DNA of 64,000 bases from Streptomyces sp. NBC_00376 (GTDB lineage Bacteria; Actinomycetota; Actinomycetes; Streptomycetales; Streptomycetaceae), in NCBI RefSeq assembly GCF_036077095.1, contig NZ_CP107960.1:1860001-1924000 (forward strand), written 5' to 3'. Below the pieces are notes generated by a model. That model was not told where the DNA came from. It was given only the letters and a program-made list of their open reading frames with translations, and ran no database searches. Position numbers and translations under genes: made by a program. Each line of letters opens with the position of its first letter. Position 1 is the first letter of the stretch. Positions 1-64,000 of the stretch are shown here, in pieces.

Positions 1-193
1 CGACGGCCTCGCCGGAGGTGCGGGCCGCGGGAACCCTGCTGCCCGCGTGACTCCGGTCGGGCCCTGCCGGGGGCGCGGGCTCCGGACCGCCGTGGGCCGC
101 CTGCCACTCGGCGAGCAGCCGGTCGTAGATGGGTGTGCCGTCCTGTGCGTGCCGCTCCCGGCCACGGGGGCGTTGACTGTCGTACTGGTCCAT
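1..193 (-). CDS. Conserved hypothetical protein, C-terminus cut by window edge
   Basis: The reverse strand opens at an ATG whose complement is at 191-193, preceded by AGGGG six bases upstream, and reads MDQYDSQRPRGRERHAQDG and on through TPIYDRLLAEWQ to the left edge without a stop (64 codons seen). This polar, proline- and arginine-rich start with a TPIYDxL stretch resembles short Streptomyces proteins of unknown function. No catalytic motif is visible and the C-terminus is missing. The function is unknown. Confidence 0.6.
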   Translation of the reverse strand, partial: MDQYDSQRPRGRERHAQDGTPIYDRLLAEWQAAHGGPEPAPPAGPDRSHAGSRVPAARTSGEAV

Positions 194-457
194 GTGTGGC
201 CCCTACCCGGTGCGGCGGGTGAGGGCTGCCAGTACTACGGCAACCGGCCCAGTCCACCGCCCCTTCGAGGGGCCACCGCTTCCCGGACGCACGAGTGGGG
301 CCGGCATATCCGGGCGGCCGGAGAACGGCTGCCGCGTGGATGTGACGGCCCCACAAGGTGTTTCAGCTACTGCGTGCAGGCGGGCTCGAAGCTGCCCGCG
401 GCACGCTCCCCTGCCGATCCGCAGAGTTCAGCGAGGAGCGCCCGGAGCGGTACGGCC

Positions 458-868
458 TCAGTTGTTGCCGGTGCCGTTGCCGGACAGGATCGGGATGTCG
501 TCCAGGATGTGCGAGAGGGCCTCGTCGCCCTTGGCCTGGGTGGAGTTCTCCGTGCACTGCTGGTTCTGCGGCGAGGCCAGGACGTTGATGTCCTGGACCG
601 AGACCGGGATGGCCCCGAGAACCGAACCGACGTTGGCCTTGGCCGGCAGCGCGATGCAGGGCTTGTTGAGCGAGCCCTGGATGAGCGCGAACTGCGGGCT
701 CATGTCGCCGTGGGTGGCGGAGTTGCCGTACGACTGAATGACGTCGTTGCCGTTGACCGACGTCGTGCCACCGTCGTTGCCGATGGCCATGGCCTGCGGG
801 GCGATCGCGGCGGAGACACCGACGATCGAAGCAGCGACTGCTGCCGAGGCCATAATCTTCTTGATCAT
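458..868 (-). CDS. Rodlin (aerial hypha surface layer protein)
   Basis: This 136-residue secreted protein is a rodlin, which helps organise chaplin fibrils into paired rodlets on aerial hyphae and spores. A Sec signal peptide (MIKKIMASAAVAASIVGVSA, cut near AMA) precedes the typical rodlin body: IGNDGGTTSVNGN, then QGSLNKPC, then PQNQQCTENSTQAKGDE, ending SHILDDIPILSGNG. The two cysteines of the family are present. The start has the ribosome site AGAAGGA. A closely similar rodlin lies at 2130-2531 with a short chaplin between them. Rodlin genes usually occur as pairs, and which of the two is rdlA cannot be settled here. Confidence 0.93.
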   Translation of the reverse strand: MIKKIMASAAVAASIVGVSAAIAPQAMAIGNDGGTTSVNGNDVIQSYGNSATHGDMSPQFALIQGSLNKPCIALPAKANVGSVLGAIPVSVQDINVLASPQNQQCTENSTQAKGDEALSHILDDIPILSGNGTGNN

Positions 869-950
869 TGAATAGTCCTTCTGGGGTTCTCTGTTGCCCG
901 CCTGTCCGGAGCGAACTGATCAACTCGCGACGACGGGGATAGTTGTGCCG

Positions 951-961
951 ATTCACTCGAA
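951..961 (-). promoter_or_regulatory. Upstream element shared by both rodlin genes
   Basis: Reading toward the rodlin, the sequence is TTCGAGTGAAT, about 83 bases before its start codon. The second rodlin carries TTCGGGTGAAT about 77 bases before its start (2608-2618). Conservation at matched distance suggests a promoter or activator site. No canonical -35/-10 pair is obvious. Confidence 0.35.
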
Positions 962-1053
962 CGGCGCTTTTACGGGCGGTTGTTCGCCGAATTCACCGCA
1001 TCGGAGGAATAAGAAAGGCCGAGGCCGGCCGGGAACCGCTGTGACGAGACTGG

Positions 1054-1344
1054 TCAGCCACCGACCGGCAGGCCGCCGATGAGCGGGGCCGCGCCCTTGG
1101 CCGCACCGGTCGCCTGGCCGGCCAGCTTGGTGACGGTGCCGTTCTTCTGCACCGATTCCGCGGCGCCGCCGACCGTGTCGACGATCGGGTCGACAGCCTG
1201 CGGGGCGCTCTCCACCACCTGGTTGACGCCTCCGTTGAGGCTGAAGTTGGGGGCCGTGGCGTTGGTGACGGCGAAGGCGGGAGCAGCCGTTCCGAGCGCA
1301 ACCACGGAACCGGCAACGAACGCAGCAGTCTTCGCGTACTTCAC
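1054..1344 (-). CDS. Small secreted protein of unknown function in the chaplin/rodlin cluster
   Basis: The GTG start at 1344 is chosen because GAAGGGAA lies just upstream and because the protein then begins MKYAKTAAFVAGSVVALG, a clean Sec signal peptide nearly identical in style to the neighbouring chaplin (MKYTKVAAIAAGTLMAMG). The mature part of about 70 residues has no cysteine and no chaplin domain. It is rich in Ala, Val, Gly and Thr (SLNGGVNQVVESAPQAVDPI, then TKLAGQATGAAKGAAPLIGG). I do not recognise the family. Its position and matching signal peptide suggest co-expression with the surface proteins. Confidence 0.75.
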   Translation of the reverse strand: MKYAKTAAFVAGSVVALGTAAPAFAVTNATAPNFSLNGGVNQVVESAPQAVDPIVDTVGGAAESVQKNGTVTKLAGQATGAAKGAAPLIGGLPVGG

Positions 1345-1518
1345 TTTCGGGTTCCCTTCTGCAGCGGCATCTGTTCGGTCGCGCACCCGCGCCGCACGTG
1401 CCTTCTTTAGCCGTGCCTTCTGCCGCTTTCACCCTGGGTAACGATGCGGTTGCGACACGGCAACTGGACGGAGTCGCTTTTCTGCGGGACCACCCGATCG
1501 AATGCCAGGGAGAATGCA

Positions 1519-1559
1519 GGAAGGCCCCGGACCGCATCGAATGCGTTCCGGGGCCTTCC
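1519..1559 (-). terminator. Intrinsic terminator hairpin after the short chaplin
   Basis: A near-perfect inverted repeat (GGAAGGCCCCGGA against TCCGGGGCCTTCC, with further pairing of CGCAT and ATGCG inside) starts about 33 bases after the chaplin stop codon. There is no U tract, as is usual in Streptomyces. Confidence 0.75.
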
Positions 1560-1591
1560 GGTCACGAGCGTTCGGCCCGTCCGACCAGAGA

Positions 1592-1825
1592 TCAGGCGTT
1601 GGCGCAGTTGTTGCCGAAGGCGGGGTTGAGCAGGCCGATCACGTCCACGGTGTTGCCGCACGCGTTGATCGGGACGTGGACCGGGATCTGGATGGAGTTA
1701 CCGGACAGCACGCCCGGGGAGAGGGCGGCGCCGCCCTCGGCGCCCGAGTCGGCGAAGGCGGGGGCGGCGGCACCCATCGCCATCAGGGTTCCGGCGGCGA
1801 TGGCGGCAACCTTGGTGTACTTCAC
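1592..1825 (-). CDS. Short chaplin
   Basis: This 77-residue secreted protein has one chaplin domain and belongs to the short class (ChpE-H type), which self-assembles into amyloid fibrils that lower surface tension for aerial growth. The GTG start at 1825 follows AAAGGGAAC and gives MKYTKVAAIAAGTLMAMGAA as signal peptide, cut after AFA. The domain reads GVLSGNSIQIPVHVPINACG, then NTVDVIGLLNPAFGNNCANA, with the paired cysteines that separate ChpF-H from ChpE. The longer upstream reading of the frame lacks a signal peptide at its N-terminus and is rejected. Confidence 0.93.
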   Translation of the reverse strand: MKYTKVAAIAAGTLMAMGAAAPAFADSGAEGGAALSPGVLSGNSIQIPVHVPINACGNTVDVIGLLNPAFGNNCANA

Positions 1826-2060
1826 TTTTGTTCCCTTTCTTCGACGGAGTCCGAAGCAGCAACGTCTTTCGTGCCGCACGAGCGCAATCGTGATCACTCG
1901 TAACTCCGCCGCTGTAATTCATAACGATTTAAGACCGCGAGAGAAACTCGTCAGCCAGAAGATTCTCGGAAAGTCGCCCGAATGACGCAATACCGATCTC
2001 CCAATATCACCGGCGAGAATATTCCGACAATCCGACGCACCCATTCCGGGGAATGGCAGC

Positions 2061-2109
2061 AACAGGCCCGGGCCGCGCGGAGGAGGAACGCCGGCGGCCC
2101 GGGCCTGTT
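2061..2109 (-). terminator. Intrinsic terminator hairpin after the second rodlin
   Basis: Perfect 16-base arms (AACAGGCCCGGGCCGC at 2061-2076 and its complement at 2094-2109) lie 21 bases beyond the rodlin stop codon. The rest of the 1826-2129 spacer should hold the short chaplin promoter; I recognise no consensus there. Confidence 0.8.
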
Positions 2110-2129
2110 ACGGCTGGGTCAGCTGCGGA

Positions 2130-2531
2130 TCAGCTGTTGCCGGCACCGTTGCCGGAGAGCACCGGGATGCCGTCCAGGATGTGCGAGAGCGGCTCGTCGC
2201 CCTTGGCCTGGGTGGAGTTCTCGGTGCACTGCTGGTTCTGCGGCGAGGCCAGGACGTTGACGTCCTGGACCGCGACCGGGACCAGGCCGACGAGCGAGCC
2301 GGCGTTGACCTTGGCCGGCAGGCCGACGCAGGGCTTGTTCAGGCTGCCCTGGACCAGGCCGAACTGCGGGCTGAGGTCACCGTGGGTCTCGGCGTTGCCG
2401 AACGACTGCGAGGCTCCGTTGCCGTTGACCGAGGTCGTACCGCCGTCGTCGCCGATGGCCATGGCCTGCGTCGCGCCCAGACCGAGGATGGAGGCGGCAA
2501 CGGCACCCGTAGCCAGAACCTTCTTGATCAC
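2130..2531 (-). CDS. Rodlin, second copy
   Basis: This 133-residue rodlin starts at GTG 2531, chosen for GAGAAGGG upstream and for the signal peptide MIKKVLATGAVAASILGLGA (cut near AMA). The mature protein carries the family blocks DDGGTTSVNGNG, QGSLNKPC, SSPQ-type NVLASPQNQQCTENSTQ and a SHILDGIPVLSGNGAGN end. It is very like the rodlin at 458-868, so the two are recent paralogues. It works outside the cell with chaplins in the rodlet layer. An in-frame start further upstream would add 26 residues with no signal-peptide character and is rejected. Confidence 0.93.
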   Translation of the reverse strand: MIKKVLATGAVAASILGLGATQAMAIGDDGGTTSVNGNGASQSFGNAETHGDLSPQFGLVQGSLNKPCVGLPAKVNAGSLVGLVPVAVQDVNVLASPQNQQCTENSTQAKGDEPLSHILDGIPVLSGNGAGNS

Positions 2532-2607
2532 GATTAACCCTTCTCGTACTGGATGCCCCGTGCCGGAGCCCCCTGCCCAACTCACCACCGGGCGTTTGGT
2601 TCTCTCC

Positions 2608-2618
2608 ATTCACCCGAA
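2608..2618 (-). promoter_or_regulatory. Second copy of the rodlin upstream element
   Basis: TTCGGGTGAAT reading toward the rodlin, 77 bases before its start; one base differs from the copy at 951-961. Candidate shared promoter or activator site. Confidence 0.35.
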
Positions 2619-3058
2619 TGCCCGGGAGTGCGCACAGCAGTACGAAATGGTGCTTCAGGGGCGCCCGGACGGAAGTGGTCCAACCTGGCGCATCGCGGCC
2701 CTCAACAGCTCTTTCCTGCTCTATCGTCCGAACTCCACCACGCGCCTGCCGGGCCCGATCCAGCCCGGGCATGTACTCCATTCGTGTGATCACAAAATTT
2801 CCACGAGCTGTCGAGTTTCCTCAACAATCCCTCCTCGTTATGAGTGACACATGCGTGCAGGTTCGGGCGCTTGATCGGCGGAAGCGCGGGGTCCTCACGT
2901 GAAGAACATGTCTTCATGGTCTCCGCGCTTGCCGTGACCCCGCTTGCCGAGACACGCACGGGCACCACCGGATTGGCCTCCCTGCGGCCTCCGCGCCGGC
3001 CTGATGAAGGAACTGCGAGCGTTGCGCTCGCACGGAATGTCCTAAGAAGGGGCAGTCA
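2619..3058. other. Divergent intergenic region between rodlin and long chaplin
   Basis: About 440 bases with no supportable gene. It must hold the long chaplin promoter. AAGGGG, ten bases before the ATG at 3059, is its ribosome site. The stretch near 2790-2850 is AT-richer than its surroundings, as promoters often are, but I cannot name a -10/-35 pair. Confidence 0.4.
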
Positions 3059-3898
3059 ATGCGAAAAGCCTTGAGTAAGAGCGTGCTGGTGATGGCGGCG
3101 GCGTCAGGGATCCTGACCGCCGCCGGTGGATACGCGTTCGCGGATGCCTCCGCCGACGGCGCGGCCGTCGCTTCGCCCGGCGTCGGCTCGGGCAACAACG
3201 TGCAGGTGCCGGTACATGTGCCGGTCAACGTGTGCGGCAACACGGTGAATGTGATCGGCCTGCTGAACCCCGCGTTCGGCAACAAGTGCGCGAACGCGGG
3301 CGGTTCCGGTGCCGGGGGCCAGGGCGCGAGCGCCGAGGGCGGCGCGGTCGGCTCCCCCGGGGTGCTGTCCGGCAACAACATCCAGGCTCCGGTGGACGTA
3401 CCGGTCAATGCCTGCGGCAACACCGTGGATGTCGTCGGTGCGCTGAACCCGGCTGCCGGGAACACCTGCGCGAACGTGAACGGGCCGGTGGTCGAACCAC
3501 CGGTGGTCGAACCGCCCGTGGTCGAACCACCGGTGGTCGAACCGCCCGTGGTCGAACCACCGGTAGTCGAACCGCCCGTGGTCGAACCGCCCGTGGTCAC
3601 GCCTCCGGTCACGCCCCCTGTCACGCCCCCGGTGGTCACACCCCCCGTGACGCCCCCGGTGGTCACGCCTCCCACGACGCCTCCCGTGGTCACGCCTCCC
3701 ACGACGCCTCCCGTGGTCACGCCCCCGGTTACGCCTCGCAGCGATGAACCGCGGACCGGTGTCGAGCCGAAGGGCCCCGTCGGCCAGCTGGCGCACACCG
3801 GTGCCGATGCCAACCTGGGCATGGCCGGCGGGGCCGCCGCGGCCATGGTGCTCGGTGGAACCCTGCTGGTCCGCCGTACCCGCGCCTCGAAGAGCTGA
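3059..3898 (+). CDS. Long chaplin with two chaplin domains and a sortase signal
   Basis: This 279-residue protein is a ChpA/B/C-type long chaplin, anchored to the wall by class E sortase and presenting chaplin domains on aerial hyphae. In order: a signal peptide (cut after AFA near residue 28), chaplin domain 1 (about 35-80, with VNVCGNTVNVIGLLNPAFG then NKCANA), a Gly-rich linker, chaplin domain 2 (about 97-140, VNACGNTVDVVGALNPAAG), a proline-rich stalk of seven VVEPP units followed by VVTPP/VTPP units (about 144-225), the sorting motif LAHTG, a hydrophobic segment and the tail RRTRASKS. The acidic half then neutral half of the stalk is distinctive. Confidence 0.95.
   Translation: MRKALSKSVLVMAAASGILTAAGGYAFADASADGAAVASPGVGSGNNVQVPVHVPVNVCGNTVNVIGLLNPAFGNKCANAGGSGAGGQGASAEGGAVGSPGVLSGNNIQAPVDVPVNACGNTVDVVGALNPAAGNTCANVNGPVVEPPVVEPPVVEPPVVEPPVVEPPVVEPPVVEPPVVTPPVTPPVTPPVVTPPVTPPVVTPPTTPPVVTPPTTPPVVTPPVTPRSDEPRTGVEPKGPVGQLAHTGADANLGMAGGAAAAMVLGGTLLVRRTRASKS
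3488..3735 (+). repeat. Coding tandem repeat (VVEPP then VVTPP stalk)
   Basis: Seven 15-base units of the type GTGGTCGAACCACCG, alternating CCACCG and CCGCCC at the 3' end, are followed by degenerate GTCACGCCTCCG-type units. They encode the long chaplin stalk. Copy number is likely to vary between strains by slippage. Confidence 0.85.
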
Positions 3899-3943
3899 CC
3901 TGCACCGTCGGTAGCCAGCCGTCGATCGGCTGGCAGAAGAGCC

Positions 3944-3983
3944 GCGGTCCGTCGCCGCAGCCGGGGCTGTGGCGGCGGACCGC
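3944..3983. terminator. Hairpin between convergent chaplin and lyase genes
   Basis: GCGGTCCGTCGCCGC pairs with GTGGCGGCGGACCGC with two imperfect pairs and a 10-base loop. It lies between the + strand chaplin and the - strand lyase and may serve both. Confidence 0.6.
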
Positions 3984-4005
3984 TCCCCTCCTGTTCCGGG
4001 CCGGC

Positions 4006-4941
4006 TCAGACCCCGCTGAGCCCCGCCCGGTCCAGGCAGGCCGCGATCTCGGCGGTCTCGGCCGCGTCCAGGCGGCGCATCGGCGCGCTCATCGCGTTCG
4101 TCCCGATGATCCCGCGCAGCATGAGTGCCGTCTTGAAGGCGCCGAGGCCCGCGGCGGTGGCGGACGCCGTGCCGGGACGGGCCGCGCGGACGATGTCGAA
4201 GAGCGCGACCAGGCGGTCCTGTTCGGCCCTGGCCGCGGCCCAGTCGCCCCGTACCGCAGCCTCGTGCAGACGTACGTAGCCGTGCGGGTCCACATTGCCG
4301 AGCCCGGGGACCGAGCCGTCCGCGCCCGCCAGCATCATCGCGTCGACCACCAGTTCATGCCCGGTGAGCACGGAGAACTCCGGGAGTTCACGGGCTCCGA
4401 TGGCCAGGCGGCGGAACGAGCCGTCGTCGCCGCTGGAGTCCTTGACCCCGGCGAGCACGCCGTCCGCGGCAAGCGGCAGCAGCAGCTCCGGGTCGAGCTT
4501 GCTGTGTACGCAGACCGGTACGTCGTACGCCAGGACCGGCAGGTCCAGAGCGGCGGCGATGTCGCGGAAGTGGCGGTCGATCTCGGTGGGGTGCGTGCGC
4601 GTGTAGAAGGGGGCGGTGACGACGACGGCGTCGGCGCCGAGCCCCTCGGCGGCGCGGGCCCGCTCGACCGCCCGGTCGGTGGTGGTCTCGATCGCTCCGA
4701 CGAGTACCGGGACCTGGCCGGCGCAGGCGGACGTGATGACCTTGATGACCTCGTCCTGCCGGCCGGGCGTCAGGTAGGCGGTCTCGCCGGAGCTGCCGAG
4801 GGCGAACAGGCCGCTGACGCCGCCGTCGAGCAGATGCCCCACGACCCGCTCCAGGGAGGGGCGGTCGATCTCGCCGTCCTCGGTGAGAGGGGTGACGACG
4901 GGCGGGATCACGCCGGTCCAGCGGGGGTTCCGGGCGGTCAT
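4006..4941 (-). CDS. nanA: N-acetylneuraminate lyase-like aldolase (DapA/NanA superfamily)
   Basis: This 311-residue class I aldolase of the dihydrodipicolinate synthase/N-acetylneuraminate lyase family probably splits Neu5Ac into pyruvate and N-acetylmannosamine in the cytoplasm. Seen: the carboxylate-binding motif GSSGE (about 49-53), the active-site tyrosine in AYDVP (about 139) and the Schiff-base lysine in GVKDSSGD (about 167). The ATG at 4941 overlaps the stop of the upstream transporter ATPase by four bases (ATGA), so import and cleavage are translationally coupled. A close paralogue lies at 20529-21488 beside nanK, nanE and nanT. The family also includes KDG aldolases and DapA, so the sialate assignment rests on context. 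Confidence 0.75.
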   Translation of the reverse strand: MTARNPRWTGVIPPVVTPLTEDGEIDRPSLERVVGHLLDGGVSGLFALGSSGETAYLTPGRQDEVIKVITSACAGQVPVLVGAIETTTDRAVERARAAEGLGADAVVVTAPFYTRTHPTEIDRHFRDIAAALDLPVLAYDVPVCVHSKLDPELLLPLAADGVLAGVKDSSGDDGSFRRLAIGARELPEFSVLTGHELVVDAMMLAGADGSVPGLGNVDPHGYVRLHEAAVRGDWAAARAEQDRLVALFDIVRAARPGTASATAAGLGAFKTALMLRGIIGTNAMSAPMRRLDAAETAEIAACLDRAGLSGV

Positions 4942-5927
4942 ACGGTGCTCCTTGCGGATGGTACGGAGGACGTGGGGATCTGGGGGTGGACGCAGTGCCA
5001 GCGGTGTCCGTCCCGGCCGGCGGCCGCGGCGGGAAAGACCGTGGCGCAGGCGTCGTCGGCCTTCCAGCAGCGGGTTCGGAACGGGCAGCCGGACGGCGGG
5101 TTGGTGGCCGAGGGGACGGGGCCGGTGAGCACGATGCGCTCGGTGGTCTCCAGCAGGCTCGGGGTCGCGGAGAGCAGTGCCTCGGTATAGGGGTGCGCGG
5201 GCGCGCCCGCCACATCGGCCGCCCGTCCCTCCTCGACGATCCGGCCGAGGTAGAGAACGGCGAGACGGTCGGCGAGGTATCGCACCGTCTGGATGTCGTG
5301 CGAGATGAACACCATGCCGAGCCCCAGGCGTTCGCGCAGGTCGACCAGGAGGTTGAGGACCTGGGCGCGGACGGAGACGTCGAGTGCGGAGGTCGGTTCG
5401 TCGGCGACGATCAGTTCCGGTTCGAGGGCCAGGGCGCGGGCGATGGCGACGCGCTGGCGCTGGCCGCCGGAGAGCTGTCCGGGGAGCGCGGCGAGGGTGT
5501 GGCCGGGCAGGCCGACCAGGTCGAGGAGTTCCTCGACGCGTGCCTCGCGTGCCTCGCGGGTGCCCCGCTTGTGCACGTCGAGCGGGTCGCGGAGGATCTG
5601 ACGGACCGTGAGTCGGGGGTTGAGGGCGGTGGACGGGTCCTGGAAGACGACGCCGACGGCGGAGCCGAAGTCGTCGCGGCGCTGCGCCGCGGACATCTCC
5701 CACAGGTCGCGGCCGTGGAAGGTGACCTGGCCCTCGGTGGGCTTCTGCAGTCCGGTCAGTACCCGGGCCAGGGTGGACTTGCCGCAGCCGGACTCGCCGA
5801 CCAGGCCGACGATCTCGCCGCGCTCGACCTCCAGGGTCGCGTCGGTGAGGGCGTGCACGGCGTCCCGGCGGAAGAGTCCGCCGCTGCGTGCCTTGTGGCG
5901 TACGTGGACGCCGTCGATCCTGATCAC
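4938..5927 (-). CDS. Dipeptide-family ABC transporter ATPase (SatD-like)
   Basis: This 329-residue ATPase of the peptide/nickel class energises the importer encoded upstream. Visible: Walker A GLVGESGCGKST near residue 45, Q-loop FQDPSTALNPR, signature LSGGQRQR, Walker B LIVADEPTSALDV, the SHD switch, and the C-terminal oligopeptide/dipeptide extension with a cysteine cluster (CPFRTRCWKADDAC) typical of OppF/DppF proteins. The GTG start at 5927 overlaps the previous stop (GTGA). It ends in ATGA overlap with the lyase gene. It is the second NBD of the transporter; the first is fused to a permease. Confidence 0.88.
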   Translation of the reverse strand: MIRIDGVHVRHKARSGGLFRRDAVHALTDATLEVERGEIVGLVGESGCGKSTLARVLTGLQKPTEGQVTFHGRDLWEMSAAQRRDDFGSAVGVVFQDPSTALNPRLTVRQILRDPLDVHKRGTREAREARVEELLDLVGLPGHTLAALPGQLSGGQRQRVAIARALALEPELIVADEPTSALDVSVRAQVLNLLVDLRERLGLGMVFISHDIQTVRYLADRLAVLYLGRIVEEGRAADVAGAPAHPYTEALLSATPSLLETTERIVLTGPVPSATNPPSGCPFRTRCWKADDACATVFPAAAAGRDGHRWHCVHPQIPTSSVPSARSTV

Positions 5928-7891
5928 AGGGCGCTCCCTTCCAGCTGGGCGGCCTTCGCGGGGTGGTGGCAGGCGAAGCCGTGGTCGTTCGCGGCGTCGC
6001 GTGCGGTGAGTTCGGGTGCGGTGGTGCGGCACAGGTCGGTGGCGGCGTCGCAGCGCGAGGCGAAGCGGCAGCCGGTGCCGAAACCCTGGGGGGCGGGGAC
6101 GATGCCGCGGATCTGGTGCAGCCGGTCGGCGCCGGCCTCCAGGGAGACGACCGAACCGAGCAGCCCGCGGCTGTAGTGATGGGTGGGGCCGGTGAGTACG
6201 GAGCGGGTGGCGCCGATCTCGGCGAGGCGGCCCGCGTACATCACGGCGACGCGGTGCGAGAGGTCGCCGACGAGGGCGAGGTCGTGCGAGACGAGGACCA
6301 TGGCGAAGCCGAGTTCGTCGCGCAGTTTCACGAGGAGTTCGACGACCTGGGCCTGGACGGTGACGTCGAGGGCGGTGGTCGGTTCGTCGGCGATGAGCAG
6401 GCGGGGGTCGCGGGAGAGCGCCATGGCGATCAGGACGCGCTGGCGCTGGCCGCCGGAGAGCTCGTGGGGGTAGCTGCGCAGGGTGCGTTGGGGTGCGAGA
6501 CCGACGAGTTCGAGGAGCTCGGCCGGGGTCTTCGTACCGCCGCGCGAGGTGAGCTGCTTCAGCTGGGTGCCGACGAGGACGGACGGGTTGAGGGAGGAGA
6601 GCGCGTCCTGGTAGACCATCGCGATCTCCGGGCCCATCAGGGCACGGCGTTCCTTCGGCGACAGGTCCAGCAGGTTCCGGCCGCGGTAGAGGATCTCGCC
6701 GCGGACCTCGGCGTTGCGGGCGAGCAGGCCCATGACGGCGAGGCTGGTGATGGACTTTCCGCAGCCGGACTCGCCGACCAGACCGAGCGTCTCGCCCTCG
6801 TGGACGGTGAAGTCCAGCGAGTCGACGACGGGAATCTGCCCGTAACGGTCGGGGAAACGGATCGAAAGGTCCCGTACGACGAGCAGTTCGGCGGCGTCGT
6901 CCCGTACCGGGGTGATGGTCGGCTCGGTGGCGTTGACGCGGTCGGCGAGCCTGGTGAGGGCTGCGTCGACGTCCACGGTGGAGGCGGCCTCGACCGGGTC
7001 GGGTGCGGTGGCCGTGGTGGGGTCGGGGACGGCCTTGGCGCTCTTGGGAGCGGCGGAGGCGTCGGTGAGGCCCTCGGAGAGGATGTTGAGGGCGAGGACG
7101 GTGACGAGCAGGGCGAGGCCGGGGAAGAAGGTGGCCCACCAGCCGCCGGCGAGGAGGATCTGCCGGCCGTAGGCGAGGACGCTGCCCCAGCTGGGGTCGG
7201 GGTCCTGCACGCCGGCGCCGATGAAGGAGAGGCTGGCCTCGAAGATGATCGCCTCGGCGACCATGACGGTGGCGAACACCATGACCGGGGCCATGCAGTT
7301 GACGGCGACGTGGCGGAGCACGATGTAGCCGCGCCGGGCTCCGATGACCTTCTCGGCGGCTACGTAGTCCTCGCCGTACTGGGAAAGCACGTTGGCGCGG
7401 ACCACTCGGGCCAGCGACGGTGTGTAGACGAAGGCGATGGTGAAGATGATCACCGGGACGCTGGTGCCGAAGACCGCGACGAGGACTGCGGCCAGCGCGA
7501 TCGGCGGGAACGACATCACGACGTCGAGGGTCCGCATCACGGACTCGTCGCCGAGCTTGCGGGAGGTGGCGGCGACCGAGCCGAGCAGCGCACCGGCGAT
7601 CAGCGCCACGGCGGTCGCGCCGAGGCCGATGACCAGCGAGTAGCGGGAGCCGTGCACGACCCGGGCGAAGACGTCGCGGCCGGCCCGGTCGGTGCCGAAC
7701 CAGTGGGCGCCGCCGGGCGCCTGCACCGGGGTGCCGGTGGTCAGCGGGTCCTGGGTGAACAGCGGGGCGAATACGGCGCCGAGTACGACGACGATCAGCA
7801 CGCCGAGGGCGATGCGGGAGGTCACCGGGAGGGAGCGGAACGCGATGCCCGGTCGGGACAGTTTGTTGGCCAGACGGCCGGTGGCGAACAT
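5924..7891 (-). CDS. Fused ABC permease-ATPase (SatC-like, dipeptide family)
   Basis: A 655-residue single chain joins two parts normally made separately. Residues about 1-275 are a DppC-type permease (FGTDRAGRDVFARVVHGSR, EAA-type loop EKVIGARRGYIVLRHV, about six membrane segments). About 276-334 is a linker rich in Ala, Asp, Pro and Thr. About 335-655 is a DppD-type ATPase (GESGCGKS near 373-380, LSGGQRQR, LLIADEPTTALDV, SHD, cysteine-containing C-terminal extension). The same arrangement is, from memory, that of SatC in the Haemophilus ducreyi sialic acid transporter and of actinobacterial sialate importers. Peptide transporters with this fusion also exist in Streptomyces, so substrate is inferred from the coupled lyase. 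Confidence 0.88.
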   Translation of the reverse strand: MFATGRLANKLSRPGIAFRSLPVTSRIALGVLIVVVLGAVFAPLFTQDPLTTGTPVQAPGGAHWFGTDRAGRDVFARVVHGSRYSLVIGLGATAVALIAGALLGSVAATSRKLGDESVMRTLDVVMSFPPIALAAVLVAVFGTSVPVIIFTIAFVYTPSLARVVRANVLSQYGEDYVAAEKVIGARRGYIVLRHVAVNCMAPVMVFATVMVAEAIIFEASLSFIGAGVQDPDPSWGSVLAYGRQILLAGGWWATFFPGLALLVTVLALNILSEGLTDASAAPKSAKAVPDPTTATAPDPVEAASTVDVDAALTRLADRVNATEPTITPVRDDAAELLVVRDLSIRFPDRYGQIPVVDSLDFTVHEGETLGLVGESGCGKSITSLAVMGLLARNAEVRGEILYRGRNLLDLSPKERRALMGPEIAMVYQDALSSLNPSVLVGTQLKQLTSRGGTKTPAELLELVGLAPQRTLRSYPHELSGGQRQRVLIAMALSRDPRLLIADEPTTALDVTVQAQVVELLVKLRDELGFAMVLVSHDLALVGDLSHRVAVMYAGRLAEIGATRSVLTGPTHHYSRGLLGSVVSLEAGADRLHQIRGIVPAPQGFGTGCRFASRCDAATDLCRTTAPELTARDAANDHGFACHHPAKAAQLEGSAL

Positions 7892-7892
7892 G

Positions 7893-8843
7893 TCACACCG
7901 TCCTGATGCGCGGGTTGACCAGCAGATAGAGCAGGTCGACGATGACGTTGACCACCAGGAACGCGATGGCGATGGTCAGTACGGTGCCCTGGACCAGGGC
8001 GACGTCGCCGCCGGTGACACCTTCGAGGATGAGTTTGCCCATGCCGGGCAGATCGAAGATCGCTTCGATGACGACGGCACCGCTGAGCATGTAGCCGACC
8101 TTGATGCCGAGCACGGTCAGCGGGGTGACGAGCGCGTTGCGCAGCACCGAGCGGATCACCAGCAGCGGCGGGAGGCCGTTGCCTCGGGCGGTGCGTACGT
8201 AGTCGCGGTCGAGTTCGGCGACCATCGAGGTCCGTACGAGCCGGGCGAGGGACGCGGAGACCGGGAGCGCGAGCGAGATCGCGGGCAGGGCCATGGTGGT
8301 GAGCCAGCCGCTGAAGGAGTCGGCCGGGTTGGTGTAGCCGCCGGTCGGGAAGATCCGGGTGTTCAGTGCGAACTGCTGGATGAGGAGCACCCCGAGCCAG
8401 AAGGACGGGATGGCGACCCCGGCCATGGAGACGACCCGGAACAGCTGGTCGGGCCAGCGGTCCCGGTACATCGCGCCGGTCACTCCGAACAGCACGGCCA
8501 GCACGACCGCGAGGAGCAGCCCGAGCAGGGTCAGCTGGAGGGTGAGCGGGAAGGCGGCCGTGATCCGGTCGGCCACGGGCTGGCTCGGCGGGACGGTCAT
8601 CCCGAGGTCGAGGTGGAGCAGTTGGCCGAGGAAGTGGAAGTACCTGACCGGGAGCGGGTCGTTGAGGCCGTTGGCCTCGGCGAAGGCCGCTCGGGCCTCG
8701 GGGGTGGCGCTCTCCCCGAGCGCGTTGAAGGCCGGGTCGGCCGGCGAGAACTGGAGCACCACGAAGACGAGCAGCGCGATGCCGAGGATCATCACCGGCA
8801 TCATCGCGACGCGACGCAGCGCGAGCCGGAGAAAAGCAACCAT
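7893..8843 (-). CDS. Dipeptide-family ABC transporter permease (SatB-like)
   Basis: This 316-residue inner-membrane subunit of the DppB type has an N-terminal membrane anchor, a periplasmic loop (FSPADPAFNALGESATPEAR), then about five further membrane segments and the EAA loop RTARGNGLPPLLVIRSVLRN, which contacts the ATPases. The ATG at 8843 is the natural family start (MVAFLRLALRRVAMMPVMI). One base separates its stop from the ATG of the fused permease-ATPase, so the genes form one operon with the binding protein upstream at 9067-10662. Confidence 0.9.
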   Translation of the reverse strand: MVAFLRLALRRVAMMPVMILGIALLVFVVLQFSPADPAFNALGESATPEARAAFAEANGLNDPLPVRYFHFLGQLLHLDLGMTVPPSQPVADRITAAFPLTLQLTLLGLLLAVVLAVLFGVTGAMYRDRWPDQLFRVVSMAGVAIPSFWLGVLLIQQFALNTRIFPTGGYTNPADSFSGWLTTMALPAISLALPVSASLARLVRTSMVAELDRDYVRTARGNGLPPLLVIRSVLRNALVTPLTVLGIKVGYMLSGAVVIEAIFDLPGMGKLILEGVTGGDVALVQGTVLTIAIAFLVVNVIVDLLYLLVNPRIRTV

Positions 8844-8913
8844 CGTCGGGTTCCTTGCGGTTGGGCGGTCTGGTGGCCCTGGCACCGGGGGGCGGGGTGC
8901 CGGACCGGGCTGT

Positions 8914-9055
8914 CGGTCACCTGTGACATGTCGCCGACGCGCCGTCCGTGGTGCGGCTGTGCGGGTGGCACGGCGGCAGTGCGGCGGTGCGGTACGGGTG
9001 GCACGGCGGTGCGGTGCATTCGCACGGCGGTGCGGTGACATGTCACAGGTGACCG
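8914..9055. repeat. 19-base perfect inverted repeat around a G/C tandem loop
   Basis: CGGTCACCTGTGACATGTC (8914-8932) and its exact complement (9037-9055) flank 104 bases made of degenerate units around GCACGGCGGTGCGGT. It sits in the gap between the binding-protein gene (upstream in transcription) and the permease genes. There it could form an mRNA stem that protects or terminates most transcripts, giving more binding protein than membrane subunits. No ORF is supportable here. Confidence 0.7.
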
Positions 9056-9066
9056 GTGCTCTTCGG

Positions 9067-10662
9067 TCAGGCGCGGCTGACGTCCAGGAAGGAGAGGCCC
9101 GTGGTGGGCAGCGGCTTGAAGCCGGGCAGCGCCTTCTCGTTCCAGGCCGTGGGCAGCTTGCGGTGGAGGATCGGGTACAGCGCGGCCTCATCGGCGACCA
9201 GGTCGGTGACCTCGCCCCACAGCTCCTTGCGCTTGGCCTCGTCGGCGGCCTGGGCGGCCTTGTCGAGGGTCTGCCTGACCTTCTTGTACGCCGCGGACTT
9301 GCCCCAGCCGTAACGGCTCTCGGGCCAGAAGCCGTAGTAGAACCAGCGCAGCAGGAGGTCGGCGTCGTTGCCGAAGACCGACGGGTCACCGGGGGCGACC
9401 AGCACCTCGAAGTCGCCCTTGTCGATCTTGGCGTACTGGGCCGGGGACTGGGCGATGTCGAGGGTGACCTTGACGCCCGCCGCCTCCCAGCTCTCCTTCA
9501 GCAGCGGGGCGATGTCCTTGACCCAGCCGGTGTCGGTGGTGAGGACGGTGAAGGAGAGGTTCTTGACGCCCGCGTCGGCGAGCAGCTGCTTGGCCTTCGC
9601 CACGTCGTGGGTGTAGACCGTGGCGGCCTTGTGGTAGTCGGGGTGGGTGGCGGGGACGTAGCCGGTGGCGGCCGCCGCATTGCCCACCATCGCCGTCGAG
9701 ATGATCTTCTCGGTGTCCAGGGCGTAGTGCAGCGCCTGGCGCACACGCTTGTCCGCGAACCGCTTGTCGGCGGTGTTGAACATCAGGAAGAGCAGGCCGA
9801 AGGACTGCACGGACTCGGTCTTCGAGGAGCCCGCGAGCCGCTTGACGTCGATGTAGGGCACGTCCTCGATGGCCTGGACCCGGCCCGACTCCATGGCGCT
9901 GACGCGTGCCGACTGGTCCGACATCAGCCGCCAGATCATCTTCTTGGCCTTGGCCGGGTGGGGGCCGTTGTACTTGTCGTACGCCTCGAAGACGATCTTG
10001 TCCTCGCGGGTCGCCTCGATGAACCGGTACGGCCCCGAGCCGACCGGCTTGGCGTCGAACGCCTTGGGGTCCGGTTCGACGATCTTCTTCGGGACGATCC
10101 GGGCCACGGCGATACGGGAGGGGAAGAGCGCGAAGGGGTACTTCAGCTTGAACTCGACCGTGCCGGCGTCGACGGCCTTCACCGTGTCGATGAAGGGCAC
10201 GAACTGGGCCATGAGCGAGGCGTTCTTCGGGTCCAGGATGCGTTCGAAGCTGAACACCACGTCGTCCGCGGTGACCGGTGATCCGTCGTGGAAGGTCGCG
10301 CCCGTGCGGAGCGTGGCCCGGTAGGTGGTGGCGTTGATCTTCTTCGGCAGCTCGGTGGCGAGTGCGGGACGGGCCACGAGTGTTGCCGGATCGAGATCCA
10401 CGAGGCCCTCGAAGATGTGCATATTGGCGGCGTACGGAGTGGCGCCCGAGGTGATCATCGGGTCGAATCCGGTCGACAGGGGGTACGAGAGACCGGCCTC
10501 GATCAGGCCGCTGCCGCTGCCCTTGTCCGCCGTGCCGTCGGCGGTCGATGACGGGCCGCCGCAGGCGGAAAGGCTCGCCGTGATGGCGGCTGCGGCACCG
10601 ATGGCACCGGTGTATCGCAGGAAGGTGCGGCGCTCGACACCGGCTGGTCTCAGCTCGGGCAC
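9067..10662 (-). CDS. Extracytoplasmic solute-binding lipoprotein, SBP family 5 (SatA-like)
   Basis: This 531-residue binding protein captures the importer's substrate outside the membrane. The GTG start at 10662 has GGAGG five bases upstream. The N-terminus has a twin-arginine motif (ERRTFLR, about 10-16) followed by a hydrophobic stretch and lipobox LSAC with Cys about 34, so it is probably a Tat-exported lipoprotein. The body is a family 5 (peptide/nickel/sialate) binding protein: STGFDPMITSGATPYAANMH, GATFHDGSPVTADDVVFSFE, LMFNTADKRFADKRVRQALH. It is first in the operon SBP, permease, permease-ATPase, ATPase, lyase and is divergent from a FadR-type regulator. Sialic acid is the inferred ligand; an oligopeptide ligand is the alternative. 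Confidence 0.88.
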   Translation of the reverse strand: MPELRPAGVERRTFLRYTGAIGAAAAITASLSACGGPSSTADGTADKGSGSGLIEAGLSYPLSTGFDPMITSGATPYAANMHIFEGLVDLDPATLVARPALATELPKKINATTYRATLRTGATFHDGSPVTADDVVFSFERILDPKNASLMAQFVPFIDTVKAVDAGTVEFKLKYPFALFPSRIAVARIVPKKIVEPDPKAFDAKPVGSGPYRFIEATREDKIVFEAYDKYNGPHPAKAKKMIWRLMSDQSARVSAMESGRVQAIEDVPYIDVKRLAGSSKTESVQSFGLLFLMFNTADKRFADKRVRQALHYALDTEKIISTAMVGNAAAATGYVPATHPDYHKAATVYTHDVAKAKQLLADAGVKNLSFTVLTTDTGWVKDIAPLLKESWEAAGVKVTLDIAQSPAQYAKIDKGDFEVLVAPGDPSVFGNDADLLLRWFYYGFWPESRYGWGKSAAYKKVRQTLDKAAQAADEAKRKELWGEVTDLVADEAALYPILHRKLPTAWNEKALPGFKPLPTTGLSFLDVSRA

Positions 10663-10764
10663 GGGTCCTCCAGGGACGTCGAAGGTGGAACGTGAGGGGG
10701 AGATCTGGCGGGGAAGCGGGTGGTGGGACGCAGGATCACGGGGGATCAGGAATCCCGGGCATCG

Positions 10765-10777
10765 GACGTCAGATGTC
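10765..10777 (-). promoter_or_regulatory. Candidate FadR-type operator, site 1
   Basis: On the reverse strand this reads GACATCTGACGTC, inside a wider symmetric stretch (TCAGATGTCTGA). It lies between the divergent binding-protein gene and the FadR-type regulator. The identical 13-mer recurs at 11762-11774, and a one-mismatch copy at 20436-20448. Confidence 0.6.
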
Positions 10778-10844
10778 TGATGCCTTGATAGCGTGGGAAC
10801 GTAGCTGGACAATCGAGAGGGGTCAAGAGGTGGGGAGTTCACAT

Positions 10845-11576
10845 ATGTCCGGTGCGAAGCCCGGCCGGCAGCTGCTCCGGCAGGAAGTGGTCGAGGGCAT
10901 CAAGCGCTACATCCTCGAAGAGCGCCTTCGCCCCGGGGACCCGCTGCCCACCGAGCCCGCCCTGTGCGAGGCGCTCGGCGCCAGCCGCTCCAGCGTCCGC
11001 GAGGCGGTCAAGATCCTCGCCGCGCTGGACATCGTGGAGGTGCGGCACGGGCACGGCACGTACGTGGGCAGACTGAGCCTGTCGGCCCTGGTGGAGAGCC
11101 TGACCTTCCGGGGACTGCTCTCCCCCGACGACGACTTCCAGGTGATGGCCGACCTCGTCGACGTGCGCGAGCTCTTCGAGCGCGGGATGGCCGACCGGAT
11201 CGTCTCGCTGCTCAGCGCGGAACAGCTCGACAGGCTGGACGGCCTGGTCACCACGATGCGCAGGACCGGCGCCCAGGACGGGCACGGCTTCGTGGAAGCG
11301 GACCGGGCGTTCCACGCACTGCTGGTGGCGCCGCTCGGCAACGAACTGATCGGCCAGCTCTCGATGGCCTTCTGGGACGTGTACTCGATCGTCGCGCCGC
11401 ACCTCGACGGGTTCACGCACGCCGACGAGATGGCGACGATCGCGGCCCACCAGAACATCGTGGACGCCGCGCGGGCCGGGGACATCACCGGCTTCATGAA
11501 GGCGCTGGGCGAGCACTACGCCCCGGTCAGGCGCCGGATCTCCGAAGCCCGCGCCCGGGACAGCGCCCTGGACTGA
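10845..11576 (+). CDS. GntR/FadR-family transcriptional regulator
   Basis: This 243-residue regulator has a winged helix (about 10-76; LRPGDPLPTEPALCEALGAS then RSSVREAVKILAALDIVEVR, wing GHGTYVG) and a FadR C-terminal (FCD) ligand domain with the usual Asp/His metal ligands (EADRAFHALL, AAHQNIV, LGEHYAPV). The ATG at 10845 is preceded by GGGGAG at seven bases. It is divergent from the ABC importer operon and has a candidate operator in the shared spacer. Together with the esterase/sialidase operon downstream this makes it the likely sialate-responsive regulator. It is probably a repressor relieved by a sugar acid, which is inference. Confidence 0.88.
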   Translation: MSGAKPGRQLLRQEVVEGIKRYILEERLRPGDPLPTEPALCEALGASRSSVREAVKILAALDIVEVRHGHGTYVGRLSLSALVESLTFRGLLSPDDDFQVMADLVDVRELFERGMADRIVSLLSAEQLDRLDGLVTTMRRTGAQDGHGFVEADRAFHALLVAPLGNELIGQLSMAFWDVYSIVAPHLDGFTHADEMATIAAHQNIVDAARAGDITGFMKALGEHYAPVRRRISEARARDSALD

Positions 11577-11761
11577 GGCGCCGCCCGGCGGATCGGGGCC
11601 GCCGGACCCGGCCCGTGATCCGCCGCCCCGGCCAGTCGTCCACCGGCCCCGGGCCGCGATCCATCAACCCCGGGCCGCGACTCGCCGGCCTCGGGCCGTG
11701 ATCCGTCGGCCGGGCCCTTGACGGCCGCCACGAAGGCTGCCTAGGGTCCGTGTGCCGCCAG
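11577..11761. repeat. Degenerate GC-rich repeats between regulator and esterase operon
   Basis: Three to four imperfect units around CCCCGGGCCGCGATCCATC and CTCGGGCCGTGATCCGTC follow the regulator stop. They may act as a weak terminator. No gene is seen. Confidence 0.4.
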
Positions 11762-11774
11762 GACATCTGACGTC
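11762..11774 (+). promoter_or_regulatory. Candidate FadR-type operator, site 2
   Basis: GACATCTGACGTC, identical to site 1 in the opposite orientation, lies 54 bases before the start codon of the esterase that opens the secreted-enzyme operon. Confidence 0.6.
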
Positions 11775-11828
11775 TTCTGTCTCGATGCCCGGCGTTCACA
11801 CCCCGGCGCATCCCAGGAGGGCACCTCC

Positions 11829-12836
11829 ATGCCGTTGACGGACCTCTCGCTCGCGGACTGCCGCGAATACCGGCCCGAACTGCCGGTTCCGGACGGCTTC
11901 GACGCCTTCTGGTCGAGCACCCTGAGCGAGGCGCCCGCCGCCGGCGGTCCGGTGCCGAAGCCGGTGTTCGCACCCGTGGACACCGGGCTCATCCAGATCC
12001 GTACGTACGATGTGACATTGCCCGGCTTCGCCGGACGCCCGGTCCACGGCTGGCTGCACCTGCCGGCCGGGGCCACCGAACCCCTCGGCTGCGTGGTCGA
12101 GTTCCTCGGTTACGGGCGTGGGCGGGGCCTCGCGCACGAGAACACGCTCTGGGCGTCCGCCGGTCACGCACACCTGATCATGGACACCCGCGGTCAGGGC
12201 TGGTCGGCCGCGGGCGGTTCCACCGCCGACACGGACGCCGGGGCGGCCGGCACCGTACCCGGCTTCCTCACCCGTGGCATCGAGAGCCCCGAGACGTACT
12301 ACTACCGGCGGGTGTTCACCGACGCGGTGCGCTGCGTCGAGGCGGTGCGCGAGCACCCCGCGGTCGATCCGGACCGGATCGTCGTGACCGGGGTCAGCCA
12401 GGGCGGCGGGGTCGCGCTGGCGGTGTCGGGGCTGGTGCCGGGGCTGGCCGGGGTGATGCCGGACGTGCCGTTCCTCTGCAACTTCCGGCGCGGCGCGGAG
12501 ATTTCGGGCCGACCACCGTTCACCGAGATCGCCGAGTACCTGAAGCTCCACCGCGACCGCACCGGGGCGGCGTTCACCACCCTGTCGTACTTCGATGCGG
12601 CGCTGCTCGCCACCCGCGCCACCGCTCCCGCGCTGTTCTCGATCGCGATGATGGACGAGATCTGTCCGCCCTCCACCTGCTTCACCGCGTACAACCACTA
12701 CGCGGGCCCCAAGGACGTACGCGTCTACGAGTTCAACGGGCACGAGGGCGGTACGGCATACCAGCAACGGGAGCAACTGGCCTGGGTGCGTTCCCTGTTC
12801 GCAGGCCCGCCGTCGGGGCGGGCCGGCCACTCCTGA
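11829..12836 (+). CDS. Acetyl xylan esterase-type (AXE1) deacetylase
   Basis: This 335-residue alpha/beta hydrolase of carbohydrate esterase family 7 removes O-acetyl groups from sugars. Visible: GYGRGRGLAHENTLWASAGH, the oxyanion/strand motif DTRGQGWS, nucleophile elbow GVSQGGG with the catalytic Ser, SIAMMDEICPPSTCF holding the acid Asp, and FNGHEGG with the catalytic His. There is no signal peptide, so it is cytoplasmic. AGGAGGGCACCTCC gives a strong ribosome site before the ATG. It is first of three genes with a secreted SGNH esterase and a sialidase. This suggests a role in de-acetylating O-acetylated sialic acids or their oligosaccharides after uptake, which is inference. Confidence 0.88.
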   Translation: MPLTDLSLADCREYRPELPVPDGFDAFWSSTLSEAPAAGGPVPKPVFAPVDTGLIQIRTYDVTLPGFAGRPVHGWLHLPAGATEPLGCVVEFLGYGRGRGLAHENTLWASAGHAHLIMDTRGQGWSAAGGSTADTDAGAAGTVPGFLTRGIESPETYYYRRVFTDAVRCVEAVREHPAVDPDRIVVTGVSQGGGVALAVSGLVPGLAGVMPDVPFLCNFRRGAEISGRPPFTEIAEYLKLHRDRTGAAFTTLSYFDAALLATRATAPALFSIAMMDEICPPSTCFTAYNHYAGPKDVRVYEFNGHEGGTAYQQREQLAWVRSLFAGPPSGRAGHS

Positions 12837-12851
12837 CCGGAGGCACCTTCC

Positions 12852-14147
12852 GTGCGCAGACGATCCATGCTTCTCGCCGCCGGCGCGGCAGCCCTTGGCG
12901 CCCGGTTCGGCGGCCGCGCCTTCGCCGCCGCTCCGGGCGGCGATCCGCTCCTGGACCACGACACCCCAGTGGACCTGGACGGCAGCGAGTACGTCGACCT
13001 GTCGAACCGGGTCGGCAGACTCGCCCCGCTCGCCACGGGAACCATCCTCGTCACCTTCCGCACCACCAGCCACAACGAGGCGATGACGCTGCTCAGCGCC
13101 TCCGATCCGACCGAGCCCTCCTCCAACGTCACGCTGAACCTGAGCGGCGGCGCCCTTCAGTTCTCCGTGCGCGAGAAGGGTGCGGTGCTGATCAATGTCA
13201 TGACCAGGACACGGTATGACGACGGGCTGCGCCATACCGTCGCCGTCACCGTCGACTCCTCCGGCACCCGGCTCCACGCCGGCGGACGCACCGTCTTCGA
13301 GACGGCACGGCACGCCTTCTTCGCCGGTGTCTCCGGGCTGGGCGCGCTCGCTCTCGGCCGCAATCTCGACAGCGACCACCCCGACGGCGAGTGGTTCTGC
13401 ACCGGCACGATCGAGCGGGCCGCGGTCTGGGACCGGGTGCTCGGCGAGGCCGAACTGGTCGCGCACAGCCCCCGCCCCGACCTCGCCGACCTGGGCAGAA
13501 TCTCCACGGTCCTGAACAGCGACACGCCCGCCACCTGGGTCGTCACCGGTGACAGCATCACCCATGGCGCCCTGCACACCAACGGCTGGCGCAGCTACCC
13601 GGAGCACTGGACGGAACGGGTCCGCTGGGAGCTGGGCAAGCCGAAGAACCGTGACTTCGTGATCGATTCCGGCGTGAGCGGCGCCACCAGCGCCGAGCTC
13701 GTCGCCATGTTCGGGGAGCGGGTCACCGCCTTCTCGCCGCGGGTGGTCTCGATCATGATCGGTACGAACGACATCGCGACGTCGGGCCTCGGCCCCGAGG
13801 CGTACCGGGCCAACCTCGTCTCGCTCGTCGGCTCCGTGCGGGCGCTGCCCGGCTCACCGGTGCCGGTGCTCCAGTCGCCCAACCCGGTCGATCCGGCGAA
13901 GTGGCCCGGCCGGGTGGGACTTTCCCGGTACGCGCAGGTGATGGGCGAGGTCGCGGCAGCGCAGAACGTGGTGTTCGTCGACCACTACAGCGACTGGCTG
14001 AACGGCGGCGGCCAGGTCCCGCTGTCGCTGCTCAACGACGGGCTCCACCCGAACGAGCGGGGCCACCACCGCCTCGCACTGAAGATGATCAAGGACTTGC
14101 GGGTCTTCGACCCCGGCAGCCGGGTCTGTTCGCTGCGTGTCCCGTAG
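12852..14147 (+). CDS. Secreted LamG-like plus SGNH/GDSL esterase
   Basis: This 431-residue protein starts MRRRSMLLAAGAAALGARFG, an arginine-rich Sec or Tat-like signal cut after AFA. Residues about 30-220 form a concanavalin-like LamG domain (DGSEYVDLSNRVGRL, then TRYDDGLRHTVAVTVDSSG). Residues about 225-425 form an SGNH hydrolase: block I GDSITHG with the nucleophile Ser, block III IGTNDIA, and block V DGLHPNERGHH with Asp and His. Placement 15 bases after the AXE1 gene and 137 bases before a sialidase suggests that it removes acetyl groups from sialoglycans outside the cell (sialate O-acetylesterase activity). Substrate is not proven by sequence. Confidence 0.87.
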   Translation: MRRRSMLLAAGAAALGARFGGRAFAAAPGGDPLLDHDTPVDLDGSEYVDLSNRVGRLAPLATGTILVTFRTTSHNEAMTLLSASDPTEPSSNVTLNLSGGALQFSVREKGAVLINVMTRTRYDDGLRHTVAVTVDSSGTRLHAGGRTVFETARHAFFAGVSGLGALALGRNLDSDHPDGEWFCTGTIERAAVWDRVLGEAELVAHSPRPDLADLGRISTVLNSDTPATWVVTGDSITHGALHTNGWRSYPEHWTERVRWELGKPKNRDFVIDSGVSGATSAELVAMFGERVTAFSPRVVSIMIGTNDIATSGLGPEAYRANLVSLVGSVRALPGSPVPVLQSPNPVDPAKWPGRVGLSRYAQVMGEVAAAQNVVFVDHYSDWLNGGGQVPLSLLNDGLHPNERGHHRLALKMIKDLRVFDPGSRVCSLRVP

Positions 14148-14284
14148 CGGCGCGCCCGAGTCCGCACCGGCCCGCACCCGGTCCCCGGCCCCGCCAGGCC
14201 CGGCCTTGCGAGGGGCGCCGCCCCTTGCGAGAAGCACCTCCCCTTCCAAGAAGCACATCCCCCTTCCGAGAAGAGAGATCGTCC

Positions 14285-15724
14285 ATGCAGCGAAAAGTCT
14301 CCGTCGCCCTGCTCAGCGCCGCCCTGCTGGTGGTCACCGCGACCGGCACCGCCCACGCCGCCTCCCCCGCCCCCGGTCAGCTGACCTCGCAGGACCTGAC
14401 CGTCGACGGGGTGGGATCGCCCCACTACCGCATCCCGGCGCTCACCACCTCGGTCAAGGGCACGGTGCTCGCGGCCTACGACGCCCGCCCCACCCTCGGC
14501 GACCTGCCGGGCAACATCTCCATCGTGCTTCGCCGCAGCACGGACAACGGTGTGACATGGCAGCCGCAGCAGGTGGTCCGCAAGGACGCCGCGCCCAAGG
14601 GCTACGGCGACCCGAGCCTGCTCGTGGACCGCACCACCGGCCGGATCTTCCTGTTCTACGCGGCCTCGGTGAACCAGGGCTTCTTCGGCTCGGGCACCGG
14701 CAACGACGAGAGCGACCCCGATGTCCTCCAGGCCGACTACAGCTACTCCGACGACGACGGGGTGACCTGGACCCATCGCCGTATCACCAAGCAGATCAAG
14801 GACCCCGCCTGGGCGGGCATGTTCGCGGCCTCCGGCGAGGGCATCCAGCTGAGCCGGGGCACGTACAAGGGCCGGCTGATCCAGCAGTACGCCGTCCGCA
14901 TCAACGGTGCCAACTACGCGGCGAGCGCCTACAGCGACGACCACGGCGAGACGTGGAAGATGGGCAATCCGGTCGGCCCCGGCGGCGACGAGAACAAGAC
15001 CGTCGAGCTGTCCGACGGCAGGGTCATGCTAAACAACCGCTCGAAGCCGTACCGGACGATCGCGTACTCCACCGACGGCGGGGTCAACTACACCCCGTTC
15101 GCCCAGGACACCCAGCTCACCGACCCGGCGAACAACGCCTCGGTGATGCGGTACGCCCCCGATGCCGCACCGTCCGACCCGCAGTCCTCGTGGCTGCTGT
15201 TCAGCAACACGGAGGACGCCTCGGCACGGCGCAACCTCACGGTGAAGATGTCCTGCGACAACGGGAAGACCTGGCCGATCCGGAAGGTCGTCGACCCGGG
15301 CGCCGCGGCCTACTCGACACTGACCCGGCTCGCGGACGGCCGCCTCGGACTCCTCTACGAGCGGGCCGACTACACGCACATCACCTACTCGTCCTTCGAC
15401 CTGAAGTGGCTCGGCGGCACCTGCGCCGACATCACGATCACCCCGCCCGCGACGCTCAGGGCAGGCGCGTCCGCCGACGTGACGGTGCGGGTGGTCAACC
15501 GGATGGACGTGCGCCGTGACCGGGGCACCATGGATCTCACGGTGCCCGGCGGATGGACGACGAGCCAGGTCGTCGTCCCGGCGCTCAACCCGGGCCAGGG
15601 GGCCAATGTGAAGGTCCCGGTGACGGTGGCCGCGGGCGCCTCGGGCAGTGCGACGCTCACCGCCACGTACCGGGCGAGCGGCAAGCAGGCGTCCGGCAGC
15701 GCCACGGTGACCGTGACCCCGTAG
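14285..15724 (+). CDS. nanH: Secreted exo-sialidase (GH33)
   Basis: This 479-residue secreted sialidase should release terminal sialic acid from host or environmental glycans. The ATG at 14285 begins a Sec signal (MQRKVSVALLSAALLVVTAT, cut after AHA). The catalytic propeller has the YRIP motif (Arg about 49), Asp-boxes STDNGVTW (85-92), SDDDGVTW, SDDHGETW and a cysteine-containing CDNGKTW, the acid GEGIQL (Glu about 185) and the nucleophile region LLYERADY. A C-terminal NEW3/CARDB-like beta domain (about 392-479) follows, but there is no sorting signal, so it is probably free. It resembles the Micromonospora viridifaciens sialidase in layout. It feeds the two importers in this window. Confidence 0.92.
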   Translation: MQRKVSVALLSAALLVVTATGTAHAASPAPGQLTSQDLTVDGVGSPHYRIPALTTSVKGTVLAAYDARPTLGDLPGNISIVLRRSTDNGVTWQPQQVVRKDAAPKGYGDPSLLVDRTTGRIFLFYAASVNQGFFGSGTGNDESDPDVLQADYSYSDDDGVTWTHRRITKQIKDPAWAGMFAASGEGIQLSRGTYKGRLIQQYAVRINGANYAASAYSDDHGETWKMGNPVGPGGDENKTVELSDGRVMLNNRSKPYRTIAYSTDGGVNYTPFAQDTQLTDPANNASVMRYAPDAAPSDPQSSWLLFSNTEDASARRNLTVKMSCDNGKTWPIRKVVDPGAAAYSTLTRLADGRLGLLYERADYTHITYSSFDLKWLGGTCADITITPPATLRAGASADVTVRVVNRMDVRRDRGTMDLTVPGGWTTSQVVVPALNPGQGANVKVPVTVAAGASGSATLTATYRASGKQASGSATVTVTP

Positions 15725-15833
15725 CGCGCCGGGCCTCCGGGAGGTACCGCGCGTCCCCGGTCCGCCCTCGCGCACCGGTGCGACGATGAGGGCGTTCAGC
15801 ACCTCCCGGAGCGTCAGAACAGGTGGTAGCGCC

Positions 15834-17072
15834 ATGGCAGTGACGGGCTTACGCATCGGGGTGGTCGGCGGCAGCATCGCCGGCTGCGCGATGGCGATCG
15901 CCGGGGCTCGGGCCGGGGCGGACGTCACCGTCCACGAGCGCAGCGACGGCGAGTTGCAGGACCGGGGCTTCGGCATCGTCATCCCGCCGCCGCTCCACCG
16001 GGAACTGGTCGATGGCGGGTACCTGGGTGCGGACATGCCGACCATCCCGGTCGCCACCCGGGTCTGGCTGGCACGGGCACCGGGAAGGCGGTCGGCACGC
16101 GAACTGGCCCGGCAGCAGGCCCCGGTGGCACCGTGCAACTGGGGCCTCCTGTGGCGGGCGCTGCGCGCCAACGCCGGGGGCTGCACCTACCACCGCGGGC
16201 ACCCCGTCGCCTCCGTCGGGCGTACGGCCTCCGGCGGCGCCGTGATCCGTACCGCGGACGGCGAGCGGGAGTACGGCATCGTCGTCGGGGCGGACGGACA
16301 CCGGTCCGTCACCCGCGAGCTGGTCGCACCCGAGGTGCGGCCGGTGCCCGCCGGGTATCTGGTCTGGCGGGGCACGATCCCGACGAGCGCGCTGCGCGAC
16401 CATCCGAAGCAGCTGGAACTGCTGGAGTCCGCCTGGGTCACCCTGGGCTTCCCCGGCGGGCACGGTGTCTTCTATCTGATCCCTGGGGCGGCCGCGGGTT
16501 CGCGGCTGCTGGCGTACGCCATCTATGCCTCTCCCCCGGCCGAGGCGCACGCCGTCCACGCCTCTCCCCCGGCCGCGGACTCGGCCACCGGCACCGCTCC
16601 GGACGCCCCGGTCCGTGCCGCGTACGTGCGGCACATCGCCGAGGAGCACTTCCCCGCCGAGTGGGCCGACATCGTCGCCCGGGGCGAACACAGCTCCCAG
16701 GCGCTCCACCCGGTGGCCGACTTCGTGGTGCCCCGGGCGGCGGAACCACCCTTCCTGCTGGCCGGCGACGCGGCGAGCGTGACCCGGCCGCACACCGCGA
16801 GCGGGGCGGTCAAGGCGCTCCAGGACGCGCTGTGTCTGGAACGGTCGCTGCGCGCCTCCGCCTCGGCGGTCGAGGCCCTGCACCGGTACGCGGACGAGCG
16901 TTCCGCCGAGGGGGCCCGCCTGGTCGGCCTCGGCCGCAGGCTGGGGCGCGCGTTCGTCGAGAACGCGCCCGACTGGCCGGCGATGGGGCCCGCCGAGGTG
17001 GAGGCGCTGAGCCGCGCCGCGCTGGACGGCGACGACAGCTATCTGTACGGCAGCGTCCAGCGGCAGGGGTGA
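15834..17072 (+). CDS. FAD-dependent monooxygenase
   Basis: This 412-residue flavoprotein of the aromatic-ring hydroxylase type has an N-terminal dinucleotide fold GVVGGSIAGCAMAIAGARAG followed by an acidic-arginine end (VHER), the DG motif GADGHRSVTRE, and the second FAD motif LLAGDAASVTRPHTASGA. AGGTGG before the ATG at 15834 supports the start; the in-frame start 48 bases earlier has no ribosome site. An insertion with two near-identical copies of YASPPAEAHAV/HASPPAADSA (about residues 225-250) looks like a small duplication. No substrate can be deduced. It is not obviously part of sialate metabolism. Confidence 0.82.
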   Translation: MAVTGLRIGVVGGSIAGCAMAIAGARAGADVTVHERSDGELQDRGFGIVIPPPLHRELVDGGYLGADMPTIPVATRVWLARAPGRRSARELARQQAPVAPCNWGLLWRALRANAGGCTYHRGHPVASVGRTASGGAVIRTADGEREYGIVVGADGHRSVTRELVAPEVRPVPAGYLVWRGTIPTSALRDHPKQLELLESAWVTLGFPGGHGVFYLIPGAAAGSRLLAYAIYASPPAEAHAVHASPPAADSATGTAPDAPVRAAYVRHIAEEHFPAEWADIVARGEHSSQALHPVADFVVPRAAEPPFLLAGDAASVTRPHTASGAVKALQDALCLERSLRASASAVEALHRYADERSAEGARLVGLGRRLGRAFVENAPDWPAMGPAEVEALSRAALDGDDSYLYGSVQRQG

Positions 17073-17114
17073 CGGGCCGGTTCAGCGGCAGGGGTGACGG
17101 GCCGGTTCAGCGGC
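17058..17114. repeat. 25-base tandem repeat across two convergent stop codons
   Basis: Units at 17058-17082 and 17083-17107 are identical and a third begins at 17108. The array carries the stop of the monooxygenase in unit 1 and the stop of the ABC ATPase at the end of unit 2. It looks like a recent duplication in a 35-base convergent gap. Confidence 0.85.
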
Positions 17115-17799
17115 CGGACGGTGCGGACAGGGCCGCGTCGGCGGTCAGCGCGGCCATGTCCACGACCCGGTCGGCCGCGTCCGCGACGGCCGGGTCGTGC
17201 GTGGCGACGACCGTGACGCAGTCGTCCTGGCGGGTGCGTTCGGCGAGAAGCCCGGCCAGTTCACCGGCCTGCGAGCGGTCGACGGCCGCCGTCGGTTCGT
17301 CGATCAACAGCAGCTTCGGGGAGAGGAAGAGCGCACGGGCCAGCGCGACGCGCTGGCGTTCGCCGCCGGAGAGCTGTTCGGGGCGGTGGCGCAGGCGGTG
17401 GCCGAGACCCACCCGGGTCAGGGCCTCCTCGGCGCGGGACCGGTGCGCGCGGGGGCGTTCGCCGCCGATGTACACGGCGGCGAGCAGCTGGTCGACGGCG
17501 GCCAGGCCGGAGAGCAGGTTGCCGCTCTGGAACATGTAGCCGATCCGTTCCCGGCGGGCCCTGGCGCGCTGGGCGTCGGTGAGCCCGGCGAGATCCTCGC
17601 CGTCCAGCAGGACCTGCCCGGCGGTGGGCCGCAGCAGCGCTCCCGCGACGGCGAGCAGTGTCGACTTCCCGGAGCCCGACGGGCCGACGAGGGCCGTCAT
17701 GCGGCCGGGTTCGAAGGTGACGTCGAGTCCGTCGAGGACGGTGGTACGGGCGTCGGCGTGGCCGAACTCGACGGTGACGCCGGTCAGTTCGAGGCTCAT
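17107..17799 (-). CDS. ABC exporter ATPase (MacB/LolD type)
   Basis: This 230-residue ATPase pairs with the FtsX-type permease encoded just upstream. Motifs: Walker A GPSGSGKST, Q-loop MFQSGNLLSGL, signature LSGGERQR, Walker B LLLIDEPTAAVD, and ATHDPAV switch. The ATG at 17799 overlaps the permease stop by four bases (ATGA). Such pairs export lipoproteins, peptides or antibiotics; the substrate is not evident. The whole unit is probably repressed by the divergent TetR protein. Confidence 0.9.
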   Translation of the reverse strand: MSLELTGVTVEFGHADARTTVLDGLDVTFEPGRMTALVGPSGSGKSTLLAVAGALLRPTAGQVLLDGEDLAGLTDAQRARARRERIGYMFQSGNLLSGLAAVDQLLAAVYIGGERPRAHRSRAEEALTRVGLGHRLRHRPEQLSGGERQRVALARALFLSPKLLLIDEPTAAVDRSQAGELAGLLAERTRQDDCVTVVATHDPAVADAADRVVDMAALTADAALSAPSGR

Positions 17800-18920
17800 C
17801 GGTTGGCTCCCAGCATGGTCAGCGGGTCGGCTTTGGTGACCCGGCGCAGGGTCAGGACGGTGCCCGCGAGGCCGACGGCCACGACGGTGCACATGGTGCC
17901 CACGAGGGTGGTGACGGGCAGGCTGAACGGCACCTGTTCACCGACCAGCAGCCCGACCGCTCCGGCGAGCACGGCGCCCGCCGCGGTGCCGAGGACGACG
18001 ACCAGGGCGGCCTGGAGCACGGTGTGGGCGAGCAGCCTCCGGCGGGAGGCGCCCAGCGCGCGCAGCAGGGCGAGTTCGGGCTGCCGCTGCACGGTCCACA
18101 CGGCGAAGAAGGCGCCGACCACGAGCGGGGCGATCAGGTAGAGGAAGACCTGGATCGAGTTCATGGTGACGCGCTCGCCGGTGTATCCGGGGGCCGCCTC
18201 GTACGCCTTCTCCTTGGTGAGGGTGGTGGTGGAATGCCGCGCGTCGAGGGTGGCGGCCGAGGTCCCGGCCGGCGGGGTGCGCAGGGCCAGGGCGCTGAAC
18301 TGGCCGGGGATCGCGGCGGTCGAGGATGCCGGGGCGCCGGGGGTGCTGAAGCGGATGCGCTGCCAGGTCTTCAGCGGGACGTAGGCGACGGGCACATGGC
18401 CGTAGGCGGAGCGCTCGGTCAGCCCGACGACGCGCAGCTCGATGCCGAGCCGGTCGATGACCAGGGTGTCGCCGACGCGTACGCCCTCGTCGGCGAGTTC
18501 GGCGGACACCACGATGCTGTCCGCCTTCCCGTCCGTGAGGCCGTCGCCGTCGGTGACCGAGGGGTTGAGGAAGGAGCCGGGCTCGACGCCGAAGGCGGCG
18601 AGGTCGACCTCGCCGCCACGGTTGGTCGTGCCACGGGTGATGGAGACGCCCAGCGGGGTCGTGTCGGCGTCCGCGTCCGCGCGCCAGTCGGCGGCGGTCT
18701 TCTCGTCGAGGAGGCTGCGGGCGAACTGGTCCGACCGGGCGTCCGAGGAGAAGACCAGCTGTGCGGCCGGGAGGCGGCGCAGCGCGGAGATGGTGTCGTC
18801 ACCCAGGCCGGTGGTGAAGCCGGAGACGATGCCGACGAGTGCGGCGACGAGCACCACGACGGACCCCATGAGCAGGAAGCGCCCTCGGGCGGCGCGCAGC
18901 TCCAGCAGAGCGAGGAACAC
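17796..18920 (-). CDS. FtsX-like ABC transporter permease
   Basis: This 374-residue permease begins at GTG 18920, chosen for GAAGGGAAC upstream and for the family start MFLALLELRAARGRFLLMGS. It has one N-terminal membrane segment, a large extracytoplasmic MacB-like domain (about 45-245), then three membrane segments of the FtsX domain (QVFLYLIAPLVVGAFFAVW, then QAALVVVLGTAAGAVLAGAV and VVAVGLAGTVLTL) and the ending KADPLTMLGANR. It works with the ATPase at 17107-17799. Confidence 0.9.
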   Translation of the reverse strand: MFLALLELRAARGRFLLMGSVVVLVAALVGIVSGFTTGLGDDTISALRRLPAAQLVFSSDARSDQFARSLLDEKTAADWRADADADTTPLGVSITRGTTNRGGEVDLAAFGVEPGSFLNPSVTDGDGLTDGKADSIVVSAELADEGVRVGDTLVIDRLGIELRVVGLTERSAYGHVPVAYVPLKTWQRIRFSTPGAPASSTAAIPGQFSALALRTPPAGTSAATLDARHSTTTLTKEKAYEAAPGYTGERVTMNSIQVFLYLIAPLVVGAFFAVWTVQRQPELALLRALGASRRRLLAHTVLQAALVVVLGTAAGAVLAGAVGLLVGEQVPFSLPVTTLVGTMCTVVAVGLAGTVLTLRRVTKADPLTMLGANR

Positions 18921-18959
18921 GGCGGTTCCCTTCGATGGATCGATGTTAGGGACGGTGTG

Positions 18960-18993
18960 TCGCCAACATAGATGATGGCGACGCCGCGTCGCC
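18960..18993. promoter_or_regulatory. Candidate TetR operators between exporter and regulator
   Basis: An almost perfect palindrome (TCGCCAACAT against ATGATGGCGA, 18960-18981) is followed directly by GGCGAC-GCCGC-GTCGCC (18977-18993). Both contain GGCGA half-sites, and they lie about 40-73 bases from the starts of the divergent exporter and TetR genes. Confidence 0.55.
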
Positions 18994-19022
18994 AAGTGGG
19001 GTGGGATACGCGCCGGGGCTTC

Positions 19023-19034
19023 TAGACTGGGCCG
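19023..19034 (+). promoter_or_regulatory. Probable leaderless promoter of the TetR gene
   Basis: TAGACT (19023-19028) is a good streptomycete -10 hexamer. Transcription should start about seven bases later, at the GTG at 19035 itself, and there is no ribosome site before it. Confidence 0.5.
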
Positions 19035-19625
19035 GTGCCCAGGATCAATGCCGCCACCGTCGCGGAGCACCACGCCCAGCAGCGGCTGGCCCTGGTGCGG
19101 GCGGCGCGCGAACTACTGGAGGGCGGCGACGCCGAGGCCGTGACCTTCACCGCGGTCGCCAGGGCGACGGGCCTGGCCCGCAACAGCCTGTACAAGTACT
19201 TCCCCGGCCGCCCCGAACTGCTCGCCGCGGTCGTCGAGGACGCGATGCCCCGCTGGACGGACGCCATCCGGGCGGGCATGTCGGCGGCCGGTACACCCGA
19301 GGAGAAGATCGCCGCCTATGTGTCGTCCCAGCTGGAGCTGGTGCGCGGCGGGGAGCACCGGATCGCCCAGGCGCTGGCCGGCGTCCGGGACGCGGTAGTG
19401 GTGCGGGAGAGCGCGGTGCGGGCGCACCGGGAGCTGCTCACCCCGTTGATCGGCGCACTGACCGAGCTCGGCGAGGAGGACCCGCGGCGCACAGCGTTGC
19501 TGCTCCAGGGAATCGTCAACGCGGCGACGACGGCGATCGAGAACGGTGACGACCCCGAGGCGGTGACGGACCGGGCGGTGCGGATGGCCGTCACCGCGAT
19601 CACCGGGGCGACGCCGGGGCGGTGA
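19035..19625 (+). CDS. TetR-family transcriptional regulator
   Basis: This 196-residue regulator has an N-terminal helix-turn-helix (about 15-62: RLALVRAARELLEGGDAEAV, then FTAVARATGLARNSLYKYFP) and a helical ligand domain with no recognisable specificity. It is divergent from the FtsX-type exporter, with palindromes in the 114-base gap. The usual arrangement is self-repression plus repression of the pump until its substrate binds. The mRNA is probably leaderless. Confidence 0.88.
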   Translation: MPRINAATVAEHHAQQRLALVRAARELLEGGDAEAVTFTAVARATGLARNSLYKYFPGRPELLAAVVEDAMPRWTDAIRAGMSAAGTPEEKIAAYVSSQLELVRGGEHRIAQALAGVRDAVVVRESAVRAHRELLTPLIGALTELGEEDPRRTALLLQGIVNAATTAIENGDDPEAVTDRAVRMAVTAITGATPGR

Positions 19626-19665
19626 GGCCCCGCCATCGCGCCCGTGGCCGGGCAGGCGCGCCCGG

Positions 19666-20364
19666 CTAACGGACCGGCGACGGCTCCAGGCGGGTGCGGA
19701 TGCCGTCGAAGTGGGTGCGCATGGCGCGTGCCGCGCGTTCGCCGTCGGCCGCCGCGACCGCCGCGACGATCTCGCGGTGCTGGGCGCAGGTGGCGACCGG
19801 GTCCTGATGGCCGTCGTCGAGATCCTCGCGCACCCGGTCCATGGCCGCCCAGAACGCGTCGAGCACCTCGCTGAGCAGGTGGTTGTCGAGCGAGGCGTAG
19901 AGCGCCAGGTGGAAGGCCCGGTCGGTGGAGCGCGCCACCCGGCCGTGGTCGCGGGCCTCGTCCTCCATCTTCGCGACGAGACCGCGCAGCACATCGAGGT
20001 CCTCGCCGGGGATCCCGGCCGTGACGGCGCCGACCAGACCGGCCTCCAGCGCCTCCCGCACCTTCATCAGCTCGAAGAGGCCCGGCTCCCCCTGCCGGTG
20101 ACGGACGGCGGCCCGGAAGGCGAGCCCCTCGGCGAAGGGTGACAGGGAGAGCGAGCCGACGAAGGTGCCGAAGCCGCGGCGGATCTCCACGACATTGACG
20201 GCCTGGAGCGCCTTGAGGGCCTCGCGCACCGACACCCGGCCGGCCCCGAAGAGCTCCATCAGCTCGCTCTCGGTGGGCAGCGCGTCGCCGGGGGCGAGCC
20301 TGCGTTCCAGGATCAGTTCCTTGAGCCGGCGCTCTATGTCCTGAGCCATGGTGGGGCGCGCCAC
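19666..20364 (-). CDS. GntR/FadR-family transcriptional regulator, second copy
   Basis: This 232-residue regulator has a winged helix (about 5-75; RLAPGDALPTESELMELFGA, RVSVREALKALQAVNVVEIR, wing GFGTFVG) and an FCD ligand domain with metal ligands in STDRAFHLAL, CAQHREIV and MRTHFDGI. The GTG at 20364 has GGGAGG six bases upstream. It is divergent from nanA-nanK-nanE-nanT. Its spacer carries a near-identical copy of the operator found beside the first FadR-type regulator, so the two may cross-regulate. Confidence 0.88.
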   Translation of the reverse strand: MARPTMAQDIERRLKELILERRLAPGDALPTESELMELFGAGRVSVREALKALQAVNVVEIRRGFGTFVGSLSLSPFAEGLAFRAAVRHRQGEPGLFELMKVREALEAGLVGAVTAGIPGEDLDVLRGLVAKMEDEARDHGRVARSTDRAFHLALYASLDNHLLSEVLDAFWAAMDRVREDLDDGHQDPVATCAQHREIVAAVAAADGERAARAMRTHFDGIRTRLEPSPVR

Positions 20365-20435
20365 AACAACCTCCCGGGGTGCGATTGCCCCTTGACCGTT
20401 CGCAGGAGCATCTGTTTAAGGTGAGTCAGACATAG

Positions 20436-20448
20436 GACATCTTACGTC
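20436..20448 (+). promoter_or_regulatory. Candidate FadR-type operator, site 3
   Basis: GACATCTTACGTC differs from sites 1 and 2 at one base. It lies between the divergent second FadR-type regulator and nanA, 81 bases before the nanA start. Confidence 0.6.
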
Positions 20449-20528
20449 TCATGTATCGATCCGTGCAGCCGTTCCGGGCCATGGACCGGTGCACCGACCG
20501 AGCCCTCACCGAGCTGGAGCCCCTCACC

Positions 20529-21488
20529 ATGTCCCTGACCTCACCGCTGCACGGCGTCGTCCCGCCGGTCTGCACCCCGCTCGACCCCCAGGGGGAGGTC
20601 GACACCGCTTCCCTCGCCCGGCTCGTCGAGCACCTCATCGGCGGCGGTGTGCACGGACTGTTCGCGCTCGGCTCCACCAGCGAGGTCGCCTACCTCACCG
20701 ACGAGCAGCGCGCCACGGCGCTGGAGACCGTGGTCGAGGCGACCGACGGCAGGGTTCCGGTGCTGGCCGGCGTCATCGACACCACCACCGCCCGCGTCGT
20801 CGAGCACGCCCGCTCCGCCGCCGCACTGGGCGCGGACGCCCTGGTGGCGACCGCGCCGTTCTACACCCGCACCCACGGCAAGGAGATCGCCCAGCACTTC
20901 CGTCGGCTGCGGGCGTCGGTCGACCTGCCGCTGTTCGCATACGACATCCCGGTCGCCGTGCACAGCAAGCTCTCCCCCGCGCTGGTGCGCGAGCTCGCCG
21001 AGGACGGCACCCTGGCCGGCCTGAAGGACAGCAGCGGCGACGAGGGCGGACTGCGCCGCCTCATCGTCGAGCTCGGTGGCCGCAGCGGCCGCGCGGACGG
21101 TCCCGCGCCCCGCTTCAGCATCCTCACCGGCTCCGAACTCACCGTGGACGCGGCCCTGTTGGCCGGGGCCGACGGTGTGGTGCCGGGCATCGGCAACGTC
21201 GACCCCGCCGGTTACGTACGGCTCTACGACGCCGCGCGGGCCGGGAACTGGGAGCTGGCCGCGAAGGAGCAGGAGCGGCTCGTCGAGCTGTTCGCCATGG
21301 TCGACGCGGGCCCGGAGGCGGACATGGGCCGCAGCTCCTCGGCGCTCGGCTCCTTCAAGTCGGCGCTCCAGCTGCTCGGCGTCATCGCCTGCGGTGACAC
21401 GGCTTTCCCGCAGATCCAGCTCAGCGCCGAGTCCGTCGCCCTGGTCTCCCGGCGCCTGCGCGCCGCCGGTCTGCCGCCGGTCCGATGA
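20529..21488 (+). CDS. nanA: N-acetylneuraminate lyase (NanA), second copy
   Basis: This 319-residue class I aldolase cleaves N-acetylneuraminate to pyruvate and N-acetylmannosamine. Seen: AYDIP with the active-site Tyr (about 138) and the Schiff-base Lys in GLKDSSGD (about 166). The carboxylate-binding loop reads GSTSE (48-52), where the family usually has G-S-T-G-E; the paralogue at 4006-4941 keeps the second glycine. The ATG at 20529 follows CTGGAG and matches the paralogue start; an in-frame ATG 78 bases earlier adds a non-conserved tail. It overlaps nanK by four bases. The nanK-nanE-nanT neighbours make sialate the firm assignment. Confidence 0.87.
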   Translation: MSLTSPLHGVVPPVCTPLDPQGEVDTASLARLVEHLIGGGVHGLFALGSTSEVAYLTDEQRATALETVVEATDGRVPVLAGVIDTTTARVVEHARSAAALGADALVATAPFYTRTHGKEIAQHFRRLRASVDLPLFAYDIPVAVHSKLSPALVRELAEDGTLAGLKDSSGDEGGLRRLIVELGGRSGRADGPAPRFSILTGSELTVDAALLAGADGVVPGIGNVDPAGYVRLYDAARAGNWELAAKEQERLVELFAMVDAGPEADMGRSSSALGSFKSALQLLGVIACGDTAFPQIQLSAESVALVSRRLRAAGLPPVR

Positions 21489-22459
21489 GCGACGACCGCT
21501 CCCGACCGCCCGCCGCCGGAACCGGTGCCGCGGTGGTCGGACTCGACCTCGGCGGTACGAAGATCGCCGCCGCGCTGTTCGGCCCCGACAGCACCGTCCT
21601 GTCCCGGCACACCCGGCCCACCCCGGCCCGGGACGGCGCGGCGGCCGTGCTGGACGCGCTCGCCGGGGCGGCCGCGGCCGTCGATCCGGGGCGCCGGGCC
21701 ACGGCGCTCGGCATCGCGGCGGCCGGCGTCGTCGACCCCCGTACCGGCATGGTCACCAGCGCCACCGACTCCATCCGCGGCTGGGCCGGAACCGCCCTGG
21801 GCGCCGGTCTCGCCGACCGCACCGGATACCCGGTGGCCTGCGACAACGACGTACGCGCCACGGCGGGACCGGAGCTCGCGGCGCTGACCGCCCGGCACCC
21901 GGGGCGCGGATCGCTGCTGTTCCTGGCGGTCGGCACGGGGGTGGGCGGTGCGGTCGCCGTCGACGGGCGGATGCTGCACGGCGCCTTCGGGCTCGCCGGG
22001 CACCTCGGCCATCTGGCCAGCCCCGAGGCCGCCGGACTCCCCTGCACCTGCGGCGCCACCGGACATCTGGAGGTCATCGCCTCCGGGCCCGGCATCGCCG
22101 CCCACTACGAGCGGCTGACCGGCGCCCCCGTGGACCGGCTCGAAACCGTCGCCGCCCGCGCCGGGCAGGGCGACGCAGCGGCCGTCCGCGCCATCACCAC
22201 CGGCGCCGCCGCCACCGGCCAAGTGCTCGGCGGGCTCGCCAACGCGCTGGGGCCGGACCGGGTCGTCGTCGGCGGCGGCGTGCCACGGATCGGCCCGCTG
22301 TACGGGGACGCCCTGGCCGCCGCCTTCACCACGGAGCTGATGCCGCCGCTGCGCGGCCTCGTGCCCCGGGCGCCACGGTTCGGCGCCGACGCGGCGGTGC
22401 TCGGCGCCGCCGCCCTGACCACCACACTTCCCCTCCACCACCCGGGAGCCCTTCGATGA
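21485..22459 (+). CDS. nanK: ROK-family N-acetylmannosamine kinase
   Basis: This 324-residue sugar kinase phosphorylates N-acetylmannosamine at O6. The ATP motif GLDLGGTKIAAALFG (about 19-33), the catalytic Asp in ACDNDVRA (Asp about 122), AVGTGVGG and GHLGH (about 172-176) are present. The ROK zinc loop reads PCTCGATGHLE: two cysteines remain (187, 189) but the third ligand, normally Cys, is His (194). Start and stop both overlap neighbours by ATGA, giving tight coupling nanA-nanK-nanE. Specificity is inferred from those neighbours. Confidence 0.88.
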   Translation: MSDDRSRPPAAGTGAAVVGLDLGGTKIAAALFGPDSTVLSRHTRPTPARDGAAAVLDALAGAAAAVDPGRRATALGIAAAGVVDPRTGMVTSATDSIRGWAGTALGAGLADRTGYPVACDNDVRATAGPELAALTARHPGRGSLLFLAVGTGVGGAVAVDGRMLHGAFGLAGHLGHLASPEAAGLPCTCGATGHLEVIASGPGIAAHYERLTGAPVDRLETVAARAGQGDAAAVRAITTGAAATGQVLGGLANALGPDRVVVGGGVPRIGPLYGDALAAAFTTELMPPLRGLVPRAPRFGADAAVLGAAALTTTLPLHHPGALR

Positions 22460-23136
22460 CCGCTCAGGAACTGGCCGACTCCCTGCGGGGCAAGCTGATC
22501 GTGTCCTGCCAGGCACCCCCCGGCGACCCGATGCGGGAGACCGGCACCCTCGTCCGGCTCGCCCGGTCGGCCGTCGCCGGAGGCGGCGCCGCGATCCGTG
22601 CCAACGAGCCGGAGGTCGTCGCCGCGATCGCCGAGGCCGTGGACCTGCCGGTCATCGGCCTGTGGAAGGACGGCGACGTCGGCGTCTACATCACCCCGAC
22701 CGTCCGGCACGCCCTGGCGATCGTCGAGGCCGGTGCCGATGTCGTCGCCGCCGACGCCACCGGCCGGCCGCGCCCCGACGGCTCCACCTTCGCCGAGCTG
22801 GTCACGGCGGTGCACGAAGCGGGCGCCCTGGTGATGGCCGATGTCTCCACACTCGCCGAGGGCGTCGCGGCGGCCGGGCAGGGCGCGGACTTCGTCTCCA
22901 CCACCCTCTCCGGCTATGTGCCGGGCACGCCGAAGCAGACCGGCCCCGATCTCGGCCTGGTCGCCGAACTCGCCGCCGCGATCGATGTCCCGGTGGTCGC
23001 CGAGGGCCGGATCAACACCCCCGGCGAGGCCGCCGAAGCCCTGGCACGCGGCGCCCACAGCGTCGTCGTCGGTACCGCCATCACGGCACCCACCGCCCTG
23101 ACCGCCCGATTCGTCGCGGGCATCGCCCGGCCCTGA
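22456..23136 (+). CDS. nanE: N-acetylmannosamine-6-phosphate 2-epimerase
   Basis: This 226-residue TIM-barrel enzyme converts ManNAc-6-phosphate to GlcNAc-6-phosphate. It shows the NanE N-terminus (LRGKLIVSCQAPPGDPM), AIRANEP, the catalytic lysine in IGLWK (about 71), the ADV aspartate (about 129), the phosphate-binding and glutamate strand VAEGRINTP (Glu about 183) and ALARGAHSVVVGTAIT. NanE is specific to sialic acid or ManNAc catabolism, so it is the strongest single marker for the island. The next enzymes, NagA and NagB, are not in the window. Confidence 0.93.
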   Translation: MTAQELADSLRGKLIVSCQAPPGDPMRETGTLVRLARSAVAGGGAAIRANEPEVVAAIAEAVDLPVIGLWKDGDVGVYITPTVRHALAIVEAGADVVAADATGRPRPDGSTFAELVTAVHEAGALVMADVSTLAEGVAAAGQGADFVSTTLSGYVPGTPKQTGPDLGLVAELAAAIDVPVVAEGRINTPGEAAEALARGAHSVVVGTAITAPTALTARFVAGIARP

Positions 23137-23199
23137 CCTTCCCCCACCACGCGGGCCGGCCGCTCAACGACGAGCGCCGTCCCGCATCCTGGAGTCACC

Positions 23200-24669
23200 G
23201 TGCAGACCACATCACCCGCCAAGCTCCCCTGGTACCGAGAAGTGAGCGGTCCCCAGTGGAAGTCGTTCTTCGCCGCCTGGATCGGCTACGTCCTCGACGG
23301 CTTCGACTTCGTGCTGATCACCCTCGTGCTCACCGAGATCAGTGACGACTTCGGGCTGAGCACGGTGCAGGCCGCGAGCCTGATCTCCGGTGCGTTCATC
23401 ACCCGCTGGCTGGGCGGCGCGGTGCTCGGTGCCATCGGCGACCGGTACGGCCGCAAGCTCTCCATGGTCCTGAGCATCCTGCTGTACTCCCTCGGCACCT
23501 TCGCCTGCGGATTCGCCTGGAACTACCAGAGTCTGTTCGCCGCCCGGCTGGCCATCGGCATGGGCATGGCCGGTGAGTACAGCGCCAGCGCCACGTACGT
23601 CATGGAGAGCTGGCCCGCCAGGCTCCGCAGCCGGGCCAGTGGCTTCCTGATCTCCGGGTTCTCGGTCGGCTCGGTGCTCGCCGCACAGGTCTACAACTGG
23701 GTGGTGCCCTCGCTCGGCTGGCGGTGGATGTTCTACATCGGCCTGGTGCCGATCGTCATCGCGCTGTGGATGCGGCGGGCGCTGCCGGAGGCCGAGGAGT
23801 GGACGGAGAGCGTCGCGGACACGGGGGCCAGGCCCAATCCGTTCCGGCCTCTGTTCGCGACCCGGGGCCGGGCCGTCGTCAACACGGTCCTGGTGGTCGT
23901 CGCCACCGTCTCGCTCTTCCTGGTCTTCACTCCGGGCGGGGCCGGAATGATCCCGGTGCTCTCGGTGGTCGCCGGGCTGACGCTCGCCGCGTTCGCCGTG
24001 CAGATGGGCGGGAAGCGCGGCTGGGTGCTGTATCTGTCGATGATCGTGACGCTGTTCTTCGCGTTCCTGTACTCGTGGCCGATCCAGTCGCTGCTGCCCA
24101 CGTATCTGAAGACCGAGCTGGGCTACTCCACCGACCAGGTCACCGACGTCCTGTACTTCGCGGGGTTCGGGACCATGGTCGGCTGCTGGACCGCGGGCTT
24201 CCTCGGCGACAGGATCGGTGCGAAGAAGGCGTACGCGCTGACGCTGCTCGCCTCGCTGGCCTTCGTGTACCCGGTCTTCGCCGTGCACGACAATCTGCTG
24301 CTGCTCGGCATCCTGCTCTTCCTGCTCCAGGCGACCAGCTTCGGCATCTCCGGGCTGCTGCCCCGCTACATCGGCGGGCACTTCCCGACGGAGAGCAGGG
24401 GCGCGGCGCTCGGCTTCACGTACAACGTGGGGGCGCTGGGCGGTGCGGTGGCTCCGGTACTGGGCGCGCATCTGGCGTCCGGGATGGATCTGGGGCAGGC
24501 GCTGGCCGTGCTGACCTTCGCGGGCACGGTGATCGTGGTGCTGCTGGTCGGATTCGACGTACCGGCCCGGCTGAACCGGCTCACCGATCCGGATGCCGAA
24601 GGGGACCATCTCGCGGTGGCGCCGGCGGAGGAGCGGAGTACGGCCTCGCGCACGACGGCCGCCGGCTGA
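23200..24669 (+). CDS. nanT: MFS sialic acid/proton symporter (NanT type)
   Basis: This 489-residue membrane transporter opens WYREVSGPQWKSFFAAWIGY then VLDGFDFVLITLVLTEI, closely matching the E. coli NanT start as I remember it, and continues RYGRKLSMV, IGMGMAGEYSASATYVMESW and RASGFLISGFSVGSVLAAQV. About 12 to 14 hydrophobic segments are present with the extra central pair typical of NanT (IPVLSVVAGLTLAAFAVQMG). The GTG at 23200 has GGAG five bases upstream. It is the second sialate importer of the window; unlike the ABC system it uses the proton gradient. The 63-base gap from nanE contains no terminator. Confidence 0.9.
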   Translation: MQTTSPAKLPWYREVSGPQWKSFFAAWIGYVLDGFDFVLITLVLTEISDDFGLSTVQAASLISGAFITRWLGGAVLGAIGDRYGRKLSMVLSILLYSLGTFACGFAWNYQSLFAARLAIGMGMAGEYSASATYVMESWPARLRSRASGFLISGFSVGSVLAAQVYNWVVPSLGWRWMFYIGLVPIVIALWMRRALPEAEEWTESVADTGARPNPFRPLFATRGRAVVNTVLVVVATVSLFLVFTPGGAGMIPVLSVVAGLTLAAFAVQMGGKRGWVLYLSMIVTLFFAFLYSWPIQSLLPTYLKTELGYSTDQVTDVLYFAGFGTMVGCWTAGFLGDRIGAKKAYALTLLASLAFVYPVFAVHDNLLLLGILLFLLQATSFGISGLLPRYIGGHFPTESRGAALGFTYNVGALGGAVAPVLGAHLASGMDLGQALAVLTFAGTVIVVLLVGFDVPARLNRLTDPDAEGDHLAVAPAEERSTASRTTAAG

Positions 24670-24684
24670 CACGGCGGGAGCCGC

Positions 24685-24724
24685 GTGAGCGCGGGACGGT
24701 GGTGAGCCATCGCCCCGCGCTCAC
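24685..24724 (+). terminator. Terminator hairpin after nanT
   Basis: GTGAGCGCGGG (24685-24695) pairs exactly with CCCGCGCTCAC (24714-24724), starting 16 bases after the nanT stop. Confidence 0.65.
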
Positions 24725-24725
24725 A

Positions 24726-24932
24726 GCTGTCCCACGGGTAGAAGTGCGTCAGCGACTCGGCCGCGCAGGCGGGCTTCCCGGACCCTTCGAGCTCGAAGGT
24801 GAAGGCCCGGGTCATCTCCTCGCCACCGCGTGCGACCTCCTTCACCCCGGCGACGGCGGCAGGCAGCCGGACCCGGCTGCCGACCGGCACGGGCGCCGGG
24901 TAACGGACCCGGTTGGCTCCCGTGAACGTCAT
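24726..24932 (-). pseudogene. Remnant of a MaoC-type dehydratase
   Basis: The reverse strand reads NRVRYPAPVPVGSRVRLPA, then VAGVKEVARGGEEMTRAFTF and ELEGSGKPACAAES with LTHFYP. This matches the last third of MaoC-like enoyl-CoA hydratases (NRVRFPAPVPVGSRVR, VEVEGxxKPACVAE). The first two thirds are missing, and the normal stop after the terminal Tyr is lost, so the frame runs on into antisense of nanT. It sits beside thiolase and 3-hydroxyacyl-CoA dehydrogenase genes, consistent with decay of one member of a fatty acid or acyl-CoA pathway. Confidence 0.6.
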
Positions 24933-25136
24933 CGATCGAACGGATGGCAGGGGACGAGAAGGGGCGTCGCCCGGGACGCCCGTCGCCGCGTGGGGAATGC
25001 GTGGATATGTGGAGATACGCAGCGATACGTGGGGATGCGTGGGGACGCATCGGTGAACCAGGGAGAGACTGCGCCGTGGGGGTGGTGGCGGTTACGGTGC
25101 CGGCCGGGACCCGGAACGGTCCTGTACCGGATCACT

Positions 25137-25169
25137 GGTGCAGTGAGACGTCATGCGTCTCACTGCACC
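25137..25169. terminator. Perfect hairpin downstream of the thiolase gene
   Basis: GGTGCAGTGAGACG (25137-25150) and its exact complement (25156-25169) surround a five-base loop. It ends 15 bases beyond the thiolase stop. Between the MaoC remnant and this hairpin (24933-25136) I see no gene, only short GTGGGGATGCGT-like repeats near 25020-25050. Confidence 0.8.
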
Positions 25170-25184
25170 CTGGGCGGCCGGATC

Positions 25185-26423
25185 TCAGGCTGCGATCCGC
25201 TCGAAGACGGCGGCGAGGCCCTGCCCGCCGCCGATGCACATGGTCTCCAGGCCGTACCGGGCCTCGCGGCGGTGCAGCTCACGGGTGAGCGTGGCAAGGA
25301 TACGGGCGCCCGTGGCGCCGACCGGGTGGCCGAGGGAGACGCCGGAGCCGTTGACGTTGATCCGCTGCTCGTGGTCCTTCTCTCCGAGCCCCAGCTCCCG
25401 GGTGCAGGCCAGCACCTGGGCGGCGAAGGCCTCGTTGAGCTCGATCAGGTCGAGGTCGGCGAGGGTGAGTCCGGCGCGGTCCAGAGCGGCCCGGGTCGCC
25501 GGGACGGGGCCGATGCCCATCGTCGCGGCGGGCACCCCGGCGCGGGCGAAGGAGACCAGCCGGACCAGCGGGGTGAGGCCGAGCCGTTCGGCGGTGGCCG
25601 CACTCGTGACCAGACAGGCGGCGGCCGCGTCGTTCTGGCCGCTGGCGTTGCCGGCGGTGACGGTCGCCTCCGGGTCGGACTTCGCCATGATCGGGCACAG
25701 CGCGGCGAGTTGTTCGGCGGTGGTGTCGGGGCGGGGGTGCTCGTCGGCGGTGACGACGCTCTCGCCCTTGCGGGTGCGTACGGTGACGGGGACGGTCTCC
25801 GCTTCGTACCGCCCCTCCGCCGCCGCCCGGCCGGCCCGCTGCTGGGAGCGCAGGGCCAGGGCGTCCTGGTCGGCGCGGCTGATGCCGTACGCGCGCCGGA
25901 GGTTCTCGGCGGTCTCGATCATGCCGCCCGGCACGGGGTGGTTGACGCCGCCCGCGGTGACCCGGCCCCGGGCCAGCGAGTCGTGGAGCTGGAGACCGGG
26001 GCCCTTGATGCCCCAGCGGCCGTCGTGCGTGTAGTACGGGGCGGCGCTCATCACGTCGACGCCGCCCGCGATCACGACCTCGCTGAAGCCCGCCCGAATC
26101 TGCATCGCCGCGTCGAGCACGGCCTGGAGGCCCGATCCGCAGCGGCGGTCGACCTGGGAGCCGGTGACGGTCTCGGGCAGTCCGGCGTCGAGCGCGGCGA
26201 CCCGGCCTATGGCGGGGGCCTCGGCGGACGGGTAGGAGTGGCCGAGGATCACCTCGTCGACGGCGGCGGGGTCGATTCCGGTGCGGGCCACGACCTCGGC
26301 GATCACGCGTGCGGCGAGTGCGGCCGGCTTCTGCTGCGCGAACACTCCGCCGAAACGGCCGATGGGGGTACGCAGTGGTTCACAGATGACGACATCGAGC
26401 TGCTGGTCGGGCTGGTCGGGCAC
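25185..26423 (-). CDS. Acetyl-CoA C-acyltransferase (thiolase)
   Basis: This 412-residue thiolase splits or forms beta-ketoacyl-CoA. It has the nucleophile Cys in DRRCGSGLQAVLDAA, the base His in IELNEAFAAQVLACTRELGL then GSGVSLGHPVGATGARI, and the second Cys in MCIGGGQGLAAVFER. The GTG at 26423 is preceded by GAAAGG; an alternative TTG 135 bases earlier would translate the tandem repeat and is rejected. Neighbouring 3-hydroxyacyl-CoA dehydrogenase and a MaoC remnant suggest a degradative (beta-oxidation) rather than biosynthetic role. Confidence 0.92.
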   Translation of the reverse strand: MPDQPDQQLDVVICEPLRTPIGRFGGVFAQQKPAALAARVIAEVVARTGIDPAAVDEVILGHSYPSAEAPAIGRVAALDAGLPETVTGSQVDRRCGSGLQAVLDAAMQIRAGFSEVVIAGGVDVMSAAPYYTHDGRWGIKGPGLQLHDSLARGRVTAGGVNHPVPGGMIETAENLRRAYGISRADQDALALRSQQRAGRAAAEGRYEAETVPVTVRTRKGESVVTADEHPRPDTTAEQLAALCPIMAKSDPEATVTAGNASGQNDAAAACLVTSAATAERLGLTPLVRLVSFARAGVPAATMGIGPVPATRAALDRAGLTLADLDLIELNEAFAAQVLACTRELGLGEKDHEQRINVNGSGVSLGHPVGATGARILATLTRELHRREARYGLETMCIGGGQGLAAVFERIAA

Positions 26424-26435
26424 GGCGTGGCCTTT

Positions 26436-26504
26436 CGGTGGCGGGAGCATTTGCCGCTCGGTGGCCGGAGCGTTTGGCGCTCGGTGGCCGGAGCGTTTGC
26501 CGCC
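26436..26504. repeat. Three tandem 23-base repeats upstream of thiolase
   Basis: Units at 26436-26458, 26459-26481 and 26482-26504 follow the consensus CGGTGGCCGGAGCGTTTGCC plus GCT. Each holds the dyad GAGCG-TTTGG-CGCTC or a variant. They end only 13 bases before the thiolase start, so they span the leader or promoter. The direct iteration suggests a multimeric operator. Confidence 0.75.
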
Positions 26505-26571
26505 GACCCTTGCACCTGGCGACCGAGTCGGTCCAATATCCAGTTCATCCTGGTTCAAGACGTGGCGCGTC

Positions 26572-26815
26572 TCAATTCCCGCTTACGGGGGTTCGGTTCC
26601 CGGCCGGGCCCGTCGGCGTGGGCAGGGCCTCCTCCGCCACGGCGAGGACCGCGCGCAGCGCGGCGGAAGGGTTGCCGGCCCGCCAGGCCGGCGCCGCCCG
26701 GAGCCGGATCGGCGGACCGGACAGGGGCCGGTGGACGAGGCCGTTCTGCTGGATGTGCTGGACGGGGGCGACGGTGAGCGTACCGCCGCCGACCGCGGCC
26801 GAACTCCGGCTGCTG
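26572..26815 (-). pseudogene. C-terminal remnant of a LysR-family regulator
   Basis: The reverse strand reads SSAAVGGGTLTVAPVQHIQQ, NGLVHRPLSGPPIRLRAAPA, then WRAGNPSAALRAVLAVAEEA LP and a stop at 26572. This is the typical end of a LysR effector domain (AxVxxGxGVxxxP, VxRPL, WRxGxPSPALRAFL). No helix-turn-helix or start codon precedes it, so it is a fragment of about 80 residues. The rest of 26505-26976 holds nothing I can support. Confidence 0.6.
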
Positions 26816-26976
26816 CGTGAGGACGTGGACCCGGACCGCGTCTATCTTCGCTGAGACGGAACCGGGCCTGTCTTCACTGGGACCGAACCGCGTCCGTCGT
26901 CGCTGAGTCGGATCACAGGTCACAGCCGTCGGCCCGGACCTGTCACATGTCACTTCCCGAGAGGACCGCAACCACC

Positions 26977-28527
26977 ATGCGTATCAGGATCGTCGGCGCC
27001 GGGGCCATGGGCCGCGGCATCGCCCAGTGGGCGGCGACCGCCGGACACACCGTCGAGCTGTGCGACGTGCGCCCGGAGGCCGTGACGGCCGCCGTGGACT
27101 TCGTACGGTCCATGCTCGAACGGGCCGTCCAGAAGGGCCGGATGTCCGCGGCGGACAGCGCCGCCGCCGTGGCGCGGCTGGTCCCGCTCGACGACCCGTG
27201 GGCCCAGGGGCCCGATGTCGAGCTGGTCATCGAGGCCGTGCGGGAGGACCTCGGCACCAAGACGGAGGTCTTCGGCAGGCTGGAGCAGGCGCTGCCCGCG
27301 ACGGCCGTCTTCGCGACCAACACCTCGTCCCTGTCGGTCACCCGGATCGCCGCCGGGCTGAAGGACCCGACGCGCCTGGCCGGGCTGCACTTCTTCAATC
27401 CGGTGCCGCTGATGAAGATCGTCGAGATCGTGCCCGGCGCGGCCACCCGCCCGGAGATCCCGCCGGCCCTCACCGCGCTGGTCGAGAGCTGCGGCCACCG
27501 CGCGGTCACCGTCGCCGACACCCCCGGCTTCCTCGTCAACCACGCCGGACGCGGGCTGGTGACCGAGGCGCTCGCGCTGCTGGAGGAGACGGTCGGCGAC
27601 CCGGCGGACATCGACCGGATCGCCCGCGACGTACTGGGCCTGCGGATGGGCCCGTTCGAGCTGATGGACCTCACCGGCCTCGATGTGACGGCCGCGGTGA
27701 TCGACTCGATCTGGCAGGGCTTCCGGTACGCGGACCGGCTCCGCCCCTCCTACCTCACCCCGAACCGGGTGGCGGCCGGGCTGCACGGCCGCAAGACCGG
27801 GCACGGCTGGTACGCGTACGGCCCAGAGGCGCCCGCCCCCGCGCCGGAGCCCCCGGTCACCGGCGACGCGGACCGTCCGGTGTTCGTCCACGGCACCGAG
27901 GGACAGGAGCGGGACGCGGCGGCGCTGCGGGCCGCGCTGACCGCCGCGGGGGCCGTCGTCGAGACCGGCGACGGGCCGTCCGCAGACGCCCTGGTGCTGG
28001 TTCCGGTCTGGGGCACCACGGTGGCCGGGGCGGTCGCCGGAAACGGGCTGCCCGCGCGGCGCACCTTCGGTGTGGACCCGCTGCCCGCGGCCGGCCGGCG
28101 CCGGGTGCTGGCCGTGACCCCGGCGGCGGACCCGGCCGCCGCGCGCGACGCCCGTGCGGTGCTGGCCCGCGCGGCCGAGGGCGACGAGCCGTGGGCGGTC
28201 TCGGTGGTGCGGGACACCGCGGGCTCGGTGGCGCAGCGGCTGCTCGCCTCGATCGTGTCGGTCGCGGCGGGGATCGCGGAGCGCTCCATCGCGGCTCCCG
28301 CCGATATCGACCTGGCCGTGACCGCCGGGCTCGGCTACCCCGTCGGCCCCCTGGCCTGGGGCGACCGGATCGGCGCGGAGCGGATGATGGAGCTGCACCG
28401 GGCCCTGCACCGGACGACCGGCGATCCGCGCCATCGTCCGAGCCGCTGGGTCACCGAACGCGCCCAGCTCTCTCTCGCGCTGACCGACCCGGGCACGTCG
28501 CCCGCCGACTGCGCGGCGTCCTCGTAG
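26977..28527 (+). CDS. 3-Hydroxyacyl-CoA dehydrogenase, two-module
   Basis: This 516-residue NAD-dependent dehydrogenase oxidises 3-hydroxyacyl-CoA to the 3-keto form used by thiolase. Residues about 1-180 are the Rossmann domain (IVGAGAMGRGIAQWAATAGH, ATNTSSLSVT, LHFFNPVPLMKIVEIV with the catalytic His). About 185-290 is the first 3HCDH C-terminal domain (TPGFLVNHAGRGLVTEALAL), then a less conserved insert, then a second C-terminal domain (about 400-500; QRLLASIVSVAAGIAERSIA, GLGYPVGPLAWGDRIG). This resembles PaaH-type proteins with duplicated C-terminal domains. The ATG at 26977 has GAGAGGA upstream. Confidence 0.9.
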   Translation: MRIRIVGAGAMGRGIAQWAATAGHTVELCDVRPEAVTAAVDFVRSMLERAVQKGRMSAADSAAAVARLVPLDDPWAQGPDVELVIEAVREDLGTKTEVFGRLEQALPATAVFATNTSSLSVTRIAAGLKDPTRLAGLHFFNPVPLMKIVEIVPGAATRPEIPPALTALVESCGHRAVTVADTPGFLVNHAGRGLVTEALALLEETVGDPADIDRIARDVLGLRMGPFELMDLTGLDVTAAVIDSIWQGFRYADRLRPSYLTPNRVAAGLHGRKTGHGWYAYGPEAPAPAPEPPVTGDADRPVFVHGTEGQERDAAALRAALTAAGAVVETGDGPSADALVLVPVWGTTVAGAVAGNGLPARRTFGVDPLPAAGRRRVLAVTPAADPAAARDARAVLARAAEGDEPWAVSVVRDTAGSVAQRLLASIVSVAAGIAERSIAAPADIDLAVTAGLGYPVGPLAWGDRIGAERMMELHRALHRTTGDPRHRPSRWVTERAQLSLALTDPGTSPADCAASS

Positions 28528-28536
28528 CAGCGGGGC

Positions 28537-28565
28537 GGGGTGCCGGCGGCCGCTCGCGGCACCCC
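28537..28565 (+). terminator. Hairpin after the dehydrogenase gene
   Basis: GGGGTGCCG (28537-28545) pairs with CGGCACCCC (28557-28565), ten bases beyond the stop codon. Confidence 0.6.
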
Positions 28566-28636
28566 GTACGCGCCCGTCCGGGCCGATGTCCGTTTCGTAC
28601 AAGACCCGTGCCGGGGCCCGGCATACGGTCGGGGGC

Positions 28637-29029
28637 ATGACTCCACGCATGGACGCGATCGGCATCGTCACGGCGGATCTGGCCGCATCGCTCACCTTCT
28701 ACCGCCGGCTCGGGCTCGACATCCCCGCCGGAGCGGAATCCGCACCCCATGTCGAAGTGACGCTCCCGGGCGGGCAGCGGCTGCTGTGGGACACCGAGGA
28801 CGTCGTCCGCTCGTTCGACCCCGAATGGACCGCGTCCGCCGGCGGGGACCGTCTCTCCCTGGCCTTCCTGTGCGACAGCCCGGCGGAGGTGGACGCGGTG
28901 TACGAGGAGCTGACCGGTGCGGGCTACCGGGGGCAGCTGAAGCCGTGGGACGCGGTGTGGGGGCAGCGCTACGCGACGGTCCTCGACCCGGACGGCTGCG
29001 CGGTGTCGTTGTTCGCCGCCAACGGCTGA
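28637..29029 (+). CDS. VOC-superfamily (glyoxalase/bleomycin resistance-like) protein
   Basis: This 130-residue single-domain protein has two beta-alpha-beta-beta-beta modules: MDAIGIVTADLAASLTFYRR, LGLDIPAG, then SLAFLCDSPAEVDAVYEELT and YATVLDPDGCAVSLFAANG. The usual metal His/Glu positions are not clearly kept, so it may bind a small ligand rather than act as an enzyme. The ATG at 28637 closely follows GGGGG. The last 61 bases overlap the convergent AraC-type gene, so expression of one can affect the other. Confidence 0.8.
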   Translation: MTPRMDAIGIVTADLAASLTFYRRLGLDIPAGAESAPHVEVTLPGGQRLLWDTEDVVRSFDPEWTASAGGDRLSLAFLCDSPAEVDAVYEELTGAGYRGQLKPWDAVWGQRYATVLDPDGCAVSLFAANG

Positions 29030-29736
29030 GACAGCAGGCCCTGGCGGGCCAGGTAGGCGGTCAGGGTGGTCCCGCCCAGGTCGCGCGTCTCCCGGGCGAG
29101 ATGGGCCTGGTCGCTGCAGCCCGCCCGGACGGCCGCCTCGGCGTACGGCGTCCCGGACCGGACGAGGGCGAGCGCGCGCTGGAGGCGCAGGACCCGGGCG
29201 AGCGTCTTGGGCCCGTAGCCGAAGGCCGCGAGCGAACGGCGGTGCAGCTGGCGGGCGCCGAGACCGGCCCGGTGCGCGGTGTCCGCGACGGACCATCCGG
29301 CGTCGAGCCGGTCCGCGACGTACCGCAGCAGCGGGTCCGGCGGTGCGGCGCCGGCCGCCCGGCGCAGCGCGACGACCTCCAGCGCGGCGGCCGGGTCGGG
29401 GGCCTCGGCCAGCTGCTCGGTGAGCTCGCGGACCCGGCCCGAGGGCCACAGGTCCACGAGCTCGACGCGGCGGTCGCGCAGCTCGTGCGCCGCCACGCCG
29501 AGCAGCGCGGGGGCGGTGCCGGGCGCGAACCGGATGCCGGCGCACTGCCCGTCGGCCGGGGCGGACGGAGTCGCGGCACGGGTGTCGGGGCCCGCGACGA
29601 GCAGCCGGCCGCCGATCCAGAGCAGGTCCATGCATCCGTCGGGCAGCACCGGATGGACCGACCCCTCCGGCATGCTCAGCGTCCACACGATCGCCCCGTC
29701 GAACCGCGACACCCGCTCTTCGTACCGCTCGCCCAT
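28969..29736 (-). CDS. AraC-family transcriptional regulator
   Basis: This 255-residue regulator has an N-terminal domain of the DUF6597 type (MPEGSVHPVLPDGCMDLLWI, then GIRFAPGTAPALLGVAAHEL) and a C-terminal double helix-turn-helix (about 150-245: DAGWSVADTAHRAGLGARQL, HRRSLAAFGYGPKTLARVLR, LARETRDLGGTTLTAYL). Proteins of this layout are often paired with VOC or small-molecule enzymes. Here the partner converges and overlaps it by 61 bases. The target is unknown. Confidence 0.85.
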   Translation of the reverse strand: MGERYEERVSRFDGAIVWTLSMPEGSVHPVLPDGCMDLLWIGGRLLVAGPDTRAATPSAPADGQCAGIRFAPGTAPALLGVAAHELRDRRVELVDLWPSGRVRELTEQLAEAPDPAAALEVVALRRAAGAAPPDPLLRYVADRLDAGWSVADTAHRAGLGARQLHRRSLAAFGYGPKTLARVLRLQRALALVRSGTPYAEAAVRAGCSDQAHLARETRDLGGTTLTAYLARQGLLSQPLAANNDTAQPSGSRTVA

Positions 29737-29788
29737 GTCTCACACGCTAATGTCGTCGGCGAACGGAATCAGCTTCCCGGGGGCGGCC

Positions 29789-30214
29789 ATGACGGCACTG
29801 ATGGAGTTCAGCACCGACAGCGGTGCGACGGTGACGGTCGAGGTCGACCGGCACACGCAGGGCGCGCAGCTGGTAGCGCTGGGCGACGACAACACGCTGG
29901 CCAGAGCCGGGCGCACGTTCGACAGCGCGCTCACGGGAATCCGGTCGGCGGCCGAGTCCGCGCTCGCGGTGTTCCGGGACGGCGCCCTGAAGCCGGACGG
30001 GGTGGAGCTCGAATTCGGGGTGAAGATCACGGCGGAGGCCGGTGCCGTGATCGCCAAGAGCGCGGTCGAGGGCCATCTGACGGTCAAGCTGTCCTGGTCC
30101 CCCGGCGCGACGGAGGCGGTACCCGCGGCTCCCACGCCCCCGGCAGCACCTGCGGTACCTGGGGCTCCGCCGGAGCCGACCGTTCCGGCGCCCACGCCCC
30201 CGCCCGCGCCGTAG
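29789..30214 (+). CDS. CU044_2847-type (trypsin-co-occurring domain) protein
   Basis: This 141-residue protein has one small beta-rich domain (about 1-105): MEFSTDSGATVTVEV, FDSALTGIRSAAESALAVF, then ELEFGVKITAEAGAVIAKSA and LTVKLSWSP. This matches the family found beside trypsin-like proteases in predicted actinobacterial conflict systems. The tail (about 106-141) is Pro/Ala repeats ending PPPAP. No trypsin-like protease is adjacent here, which is unusual for this family. Function is unknown. Confidence 0.7.
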   Translation: MTALMEFSTDSGATVTVEVDRHTQGAQLVALGDDNTLARAGRTFDSALTGIRSAAESALAVFRDGALKPDGVELEFGVKITAEAGAVIAKSAVEGHLTVKLSWSPGATEAVPAAPTPPAAPAVPGAPPEPTVPAPTPPPAP

Positions 30215-30221
30215 GAGCCGC

Positions 30222-31436
30222 TCAGTCGCCGGACTCCTCGTCCCTCTTCTCCGCGCTCGGCTTCTCCGGATTCGGCTTCTCCGGTTCCTTGTCACGGCTC
30301 GGTTGCAGCCTGGACGCCACGTCGTCCGGCGGCAGGAACTTCGACCAGCGCTCCGGGAATTCGGAGGGCATGTAGGGGCTGTCGCCGTCGTCGCCCCCGT
30401 CGTCGTCATCATCGTCGTCGTCGTCCCAGGGCTCCTTCTGGCTCTCCGCCTGCGTGCGGGCGACCAACTCCGCCGCCTGGGCAGCCCGTACCCGGTCGTT
30501 CGCCGCGCGGGCGGCGGCCGTCGCCAGGGAGGGCCACACCCGGTCGATGGCCGCGTTCACCGCCGCTCCGACCAGTACCGCGAACGCGGAGATGCCGATC
30601 CACAGCAGCACAGCGATCGGGGCCGCCAACGAGCCGTAGATCGTGGGCCCCTCGACCGTACTCGTGAGGTAGATCCGCAGCAGGAAACTGCCGAGCACCC
30701 ACATCGCGAGCGCGACCAGCGCACCGGGCATGTCCTCGATCCACGGCGAACGGACCGGCACGGACACGTGGTAGAGCGTCGTCAGGAACGCGATCGACAG
30801 CAGGATCACCAGCGGCCAGTACAGGACGCTTATGAGCTCGGTGCCCCACGGGACGAACTCCACGACCCGGTCCGGGCCGACGACGAGCAGCGGCAGCACC
30901 ACGGAGCCGAGCAGCAGCGCGACGACGTACAGCAGGAAGGAGAGCAGTCGCGTCTTGACGATGCCGCGCTGGCCGTCGAGGCCGTACATCACGGTGATCG
31001 TGTCGATGAAGACATTGACCGCGCGGGAGCCGGACCAGAGCGCGATCGCGAAGCCGATCGAGATGACGTCGGGCCGGGCGCCGGTGGTGACGTCCGCCAG
31101 GAGCGGCTTGGCGAAGTCGTTGACGCCGCGCTCGCTGAGCACGGTCTGCGCGGCGTTGAGGATGTTGCGCTCGATGGAGGCGACCGTGGTGGTGCTGGTC
31201 CACTCGTCGACGTATCCGAGCAGTCCGATCAGGCCGAGGAGCAGGGGCGGCAGGGACAGCAGGGTGAAGAACGCCGCCTCGGCGGCGAGCCCGAGAATGC
31301 GGTACTCCATGCACGAGTTGACGGTGTCCTTGAGCAACCGCCAGGCCATCTGCCGCTTGGATACGTTGCGGTAGAGCACTCGGGCCCGGTGGAGCCGACC
31401 CGGTCGCCGCTCGGGTGTTTCATTTGCTGCCTGCAC
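30222..31436 (-). CDS. YihY/BrkB-family membrane protein
   Basis: This 404-residue inner-membrane protein has about six membrane segments (AAFFTLLSLPPLLLGLIGLL, SIGFAIALWSGSRAVNVFID, LLSFLLYVVALLLGSVVLPL and others) and the family motif YHVSVPVRSPWIEDMPGALV. The C-terminal 80 residues are cytoplasmic and unusual: a run of nine Asp (DDDDDDDDD) then a Lys/Glu/Pro tail. The GTG start at 31436 lies only 17 bases from the divergent acyl-CoA dehydrogenase start. Members were once called ribonuclease BN, wrongly; the true role is unclear. Confidence 0.85.
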   Translation of the reverse strand: MQAANETPERRPGRLHRARVLYRNVSKRQMAWRLLKDTVNSCMEYRILGLAAEAAFFTLLSLPPLLLGLIGLLGYVDEWTSTTTVASIERNILNAAQTVLSERGVNDFAKPLLADVTTGARPDVISIGFAIALWSGSRAVNVFIDTITVMYGLDGQRGIVKTRLLSFLLYVVALLLGSVVLPLLVVGPDRVVEFVPWGTELISVLYWPLVILLSIAFLTTLYHVSVPVRSPWIEDMPGALVALAMWVLGSFLLRIYLTSTVEGPTIYGSLAAPIAVLLWIGISAFAVLVGAAVNAAIDRVWPSLATAAARAANDRVRAAQAAELVARTQAESQKEPWDDDDDDDDDGGDDGDSPYMPSEFPERWSKFLPPDDVASRLQPSRDKEPEKPNPEKPSAEKRDEESGD

Positions 31437-31453
31437 ATCCTTACCGTATCGGC
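31437..31453. promoter_or_regulatory. 17-base divergent gap with overlapping leaderless promoters
   Basis: The gap holds TACCGT reading right and TACGGT reading left, each about six bases before a start codon and no ribosome site on the right-hand side. Both genes must begin transcription at or very near their start codons. Confidence 0.45.
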
Positions 31454-33091
31454 ATGGCAGCCACCACCCACACCGTGTCCAACCAGGTACCACCGCTCAC
31501 CGGCTACGACGTCTTCGCCACCGACCGGGCGCTCTCCGAGGCGGTGCAACGTCACACGTCACGCGAGCTCCTGGCCGAAGTACGGGGCGAACTCGGTGAG
31601 CTGGGCCGCGCCGCGGGCTCCGCGCAGGTCCAGGAGTGGGGCGCGCAGGCGAACGCGAATCCGCCGGTGCTGCGTTCGCACGACCGGTACGGGCATCGCA
31701 TCGACGAGGTCGAGTTCCATCCGGCCTGGCACCGGCTGCTCGGCCACGCGGTCGGCGCCGGCCTGACCAATGCCTGGGACCGGCCCGGCGGCCATGTGAG
31801 GCGGGCTGCCGGTTTCCTGGTGTGGACGCAGGCCGAGGCGGGGCACGGCTGCCCGCTGTCGATGACGCACGCGGCGGTGCCGGCGCTGCGCACCGATCCG
31901 GAGCTGGCCGCCGTGTGGGAGCCGCTGCTCACCTCGCCGGTGTACGAGCGGGGGCTGCGGCCCGCCGGGCGGAAGGCCGGTGCGCTCCTCGGGATGGGGA
32001 TGACGGAGAAGCAGGGCGGCACGGACCTACGGGCGAACACGACCCGCGCCGAGCCGCTGGCCGCGGCGGACGAGTATCTGCTCACCGGGCACAAGTGGTT
32101 CTGTTCGGCGCCGATGTCCGACGGCTTCCTGGTGCTGGCGCAGGCGCCCGGCGGACTGACGTGTTTTCTGCTGCCCCGGGTGCTGCCCGACGGCACCCGC
32201 AACCCGTTCGCGATCCAGCGGCTCAAGGACAAGCTGGGCAATCGGTCGAACGCCTCGGCCGAGGTCGAGTTCGACGGCACCTGGGCGCGCCGGGTCGGTG
32301 AGGAGGGGCGCGGGGTGCGCACCATCATCGAGATGGTGGCGGCGACCCGGCTGGACTGCGTGGTCGGTTCGGCGGCGCTGATGCGGCAGGCGGTCGCGCA
32401 GGCGATCCACCACTGCACGTACCGCAGCGCGTTCGGCGGGGTGCTGATCGAGAAGCCGTTGATGCGCAATGTGCTGGCGGATCTGGCGCTGGAGTCGGAG
32501 GCCGCGACGGTGCTGGCGATGCGGCTGGCGGCGGCGTACGACGACGGTTCGGAGAGCGAGCTGGCCTTCCTGCGGATCGCGGTGCCCGCGGCGAAGTACT
32601 GGGTGACCAAGCGGTGCACGCCGTTGGTGGGCGAGGCGCTGGAGTGTCTCGGCGGCAACGGCTACGTCGAGGAGTCCGGGATGCCGCGGCTGCTGCGCGA
32701 GGCGCCGCTCAACTCCATCTGGGAGGGTGCCGGGAATGTGCAGGCGCTGGATGTGCTCCGGGCGCTGCAGCGTGAGCCGATGGCGCTGAACGCGTTCCTC
32801 CAGGAGGTCGGCAGGGCGCGCGGGGCCGATCACCGGCTGGACGGGGCGATCAGGGACATGCTGACGGAGCTGGCCGATCTGGACGGGATCGAGGCGCGGG
32901 CCCGCCGGCTGGCGGAGCGGATGGCGCTGGTGCTCCAGGGGTCGCTGCTGGTGCGGTGGGCGCCGCCGGAGGTGGCCGACGCGTTCTGCGCCTCGCGGCT
33001 GGGCGGGGACCGGGGCGCCGGCTTCGGCACACTGCCGCACACCCTCGACCTTGCGTCGGTGGTCGAGCGGGCGCGGCCCGTCGCGCACTGA
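31454..33091 (+). CDS. AidB-like acyl-CoA dehydrogenase
   Basis: This 545-residue flavoprotein matches the AidB branch of acyl-CoA dehydrogenases: HTVSNQVPPLTGYDVFATDR at the start, FHPAWHRLLGHAV, LGMGMTEKQGGTDLRANTT, ARRVGEEGRGVRTIIEMVAA, then CLGGNGYVEESGMPRLLREA with the catalytic Glu region and PLNSIWEGAGNVQALD. E. coli AidB binds DNA and limits alkylation damage; actinobacterial homologues may be ordinary isovaleryl-CoA-like dehydrogenases. The mRNA is probably leaderless. Confidence 0.9.
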   Translation: MAATTHTVSNQVPPLTGYDVFATDRALSEAVQRHTSRELLAEVRGELGELGRAAGSAQVQEWGAQANANPPVLRSHDRYGHRIDEVEFHPAWHRLLGHAVGAGLTNAWDRPGGHVRRAAGFLVWTQAEAGHGCPLSMTHAAVPALRTDPELAAVWEPLLTSPVYERGLRPAGRKAGALLGMGMTEKQGGTDLRANTTRAEPLAAADEYLLTGHKWFCSAPMSDGFLVLAQAPGGLTCFLLPRVLPDGTRNPFAIQRLKDKLGNRSNASAEVEFDGTWARRVGEEGRGVRTIIEMVAATRLDCVVGSAALMRQAVAQAIHHCTYRSAFGGVLIEKPLMRNVLADLALESEAATVLAMRLAAAYDDGSESELAFLRIAVPAAKYWVTKRCTPLVGEALECLGGNGYVEESGMPRLLREAPLNSIWEGAGNVQALDVLRALQREPMALNAFLQEVGRARGADHRLDGAIRDMLTELADLDGIEARARRLAERMALVLQGSLLVRWAPPEVADAFCASRLGGDRGAGFGTLPHTLDLASVVERARPVAH

Positions 33092-33114
33092 GAACCGCGC
33101 CGGTACACGGCAAC

Positions 33115-33150
33115 GGAGGGTGGTGCTGCGCCGACACGGCACCACCCTCC
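33115..33150 (+). terminator. Terminator hairpin after the acyl-CoA dehydrogenase
   Basis: GGAGGGTGGTGC (33115-33126) and GCACCACCCTCC (33139-33150) are perfect 12-base arms with a 12-base loop. Confidence 0.8.
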
Positions 33151-33346
33151 TTGCTGTGCACACCGGACAGCGGGGCAGGGGCTCCGCCGCGCGGTGTTCC
33201 ACCACTCTCGTACGGACCCGTACCCTCTCGCCAGAGTTGCAAAGGGTTGCAACCATTGTGTGGAGTGCACGGTGCCGGGCCCCTCGCGGCGGCAGGATGG
33301 GGCCGTGGAGCGTCGAGCCGGCCCTGGCATGTGGGGGGATACGAGA

Positions 33347-34627
33347 GTGGAGACCAGCGCCTCGGGGGTTCCCCGGCCCGCTGTCCCGCAGTCCGTCGGG
33401 GACGTCCGCGAGATCCACCGGGCCAGGGAGGCCGTGCTCGTCGGTGAGCGCCCGGTGGTCGCCCCGCGGGCCGAGATCGGCGCCTCGTGGGACCGGGTGC
33501 TGCGCAGCGGCATGGACCCGGACCAGTCCACCGACAGCCTGCTGCTCGATGTGGACGAGATCGAGCACCGGCGCCGGAGCTCGACGCTGGGCGAGGTGAT
33601 GCCGCTGCTCAACGACGGTCTGGTCGCCCTGGCGGATGCCGCCCAGCAGATCATGGTGGTCACCGATGTGGAGTGCCGGGTGCTGTGGCGCCGGGGCAAC
33701 GCGGCGGTGCTGCGCCGGGCGGACGACGTCTGTCTGGCGGAGGGCGCGGCCTGGGCGGAGGAGAGCACCGGGACGAACGCGATCGGCACGGCGCTGGTCT
33801 CCCGCGTCCCGGTCCAGGTCCACTCCTCGGAGCACTTCGTCCGCACCCTGCACAGCTGGACGTGTGCGGCCTCACCGGTCCGTGACCCGCGCGACGGCAA
33901 GGTGATCGGCATCGTCGACATGAGCGGCCCCGCCTCCACGTTCCATCCGACCACGCTCGCCCTGGTCAGTTCGGTGGCCAGGCTGGCGGAGAGCGAGATC
34001 AGGAACCGGCACCTGCAGGCGATCGACCGGCTGCGGTCGGTGGCGGCACCGCTGGTGTGCCGGCTGGGCGGGCGGGCCCTGGCGGTGGACACCCACGGCT
34101 GGCTCGCCGCGGTGACCGGGATGCCGCCGGTCGACCGGCTGCCGCTGCCCAAGTCGTTACGGCCGGGCCGGGTGTGGCTGCCGTCGCTCGGCATGTGCCG
34201 CGTCGAGCAGCTGCCCGGCGGCTGGCTGCTGCAGGTCGCGGACGGGCCCTCGGACGGGGCGCCGCAGCGGGTGGTGCTGGATCTGAGCCGGCCACGCGGT
34301 CTCACGGTCAATGTGGTGGGCGCGGTGGGCACCTGGACGCAGCGGCTCTCGCCGCGCCACGCGGAGCTGCTGTACGCCCTGGCGCTGCACCCCGAGGGGC
34401 GTACGGCCTCCGAGCTGGCCCAGGACATCTTCGGTGACGCGACCCGGACGGTGACGGTGCGGGCGGAGATCTCACGGATGCGCCGCCATCTCGCGCAGGT
34501 GCTCGCGCACCGCCCGTACCGCTTCGGCGAGGACGTCGAGGTGGAGGTGATCCACCCGGACCACCCGGCCGATCTGCTGCCGCACTCGACGGCTCCGGTG
34601 GTGGTCGGGGCGCGTTCGGCCGGCTGA
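33347..34627 (+). CDS. GAF-domain transcriptional regulator with C-terminal winged helix
   Basis: This 426-residue protein has an N-terminal region like sigma-54 activator-type sensors (REIHRAREAVLVGERPVVAP, RAEIGASWDRVLRSG), a GAF domain (about 85-240: LNDGLVALADAAQQIMVVTD, EGAAWAEESTGTNAIGTALV, AASPVRDPRDGKVIGIVDMS) and a C-terminal DNA-binding region (TWTQRLSPRHAELLYALALH, then TASELAQDIFGDATRTVTVR). There is no AAA+ domain, as is usual for this actinobacterial type. The GTG at 33347 follows GGGGGGA; an ATG 18 bases upstream is a possible alternative. Linked to no operon; the signal is unknown. Confidence 0.82.
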   Translation: METSASGVPRPAVPQSVGDVREIHRAREAVLVGERPVVAPRAEIGASWDRVLRSGMDPDQSTDSLLLDVDEIEHRRRSSTLGEVMPLLNDGLVALADAAQQIMVVTDVECRVLWRRGNAAVLRRADDVCLAEGAAWAEESTGTNAIGTALVSRVPVQVHSSEHFVRTLHSWTCAASPVRDPRDGKVIGIVDMSGPASTFHPTTLALVSSVARLAESEIRNRHLQAIDRLRSVAAPLVCRLGGRALAVDTHGWLAAVTGMPPVDRLPLPKSLRPGRVWLPSLGMCRVEQLPGGWLLQVADGPSDGAPQRVVLDLSRPRGLTVNVVGAVGTWTQRLSPRHAELLYALALHPEGRTASELAQDIFGDATRTVTVRAEISRMRRHLAQVLAHRPYRFGEDVEVEVIHPDHPADLLPHSTAPVVVGARSAG

Positions 34628-34731
34628 GGGCGATCGCGTTCCGGTTCCGGGCTCGCTCCGTGGGCGGTCCCGCTGTCCGTGGACCGGGACCGGCTTTGGC
34701 GCAGACCGCGGGGCGTGGTTCCCTGGCAGCC

Positions 34732-35328
34732 ATGAGCAACCCCGCATACAGCACTGCTGCCGCCACCACCGAAGTGACCATCTGGTCCCTGGAACAGACC
34801 TCCCCCGACGATCTGCGGCCCGCCGCGGCACCGGAGGGTGATGTGCGGATCGTGCGGTCGGAGATTCCGCTTCCCGAGTTCAGCCGGTTCCTCTACACGG
34901 CGGTGGGCGGCGACATCCGGTGGACCGACCGGCTCGGCATGACGTACGCGCAGTGGCAGGAGGCCCTGGACCGCCCCGGCGCCGAGACCTGGGTGGCGTA
35001 CCAGAACGGCACCCCGGCGGGGTACGTGGAGCTGGACCCGCAGGACGAGGGCGCCGTCGAGATCATGTACTTCGGGCTGATTCCGGCCTTCCGGGGGCGG
35101 CGGATAGGCGGCCATCTGCTCTCGTACGGGGTCGCCCGTGCCTGGGACCTGGCGGAGCGCTGGCCGGAGCGGACGCCGACGAAGCGGGTGTGGCTGCACA
35201 CCTGCTCCAAGGACGGCCCGTACGCCATGGACAACTACCTGCGGCGCGGCTTCCGGCTCTTCGACACGAAGGTGGAGCTGGAGCCGGAGGTGGAGACGCC
35301 CGGACCGTGGCCGGGCTCCGGGCGGTAG
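34732..35328 (+). CDS. GNAT-family N-acetyltransferase
   Basis: This 198-residue acetyltransferase has the acetyl-CoA motif A, IMYFGLIPAFRGRRIGGHLL, and the later helix DLAERWPERTPTKRVWLHTC with SKDGPYAMDNYLRRGFRLFD. The N-terminal 40 residues are variable. The ATG at 34732 opens MSNPAYSTAAATTEV. It is a single gene, with a 224-base gap to the sulfur operon leader. The acceptor molecule is unknown. Confidence 0.85.
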   Translation: MSNPAYSTAAATTEVTIWSLEQTSPDDLRPAAAPEGDVRIVRSEIPLPEFSRFLYTAVGGDIRWTDRLGMTYAQWQEALDRPGAETWVAYQNGTPAGYVELDPQDEGAVEIMYFGLIPAFRGRRIGGHLLSYGVARAWDLAERWPERTPTKRVWLHTCSKDGPYAMDNYLRRGFRLFDTKVELEPEVETPGPWPGSGR

Positions 35329-35552
35329 TACCGGGCGGGATCCCGGCGGGTCGGGACGGGGTTACGACGGGAGGGCCGCACTCCGCTTCCACCCGCACTC
35401 CGGTGACAGACAGGGGGATTGCCGCCATTACGGACAGGCAGACCAGGACACTTTCCATGACGAGCGCCACAGCGTCTTGCATTGCGGGACACTCTCGTCC
35501 ACATCCTGGATAGTGGTGGACTGGCCCGAGATTCGCGTGCCACGCTTCCGCC

Positions 35553-35636
35553 ATGCCTGGAACTGGAATTGCCTTGGTGAGTCGACGCCACGTCGACCTC
35601 GGCCGCGTGTCCAGCGCCATCTGTCCGGCGAGCTGA
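35553..35636 (+). CDS. Putative cysteine-responsive leader peptide of the sulfur operon
   Basis: A 27-residue peptide contains LVSRRHVDLGRVSSAICPAS, the conserved RRHVDLxRVxSAxC pattern of actinobacterial leader peptides found before sulfur assimilation genes. Its single cysteine near the end and position 115 bases before sulfite reductase suggest that ribosome stalling at the Cys codon controls the operon. The ATG at 35553 is used; a GTG at 35577 is an alternative. No ribosome site precedes the ATG, so the mRNA may be leaderless. Confidence 0.8.
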   Translation: MPGTGIALVSRRHVDLGRVSSAICPAS

Positions 35637-35751
35637 GAGTCCCAGCACCGCCGCGATCCCCCTTTTCTCTGCAAACCCTGCGCACCGCCGCGCCTCAGCG
35701 CGAGTGTGCAGTTCAGAGCCGCCCTCCTGCAGTCCCGAAGGACGTACTGTC

Positions 35752-37449
35752 ATGGCCGCTACCCCGGAACAGCCTGCGCCCGTCACGCCCCGCCGCAAGG
35801 CCGGACGCCACCGTGGCGAAGGCCAGTGGGCCGTGGGGCACCACACCCCGCTCAACGGCAATGAGCAGTTCAAGAAGGACGACGACGGTCTCAATGTGCG
35901 GACACGCATTGAGACGATCTACTCCAAGCGCGGTTTCGACTCGATCGACCCCAACGATCTCCGCGGCCGGATGCGCTGGTGGGGTCTGTACACCCAGCGC
36001 AAGCCCGGGATCGACGGCGGCAAGACCGCGATCCTGGAGCCGGAGGAGCTGGACGACCGGTACTTCATGCTGCGGGTCCGGATCGACGGCGGCCGGCTGA
36101 CCACCGCACAACTGCGGGTGATCGGCGAGATCTCGCAGGAGTACGCGCGCGGCACCGCGGACATCACCGACCGGCAGAACATCCAGCTCCACTGGATCCG
36201 CATCGAGGACGTCCCGGCGATCTGGGAAAAGCTGGAGGCCGTCGGGCTCTCCACCACCGAGGCGTGCGGCGACTGCCCCCGCGTGATCATCGGCTCCCCC
36301 GTGGCCGGCATCGCCGCCGACGAGATCATCGACGGCACGCCCGCCGTCGACGAGATCCACGACCGGTACATCGGCAACAAGGAATTCTCCAACCTGCCGC
36401 GCAAGTTCAAGACCGCGATCTCCGGTTCGCCGGTGCAGGACGTGGTCCACGAGATCAACGACATCGCGTTCGTCGGCGTGGTCCACCCCGAGCACGGTCC
36501 GGGCTTCGACGTCTGGGTCGGTGGCGGACTCTCCACCAACCCGCGGCTCGCCGAACGGCTGGGCGCGTGGGTGCCGCTCGACGAGGTCCCGGACGTGTGG
36601 GCCGGAGTCGTGGGCATCTTCCGCGACTACGGGTACCGGCGGCTGCGCAACCGCGCCCGGCTGAAGTTCCTGATGGCCGACTGGGGCCCGGCGAAGTTCC
36701 GCCAGGTGCTGGAGGACGAGTACCTGAAGCGTCCGCTGACCGACGGTCCCGCGCCCGAGCAGCCCAGCAGCCGCTGGCGCGACCACGTGGGTGTGCACCA
36801 GCAGCAGGACGGCCGCTTCTACGTCGGTTTCGCCCCCCGGGTCGGCCGGGTGGACGGCTCCACGCTCGCCAAGATCGCCGACCTGGCCGCCGCCCACGGC
36901 TCGGACCGGCTGCGGACCACCGTCGAGCAGAAGATGATCATCCTCGATGTGGCGCAGGACCAGGTGGACTCCCTGGTCGCCGGGCTGGAGGCGCTCGACT
37001 TCCAGGTGCGGCCCTCGCCGTTCCGGCGCGGCACGATGGCCTGCACCGGCATCGAGTTCTGCAAGCTGGCGATCGTCGAGACGAAGGCGCGCGGCGCCGC
37101 GCTCATCGACGAACTGGAGCGCCGCCTGCCGGACTTCGACGAGCCGCTCACCATCAACATCAACGGCTGCCCCAACGCGTGCGCCCGCATCCAGACCGCC
37201 GACATCGGCCTCAAGGGCCAGCTGGTCCTGGACGACGACGGCAACCAGGTCGAGGGCTATCAGGTGCACCTGGGCGGCGCACTCGGCCTGGAGGCCGGGT
37301 TCGGCCGCAAGGTCCGTGGCCTGAAGGTCACTTCGGCCGAGCTGCCCGACTACGTCGAGCGGGTCCTGGGCCGTTTCCAGGAGGAGCGCGAGGAAGGCGA
37401 GCGGTTCGCGACCTGGGCGGCGCGGGCCGGTGCGGAGTCGCTGTCATGA
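35752..37449 (+). CDS. sir: Ferredoxin-dependent sulfite reductase
   Basis: This 565-residue siroheme enzyme reduces sulfite to sulfide with six electrons from ferredoxin. It holds two ferrodoxin-like repeats and two siroheme domains: DRQNIQLHWIRIEDVP, EACGDCPRVIIGSPVAG, then the 4Fe-4S/siroheme cysteines in MACTGIEFCKLAIVETK and NINGCPNACARIQTADIGLK. RGRMRWWGLYTQR near residue 70 matches actinobacterial SirA. The ATG at 35752 has GAAGGA upstream. It opens a run of coupled genes leading to cysH. Nitrite reductase is the alternative for this family, excluded by context. Confidence 0.94.
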   Translation: MAATPEQPAPVTPRRKAGRHRGEGQWAVGHHTPLNGNEQFKKDDDGLNVRTRIETIYSKRGFDSIDPNDLRGRMRWWGLYTQRKPGIDGGKTAILEPEELDDRYFMLRVRIDGGRLTTAQLRVIGEISQEYARGTADITDRQNIQLHWIRIEDVPAIWEKLEAVGLSTTEACGDCPRVIIGSPVAGIAADEIIDGTPAVDEIHDRYIGNKEFSNLPRKFKTAISGSPVQDVVHEINDIAFVGVVHPEHGPGFDVWVGGGLSTNPRLAERLGAWVPLDEVPDVWAGVVGIFRDYGYRRLRNRARLKFLMADWGPAKFRQVLEDEYLKRPLTDGPAPEQPSSRWRDHVGVHQQQDGRFYVGFAPRVGRVDGSTLAKIADLAAAHGSDRLRTTVEQKMIILDVAQDQVDSLVAGLEALDFQVRPSPFRRGTMACTGIEFCKLAIVETKARGAALIDELERRLPDFDEPLTININGCPNACARIQTADIGLKGQLVLDDDGNQVEGYQVHLGGALGLEAGFGRKVRGLKVTSAELPDYVERVLGRFQEEREEGERFATWAARAGAESLS

Positions 37450-37625
37450 GCGAGCGCGCCGCACCGTTCCACTGCCCGTACTGCGGGGACGAGGACCTGC
37501 GCCCGCACGAGAGCGGCCACGGCGCCTGGGAATGTGCCTCCTGCAACCGCGCGTTCCAGCTCAAGTTCCTGGGTCTGCTGACCCGGGGACTGCGGCGCAA
37601 CGACGTTGAAGGGGACGGGATATGA
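37446..37625 (+). CDS. Small zinc-ribbon protein coupled to sulfite reductase and cysH
   Basis: This 59-residue protein has two CxxC knuckles (FHCPYCGDEDL and WECASCNRAFQLKFLGL). It overlaps sulfite reductase by four bases at its start and cysH by four bases at its end, so it is made with them. I recall a homologue at the same place in S. coelicolor (SCO6101). It may be an electron-transfer or metal-handling partner, but the function is unknown. Confidence 0.85.
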   Translation: MSERAAPFHCPYCGDEDLRPHESGHGAWECASCNRAFQLKFLGLLTRGLRRNDVEGDGI

Positions 37626-38326
37626 CGGACACCCTGCAGACCGACGAGGACCTTGAGGCCCTGGCCGCGCGGGCGGGCCGGGAGCTGGAGGACGCCTCCG
37701 CGACGGAGATCCTGAAGTGGGCCGCCGACACCTTCGGCGGGAAGTTCTGCGTCACCTCCTCCATGGAGGACGCGGTCGTCGCACACCTCGCCTCGCGGGT
37801 CTTCCCCGGCGTGGACGTGGTCTTCCTCGACACCGGCTACCACTTCCCGGAGACGATCGGCACCCGTGACGCGGTCGAGGCGGTGATGGACGTCAACGTC
37901 ATCACGCTTGCCCCCCGGCAGACGGTGGCCGAGCAGGACGCCGAGTACGGGCCGAAGCTGCACGACCGGGACCCCGACCTGTGCTGCGCGCTGCGCAAGG
38001 TCAAGCCGCTCCAGGAGGGCCTGACCGGGTACACGGCCTGGGCGACCGGGCTGCGCCGCGACGAGTCCCCGACCCGGGCGAACACCCCGGTCGTCGGCTG
38101 GGACGCGAAGCGGCAGAAGGTGAAGGTCTCACCGATCGCCCGCTGGACGCAGGACGACGTCGACGCGTACGTCGCGGAGCACGGCGTACTCACCAACCCA
38201 CTGCTGATGGACGGCTACGCCTCCGTGGGCTGCGCCCCCTGCACCCGCCGGGTGCTGGAGGGCGAGGACGCCCGCGCCGGGCGCTGGGCCGGCCGGGGCA
38301 AGACCGAGTGCGGGCTGCACGACTGA
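37622..38326 (+). CDS. cysH: Adenylyl-sulfate (APS) reductase
   Basis: This 234-residue enzyme reduces adenylyl sulfate (or PAPS) to sulfite with thioredoxin. The PP-loop-like region CVTSSMEDAVVAHLAS, FLDTGYHFPETIGTRDAV and the C-terminal ECGLH catalytic cysteine are present. The 4Fe-4S cysteine pairs DLCCALRKVKPL and GCAPCTRRVLEGE show the APS type rather than the E. coli PAPS type. Presence of cysC nearby suggests that the cell also makes PAPS. The ATG overlaps the zinc-ribbon gene by four bases. Confidence 0.94.
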   Translation: MTDTLQTDEDLEALAARAGRELEDASATEILKWAADTFGGKFCVTSSMEDAVVAHLASRVFPGVDVVFLDTGYHFPETIGTRDAVEAVMDVNVITLAPRQTVAEQDAEYGPKLHDRDPDLCCALRKVKPLQEGLTGYTAWATGLRRDESPTRANTPVVGWDAKRQKVKVSPIARWTQDDVDAYVAEHGVLTNPLLMDGYASVGCAPCTRRVLEGEDARAGRWAGRGKTECGLHD

Positions 38327-38349
38327 TGACGACTGATCAGGAGATTTCG

Positions 38350-38895
38350 ATGAGCGTGACGGAGACGGGAGCCACCATCTGGCTGACCGGTCTGCCGAGC
38401 GCGGGCAAGACCACCATCGCGTACGTACTCGCCGGGCGGCTGCGCGGCGAGGGCCACCGCGTGGAGGTGCTCGACGGGGACGAGATCCGGGAGTTCCTCT
38501 CCGCGGGTCTCGGCTTCTCCCGCGAGGACCGCCACACCAACGTCCAGCGGATCGGCTTCGTCGCCGAGCTGCTGGCGGCCAACGGCGTGAAGGTGCTGGT
38601 CCCGGTCATCGCCCCGTACGCGGACAGCCGGGACGCGGTACGCAAGCGGCACCAGACCGAGGGCACCGCGTACCTGGAGGTGCATGTCGCGACACCGGTC
38701 GAGGTGTGCTCGGAACGCGATGTGAAGGGTCTGTACGCCAAGCAGGCGGCGGGCGAGATCAGCGGCCTCACCGGGGTCGACGACCCGTACGAGGCCCCCG
38801 AGTCGCCGGACCTGCGGATCGAGTCGCACCGGCAGACCGTGCAGGAGTCCGCGGCGGAGCTGTACGCGCTGCTGAGCGAGAGGGGTGCGGCATGA
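38350..38895 (+). CDS. cysC: Adenylyl-sulfate kinase
   Basis: This 181-residue P-loop kinase makes PAPS from APS. It has Walker A GLPSAGKTTIAYVLA, DGDEIREFLSAGLGFSREDR, RIGFVAELLAANGVKVLVPV and the lid KGLYAKQAAGEISGLTGVDD. The ATG at 38350 has AGGAG six bases upstream; an ATG at 38326 overlapping the cysH stop is possible. It ends in ATGA overlap with cysD. Confidence 0.93.
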   Translation: MSVTETGATIWLTGLPSAGKTTIAYVLAGRLRGEGHRVEVLDGDEIREFLSAGLGFSREDRHTNVQRIGFVAELLAANGVKVLVPVIAPYADSRDAVRKRHQTEGTAYLEVHVATPVEVCSERDVKGLYAKQAAGEISGLTGVDDPYEAPESPDLRIESHRQTVQESAAELYALLSERGAA

Positions 38896-39827
38896 CGACC
38901 GTCGCGACCATGTCGGAGGGCACCGACAATCCGTACGCACTCAGCCACCTGGACTCCCTGGAGTCCGAGGCCGTGCACATCTTCCGCGAGGTGGCGGGCG
39001 AGTTCGAGCGGCCGGTGATCCTGTTCTCCGGCGGCAAGGACTCCATCGTGATGCTGCATCTGGCGCTCAAGGCGTTCGCGCCCGCGCCGGTGCCGTTCAC
39101 CCTGCTGCACGTCGACACCGGGCACAACTTCCCCGAGGTGCTGGAGTACCGCGACCGCACGGTGGCCCGGCACGGGCTGCGGCTCCATGTCGCCTCCGTG
39201 CAGGAGTACATCGACGCCGGGAAGCTCCGTGAGCGCCCGGACGGCACCCGCAACCCGTTGCAGACCGTGCCGCTGACCGAGGCGATCCAGCAGCACCGCT
39301 TCGACGCCGTGTTCGGCGGCGGGCGCCGCGACGAGGAGAAGGCGCGCGCCAAGGAGCGGGTCTTCTCGCTGCGCGACGAGTTCTCCCAGTGGGACCCGCG
39401 CCGCCAGCGCCCCGAGCTGTGGCAGCTGTACAACGGCCGGCACGCCCCCGGTGAGCACGTCCGGGTCTTCCCGATCTCCAACTGGACCGAGCTGGACGTC
39501 TGGCAGTACATCGCCCGCGAGTCCATCGAACTCCCGCAGATCTACTTCGCCCACGAGCGCGAGGTCTTCAACCGCAACGGCATGTGGCTCACCGCCGGCG
39601 ACTGGGGCGGCCCCAAGGACCACGAGAGCGTCGAGACCCGGCAGGTGCGCTACCGCACGGTCGGCGACATGTCGTGCACCGGCGCCGTCGACTCGGACGC
39701 GACGACGCTGGACGCCGTGATCACCGAGATCGCCGCCTCCCGGCTCACCGAGCGGGGCGCGACGCGTGCCGACGACAAGATGTCCGAGGCCGCGATGGAA
39801 GACCGTAAGCGCGAGGGGTACTTCTAA
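38892..39827 (+). CDS. cysD: Sulfate adenylyltransferase small subunit
   Basis: This 311-residue ATP-sulfurylase catalytic subunit activates sulfate to APS. The PP-loop LFSGGKDSIVMLHLALKAF, HVDTGHNFPEVLEYRD, GGGRRDEEKARAKERVFSLR and RTVGDMSCTGAVDSDA are diagnostic. The start overlaps cysC by ATGA; the stop abuts the cysN ATG. It acts as a complex with CysN. Confidence 0.95.
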   Translation: MTTVATMSEGTDNPYALSHLDSLESEAVHIFREVAGEFERPVILFSGGKDSIVMLHLALKAFAPAPVPFTLLHVDTGHNFPEVLEYRDRTVARHGLRLHVASVQEYIDAGKLRERPDGTRNPLQTVPLTEAIQQHRFDAVFGGGRRDEEKARAKERVFSLRDEFSQWDPRRQRPELWQLYNGRHAPGEHVRVFPISNWTELDVWQYIARESIELPQIYFAHEREVFNRNGMWLTAGDWGGPKDHESVETRQVRYRTVGDMSCTGAVDSDATTLDAVITEIAASRLTERGATRADDKMSEAAMEDRKREGYF

Positions 39828-41171
39828 ATGACCACACACACCCAGCACGCAGAGCAGTTGTCGACCACCACCCTGCTGCGGTTCGCCACCGCGGGCTCCG
39901 TCGACGACGGCAAGTCCACCCTCGTGGGACGTCTGCTGCACGACTCCAAGTCGGTCCTCACCGACCAGCTGGAGGCCGTCGAGCACGCCTCGCGCAGCCG
40001 GGGCCAGGAGGCGCCCGACCTGGCGCTGCTGACCGACGGGCTGCGGGCCGAGCGCGAGCAGGGCATCACCATCGATGTCGCCTACCGCTATTTCGCGACG
40101 CCGCGACGCCGGTTCATCCTGGCCGACACCCCGGGGCACGTGCAGTACACCCGGAACATGGTGACCGGCGCCTCGACGGCCGAGCTGGCCGTCGTCCTGG
40201 TCGACGCCCGCAACGGCGTCGTCGAGCAGACCCGCCGGCACGCCGCCGTCGCCGCCCTGCTGCGGGTGCCGCACGTGGTGCTGGCCGTCAACAAGATGGA
40301 CCTGGTCGACTACGCGGAGCCGGTGTTCGCCGCCATCGCCGAGGAGTTCACCGCGTACGCGGCCTCGCTCGGCGTCCCGGAGATCACCGCGATCCCGATC
40401 TCCGCGCTGGCCGGTGACAACGTCGTGGAGCCGTCCGCGCACATGGACTGGTACGGCGGCCCGACGGTCCTGGAGCACCTGGAGACGGTGCCGGTCAGCC
40501 ATGACCTCACCGCCTGCCACGCCCGCTTCCCCGTCCAGTACGTGATCCGGCCGCAGACCGCCGAACACCCCGACTACCGGGGCTACGCGGGCCAGATCGC
40601 CGCCGGCGCGTTCCGGGTGGGCGAGGCCGTCACCGTCCTGCCGTCCGGCCGTACGTCGACGATCGCCGGGATCGACGCGCTCGGCGAGAGCGTGGACATC
40701 GCCTGGGCCCCCCAGTCGGTGACCATCCGGCTGGCCGACGACATCGACATCTCGCGCGGCGACCTGATCGCACCGGCCGCCGACGCGCCGGCCGTCACCC
40801 AGGACGTCGAGGCGACCGTCTGCCACGTCGCCGACCAGCCGCTCTCCGTCGGCCAGCGGGTGCTGCTCAAGCACACCACCCGCACGGTCAAGGCGATCGT
40901 CAAGGACATCCCCTCGCGCCTGACGCTCGACGACCTGTCCCAGCACCCGGCGCCCGGGCAGCTCGTCGCCAATGACATCGGCCGGGTCGTCGTCCGCACC
41001 GCGGAGCCGCTCGCGCTCGACGCGTACGCCGACTCCCGGCGCACCGGATCGTTCCTGCTGATCGACCCGGCGGACGGCACCACGCTGACGGCCGGCATGG
41101 CGGGCGCCTCGTTCGCCGCCGCGGCCGAGCCCGGTGCGGCGGCCGCCGACGACGCCGAGTGGGACTTCTGA
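39828..41171 (+). CDS. cysN: Sulfate adenylyltransferase large subunit (GTPase)
   Basis: This 447-residue EF-Tu-like GTPase drives APS synthesis by CysD. G1 AGSVDDGKSTLVGRLLHDSK, G2 region REQGITIDVAYRYFA, G3 DTPGHVQYTRNM, G4 NKMDLVDYAEP are visible, followed by two beta-barrel domains. It lacks a fused CysC kinase domain, consistent with separate cysC. Its ATG follows the cysD stop with no gap. Confidence 0.95.
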   Translation: MTTHTQHAEQLSTTTLLRFATAGSVDDGKSTLVGRLLHDSKSVLTDQLEAVEHASRSRGQEAPDLALLTDGLRAEREQGITIDVAYRYFATPRRRFILADTPGHVQYTRNMVTGASTAELAVVLVDARNGVVEQTRRHAAVAALLRVPHVVLAVNKMDLVDYAEPVFAAIAEEFTAYAASLGVPEITAIPISALAGDNVVEPSAHMDWYGGPTVLEHLETVPVSHDLTACHARFPVQYVIRPQTAEHPDYRGYAGQIAAGAFRVGEAVTVLPSGRTSTIAGIDALGESVDIAWAPQSVTIRLADDIDISRGDLIAPAADAPAVTQDVEATVCHVADQPLSVGQRVLLKHTTRTVKAIVKDIPSRLTLDDLSQHPAPGQLVANDIGRVVVRTAEPLALDAYADSRRTGSFLLIDPADGTTLTAGMAGASFAAAAEPGAAAADDAEWDF

Positions 41172-41272
41172 TGACCATCGACATCTTCTCCACGTTCGCG
41201 AAGGTGGGCGGCCGCATCGGCAGCGGCGCCCTCGGCAGCGGCCAGGGCGGGGTCGCGCGATGTGCGCGATGA
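41171..41272 (+). CDS. Possible 33-residue protein after cysN
   Basis: The ATG shares its A with the cysN stop (TGATG). The peptide reads MTIDIFSTFAKVGGRIGSG, then a Gly/Ala-rich end with one Cys. Within its end, a second frame opens MCAMTYAHCLRAHS (41260-41361) with two early Cys. Either could be a translated spacer or a leader for the ABC operon that follows. There is no independent evidence that it is a real protein. Confidence 0.3.
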   Translation: MTIDIFSTFAKVGGRIGSGALGSGQGGVARCAR

Positions 41273-41405
41273 CGTACGCGCACTGCCTGCGCGCCCACTC
41301 GCTCCAACCGCACCGCCAGTTCAGACGAAGACCTGCCGACCTCCCGGCCGCGTCCCCGTGATCGACCGGGACGCGAGGACCGGGCCAACGAGAGGAAAGC
41401 CTCCC

Positions 41406-42521
41406 GTGTCTGCCCCCCGTACCACGCCGCGCCGCGCCCTCGCCGCCGTCGCCGCCCTGCCGCTGCTCGCCCTGGCGCTCACCGCCTGCGGCTACGGCTC
41501 CGAGGCGAAGAAGGGCGACGTCAAGGCGGCGGACGCCCCGACCGGCGGCAAGAAGCTTTCCACGGACACCGTGAAGATCGGCTACTTTCCGAACCTCACC
41601 CACGCCACGGCCCTGGTCGGCATCCAGGAAGGCATCATCGCCAAGGAGCTCGGCTCCACCGCGGTCAAGCCGTCGACGTTCAACGCCGGTCCGTCCGAGA
41701 TCGAGGCGCTCAACGCGGGCTCGATCGACATCGGCTTCATCGGCCCCTCCCCCGCCATCAACGGCTTCACCAAGTCCAAGGGCAAGAGCCTGCGGATCAT
41801 CGGCGGTTCGGCGTCCGGCGGGGTGAAGCTGGTCGTCAACCCGAAGAAGATCAAGACCCTGGACGACATCAAGGGCAAGAAGATCGCCACCCCGCAGCTC
41901 GGCAACACCCAGGACGTGGCCTTCCTCAACTGGATCTCCGAGAAGGGCTGGAAGGTCGACGCCAGCAGCGGCAAGGGCGACGTCTCGGTGGTCCGTACGG
42001 ACAACAAGGTGACGCCGGACGCCTACCGTTCGGGTTCCATCGACGGTGCCTGGGTGCCCGAGCCGACCGCCTCCAAGCTGGTCGCCCAGGGTGCGAAGGA
42101 GATCCTGGACGAGTCGACGCTGTGGCCGGACAAGAAGTTCGTGATCACGAACATCATCGTGTCGCAGAAGTTCCTGACCGAGCACCCGGACGTCGTCCAG
42201 GCGGTGCTGCGCGGCACCGTCGCCACCAACGCCTGGATCAACGCCAATCCGGACAAGGCAAAGGCCTCCGCGAACACCGCGCTCAAGGAGCTGAGCGGCA
42301 AGGCGCTGCCGGCCGAGATCCTCGACCCGGCGTGGAAGTCCGTCCAGTTCATCGACGACCCGCTGGCCGCCACGCTCGACGCCGAGGCCAAGCACGCGGT
42401 GAAGGCCGGTCTGCTGGAGCAGCCGGACCTGACGGGCATCTACGACCTGAAGCCGCTGAACGAGATCCTCAAGGCCGCGGGCAAGCCCGAGGTCGCCGAC
42501 GCCGGACTCGGCGTCAAGTAA
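41406..42521 (+). CDS. Sulfonate/sulfate-type ABC substrate-binding lipoprotein
   Basis: This 371-residue lipoprotein has a signal ending LALALTACGYG (lipobox LTAC). It carries the SsuA/NitT-type fold: KIGYFPNLTHATALVGIQEG, FNAGPSEIEALNAGSIDIGF, then GSIDGAWVPEPTASKLV. The GTG at 41406 follows GAGAGGAAAGC. It is the binding part of the transporter with the next two genes. Position after cysN argues for sulfate, taurine or alkanesulfonate as ligand; the sequence alone cannot choose. Confidence 0.9.
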   Translation: MSAPRTTPRRALAAVAALPLLALALTACGYGSEAKKGDVKAADAPTGGKKLSTDTVKIGYFPNLTHATALVGIQEGIIAKELGSTAVKPSTFNAGPSEIEALNAGSIDIGFIGPSPAINGFTKSKGKSLRIIGGSASGGVKLVVNPKKIKTLDDIKGKKIATPQLGNTQDVAFLNWISEKGWKVDASSGKGDVSVVRTDNKVTPDAYRSGSIDGAWVPEPTASKLVAQGAKEILDESTLWPDKKFVITNIIVSQKFLTEHPDVVQAVLRGTVATNAWINANPDKAKASANTALKELSGKALPAEILDPAWKSVQFIDDPLAATLDAEAKHAVKAGLLEQPDLTGIYDLKPLNEILKAAGKPEVADAGLGVK

Positions 42522-42563
42522 GAGCGTCCGGCACCCGAACAGGATTCCCAGGAGGTGACGACC

Positions 42564-43355
42564 ATGGCGACCACCACGCTCACCAAGGCCGAGGACCGCA
42601 CGGCGGTCGGGCACGCCGCCCGCATCGACCACGTCTCGAAGTCCTTCGGCGGACCGGAGGGGCAGCAGCTCGTCCTGGACGACATCACACTCGATGTCGC
42701 TCCCGGCGAGTTCGTCACCCTCCTGGGCGCCTCCGGGTGCGGGAAGTCGACCCTGCTCAACCTGGTGGCCGGACTCGACCGCCCGACCGCGGGGTCCATC
42801 GAGACCCCCGGCGGGCGGCCGGCCCTGATGTTCCAGGAGCACGCCCTCTTCCCGTGGCTGACCGCGGGCAAGAACATCGAACTCGCGCTGCGGCTGCGCG
42901 GCGTCCCCAAGTCCGACCGCCGCACGGAGGCGGAGCGGCTGCTCGAACTCGTACGGCTCGGTGGGGCGTACGGGAAGCGGGTGCATGAGCTTTCGGGCGG
43001 TATGCGGCAGCGGGTGGCGATGGCCCGCGCGCTCGCCCAGGACAGTCAACTGCTGCTGATGGACGAGCCGTTCGCCGCGCTCGACGCCATCACCCGAGAC
43101 GTGCTGCACGACGAGCTGACCCGGATCTGGCGCGAGACGAACGTCTCGGTCCTCTTCGTCACGCACAACGTGCGCGAGGCGGTCCGGCTCGCCGAGCGGG
43201 TCGTCCTGCTCTCGTCGCGGCCGGGCCGGATCGCACGGGAGTGGACGGTCGACATCGACCAGCCGCGCCGCATCGAGGACACCGCGGTGGCCGAGCTGTC
43301 CGTAGAGATCACCGAACAACTGCGTGGGGAGATCCGCCGACATGGCCAGCACTGA
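42564..43355 (+). CDS. Sulfonate-type ABC transporter ATPase
   Basis: This 263-residue ATPase has Walker A GASGCGKSTLLNLVAGLDRP, Q-loop MFQEHALFPWLTAGKN, signature LSGGMRQRVAMARALAQDSQ, Walker B LLLMDEPFAALDA and VTHNVREAVRLAERV, the TauB/SsuB pattern. The ATG at 42564 has AGGAGG eight bases upstream; the GTG nine bases earlier overlaps that site. It overlaps the permease gene by 14 bases. Confidence 0.92.
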   Translation: MATTTLTKAEDRTAVGHAARIDHVSKSFGGPEGQQLVLDDITLDVAPGEFVTLLGASGCGKSTLLNLVAGLDRPTAGSIETPGGRPALMFQEHALFPWLTAGKNIELALRLRGVPKSDRRTEAERLLELVRLGGAYGKRVHELSGGMRQRVAMARALAQDSQLLLMDEPFAALDAITRDVLHDELTRIWRETNVSVLFVTHNVREAVRLAERVVLLSSRPGRIAREWTVDIDQPRRIEDTAVAELSVEITEQLRGEIRRHGQH

Positions 43356-44232
43356 GACCGCCGCCAAGGACACCGCCCAGGACCTGGCGGGCTTGGAGGC
43401 GGGGCTGGACGCACTCGACGCGGTGCGGGTGAGCCGGACCCCGGTCCGCGAGGTGCTGGTGCGCAAGGTGCTGCCGCCGGTCGTGGCCGTGGTCCTGGTG
43501 CTCGCCGTCTGGCAGATCCTGATCTGGGCGAAGGTCACCGACGACTACAGGCTGCCGTCGCCGTCCCTGGTCTGGAGCGAGGTGACCGACGCCTGGGCTC
43601 AGGGCACCCTGCTCGGCTACATCTGGACCAGCGTCTCGCGCGGTCTGCTCGGCTTCCTGCTGGCGCTGGTCATCGGCACTCCGCTCGGGCTGCTGGTGTC
43701 GCGCGTCAAGCCGGTGCGCGCGGCGATCGGCCCGGTGCTCTCCGGGCTCCAGTCACTGCCCTCGGTGGCTTGGGTTCCGCCCGCGGTGATCTGGCTGGGG
43801 CTCAACGACAAGATGATGTTCGCGGTGATCCTGCTTGGGGCGGTCCCGTCGATCGCCAACGGCCTGGTCTCGGGCGTCGACCAGATCCCGCCGCTGCATC
43901 TGCGGGCCGGGCGGACGCTGGGCGCCACCGGGCTGCGCGGCACCTGGCACATCGTGCTGCCGGCCTCGCTGCCCGGCTATCTGGCGGGCCTGAAGCAGGG
44001 CTGGGCGTTCTCCTGGCGTTCGCTGATGGCCGCCGAGATCATCGCCTCCTCGCCCGATCTGGGGGTGGGCCTGGGCCAGTTGCTGGAACAGGGCCGGGAG
44101 ACCAGCAGCATGTCGATGGTGTTCCTCGCCATCATCCTGATCCTCACCGTCGGCATCGCGATCGACCTGCTGATCTTCAGTCCGCTGGAGCGGTGGGTGC
44201 TGCGCAGCCGCGGCCTCCTCGTCAAGAACTGA
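43342..44232 (+). CDS. Sulfonate-type ABC transporter permease
   Basis: This 296-residue permease of the SsuC/TauC type has about six membrane segments and the EAA loop GRTLGATGLRGTWHIVLPAS then LPGYLAGLKQGWAFSWRSLM AAE. The ATG at 43342, inside the ATPase gene end, has GGGGAGA upstream. It forms the pore of the transporter. Confidence 0.92.
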   Translation: MASTETAAKDTAQDLAGLEAGLDALDAVRVSRTPVREVLVRKVLPPVVAVVLVLAVWQILIWAKVTDDYRLPSPSLVWSEVTDAWAQGTLLGYIWTSVSRGLLGFLLALVIGTPLGLLVSRVKPVRAAIGPVLSGLQSLPSVAWVPPAVIWLGLNDKMMFAVILLGAVPSIANGLVSGVDQIPPLHLRAGRTLGATGLRGTWHIVLPASLPGYLAGLKQGWAFSWRSLMAAEIIASSPDLGVGLGQLLEQGRETSSMSMVFLAIILILTVGIAIDLLIFSPLERWVLRSRGLLVKN

Positions 44233-44241
44233 GTCACGACC

Positions 44242-45006
44242 ATGACCGCTCCGGTGCTCCTCGTCATCGCCCACGGCAGCCGCGACCCACGGCACGCAGC
44301 GACCGTCCACGCGCTCACCGCGCGGGTACGGTCGCTGCGCCCGGGGCTGCGCGTGGAGACGGGCTTCCTGGACTTCAACGCCCCGTCGGTGCCGAGGATC
44401 CTGGAACGGCTGGTCGCGCAGGGGGAGCAGGACGTCATCGCCCTCCCCCTCCTCCTCACCCGGGCCTTCCACGCCAAGTCCGACATTCCCACGGTGCTGC
44501 ACGAGGCCCGGACCAGGCTGCCCCGGCTGCGGGTGCGGCAGGCCGAGGTGCTCGGCCCGTCACCGCTGCTGAACTCGGCGCTGGAACGGCGGCTGCACGA
44601 AGCCGGGATCCGTCCCGGTGACCGAAGCTCGACCGGGCTCGTCCTGGCCTCGGCGGGCTCCACGGACCCGGAGGCGATCGCAGTGATCGCTGAAATCGCG
44701 CGGGAGCTGCGGCACACCGGTTGGTGTTCCGTGCGGCCTGCGTTCGCCTCCGCCACATCTCCCGCGGGCTTCCCCCGTACCGAGGACGCGGTACGGGCCC
44801 TGCGGGACGAAGGCGTGCGCCGGGTGGCGGTTGCGCCATACGTCATCGCCCCCGGCCGACTCCCGGACCGGATCGCCGCAGGGGCGGCCGGAGCGGACGT
44901 GCTGGCCGATGTACTGGGCCCCGCACCGGAGTTGGCACGGCTCCTGCTGGCCCGTTACGACGAGGCCCGTCGTCCGGCGGTCCGCCCCGCCGTACTCACC
45001 GCGTAG
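44242..45006 (+). CDS. Sirohydrochlorin ferrochelatase-like protein (CbiX/SirB)
   Basis: This 254-residue protein has two CbiX halves. The first has VLLVIAHGSRDPRHAATVHA with the metal-binding His, then DVIALPLLLTRAFHAKSDIP with the second His; the second half is degenerate (GLVLASAGSTDPEAIAVIAE). It probably inserts iron into sirohydrochlorin, giving siroheme for the sulfite reductase at the start of this operon. It starts nine bases after the permease stop. Confidence 0.88.
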   Translation: MTAPVLLVIAHGSRDPRHAATVHALTARVRSLRPGLRVETGFLDFNAPSVPRILERLVAQGEQDVIALPLLLTRAFHAKSDIPTVLHEARTRLPRLRVRQAEVLGPSPLLNSALERRLHEAGIRPGDRSSTGLVLASAGSTDPEAIAVIAEIARELRHTGWCSVRPAFASATSPAGFPRTEDAVRALRDEGVRRVAVAPYVIAPGRLPDRIAAGAAGADVLADVLGPAPELARLLLARYDEARRPAVRPAVLTA

Positions 45007-45019
45007 CGCGGCGGACCCG

Positions 45020-45628
45020 TCACCCCACGTCCAGGCTGCCCGTACGGGTCCGCTTGAGCTCGAAGAGATCCGGGTTCCCGGCGAGCACCCGGAAGCTGTC
45101 GAAGACGCGTCCGGCCTCCTCACCTCGCGGTGCCGCCCGCAGCACGGGCCCGAACCACACCGCCCCGTCGACATGGATCGTGGGAGTACCGACGTAGCCG
45201 TCCGCCTCCGGGTCCTTGCCCGCGTCGTGGCTGCGCCGAAGCGCCTCGTCGTACGCCTCCGAGTGCGCGGCGGCGGCGAGCTCGGCGGGCAGCCCGAGCT
45301 CCGCGAGGGACTCGGTGATCACCTCGTCGAAGTCCTCGTTCTTCTGCCGGTGGATGCGGTCGCCCATCGCGGTGTAGAGATCGCGGAGCACCCCGTCGCC
45401 GTGGGCCTCGGCCGCCGCGACCGCGACCCGCACCGGACCGATCGACCTGTCGACCAGGTCCCGGTACCAGTCGGGGAGTTCGTTGCCGATGTTGTGCAGG
45501 TGGAGACTCATGACGCGGAAGCGGAGATCGATGTCGCGCTGCTGCTCCACCTCCAGCATCCAGCGGGAGGTGATCCAGGCGAACGGGCAGGCCGGGTCGA
45601 AGTAGAAGTCGACGGTTGTTTTGCTCAT
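45020..45628 (-). CDS. DsbA-like mycothiol-dependent oxidoreductase family protein
   Basis: This 202-residue thioredoxin-fold protein with a DsbA-type helical insert begins [20 protein letters not shown], with a single active-site Cys in the CPFAW motif. [20 protein letters not shown] holds the cis-Pro loop. It resembles Mycobacterium Rv2466c, a mycothiol-dependent nitroreductase, which has a CPWC motif where this protein has CPFA. It lies convergent with the sulfur operon, with 13 bases between stops. Confidence 0.85.
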
Positions 45629-45819
45629 ACCCCGACCCTAACCAGGCATTGGCACCACTCCCGGGCCATTCACCATCCGTCCGACTGGGCCACTTCACAG
45701 ACGCCCCGAGTCGCTGCCATCCCCGGATGCCAACCATCGGCACGCTGATCCCGCAAGCCGGGCAGAGGGCCTGGCCGTCAATACAGTTTGACGACAGGCC
45801 CTGCGGACACTCGTTCGGC

Positions 45820-46404
45820 TCAGGCTCCGGTCCACTGCGGGTCGCGTCCGCTGTGGGCCAGTGCCTGCTCGAAGACCGACGCCGACGCGGGCACCGTCAC
45901 CTCGTCGGCGAAGCCGTCGTACTGCCGGTAGAGCGCGGCCATGCCGTCGACGATGCCGAGCACATGGGCAGCCGCCTCCTCGGAGAGCCGGAACTCCTCC
46001 CCGACGGCACGGGCCACGTCCCACCCGTGCAGGGCCGTCTCCGCGATGAGCATCGCCGCGATCTCGGAGGCCGCGGAGGCCGACCCCCCGAGGTCGATCT
46101 CCCCCTCCCAGACGACCGGGTCCGCCCAGGCGGCGACGGCGCGGTCCAGTTGCCCGGCGTACTGCTGCGCCCAGTCGGCGTCGGCGGTGAAGTCCCGGCC
46201 GGTGAGCTCCTCCGGGAGGTCCTTGCGCAGGGCCCGGTGCTCCAGGCCGTGGGAGGTGTACAGCACCCAGTGGTTGACGAGCCCGCGCACATCCCAGTCA
46301 CCGCAGGGCGTGTTGGGCGCGTCGAGCTGCTCGGCGCTGATGGAGCGGGCGATACGGGCCGCCTCGGCGGCGACTTCGGTCATGTGCGCGTGCTCGTTCT
46401 TCAT
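45820..46404 (-). CDS. TIGR03086-type DinB-like metal-binding protein
   Basis: This 194-residue helical protein has the mycothiol-dependent maleylpyruvate isomerase N-terminal pattern: EAARIARSISAEQLDAPNTP, CGDWDVRGLVNHWVLYTSHG, then AETALHGWDVARAVGEEFRL, with the His residues likely to bind metal. The ATG at 46404 overlaps the stop of the upstream zinc-ribbon gene by four bases. Function is unknown; the family may transfer mycothiol. Confidence 0.85.
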   Translation of the reverse strand: MKNEHAHMTEVAAEAARIARSISAEQLDAPNTPCGDWDVRGLVNHWVLYTSHGLEHRALRKDLPEELTGRDFTADADWAQQYAGQLDRAVAAWADPVVWEGEIDLGGSASAASEIAAMLIAETALHGWDVARAVGEEFRLSEEAAAHVLGIVDGMAALYRQYDGFADEVTVPASASVFEQALAHSGRDPQWTGA

Positions 46405-46796
46405 GCCGCCCAGGCTATGATCGCGCCCCCACACCAGGATTGAAGAAAGGCGACACGTCCGGCACCGGTCCGAGGGGTGTTCCGGTGCCCGCCCGGCCCC
46501 GGACTCCGACGGGCTCGAATGCGGACGGGGCAGCACCCGCCCGCACACGAGCCGGCGTGATCAGCGGCCCCGAGCGGGTGGTGCGCTCGGCGAGTTCGTT
46601 GCCACGCCGGTTCCGGCGACCGCAAGTACTCGGTGCGCTGTCGCACACGCTCGAAGAACGCGTTCTCGTCGGCTCCGACCCGGCAAGCCTCGACGACCGC
46701 CACGTATCCGGGTGGCTGGGTGTTTCCGCAGCCCCAACACGTCCACCAGCCGCCGACGTTCTGACTCATCTGGTTGCCGCATTTGGCACACTTCAT
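46401..46796 (-). CDS. Small zinc-ribbon protein
   Basis: This 131-residue frame starts MKCAKCGNQMSQNVGGWWTC then WGCGNTQPPGY, a CxxC...CxxC zinc ribbon in the first 35 residues, followed by a Cys/Arg-rich region I do not recognise. AGAGGA lies eight bases before the ATG. Both its start and its end overlap neighbours by ATGA, which supports translation through the full length. The C-terminal half has weak coding character. Confidence 0.55.
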   Translation of the reverse strand: MKCAKCGNQMSQNVGGWWTCWGCGNTQPPGYVAVVEACRVGADENAFFERVRQRTEYLRSPEPAWQRTRRAHHPLGAADHAGSCAGGCCPVRIRARRSPGPGGHRNTPRTGAGRVAFLQSWCGGAIIAWAA

Positions 46797-47017
46797 GCTG
46801 CCGTCCTCTCTCGCGGGTGGGTGTGGCCGAGACAGGCGCGGTGCAGGCGTTCCGTCACGCTGTCGACCGCGGATATCGCCTGCCCGCCGGAGCGCGGGCG
46901 GTACGCGTCGGCCCGGTCGGGGTTCGCGGCCCGGCGGCACTGCGGTGTTCGGTACCGGATGATTCGCACCCGCCCGCACGGGTCGGCCTCGTACACCTTG
47001 ATCGTCGTCATCGCCAT
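46793..47017 (-). CDS. Small hypothetical protein coupled to the zinc-ribbon gene
   Basis: This 74-residue frame opens MAMTTIKVYEADPCGRVRII and is arginine-rich. A GGGGG run upstream could be a ribosome site. The only support is the four-base overlap with the zinc-ribbon gene and a plausible N-terminus. I do not recognise it. Confidence 0.4.
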   Translation of the reverse strand: MAMTTIKVYEADPCGRVRIIRYRTPQCRRAANPDRADAYRPRSGGQAISAVDSVTERLHRACLGHTHPRERTAA

Positions 47018-47292
47018 CGCGGGTACGCCCCCTGTCGCAACCAGTGAGTCCAGTACGGCTGACCGTAGGGATGGCGTGTGCGTACGCACTGGCAAAGGGC
47101 AGTTATGCGCGCACACTTCCCTCGTTAGGGATGCTCGGCGCACGCGACCTTGACGGGCCGCGCGGGGAGAGCTCGTACCGCGGCAAGGCTTCAGCTGTTC
47201 GCCATCCCGCCGACTGCCGGCCGCCATCCGGGCATTGGGTTCGCGCTCGTACCGTTCCGCCGGTCGAATCGATCAAGCGTCCCGGAGGGAAC
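47018..47292. other. Divergent intergenic region
   Basis: About 275 bases between the small gene on the reverse strand and the secreted protein at 47293. No further gene is supportable. GGAGG at the right end is the ribosome site of the secreted protein. Confidence 0.35.
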
Positions 47293-47709
47293 ATGCGAGA
47301 CCACGTACGGATCGTCTGCCGGGCAGCGGCGGTAGCCATCGCGTTGGTGGCAGCGGGAGGATCTTTCGCCGTCCCGGCGGTCGCCGCGCCGGCCGGGATC
47401 ACGCAGGCCGCGGCGGCGCCGGCGCCGACCGGTCTGGCGTACAGCTATGACCCGGCCACCGAGCTGGTGACCGTCAGCTGGGATCCGAAGGATCCGGGCG
47501 ACACCGTGACGACCGGCTATCGCGAGGGAGGTTGCAGCGGACCCTCGACCGCCGACGGGCCGTGCTTCGTACGGGCCTCGGGGCCGCTGCTGACCGGCAG
47601 CTCGTTCACGTTCCGCCTGGTCGCGGGCCGGACGTTCTACTTCCGGGTCTACGCCGAGAACGCGGCGCACCAGCAGACCGGATCGGCGATCCTCACCGTC
47701 ACCACCTGA
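47293..47709 (+). CDS. Secreted fibronectin III-like protein
   Basis: This 138-residue protein has a Sec signal (VRIVCRAAAVAIALVAAGGS, cut after VAA or AQA) and one beta-sandwich domain: PTGLAYSYDPATELVTVSWD, then GGCSGPSTADGPCFVRASGP with a likely disulfide pair and GRTFYFRVYAENAAHQQTGS. GGAGG precedes the ATG. It probably acts outside the cell by binding; the ligand is unknown. Confidence 0.82.
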   Translation: MRDHVRIVCRAAAVAIALVAAGGSFAVPAVAAPAGITQAAAAPAPTGLAYSYDPATELVTVSWDPKDPGDTVTTGYREGGCSGPSTADGPCFVRASGPLLTGSSFTFRLVAGRTFYFRVYAENAAHQQTGSAILTVTT

Positions 47710-47774
47710 GGCGGGCCGGCATACGGCCGGACGGCCGGACGTGACTTGACCGGCTGATCACCGTGGCACGGTTC

Positions 47775-47786
47775 TAGGATTGCGGA
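47775..47786 (+). promoter_or_regulatory. Probable leaderless promoter of the aldo/keto reductase
   Basis: TAGGAT (47775-47780) is followed by six bases and then the ATG at 47787, the spacing of a leaderless transcript. There is no ribosome site. Confidence 0.5.
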
Positions 47787-48656
47787 ATGCCTTCCATGCC
47801 ACAGCCACTCGACGATACGTTCCTGCTCGGCGGCGAGGTGCCCGTACGCCGGCTCGGCTACGGCACCGCTCAGCTGACCGGCCCCGGGTACTGGGGGCCG
47901 CGCGGCGAGCGGGAGGATGCCGTGGCCGTGTTGCGGGCGGCCGTCGAGCAGGGGGTCACGCTCGTCGACACCGCCGACAACTACGGGCCGGGGCTGGCCG
48001 AGGAGCTCGTCGCCGAGGCGCTCCATCCGTACCGCGACGAGCTGGTGATCGCGACCAAGGGCGGTGTGGTGCGCACGAGCGACGACGCCTGGCACGTCGC
48101 GGGGCGTCCGGAGGAGTTGCGGGCGATGTGCGAGGCCAGTCTGCGACGGCTGCGCACCGACCGGATCGACCTCTACCAGCTGCACCGGCTCGACCCGGAA
48201 ATACCGATGGCCGACCAGCTGGGCACCCTGGATGCGCTGAGGCAGGAAGGTAAGATCCGGTACATCGGTCTGGACACCCTTACCGCCGACCAGCTGGAGC
48301 AGGCCCTCTCCCTGACCGGGATCGCCTCGGTGCAGAACCGGTTCAATCTCCTCGACCGTTCGTCGGACGCGGTACTGAGGGTGTGCGAGGCCCACGGCCT
48401 GGCCTTTCTGCCCTGGTTCCCGCTGGCCAACGGCGCTCTGACCGGCGACTCGGCCGCAGCGCTCGCCGCGATCGCCGATCGGCACGGTGCCACCCGCGGG
48501 CAGATCGCCCTCGCCTGGCTGCTGCACCGGTCCCCCGTGCTGTGCCCGACTCCGGGCACCGGTTCCACCGTCCATCTGGCGGAGAACCTGGGGGCCCGGG
48601 AGATCCGGCTGTCCGCCGAGGACCTGAGCAGCCTGGAGGCGCTCGCACCCGCATGA
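47787..48656 (+). CDS. Aldo/keto reductase
   Basis: This 289-residue NADPH-dependent oxidoreductase has GYGTAQLTGPGYWGPRGERE, VTLVDTADNYG with catalytic Asp and Tyr, IATKGGV with catalytic Lys, LYQLHRLDP with the catalytic His, and RFNLLDRSSDAVL. The substrate is unknown. Its stop overlaps a possible ATG start of the next ABC ATPase gene. Confidence 0.9.
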   Translation: MPSMPQPLDDTFLLGGEVPVRRLGYGTAQLTGPGYWGPRGEREDAVAVLRAAVEQGVTLVDTADNYGPGLAEELVAEALHPYRDELVIATKGGVVRTSDDAWHVAGRPEELRAMCEASLRRLRTDRIDLYQLHRLDPEIPMADQLGTLDALRQEGKIRYIGLDTLTADQLEQALSLTGIASVQNRFNLLDRSSDAVLRVCEAHGLAFLPWFPLANGALTGDSAAALAAIADRHGATRGQIALAWLLHRSPVLCPTPGTGSTVHLAENLGAREIRLSAEDLSSLEALAPA

Positions 48657-48670
48657 AGGAGTACCCGAAC

Positions 48671-49561
48671 GTGACCGCACCTCGTTCCACCGCGCCCCGT
48701 ACCACCACCGGCAGTACTGCCACCGGCCCTGTCGTCGCCGGTGTTCCCGCCCCGGCCGCTGCTCCCGCCGTCCCGGTGATCCGGGCCGTCGGTGTCTCGC
48801 TCGTACGGGAGGGCAAGACCCTGCTCGACTCGGTCTCGCTGACTGTACGGAGCGGTGAGCACTGGGCGCTGCTCGGTGCCAACGGTGCCGGGAAGAGCAC
48901 ACTGCTGGGGCTGCTCGGCGCGGTCGGTCACCCCACCCGGGGGTCGGTGGAGGTGCTGGGACGCACCCTCGGCCGGGTCGATCTGCGGGAGCTGCGGTCG
49001 CTGCTCGGGCATGTCAATCCGCGTCATCCGCTGCGTTCCCCGCTCTCGGTGCACGAGGTGGTGCTGACCGGTCTGACCAACTCGGTCGAGCCGGTGCCGC
49101 GCCGGTCGGTGAGCCAGGAGCAGCGGGAGCAGGCGGAGCGGCTGCTGAAGATGCTGGGCATGGGCGGCAAGTCGGGTTCGCGCTGGCCTGCGCTGTCGCA
49201 GGGTGAGCGGGGCCGTACGCTCATCGCCCGCGCACTGATGCCGCAGCCGCGGCTCCTGCTGCTCGACGAGCCGGCCACCGGTCTGGATCTTGCCGCGCGT
49301 GAGCAGTTGCTCGACAGTCTGGACGTGCTGCGCGAGGAGCATCCGGAGCTGGCGACGGTCCTGGTCACCCATCACCTGGAGGAGCTGCCCGCGTCCACCA
49401 CGCATGCGCTGCTGCTGCGGGGCGGCCGGTGTCTGGCCTCGGGTCCGGCGGACGAGGTACTGACCACGGACCGGGTCAGCGACTGTTTCGGCCATCCGGT
49501 GGAGATCTCCCGCACGGACGGCCGGTGGGCGGCGCGGGCGCAGCGCTTCGTCCGGTCCTAG
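48671..49561 (+). CDS. Stand-alone ABC ATPase (ModF/YlmA-like)
   Basis: This 296-residue ATPase has a variable Thr/Ala-rich N-terminus (about 1-40) and one NBD: Walker A GANGAGKSTLLGLLGAVGHP, GHVNPRHPLRSPLSVHEVVL, signature LSQGERGRTLIARALMPQPR, Walker B LLLLDEPATGLDLAA, VTHHLEELPAST. There is no permease nearby. The GTG at 48671 follows GAAGGAG; an ATG at 48653 overlapping the previous stop is an alternative. The transported substrate, if any, is unknown. Confidence 0.85.
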   Translation: MTAPRSTAPRTTTGSTATGPVVAGVPAPAAAPAVPVIRAVGVSLVREGKTLLDSVSLTVRSGEHWALLGANGAGKSTLLGLLGAVGHPTRGSVEVLGRTLGRVDLRELRSLLGHVNPRHPLRSPLSVHEVVLTGLTNSVEPVPRRSVSQEQREQAERLLKMLGMGGKSGSRWPALSQGERGRTLIARALMPQPRLLLLDEPATGLDLAAREQLLDSLDVLREEHPELATVLVTHHLEELPASTTHALLLRGGRCLASGPADEVLTTDRVSDCFGHPVEISRTDGRWAARAQRFVRS

Positions 49562-49968
49562 GGCGTGCCCCCGTCGGGGCCGCCGGTGTCCGCGGTGTTC
49601 GCGGTGTCGCCGAAGGGGGTCGCCTGGTGGAAATAGAGCGCCCAGCCCTCTTCGGCCCGCCGCCACACCGAGCTGCGGTGGGCGAGGTGTCCCTTCGTCT
49701 CGGTGTCGTAGGTGAGGTGGACGAGGTCGTGGGCGAGCTGGATCCCGCTCATCCGGGACGCGGTCATCTGGCCGGGGCGCGGTGCGTCCGACGCGGTGAG
49801 CGAGGCGATCATGGTGTCGCGGTCCCAGACCCGGCCGGACGAGTCGATCTCGCGGTAGTCCGGGTGCAACACCTGGGAGAGGAGTTCGGCGGAGGCGCGC
49901 ACGGCCGGGTCCAGGAGGCGCAGCTCGCCCTCGACCGCAGCGGCCACGCCGGGTGACGGTTCGGTCAT
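49558..49968 (-). CDS. NTF2-like (SnoaL/DUF4440) family protein
   Basis: This 136-residue cone-fold protein reads AVEGELRLLDPAVRASAELL, LHPDYREIDSSGRVWDRDTM, then RSSVWRRAEEGWALYFHQAT. It resembles calcium/calmodulin kinase II association-type NTF2 domains. Its ATG overlaps the DUF1697 stop by four bases, and its stop overlaps the convergent ATPase stop. No active site is apparent. Confidence 0.8.
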   Translation of the reverse strand: MTEPSPGVAAAVEGELRLLDPAVRASAELLSQVLHPDYREIDSSGRVWDRDTMIASLTASDAPRPGQMTASRMSGIQLAHDLVHLTYDTETKGHLAHRSSVWRRAEEGWALYFHQATPFGDTANTADTGGPDGGTP

Positions 49969-50555
49969 GCCGGGGCTCCGTCGGGTACGGGTCCGGCGTG
50001 AGCCGTCTTTGGCGGTGCGGTCATCCGCACCAGCTTTTCCACGGTGTTCCAGTTGCGCGAGGTGGCGACGAGACCCTTGGTGACGGAGGTGCGGGACAGC
50101 GCGTCGGCGAGCTTCGAGCGGCCCAGCCCGTCGGGGGCGTAGAGGTAGAGCGCGCGGTCGCCGAGACCGAATGCCTCGGGGAGGTAGGCCGCCGCGTCGA
50201 TCCCGGCGAAGCGGTCGGCGTCGACCGGCTGGTCGTAGTACGTGATGTGGAGCTGCTTGCCTTCGAGTTCGGCGGCCGGGAACGGGCAGGCCGCCGCAAC
50301 TGCCGCCAGGTAGGCGCCGTCCCTGACCAGGCAGGGGACGGGAAAACCGAACCGCTTCTCGATCGCCTGCTCCAGTTCGGCGGCGAGGGCGTTCTCGTCG
50401 TCCGACGCGCTGCTGAAGACGGCGTTGCCGCTCTGCAGATGGGTGCGGACGTCGCCGTGTCCCAGTTCGGTGAGCAGTGTGCGGAGTTCGGCCATCGGGA
50501 CCCTCTTGTGGCCGCTCACATTGATCCCGCGCAACAGCGCCGCGTACATCGTCAT
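49965..50555 (-). CDS. DUF1697-family protein
   Basis: This 196-residue protein starts MTMYAALLRGINVSGHKRVP MAEL and continues THLQSGNAVFSSASDDENAL and ATSRNWNTVEKLVRM, the DUF1697 signature. The start at 50555 is backed by the family; TATGGT six bases before it would give a leaderless mRNA. Function is unknown. Confidence 0.88.
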   Translation of the reverse strand: MTMYAALLRGINVSGHKRVPMAELRTLLTELGHGDVRTHLQSGNAVFSSASDDENALAAELEQAIEKRFGFPVPCLVRDGAYLAAVAAACPFPAAELEGKQLHITYYDQPVDADRFAGIDAAAYLPEAFGLGDRALYLYAPDGLGRSKLADALSRTSVTKGLVATSRNWNTVEKLVRMTAPPKTAHAGPVPDGAPA

Positions 50556-50588
50556 GGGCACACCATAGGACGATCTCTTCACACGGAG

Positions 50589-50625
50589 CGGCCGCCGCGC
50601 CCCGTGGGGGAGGGCGCGGCGGCCG
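50589..50625 (-). terminator. Terminator hairpin after the subtilisin-like gene
   Basis: CGGCCGCCGCGCCC (50589-50602) and its exact complement (50612-50625) lie 52 bases beyond the protease stop. Confidence 0.8.
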
Positions 50626-50676
50626 CCGATTCCGTTGTGCCGGGCATCCTTCGCCCGGTCACGGCTGCGGGGTCGG

Positions 50677-51879
50677 TTACTCGACGACCTTGAGCAGCTT
50701 GTTGGGGGTGCCCTCGGTCGCGTTGGAGATCGCGTCGGGGGTGGCTCCGTCGGTCAGCGCGGTGGCGACCTCCTCCGGAGTGGCGTCCGGGTGGCCGGCG
50801 AGGTAGACGGCGGCGGCGCCGACTACGTGCGGGGTCGCCATGGACGTACCGGAGATGGTGTTGGAGGCGTCGTCGCTGTCGTTCCAGGACGAGGTGATGT
50901 CCGAGCCCGGGGCGTAGATGTCCACGATCGAGCCGTAGTTGGAGAAGGACGACTGCTCGTCGTCCACCGTGGACGAGGCGACCGTGATGGCCTCGGGGAC
51001 GCGGGCCGGGGAGCTCTCGCTCGCGTCGGAGGACTCGTTTCCGGCGGCCACCGCGAAGGTGACGCCGGAGGCGATGGCCTTCTGGACCGCGGCGTCGAGC
51101 GCCTCGTCCGCGCCGCCGCCGAGGCTCATGTTGGCGACGGAGGGACCCTCGTGGTTCTCGGTGACCCAGTCGATACCGGCGACGACCTGCTCGGTGGTGC
51201 CCGAGCCGGAGTCGTCGAGCACCCGGACGGCGACGATCTTGGCCTTCTTGGCCACGCCGTAGGTCGCACCGGCGATGGTGCCCGCCACGTGGGTGCCGTG
51301 GCCGTTGCCGTCGTCGGCGCTGTCGTCGTTGTCCACGGCGTCGTAGCCCGAGCTGGCCCGGCCCTCGAACTCGTTGTGCGTGGTGCGGACCCCTGTGTCG
51401 ATGACGTACGCGGTGACACCCTCGCCCGCGCTGTCCGGGTAGGTGTACGCGTCGTCGCCGGCCGTCTCGGTCTGGTCGATCCGGTCCAGGCCCCAGGACG
51501 GCGGGTTGTCCTGGGTCTCGTCGATGTGGAACTTCTTGTTCTGGACGACCTTGGAGACGGCCGGGTCAGCCGCCAGGCGCTTGGCCTCGGTGAGCGAAAG
51601 GCCGCTGGCGGAGAAGCCGTTGATGGCGGAGCTGTAGTTGCGCTTCAGCTTGCCGCCGTACTCCTTGGCGAGCTCCGCCTTGTCGGCCTTCTCGTTCAGC
51701 ATGACGATGTAGCTGCCCGAGACGGCGTTCGCCGCATCGGCGCCGTAGACGACGCCCATCGCGGGAGCGGGGGTGGCGCCGGCGAGCGAGGTGTTGAGCA
51801 GGGTGACTCCGGCGGCCGCGGCCACCGCGGTTATCGCCGCGGTCAGCTTGAACCGGCGTGCGCGCTTGTGAATTGCCAT
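50677..51879 (-). CDS. Secreted subtilisin-like serine protease (S8)
   Basis: This 400-residue preproprotease has a signal (FKLTAAITAVAAAAGVTLLN, cut after AGA), an I9 propeptide (about 55-125: SYIVMLNEKADKAELAKEYG, INGFSASGLSLTEAKRL), and a catalytic domain with Asp in AYVIDTGVRTTHNEF, His in GNGHGTHVAGTIAG and Ser in SGTSMATPHVVGAAA. The oxyanion Asn is in VAAGNESSDASE. There is no C-terminal anchor or P domain. It is expected to work outside the cell. The ATG at 51879 has GAGGAG upstream. Confidence 0.93.
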   Translation of the reverse strand: MAIHKRARRFKLTAAITAVAAAAGVTLLNTSLAGATPAPAMGVVYGADAANAVSGSYIVMLNEKADKAELAKEYGGKLKRNYSSAINGFSASGLSLTEAKRLAADPAVSKVVQNKKFHIDETQDNPPSWGLDRIDQTETAGDDAYTYPDSAGEGVTAYVIDTGVRTTHNEFEGRASSGYDAVDNDDSADDGNGHGTHVAGTIAGATYGVAKKAKIVAVRVLDDSGSGTTEQVVAGIDWVTENHEGPSVANMSLGGGADEALDAAVQKAIASGVTFAVAAGNESSDASESSPARVPEAITVASSTVDDEQSSFSNYGSIVDIYAPGSDITSSWNDSDDASNTISGTSMATPHVVGAAAVYLAGHPDATPEEVATALTDGATPDAISNATEGTPNKLLKVVE

Positions 51880-52128
51880 GAAGAGGGGTCTCCTCGTCAT
51901 TCTTTGTGGGGGGATTGACCCTCGGCCGGAAGATCTCCGGGGGTTGGCTCGAAACCCTCGCCGATTGACGCGCCCAGATCAAGACCTTCATGCGGCTGTG
52001 ACTTACTCAACAAGGTTTCGTAATAAAAAACCGGCCAGCCGCGCCCAAGTCGGGCACCCGTGCCACAACATCCCCCGCAGGCACCGGGGTTACTGCCCGA
52101 CCGGCACACTTCGCAGGCGGGAAGACGG
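51880..52128. other. Promoter region of the subtilisin-like gene
   Basis: No gene is supportable. An AT-rich patch at about 51995-52035, including TTTCGTAATAAAAAA on the + strand, stands out and may hold the protease promoter. Confidence 0.35.
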
Positions 52129-52158
52129 GCCCCGTCCGGCCGCCCGGCCGGACGGGGC
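52129..52158 (-). terminator. Terminator hairpin after the P450 gene
   Basis: GCCCCGTCCGGCC (52129-52141) and its exact complement (52146-52158) surround a four-base loop, 80 bases beyond the P450 stop. Confidence 0.75.
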
Positions 52159-52238
52159 GGCGGCCGGATTCCACCCCCGTGTTCACAGAGCCCTCACGCG
52201 GTCACCAAATTGAGGTCGGGGACGGTCGGGCCGTCGCG

Positions 52239-53282
52239 TCAGGGGCGGACGACCCGGACGTCGGCGACCCCCATCAGTCCGGCGAGCGGCACCTTCGCCG
52301 CGGTCTGCTCCGGACTCACCGTCAGGCCGTCGCCGCGCAGCATGTCGAGCAGCATCTCGGCGAGCGGCATCACCATGTGCCGGCCCCAACAACGTTCGGA
52401 GGCATGGCCGAAGGGGAGGTAGCCGGGCTGGTCGTCGGGGTCGAGCCTGTCCCAGCGCTCGGGGCGGAACTCGTCCGGGTCCTCCCAGAGCGCGGGGTCG
52501 CGATGGCTCAGCAGCGGCAGGAGCAGGATGTCGTCGGTCGCGCCGATCCGGGAGTCGAGGGCCGGATACTCCGGTGACGCCCTGCGCAGGATGTTCCAGG
52601 AGGGCGGCAGCAGCCGCATGGCCTCGTACAGGATGTTGTGGTTCGAGGTGTCGTCGTCGAAGGGCGAGCCGAGCCAGAGCGCGTTGGCGACGAGCGTCGA
52701 GACGGTGAAGCAGACCGGGGCCGCCGCCCGCCGGTAGAGCCCCATCGCGTAGCGGCGGTCGCTGTAGTTCGCCGCTTCGGCGGTCAGGCCCGCGATGGCG
52801 GAGACGGGTGCGCCGGGGCGGAGCCTGCCGGGCAGCGCGGCCCCGGCCGCGATGACCGTCCAGGTGAGCTTGGGCGTCAGCTCCAGAGCGCGGTCCATGA
52901 GGATGCGCAGCCGGTACGGGTCGCCTTCGAGGACCAGATCGCGCAGGAACACATGGCCGACGTGCGGCCATTCACCGGACAGGTCGACCGCCTTGACGGG
53001 CTTCTTCAGCGCCGTCCGGACGTCCCGGCCGATGGCCTGCATGACCGTGGACGCCTCGGTGCGCGGGATGGACCGTCCGTGCAGCGGCTTGAACGTGGGA
53101 CGCTCGACCTCGGTGGCCGGCCTGGCGGCGAGGATCCGGTCCGTCAGTTCGGCCCCGGCGACACCGACGGTGCCGGGGTCGAGACGGAAGACTTCCTCGC
53201 CCCGGTGGTCTCGCAGGAGCGCCTGGAGTCTCGGCGCGAAGACGACGTCCCGGGCACGGCTGCCGGTACCGGACATGTACAT
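52239..53282 (-). CDS. Cytochrome P450 of an atropopeptide-type RiPP locus
   Basis: This 347-residue P450 is short for the family (about 400). The ExxR of helix K is YEAMR (Glu 220, Arg 223), the PERF-like block is EFRPERW (271-277) and the heme Cys lies in FGHASERCWG (291-300, Cys 298). Two normally fixed positions of that loop differ: Ala 294 for Gly and Glu 296 for Arg or His. The usual I-helix acid-Thr pair is not seen; the likely region is APVCFTVST (188-196). GGAGA sits six bases before the ATG. It lies 114 bases downstream of a precursor peptide ending AWYHWY and is inferred to cross-link its aromatic residues. Confidence 0.88.
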   Translation of the reverse strand: MYMSGTGSRARDVVFAPRLQALLRDHRGEEVFRLDPGTVGVAGAELTDRILAARPATEVERPTFKPLHGRSIPRTEASTVMQAIGRDVRTALKKPVKAVDLSGEWPHVGHVFLRDLVLEGDPYRLRILMDRALELTPKLTWTVIAAGAALPGRLRPGAPVSAIAGLTAEAANYSDRRYAMGLYRRAAAPVCFTVSTLVANALWLGSPFDDDTSNHNILYEAMRLLPPSWNILRRASPEYPALDSRIGATDDILLLPLLSHRDPALWEDPDEFRPERWDRLDPDDQPGYLPFGHASERCWGRHMVMPLAEMLLDMLRGDGLTVSPEQTAAKVPLAGLMGVADVRVVRP

Positions 53283-53396
53283 CGGTGGTCTCCAAGAAGC
53301 GGGAAGGGCCCGCGCCCGGCGGGCCGATGAGGCCTGGCCGGACACGGGCCCGAATCGACTGACCGTGTCCCTCGAAACGACGGACCGTCTGTCGGC

Positions 53397-53477
53397 CTAG
53401 TACCAGTGGTACCAGGCGTACGCCTTCAGGCTCTTCTCCGGCGTCATCTTGTCCTTGAGCAAGAAAAGGAACTTCAT
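53397..53477 (-). CDS. Atropopeptide-type RiPP precursor (core AWYHWY)
   Basis: The ATG at 53477 has GGAGG eight bases upstream, one of the best ribosome sites in the window. It opens a 26-residue peptide: leader MKFLFLLKDKMTPEKSLKAY, then AWYHWY and a TAG stop. Tryptorubin A, the founding atropopeptide, is built from Ala-Trp-Tyr-Ile-Trp-Tyr; this core differs only by His for Ile at position 4. Five of the six core residues carry rings that a P450 could join. The P450 gene follows in the same direction. No protease, transporter or other tailoring gene is adjacent, which matches the minimal two-gene locus known for the family. Confidence 0.88.
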   Translation of the reverse strand: MKFLFLLKDKMTPEKSLKAYAWYHWY

Positions 53478-53549
53478 AACAGCACCTCCATCTTTTACTC
53501 TGAATTTGCATTCCGGCGTGCATGGATTGAGCCGTTCGCGGCACCAACC
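53478..53549 (-). promoter_or_regulatory. Leader region of the RiPP precursor
   Basis: An AT-rich patch (CCATCTTTTACTCTGAATTT on the + strand, 53488-53507) lies just upstream of the precursor ribosome site and probably contains its promoter -10. No consensus can be fixed. Confidence 0.35.
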
Positions 53550-53566
53550 CCCGACCCAGGGTCGGG
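53550..53566. promoter_or_regulatory. Perfect palindrome upstream of the RiPP precursor
   Basis: CCCGACCC-A-GGGTCGGG, 73 bases before the precursor start. It is a candidate operator. The rest of 53567-53955 is AT-richer than average, with no gene I can support. Confidence 0.45.
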
Positions 53567-53955
53567 AATTCAGAGCCGCTCACCGCCGAAAGGAGTGAAG
53601 CCCAGCAGGAAAGGAATTGTCAATGACTTCTTTTTAAGGAAAGCGGAGGGGCATTCAGCTTTCTACAACCCTTCGAGGAGTGCGGGGGCTCCGGGATTAG
53701 ACACCGTGTCACCAGGAAGGACGTGGGATCCATACCGGCACGGACGCCCGGACACAAGAGCCCGAAGAGGCTGATTCACGCCATTGAATGTCTGAATCGC
53801 CGACATTGAAGAATGCGAGGAATCGAGGCCGGTATCCGCGTGCGATTTCCCGGATACTTTCGGTTACCCGCCGAAAGAAACGTACCGGTCGGTAATGGGC
53901 GGGTCGATCGGGGCGGACACTGCTTGGCCCATGAAACTGAACCCGCGGGCACCGC

Positions 53956-54008
53956 GAAGCCCTCCCCGCCGGCGCCCATGTACGTGCGGGCTCGGCGCGG
54001 AGGGCTTC
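53956..54008 (-). terminator. Terminator hairpin after the sugar-binding protein gene
   Basis: GAAGCCCTCCCCGCCG (53956-53971) pairs with CGGCGCGGAGGGCTTC (53993-54008) with one mismatch, ending nine bases beyond the stop codon of the binding-protein gene. Confidence 0.7.
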
Positions 54009-54016
54009 GGGTTTCC

Positions 54017-55315
54017 TCAGCGCTGGTAGCGGGCCAGGACCCGGTTGCCGTCGTCCACCAGACGCTTCCTCAGCTCGTCCGCCCCGATGGCCCCGCTGTA
54101 GTACTCCTGAAGGGCCGGTGTGGCGACCTTGTCCTTCCACTCCGGGTAGCCGCGCACCGACTGGGCGGGCGCCGGCCGCAGTGCCTTCGCGACGGCCGCA
54201 CCGGTCACCCAGCCGTTCTCGGCGGTGTGCAGGGACGGGTCGGCGAGGGCCGCGGTGCCGGTCGGGAGCATCCAGTCGCCCTTGGCCAGCCGCACCATGT
54301 TCGGCGGCCGCAGCAGGAAGTCGATGAACTGCGCGGCCTCCTTCTTGTGCGGGCTCGCCTCCGAGACGGACAGGGTCTGCGGACTCACCCCCTGGGCGAG
54401 GCCCGCACTGCCCGCGGGAGCCGGCAGGACCGTCCACTCGAAGCCCTCGGGTGCCTGTTCGACGACCTGCTGGCGGTACGAGAAGCCCAGCGGAACCATC
54501 GCGTACTTGCCGCCGAAGAACCCGGGAAGGGTGTCGGAGCCGCCCATGCCGAGTGCGGTGCGCGCGGCACTGCGGTCGGTGTTGACCTGGTCGTGGATGG
54601 TGCCGGGGACGATCCGGTCGCCCTCCCCCACGCGGATGGTGACCTTGCCGTCGGCACCGCGGTGGAAGAGCTGACCGCCGCCGGAGAGCCCGAGGTTCAG
54701 CGTGACGGAGACCGGTTCCTTCAGCGGCCAGGCGATGCCGTACCGCCCCTTGACCGTCAGTTCCTCGGTGACCTGCCGGAACTCGGACCAGCTCCAGGGG
54801 TGTTCGGGGGTCGGGATGCGGACCCCCGACTCCGCGAGGATCTTGGTGTTGGCGATCAGGACGCGGGGCTCCTGGAGGAACGGCACTCCGTAGACGCCGT
54901 CCCCGAAGGTGGTGGTGGACCAGCTCTGCTGCGGGATGTCGGCGGTCAGCCTGCCGGGAAGGAGCCCACGCAGGTCCGCGAGGTAGCCGCTGTAGGCGAA
55001 GTCGGCCAGGTCGTCGGAGGCGTCGTGGATGATGTCCGGTGCCTCGTCGCCCTCGAAGGAGGTGAGCAGCTGGTCGTGGACGGTGTCCCAGCTGCCCTGG
55101 ACGTAGCTGACGTGCATGTCCGGATGGGCCTCGTTCCACTCCTTCACCAGCTGCTTGTTGGCGTCGACGGACTCCTTCTGCCAGGCCAGCGACTGGAAGC
55201 TGAGCTCGATCCGCCCGCCGGTGTCCCGGCCGTCGTCCGTCCCGGCGCAGCCGGTGAGCAGCAGGGCCAGTGCGGTGGCCGCCGCGGCGGCCGTCCTGCG
55301 CAGCGATGCCCGCAT
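54017..55315 (-). CDS. Sugar ABC transporter substrate-binding lipoprotein
   Basis: This 432-residue family 1 binding protein has a lipoprotein signal (RRTAAAAATALALLLTGCAG; lipobox LTGC). The body reads SYVQGSWDTVHDQLLTSFEG, DIIHDASDDLADFAYSGYLA and NTKILAESGVRIPTPEHPWS W, the maltose/trehalose-type fold. The ATG shares one base with the permease stop (TGATG). It is unusual that the binding protein gene is last in the operon. The substrate is probably an oligosaccharide. Confidence 0.88.
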   Translation of the reverse strand: MRASLRRTAAAAATALALLLTGCAGTDDGRDTGGRIELSFQSLAWQKESVDANKQLVKEWNEAHPDMHVSYVQGSWDTVHDQLLTSFEGDEAPDIIHDASDDLADFAYSGYLADLRGLLPGRLTADIPQQSWSTTTFGDGVYGVPFLQEPRVLIANTKILAESGVRIPTPEHPWSWSEFRQVTEELTVKGRYGIAWPLKEPVSVTLNLGLSGGGQLFHRGADGKVTIRVGEGDRIVPGTIHDQVNTDRSAARTALGMGGSDTLPGFFGGKYAMVPLGFSYRQQVVEQAPEGFEWTVLPAPAGSAGLAQGVSPQTLSVSEASPHKKEAAQFIDFLLRPPNMVRLAKGDWMLPTGTAALADPSLHTAENGWVTGAAVAKALRPAPAQSVRGYPEWKDKVATPALQEYYSGAIGADELRKRLVDDGNRVLARYQR

Positions 55316-56154
55316 CAGCTCTTCACCGCCCCGGCCAGCATGCCGCCCGTGATCCGCCGCTGGATGACCGCGAAGATGACCAGCGAGGGCAGGGTGGCGA
55401 GGAACGCGGCGGCGGCGAGCGGCCCGAGATCGGCCGCGCCCTCCGCACCGATGAAGTGGGTCAGTACGACCGGCAAGGTCTGCTTCTCCGGTGTCTTGAG
55501 CAGGACGAGCGCGAAGAAGAGCTCGTTCCACGCGGTGATGAAGGCGAAGAGCGCGGTGGCGACGATGCCGGGGGCCAGCAGCGGGGCGGTGACCGAGACG
55601 AGCGTCCGCAGCCGGCCCGCTCCGTCGACCGAGGCGGCCTCCTCCAGCTCGGCGGGCACGGCCCGTACGTATCCGACCAGCATCCAGAGCGCGAAGGGCA
55701 GCGCCCAGACGACGTACACCATGATCAGCCCCCACAGGGTGTTGATCAGATGGAGGTTCTTCAGGATCAGGAAGAGCGGGATGATCAGCAGGACGAGCGG
55801 GAACGCCTGGCTGATCACGACCCAGCCGGTGGCCACCGTCGAGAGCCTGGAGCGGCGGCGGGCCATCACGTACGCCATGGGCGTGGCGACGAGGACCGCG
55901 ATGAAGGCGGCGCAGAGAGCGGCGATCAGCGAGTTGGCGGCGGCCTGCAGCAGCGGCTGTTCGTCGAACGCCGTGCGGAAGTTGTCGAGCGTCGGGTTCT
56001 CCGGGATCCAGGTGGGATGCAGGGAGCCCAGCTCGCGGGCCGGTTTGAAGGCGGTGGAGACCAGCCACAGGAACGGGAACGCCAGGAAGACGAGGTAGCC
56101 GAGGAGTGCGGCGTACTGTCCGGCGCGTGCGGCTCTTCCGGTGCGCATGCTCAT
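55315..56154 (-). CDS. Sugar ABC transporter permease (MalG type)
   Basis: This 279-residue permease has about six membrane segments and the EAA loop ELEEAASVDGAGRLRTLVSV TAPLLAPG. The start MSMRTGRAARAGQYAALLGY at 56154 overlaps the upstream permease by four bases (ATGA). It pairs with the MalF-type subunit. Confidence 0.9.
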   Translation of the reverse strand: MSMRTGRAARAGQYAALLGYLVFLAFPFLWLVSTAFKPARELGSLHPTWIPENPTLDNFRTAFDEQPLLQAAANSLIAALCAAFIAVLVATPMAYVMARRRSRLSTVATGWVVISQAFPLVLLIIPLFLILKNLHLINTLWGLIMVYVVWALPFALWMLVGYVRAVPAELEEAASVDGAGRLRTLVSVTAPLLAPGIVATALFAFITAWNELFFALVLLKTPEKQTLPVVLTHFIGAEGAADLGPLAAAAFLATLPSLVIFAVIQRRITGGMLAGAVKS

Positions 56155-57101
56155 CGGTCCCCGCCTCCTCTGAGCCGGCCGGCGAGATACACGGCGAGGA
56201 TCACGGAGATCACCGCGACCATCACACAGCCCATCGCCGCCGCGTACCCGAACTGTCCGTAGTGGAAGGCCTCTTCGTACGCGAAGAGCATCGGCAGCCG
56301 GGTGCGGCCGCCGGGTCCGCCGTTGGTCAGTACGTAGACCAGGGCGAAGGAGTTGAAGTTCCAGATGAAGTTGAGCGCGGTGATGGAGAGCGCGACGGGC
56401 CGGAGCACCGGCCAGGTGACGGTACGGAAGCGGCGCCAGGCACCGGCGCCGTCCAGGGCGGCGGCCTCGTGGAGTTCGTGCGGGGTGTTCTGCAGCCCCG
56501 CGAGCAGGGCCACGGTGGTCTGGGGCATGCCGGACCAGATCCCCACCACGATCACGGCGGGCAGGGCGGTGGCGAGTCCGGTGAGCCAGTCCCTGCCGTC
56601 GCCGAGGCCGAGGTCGCGGATGGTCTCGTTGAGGATGCCCGCGTCCGGGTTGTAGACGAGCCGCCACATGAGGCCCACCACCACCTCGGGCATCGCCCAC
56701 GGAATGATCGCCAGGGCCCGTGCCAGCCAGCGCAGCCGCAGGTTCTGGTTGAGCAGCAGGGCGAGGCCGAGGGCCAGTACGAACTGCGGGACGGTGACAC
56801 CGAACGCCCAGACCAGGCCGATCCGGAACGAGTCCCAGAAGAGGGTGTCGTGGAGCAGGTCCTGGAAGTTCAGTCCGCCCACCCACTGGGTGGAGCGGGT
56901 ACGGCCGGACTGGGCGTCGGTGAAGGCCAGCGCTATGCCGTAGAGCAGGGGGCCGACGCTCAGGACCAGGATCGGGATCAGCGCGGGCAGCACCAGGAAC
57001 CAGGTACCGGCGCTCCGGTTGACCGGCCGGAACCGTCTGTCCTGCGGGCTGCCGGGCGGACCATGTCTCTCGGAACGTACGGTTGCACTCGCTAATGTCA
57101 C
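56151..57101 (-). CDS. Sugar ABC transporter permease (MalF type)
   Basis: This 316-residue permease opens the operon. It has about six membrane segments and the EAA loop ELHEAAALDGAGAWRRFRTV TWPVLRPV. The GTG at 57101 has AAGGGGG seven bases upstream and is preferred over an ATG 21 bases earlier that lacks a ribosome site. No ATPase gene is present; Streptomyces often uses the shared MsiK ATPase encoded elsewhere. Confidence 0.9.
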   Translation of the reverse strand: MTLASATVRSERHGPPGSPQDRRFRPVNRSAGTWFLVLPALIPILVLSVGPLLYGIALAFTDAQSGRTRSTQWVGGLNFQDLLHDTLFWDSFRIGLVWAFGVTVPQFVLALGLALLLNQNLRLRWLARALAIIPWAMPEVVVGLMWRLVYNPDAGILNETIRDLGLGDGRDWLTGLATALPAVIVVGIWSGMPQTTVALLAGLQNTPHELHEAAALDGAGAWRRFRTVTWPVLRPVALSITALNFIWNFNSFALVYVLTNGGPGGRTRLPMLFAYEEAFHYGQFGYAAAMGCVMVAVISVILAVYLAGRLRGGGDR

Positions 57102-57226
57102 GAATCCGCCCCCTTGCGTCATTCGATCGGATTCACACCGTTCTGGCCGCTCAGGTGGCCTCCGTCATCGTGCTGACGGTCCGTCGGTTCGTCAAGCAGG
57201 CCTGCACTGATGCGAAAATCGGAGTC

Positions 57227-58093
57227 ATGAACGAGATGCGTGCGCGTGAGGTGCTGACCGCTGCCGGGCTGTCCGGCGGTGCGGAGCTGCTCGCGATGGG
57301 TGAGAACGCGGTGTTCGCCGTCGGCGACCTGGTGGTCAAGGTCGGCCGGGACGCCGTGCGCCACCCGGAACTGCGGGAACGGGCAGAACGCGAGGTGGCC
57401 GTCGCCCGGTGGCTGGCCGCCTCGGACGTGCCTGCCGTACGGGCCGCGGAGCCCGCGGCGCGCCTGGTCGAGGGGCACCCCGTGACCCTCTGGCACCGGC
57501 TGCCCGATGCCGTACGCCCCCCGGAGCCGCGGGATCTGGCGCCGCTGCTCACCCTGGTGCACGCGCTGCCCGCCCCGGAGGGTCTCGCCCTCCCGCGCCG
57601 CGAAGTGCTGGGCGGGGTCGAACGCTGGCTGCGGCTCGCGGGCGATGCGATCGATCCGGCCGACGCCGGCTATCTGCGGGAGCGCCGCGACGGCTTCGCG
57701 GCGGCCGCCGCCGCTCTGGTCCCCCATCTGCCGCCGGGGCCGATCCATGGCGACGCGCTGCCCCGTAACGTCCATGTCGGTCCGGACGGTCCGGTGCTGG
57801 TCGATCTGGAGACCTTCTCCGCGGATCTGCGCGAGCACGATCTGGTGGTGCTGGCGCTGTCCCGGGACCGGTACGGCCTGGCGCCCGAGGCGTACGACGC
57901 CTTCACCGCCGCGTACGGCTGGGACGTCCGTGAGTGGGAGGGCTGCGCGGTGCTCCGCGGGGCCCGGGAGACGGCCAGCTGTGCGTGGGTGTCCCAGCAC
58001 GCGCCGGCCAATCCGAAGGCGCTCGCGGAATTCCGCCGCCGGGTGGCCTCACTGCGCGACGGCGACACGGCGGTGCGGTGGTATCCGTTCTGA
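57227..58093 (+). CDS. Aminoglycoside phosphotransferase (APH)-family protein
   Basis: This 288-residue kinase-like protein has the N-lobe GENAVFAVGDLVVKVGRDAV with the ATP-binding Lys, the Brenner motif PIHGDALPRNVHV (catalytic Asp and Asn) and LVDLETFSADLREHDLVVLA, where the metal Asp sits. Homoserine or choline kinase-like roles are equally possible; there is no sign of real antibiotic resistance. The ATG at 57227 lies very near GGAG, and the ATG at 57236 is better spaced from it. It is divergent from the sugar transporter. Confidence 0.82.
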   Translation: MNEMRAREVLTAAGLSGGAELLAMGENAVFAVGDLVVKVGRDAVRHPELRERAEREVAVARWLAASDVPAVRAAEPAARLVEGHPVTLWHRLPDAVRPPEPRDLAPLLTLVHALPAPEGLALPRREVLGGVERWLRLAGDAIDPADAGYLRERRDGFAAAAAALVPHLPPGPIHGDALPRNVHVGPDGPVLVDLETFSADLREHDLVVLALSRDRYGLAPEAYDAFTAAYGWDVREWEGCAVLRGARETASCAWVSQHAPANPKALAEFRRRVASLRDGDTAVRWYPF

Positions 58094-58291
58094 GACCGAC
58101 CGGCAATTGGGGGGTGGGAGAAGGAGCGGGGCTGGGTGCGTGCAGCTGCAAGGCGGAGGATTGAGGCAGATGGGGTCTCCCCTGCTCGAACGCAGCTGAC
58201 AGCTTGGGGAAGGAGCCATGGTGATTGACGACAACGCGGCAGATGCGCGTGCCCAGCCCCGCGACGCCGCCCCCCAATTGCCGGTCGGTCT
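58093..58291. repeat. 199-base element with perfect 22-base terminal inverted repeats
   Basis: The ends at 58093-58114 and 58270-58291 are exact reverse complements (each includes CGGCAATTGGGGGG or its complement). Inner segments GGGGCTGGG (58129-58137) and CCCAGCCCC also pair. The left repeat starts within the stop codon of the phosphotransferase gene. The interior has a hairpin of the GGGTCTCCCC...GGGGAAGG type common in Streptomyces spacers, and an ORF of 29 codons at 58218-58307 with GAAGGAG just before its ATG. It looks like a small non-autonomous (MITE-like) insertion or a long regulatory hairpin. No target-site duplication is clear. Confidence 0.6.
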
Positions 58292-58329
58292 GAGCACCGC
58301 CCGCTGAACCCGGCCGCGGGGCCGGGCCG

Positions 58330-59061
58330 TCAGCCGGTGGCGACCCCGGCCGGCTCCCGCAGCGGCCAGTGGCCGTCGATCACCGCGTCGGCTGTCCCCT
58401 TGCGGCGCAGGAACTGCTGGAAGTCCGCCGCCCATTGCGCGTACCACTCCACCTGGCGCTCGTGCAGCTCGGCGGCGGTCAGCTCGGCCACCGAGCCGTG
58501 CCGCTCGGCTATGGCGTACGCCACCCGGACCGCGGCCAGCGCGTCCGCCCCCGCGTCATGGGCTCCGCCGTGCACCACGCCGTACTCGACGCAGACCGCC
58601 TCCAGGTTGCGCTTGCCCTTGCGGTAGCGGTCGACGGCCCGGTCGATGGTGTACGGGTCGATGACGGGGCCGATCCCGGCCCCGTCGAGCCGGTCGCTCA
58701 GCGACGGCAGTCCGTGCCGCCGCAACTCCGCCGTGAGCAGCGTCAGGTCGAAGGCCGCGTTGTACGCGACGACCGGCACGCCCCGGCGCCAGTAGCCGGT
58801 GAGGGTGTCGGCGATCTCGTCGGCCACCTCGCGCGCCGGCCGGCCCTCCGCCGCCGCCCGCTCGCTGCTGATGCCGTGGATCGCCGAGGCCTGCGCGGGG
58901 ATCCGGATGCCCGGATCCGCCAGCCAGGCGCGCTGCCGCACCGGCTCCCCGTCCCGGCCGCCGACGCCGACGACCGCGGCTGTCACGATCCGGGCCTCCA
59001 GCGGTTCCGTGCCCGTCGTCTCCAGGTCGAAGCCGACCAGCGCCTCCCGGTGCCAGCTCAT
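58330..59061 (-). CDS. DnaQ-like 3'-5' exonuclease
   Basis: This 243-residue protein has the DEDDh exonuclease motifs: Exo I GFDLETTGTEPLEARIV, Exo II VAYNAAFDLTLLTAEL, and Exo III HDAGADALAAVRVAYA with the His. It could act as a stand-alone epsilon-type proofreading or nucleic acid degradation enzyme. The ATG at 59061 is the family start (MSWHREALVGFDLETTG). Confidence 0.92.
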   Translation of the reverse strand: MSWHREALVGFDLETTGTEPLEARIVTAAVVGVGGRDGEPVRQRAWLADPGIRIPAQASAIHGISSERAAAEGRPAREVADEIADTLTGYWRRGVPVVAYNAAFDLTLLTAELRRHGLPSLSDRLDGAGIGPVIDPYTIDRAVDRYRKGKRNLEAVCVEYGVVHGGAHDAGADALAAVRVAYAIAERHGSVAELTAAELHERQVEWYAQWAADFQQFLRRKGTADAVIDGHWPLREPAGVATG

Positions 59062-59143
59062 CCCGTACCTCCTTCGTGGTGCTCTCCCCCAGGTGCTGAC
59101 CACCCTCGCACGCGCCACTGACAACGCGGTCGCGGCCCCTCGT

Positions 59144-60376
59144 TCAGGAGACGGGCCGGGAGTCCGCCCACACCGACTCGAACTCCTCGCGGTACGTCTC
59201 GAAGAGTCCGTGCTCGTTGTCCTGCCCCGCCCGGACCACGGCGCGCCCGCCGCCGCGCAGCACCAGCACGGGCGCCTCCATGCCGCGTGCGCGCCGCAGA
59301 TAGGTCTGGACGACCCCGACCGCGTCCGTCCCGTCCCCGTCGACCAGATAGGCCGTGAAGCGCGGGGTCTCGTCGAACACATGGATCTCGAAGGCGCCCG
59401 GATCGCGGAGCTTGGAGCGGACTCGGCGCATGTGGAGGATGTTCATCTCCACCGACCGGCTCAGCTCGCCCTTCTTCAGTCCCAGCTCCCGCTCCCGGCG
59501 CTTGACCGCGCTGCTCGCCGGGTTGATGAAGAGCAGCCGCACCCGGCAGCCCGACTCGGCGAGCCGGATGAGCCTGCGGCCGGAGAAGTTCTGCACCAGC
59601 AGGTTGAGCCCTATGCCGATCGCGTCGAGCCGGCGCGAACCGCCGAAGAGGTCCTCGGCGGGCAGCTGGCGCTGGAGCCGCACCCGGTCGGAGTGGACGG
59701 AGACCACGTCCGCGTACCGGTCGCCGACCAGCTCCTCGACGGCGTCGACCGGGAGCCGGTCGGCCGACGGGACCCCGGCGCCGCTGCCCAGGATCTCCAG
59801 GAGCCGGGCGGAGGCGCGCTCGGCCTGGGCGAGCACCGCCTCGTTCAGGGCGCGGTTGCGGGAGACCACGTTGCGGGCGACCTCCAGCTCGTCGAGCGCC
59901 AGCTCCACCTCGCGCCGGTCGTCGAAGTACGCCTCGAAGCACGGCCAGTGCTGGACCATCAGCTCACGCAGCTGAGGCAGCGTGAGGAAGCTGAGGACGT
60001 TGTCGTCGGCCGGGTCCAGCAGGTAGCCCTTGCGGCGCGACACCTCGCGCACGGCGACGGCGCGCTGCACCCACTCCTGCCCGGCGGGTCCGGCGGCGGC
60101 CACCACCCAGTCCTCGCCGTGGACCGGCTCGTAGATGGGCCGGAGCACCGCGGCGACCACGGCACGCAGCCGCTGCTCCACGAGATTCAGCCAGATGTAG
60201 GCCCGTCCGGCCCGCTGCGCGCGCGTACGCACCTCGCTCCAGGCGTCCGCTCCCCAGTCCAGCTCCGCGCCGATCTCCATGGGCTGCGCAAGCGATACCG
60301 CCCCTGGCGGGACATCGGTGGAGTCCCCCTCGTGACCCGGGTCACCTGGGGGCAGCTCGAATCCGCCCGAGCTCAC
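59144..60376 (-). CDS. SAV2148-type HEPN-domain protein
   Basis: This 410-residue protein matches a conserved Streptomyces family: SSGGFELPPGDPGHEGDSTD, then VSLAQPMEIGAELDWGADAW and RAYIWLNLVEQRLRAVVAAV, RPIYEPVHGEDW. HEPN domains are often RNases, with an R-x4-6-H motif; a clear one was not found here. The second half (about 255-410) has FSGRRLIRLAESGCRVRLLF, AVKRRERELGLKKGELSRSV and RFTAYLVDGDGTDAVGVVQT. The GTG at 60376 is chosen by that family start. A much longer reading upstream of it runs antisense to glgX and is false. Confidence 0.85.
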   Translation of the reverse strand: MSSGGFELPPGDPGHEGDSTDVPPGAVSLAQPMEIGAELDWGADAWSEVRTRAQRAGRAYIWLNLVEQRLRAVVAAVLRPIYEPVHGEDWVVAAAGPAGQEWVQRAVAVREVSRRKGYLLDPADDNVLSFLTLPQLRELMVQHWPCFEAYFDDRREVELALDELEVARNVVSRNRALNEAVLAQAERASARLLEILGSGAGVPSADRLPVDAVEELVGDRYADVVSVHSDRVRLQRQLPAEDLFGGSRRLDAIGIGLNLLVQNFSGRRLIRLAESGCRVRLLFINPASSAVKRRERELGLKKGELSRSVEMNILHMRRVRSKLRDPGAFEIHVFDETPRFTAYLVDGDGTDAVGVVQTYLRRARGMEAPVLVLRGGGRAVVRAGQDNEHGLFETYREEFESVWADSRPVS

Positions 60377-60778
60377 CCGCGCACCGCCTTCCACTCCCCC
60401 ACCAACGATCAAGGAAGGGTACTCCGGGAGCGGGAGCCGGTGCAGCCGGATGCACATGCTGCTTCGCCAACTCCCCTGCGGCGCGGGCATGTTCCCGGCG
60501 GCAAGATCTGCCGTAGTGAGAGGATTCATAGTGATTAACCACCCCATCCGGGGCCCTGGACCGGGCGAGCGCCGGGTTTCCGGGTCCGGATCCCGGTTCC
60601 GGGCGACACGGAGAGGCCCGAAGTTGACCGGACCGCGTGACGTGCCGGTCGGTCCTAGGTAGCCGCACCTCTTTCGGGGAAGATCTGGCTCAGGGCCTGT
60701 CGGGCGGATCAGGGGTCGGACGGGCCCTTGCAGCCGCAAGCCCCAGGCACCCGGATCAGAAGTGGAAGGGTCGAACCT
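60377..60778. other. Divergent promoter region between the HEPN gene and glgX
   Basis: About 400 bases with no supportable gene. An AT-rich patch (AGGATTCATAGTGATTAACC, about 60521-60540) is a likely promoter core. GGAAGGG eight bases before 60779 is the glgX ribosome site. Confidence 0.4.
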
Positions 60779-62944
60779 ATGCAGGTCTGGCCGGGACAGG
60801 CGTATCCCCTCGGTGCCACGTACGACGGCGCCGGGACCAACTTCGCGGTCTTCTCGGAGGCCGCCAGACGAATCGAGTTGTGCCTGCTGCACGACGACGG
60901 TTCCGAGACGGCGGTGGAGCTCAGGGAGACCGACGCCTTCGTCCGCCATGCCTACCTGCCCGGGGTGATGCCCGGTCAGCGGTACGGATTCAGGGTCCAC
61001 GGGCCGTACGAGCCGGAGCGCGGCGCCCGCTGCAATTCGGCCAAGCTGCTGCTCGACCCGTACGCCCGTGCCGTCGCCGGGCAGATCCGGTGGGGCGAGG
61101 CGGTGTACGGCTACCCGTTCGGCCGGCCCGACGCGCGCAACGATCTCGACTCGGCGCCGCACACCATGACCTCGGTGGTGGTCAACCCGTACTTCGACTG
61201 GGGCGACGACCGGCGGCCCCGTACCGACTACCACCGCACGGTGATCTACGAGGCCCATGTGAAGGGCCTGACGATGCTCCACCCGGGGCTGCCGAAGGAG
61301 CTGCGCGGCACCTACGCGGGGCTGGCCCATCCGGAGGTGATCGCCCATCTGACGGAACTGGGCGTCACGGCCATCGAACTGATGCCGGTTCACCAGTTCG
61401 TCCAGGACCACCGGCTGGCGGACGCGGGGCTGGCCAACTACTGGGGTTACAACACCATCGGCTTCTTCGCCCCGCACAACGCCTACGCCTCCTGGGGCGA
61501 CCGGGGCGAGCAGGTGCTGGAGTTCAAGCAGGCGGTGCGGGCGCTGCACCAGGCCGGCATCGAGGTGATCCTCGACGTGGTCTACAACCACACCGCGGAG
61601 GGCAACCATCTGGGCCCGACGCTCTCCTTCCGGGGCCTGGACAACGCCTCGTACTACCGGCTGGCGGACGACCAGCGGTACTACATGGACACCACGGGGA
61701 CCGGGAACTCCCTGCTGATGCGGTCGCCGCACGTGCTCCAGCTGATCATGGACTCGCTGCGGTACTGGGTGACCGAGATGCACGTGGACGGCTTCCGCTT
61801 CGACCTGGCGGCGACCCTGGCCCGGCAGTTCCACGAGGTGGACCGGCTGTCGTCGTTCTTCGACCTGGTGCAGCAGGACCCGGTGGTCAGCCAGGTGAAG
61901 CTGATCGCCGAGCCGTGGGACGTGGGCGAGGGCGGCTACCAGGTGGGGAACTTCCCGCCGCTGTGGACCGAGTGGAACGGCAAGTACCGGGACACCGTGC
62001 GGGACCTGTGGCGGGGCGAGCCGCGGACCCTCGCGGAGTTCGCGGGACGGCTGACCGGGTCGTCGGACCTGTACCAGGACGACGGGCGGCGGCCGCTCGC
62101 CTCGATCAACTTCACCACCTGCCACGACGGGTTCACGCTGCACGACCTGGTCTCGTACAACGACAAGCACAACGAGGCGAACGGCGAGAGCAACCGGGAC
62201 GGCGAGAGCCACAACCGGTCCTGGAACTGCGGCGCGGAGGGGGACACCGACCAGCCGGAGATCCTCGACCTGCGGACACGTCAGATGCGGAACTTCATCG
62301 CCACGCTGATGCTGTCGCAGGGCGTGCCGATGCTGAGCCACGGCGACGAGTTCGCGCGCACCCAGCGGGGCAACAACAACGCGTACTGCCAGGACAGCGA
62401 GTTGTCGTGGGTGCACTGGCCCGATCCGGACGAGGCGGCCGAGGAAGAGGCGGACGGCGCCGACCGGGGCGGGGCGGGCACCGAGGGCAGCAGTCTGCTG
62501 GAGTTCACCCGGGCGATGGTGTGGCTGCGCCGCGACCATCCGGTCTTCCGGCGCCGCCGGTTCTTCCACGGCCGTCCGGTCGAGGGCACGCACGACGAGC
62601 TCTCGGACATCGCGTGGTTCACACCGGAGGGCGGCGAGATGAAGCAGCGGGACTGGCAGGCCGCGCACGCCAAGGCCCTGACGGTCTTCCTCAACGGTCA
62701 CGCGATCTCGGAGCCGGGGCCGCGCGGCGAGCGGATCTCCGACGACTCGTTCCTGCTGATGTTCAACGCGAGCGCGGAGACGCTGGAGTTCTCCGTTCCG
62801 GTGAATCACGGCCGGCAGTGGCTGGTGGTGGTCGACACGGCGCGCCCGGTCGGAGTCATGCCCGGCTCGGGGCCGAAGGTGGCGGGGGGCGATCGGGTGA
62901 CGCTGGTCGGGCGCAGCATGGCGGTGCTGCAGCGGCCCGCGTAG
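60779..62944 (+). CDS. glgX: Glycogen debranching enzyme
   Basis: This 721-residue GH13 isoamylase/GlgX removes alpha-1,6 branches from limit-trimmed glycogen. An N-terminal CBM48 (VWPGQAYPLGATYDGAGTNF AVFSEAA) precedes the catalytic barrel: VILDVVYNHTAEGNHLGPTL, DGFRFDLAATLARQFHEVDR with the nucleophile Asp, LIAEPWDVGEGGYQVGNFPP with the acid Glu, and FTTCHDGFTLHDLVSYNDKH. The ATG at 60779 has GGAAGGG upstream. It lies 98 bases before treY, the usual order for making trehalose from glycogen. Confidence 0.94.
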   Translation: MQVWPGQAYPLGATYDGAGTNFAVFSEAARRIELCLLHDDGSETAVELRETDAFVRHAYLPGVMPGQRYGFRVHGPYEPERGARCNSAKLLLDPYARAVAGQIRWGEAVYGYPFGRPDARNDLDSAPHTMTSVVVNPYFDWGDDRRPRTDYHRTVIYEAHVKGLTMLHPGLPKELRGTYAGLAHPEVIAHLTELGVTAIELMPVHQFVQDHRLADAGLANYWGYNTIGFFAPHNAYASWGDRGEQVLEFKQAVRALHQAGIEVILDVVYNHTAEGNHLGPTLSFRGLDNASYYRLADDQRYYMDTTGTGNSLLMRSPHVLQLIMDSLRYWVTEMHVDGFRFDLAATLARQFHEVDRLSSFFDLVQQDPVVSQVKLIAEPWDVGEGGYQVGNFPPLWTEWNGKYRDTVRDLWRGEPRTLAEFAGRLTGSSDLYQDDGRRPLASINFTTCHDGFTLHDLVSYNDKHNEANGESNRDGESHNRSWNCGAEGDTDQPEILDLRTRQMRNFIATLMLSQGVPMLSHGDEFARTQRGNNNAYCQDSELSWVHWPDPDEAAEEEADGADRGGAGTEGSSLLEFTRAMVWLRRDHPVFRRRRFFHGRPVEGTHDELSDIAWFTPEGGEMKQRDWQAAHAKALTVFLNGHAISEPGPRGERISDDSFLLMFNASAETLEFSVPVNHGRQWLVVVDTARPVGVMPGSGPKVAGGDRVTLVGRSMAVLQRPA

Positions 62945-63042
62945 GCCCGAGGGCCGTCCGGCCGCCGGGGAGGACACCGCCGGTCGAGCCCTTTGCGGCG
63001 TTCCGTGACACAGAAGCCGCCAGGCTGGGTACGAACGTCCGC

Positions 63043-64000
63043 ATGACGCCCACCGCCACCTACCGGCTCCAGCTCCAGCCCGACTTCCCGTTCTCGGCCG
63101 CCGGGGAGGCCGTGCCGTATCTCGCCTCGCTCGGCGTCTCCCATCTGCATCTGTCCCCGGTCCTCGAAGCCGTACCCGGCTCCCGGCACGGCTACGACGT
63201 CGTCGACCACGGCCGGGTACGCGCCGAGCTCGGCGGTGAACAGGGGCTGCGGGAGCTGGCCCGCACTGCGCGCGGGCACGGTCTCGGACTGATCGTGGAC
63301 ATCGTGCCGAACCACATGGCCGCCGTCCCCCGCCACAACCACGCGCTGTGGGAGGTACTGCGCGAGGGCCCCGGATCGCCGTACGCCCGCTGGTTCGACA
63401 TCGACTGGGCGGCGGGCGGCGGAAAGGTGCTGCTGCCGGTGCTCGGCGGGCCGATCGGCGACGAGCTCGGCGGGCTCCGGGTGGACGGCGAGGTGCTGCG
63501 CCACGGCGAGCAGGAGTTCCCGCTGCGGACCGGTACCGCCGGGTTGCCGCTGCCGGAGCTGCTGGATGCCCAGCACTACCGGCTCGGCTGGTGGCGGCTG
63601 GCCCGCACCGAGCTGAACTACCGGCGGTTCTTCACGATCTCGGAGCTCATCGGGGTACGGGTGGAGGACCCCGAGGTCTTCGCCGCCACCCACGGCAAGA
63701 TCCTCGAACTGGTCCGGGACGGTGTCGTCGACGGGCTGCGCATCGACCACCCCGACGGACTGGCCGAGCCCGCCGCGTACCTGGAGCGGCTCTCGGCCGC
63801 GACCGGCGGGCGGTGGACGGTGGTGGAGAAGATCCTCACCAGCGGCGAGGAGCTGCCCGCGGACTGGGCCGTCGCGGGGACGACCGGGTACGACGCCCTG
63901 CACCGCGTGGACGGCCTGTTCGTCGACCCGATGGGCGCCGCGGAGCTGGTCGGCCGCTACCGGGAGTACGCGGGACCCGCCGGCGACCGCGGCGGCTACT
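63043..64000 (+). CDS. treY: Maltooligosyltrehalose synthase, C-terminus cut by window edge
   Basis: The frame opens MTPTATYRLQLQPDFPFSAA and stays open to the right edge (319 codons), about 40 percent of the usual 770-800 residues. It is a GH13 protein with VSHLHLSPVLEAVPGSRHGY DVVDH, GLGLIVDIVPNHMAAV, ELNYRRFFTISELIGVRVED, VVDGLRIDHPDGLAEP with the nucleophile Asp and WTVVEKILTSGEELPADWAV with the acid Glu. It turns the reducing end of maltodextrins into a trehalose unit, for release by TreZ, which is expected just beyond the window. Confidence 0.93.
   Translation, partial: MTPTATYRLQLQPDFPFSAAGEAVPYLASLGVSHLHLSPVLEAVPGSRHGYDVVDHGRVRAELGGEQGLRELARTARGHGLGLIVDIVPNHMAAVPRHNHALWEVLREGPGSPYARWFDIDWAAGGGKVLLPVLGGPIGDELGGLRVDGEVLRHGEQEFPLRTGTAGLPLPELLDAQHYRLGWWRLARTELNYRRFFTISELIGVRVEDPEVFAATHGKILELVRDGVVDGLRIDHPDGLAEPAAYLERLSAATGGRWTVVEKILTSGEELPADWAVAGTTGYDALHRVDGLFVDPMGAAELVGRYREYAGPAGDRGGY

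Follow-up and report, generated by a model that had tools for sequence, protein, structure and literature searches.

More than 650 atropopeptide loci have already been found (PMC11450843). The leader of the precursor peptide recruits a cytochrome P450, which alone installs the links; on the basis of a model, the KSLK motif of the leader has been proposed to feed the core into the pocket of the enzyme, and release of the peptide is believed to be due to proteases encoded outside the unit (PMC11450843, PMC12352619). The core of LauA is WYIWY (PMC12352619). Varsorubin B1 contains one C-C bond, between two Trp, and two C-N bonds, one from Trp to Tyr and the other from Trp to the backbone, and laurentirubin B carries an additional ether introduced by a second P450 (PMC11450843). 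The link pattern varies within the family, from the monocyclic scabrirubin to the two patterns that arise from one sva enzyme (PMC11450843). Two P450s with only 59% identity gave the same product, amyxirubin B (PMC11450843). Other atropopeptides have been produced with Streptomyces albus J1074 as host, and the supplement of that paper lists 685 precursors (PMC11450843).

We analysed a stretch of 64,000 nucleotides from Streptomyces sp. NBC_00376 (the window), in which a short precursor gene is followed on the minus strand by a P450 gene. The sequence makes it very likely that the locus gives rise to a cross-linked peptide of the tryptorubin (atropopeptide) family. The sequence features by which such loci are recognized in PMC11450843 are present: a characteristic P450 adjoins the precursor, the precursor frame falls within 10-40 aa and ends in two consecutive aromatics and a stop (26 aa, AWYHWY-stop), its leader has KSLK rather than one of the listed variants, and the conserved Trp stands at core position 2.

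The window P450 shares 61% identity with its counterpart in a Streptomyces varsoviensis locus (L076; contig NZ_JOBF01000044.1, 9531-10574). Because contig and coordinates agree, this is the published varsorubin locus sva, which has been expressed heterologously (NZ_JOBF01000044.1, 9365-10577; PMC11450843). The sva precursor, MKLVHLVNKFRSEKSLKAYSWYQWL, is of the same build as that of the window, but its core is SWYQWL, with Gln at position 4 and Leu at position 6. The P450 is 64% identical to that of a locus in Amycolatopsis xylanica (L069), which shares the leader end KSLKAY but has the core AWYIWW. The amyxirubins come from A. xylanica (PMC11450843), and we infer that L069 is the amyxirubin locus of that paper. 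The comparison with published loci and every testable sequence feature bear out the original prediction, which had placed the locus in the atropopeptide family.

With the tryptorubin A and B loci (try/trp; lauA-lauB1) the window locus has in common a precursor with a dedicated P450, a KSLK leader and a core of the AWYxWY type, but it has His at core position 4 where those loci have Ile. We take the core of tryptorubin A to be AWYIWY. The lau locus has a second P450, whereas the ten frames tested on the two sides of the window locus (47649-58093) include no P450 and so give no hint of an additional one here. The biarylitides are also similar, in that a P450 (P450Blt) links the aromatics of a ribosomal peptide, Tyr-His included (PMC12352619), but their precursor has five amino acids (PMC13417212, PMC12352619). 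Membership of the window locus in the biarylitides was rejected on this point, since its precursor is not of five residues but of 26, with a KSLK leader.

The precursor gene and its P450

The precursor gene runs on the minus strand from an ATG at 53477 to a TAG at 53397 (81 bases, 26 codons) and encodes MKFLFLLKDKMTPEKSLKAYAWYHWY, followed by the stop. The peptide matches the NCBIfam model NF038372 ("tryptorubin family RiPP precursor", tryptorubin_fam) over positions 1-26 of 26 with 59.5 bits (E 2.7e-16), the curated cut-off being 33 bits, and this is the single match in its own genome of 10.04 Mb. At E 0.001 the model matches 44 of the 392 genus genomes, 42 of them above the cut-off, and it matched none of 14 control genomes. 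The original prediction had remarked that automatic gene callers may miss a gene this short; a dedicated NCBI model for such precursor genes exists in NF038372. An identical precursor protein is encoded in L001, L002 and L092, in each of which GGAGG also precedes the gene, and the L092 gene differs by three synonymous bases only.

The P450 gene has its ATG at 53282, 114 bases from the precursor stop, with GGAG seven bases 5' of the ATG, and ends at 52239; a second ATG lies two codons into the frame. Both genes, their coordinates and strand, and the GGAGG site are thus confirmed as originally described. The protein has the marks of a cytochrome P450, with a score of 47.6 bits against Pfam PF00067 (cut-off 22.8) over residues 217-305 only, a haem-ligand Cys, and an ExxR motif that reads EAMR. 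Cys298, Glu220 and Arg223 are each kept in at least 94 of 95 P450s. A PDB sequence search with the P450 gave no match at 1e-10; at 0.1, 258 sequences match, and among the 60 listed only the C-terminal haem part is covered. The closest relative is Streptomyces sp. ADI95-17, with a P450 97% identical and the same neighbours.

Table 1. Features of the locus, in positions of the window
Feature	Position	Strand	Basis
Variable segment with the two-gene unit; flanks common to relatives without the unit	52058..53988		DNA comparison with relatives
Atropopeptide-modifying cytochrome P450, 347 aa	52239..53282	-	Haem-ligand Cys298 in FGHASERCWG; ExxR at 220-223
Atropopeptide precursor gene, 26 aa: leader MKFLFLLKDKMTPEKSLKAY, core AWYHWY, stop	53397..53477	-	NF038372 match
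Core-coding part, AWYHWY	53400..53417	-	Sequence
His-4 codon CAC of the core	53406-53408	-	Sequence
KSLK motif of the leader, residues 15-18 (17-20 by the numbering of PMC11450843)	53424..53435	-	Sequence; motif described in PMC11450843
GGAGG ribosome-binding site of the precursor gene, seven bases 5' of the ATG	53485..53489	-	Sequence

A search by P450 similarity alone gave 115 stretches in GTDB species genomes, and we retained the best 80 of them. Exactly one short, KSLK-like frame with a W..W/Y ending was found in each of these 80 loci (best 80 of 115), counting frames on the P450 strand from 700 bases upstream to 60 bases inside the P450 match; the short frame is therefore kept beside the P450 in relatives, as the original prediction implied. 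A stricter motif pattern found the frame in 79 of the 80 (best 80 of 115) and missed L026. The near-twin of L026 on the tree, L106, reads KNLK, a variant missing from the motif list in the text of PMC11450843. In the reverse direction, a P450 lay within the 3-kb locus in all 30 of the precursor matches that were fetched (30 of 45, the window's own included).

In L106 (1498-1578, minus strand) KNLK replaces KSLK while the AWYIWY core is intact. The genome of the genus sample to which L106 and L144 belong (G358) has two precursors, AWYIWY and AWYGWI, 1.8 Mb apart. The P450 frame extracted from L021 (Xanthomonas cucurbitae) stops after 105 aa, and the locus match spans residues 1-346.

The chromosomal site

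In the window the two genes lie among genes for a DUF1697 protein (49965-50582), a subtilisin-like protease (50680-51900), a solute-binding protein (54017-56068) and a permease (56151-57122). All four lie near the P450 in L001-L003, whereas L004 has three of them there. At E 1e-15, none of the four was found in the other 76 loci (best 80 of 115), several of which are short contigs. The precursor-P450 pair is therefore kept in related genomes while the surrounding DNA changes, a point that the original prediction had raised. A further frame on the plus strand (57083-58093) matches Pfam APH (phosphotransferase family) with 66 bits and is unrelated to the unit.

The protease occurs, at E 1e-150 or better, in 180 of the 392 genus genomes. 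The precursor lies at most about 1.6 kb from it in at least five genomes (G000, G075, G166, G179, G313) and elsewhere in other genomes with both genes, a comparison that leaves out G064, G175, G348 and G390, where both are also present. The best ten of the 180 with no precursor beside the protease (L124-L133; protease 88-93% identical) were compared with the window at the DNA level; in two, G019 and G149, a precursor lies at another place in the genome. In nine of the ten, similarity is lost at 52020-52057 and returns at 53989-54017, except for one 38-base match inside the unit in L128.

The space between the break points is filled differently from relative to relative. Just 70 bases are found there in L126. 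An MMPL-like transporter occupies the site in L124 by Pfam, with similar frames seen by eye in L125, L128, L129 and L131, and a glycosyltransferase occupies it in L133 by Pfam, with similar frames by eye in L130 and L132. L127 has a broken piece of an atropopeptide P450 (5406-5739) that matches window positions 52217-52467 and 52640-52726. Since relatives have the site either empty or otherwise filled, the unit is bounded to two genes, and small modules come and go at the site between the protease and solute-binding-protein genes. The P450 remnant in L127 adjoins a partial permease match, and a solute-binding-protein gene was not found within 8 kb in L127.

Recurrence of the AWYHWY core

The original prediction regarded AWYHWY as a new core, which does not hold: it recurs in other Streptomyces, at 7 of the 80 P450-selected loci (best 80 of 115) and at 6 of the 45 precursor matches from the 392 genus genomes, the window's own included (5 of 30 and 1 of 15), two sets that overlap through identical P450s. 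Uniqueness of the core was thus rejected. The loci with AWYHWY are L001, L002, L005, L007, L016, L057, L080, G179 (L092) and G247 (L136), and the P450s of the first eight are 97% to 68% identical to that of the window. The remaining cores of the best 80 of 115 are AWYIWY (22), AWYLWY (20), AWYFWY (12), AWYGWI (7), SWYIWY (3), VWYLWY (2) and seven others found once each. Across loci, position 4 is taken by I, L, F, H, G, A, V or Q. The His codon is CAC in 13 of 13 counted. The sisters L003 and L004, with P450s 85-87% identical, have Leu (CTC) at position 4, one base from CAC. In L057 the AWYHWY core stands behind a clearly different leader end (...IREAIFGARSFKRV; ARSFKRV). At position 4, the other cores paired with the P450 clade of L057 have Phe, Ile or Val.

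The P450 tree was built from 95 of the 111 extracted P450s, with L016 and L021 left out and 14 identical copies merged. On this 95-row tree AWYHWY requires five changes, four of them forced by well-supported branches. A single AWYHWY clade was rejected by the AU test (p 5.8e-05), which set nine His rows, the truncated L016 (299 aa) included, against 76 others on a quick tree from which 11 GWI/GWV/SWYQWL rows had been dropped for speed. The His label is clustered, with six changes against a shuffled mean of 8.7 and only 2 of 500 shuffles as low, and the residue is therefore inherited and not noise. From the tree changes together with this clustering it follows that AWYHWY is inherited within small groups, yet has been gained or lost on more than one occasion.

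Six of the papers searched contain the string WYHWY, none of them on RiPPs as judged by title and abstract. The main texts of two atropopeptide papers (figures and supplementary precursor lists aside) lack the string, and no description of a natural product of AWYHWY was found in them. AWYHWY may well be listed in print, because several such strains stand in RefSeq-style records.

Predicted product and the place of His-4

The locus is a real but ordinary member of its family. From the sequence and by analogy, we consider it highly probable that this is a minimal two-gene atropopeptide locus whose P450 joins the aromatics of AWYHWY in the tryptorubin manner, with His-4 likely a spacer. How the links form, in what order, and what His does are here read across from the published relatives. 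The 26-aa precursor would be translated, and its KSLK leader would dock on the neighbouring P450. The P450 would join the aromatic side chains of AWYHWY, beginning with a link from Trp-2 to Trp-5, to which links from Trp-2 to Tyr-3 and from Trp-5 to the backbone would probably be added, like those of tryptorubin B and varsorubin B1. Proteases encoded outside the unit would remove the leader and often Ala-1 too. His-4 would most likely be tolerated between the linked aromatics while itself remaining unlinked.

Since linking differs from one family member to another, assigning the tryptorubin type to the window P450 is a guess. The product could instead be a simpler, scabrirubin-like monocycle of WYHW or WYHWY with one Trp-Trp link (minus 2H), which seems unlikely but deserves some weight: published monocycles come from TWFIWYS and as the second sva product (PMC11450843), and ScaB forms them from many precursors (PMC12352619), whereas in the one published AWYxWY-type case that we considered in which the precursor was paired with its cognate P450, lauA and lauB1, the product is the polycyclic tryptorubin B (PMC11450843, PMC12352619). 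We would be surprised if there were no product at all, through a locus that is silent or decayed or a short frame that is untranslated. The P450 remnant at the same site in L127 does mean that such units decay, but both window frames are intact, and the precursor protein and GGAGG are the same in L001, L002 and L092. The subtilisin-like protease, directly downstream of the P450 on the same strand, might be taken for a member of the unit that removes the leader. This has very little probability in view of its presence in 180 of the 392 genus genomes (E 1e-150), only 44 of which have a precursor match, and it is near the P450 only in L001-L004 (best 80 of 115), along with the other chromosomal neighbours. 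On its genus distribution and its absence near other P450 loci, the protease was rejected as a unit member.

A cross-link at His-4 is possible but unsupported. The P450s of this clade might link His-4 to Trp or Tyr through an extra C-N or C-C bond, a link new to atropopeptides, and the recurrent His might mark a shared function. P450Blt demonstrates that Tyr-His links can be made by such enzymes (PMC12352619), and His cores, which are scattered over several parts of the P450 tree, cluster more than shuffled labels do. Both the link and the shared function are nevertheless highly improbable, given the range of residues tolerated at position 4 and the pairing of the sister P450s L003 and L004 with Leu there; ScaB, moreover, accepts His at the position 4 equivalent and yields nothing cyclic when His takes the place of a linking residue (PMC12352619). 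No P450 column separates His from other cores (8 His against 87 other rows). With kinship ignored, the best-separating columns are 29, 310, 248, 163 and 96, the best being Glu29, which is present in 7 of the 8 His rows as against 9 of the 87 other rows.

According to the text of PMC12352619, ScaA variants at positions 24 and 25 nearly all gave cyclic tetrapeptides with ScaB; I25H is among the variants made, I25R is the named exception, and position 25 is the one that corresponds to core position 4. His at ring-forming positions (W26H, W23H, Y26H, W22H, Y25H) gave no cyclic product, and a test of natural precursors yielded a WPHWY product, in which His likewise precedes the second Trp, with a link between residues one and four by MS/MS (PMC12352619). 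In the structures described in the text of PMC11450843, links fall on the two Trp, on Tyr residues and on the backbone, and never on the position 4 side chain. These structures, the ScaB variants and WPHWY make a spacer the best reading of His-4, although ScaB is a different P450 and its handling of His need not hold for that of the window.

The locus is a clean, minimal atropopeptide unit with a basic, polar residue inside the predicted cross-linked ring, and is otherwise what one would expect in a family for which over 650 loci are on record (PMC11450843). The window P450 and its sisters L003 and L004, with Leu-4, offer a ready-made comparison to show if position 4 matters to the P450 and if His alters the link pattern. 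The computed [M+H]+ values expected for the product are 921.3678 for the hexapeptide minus 4H, 850.3307 for WYHWY minus 4H and 689.2831 for monocyclic WYHW minus 2H. The same arithmetic applied to WYIWY gives 828.3715 for minus 2H (published 828.3718) and 824.3402 for minus 6H (published 824.3401).
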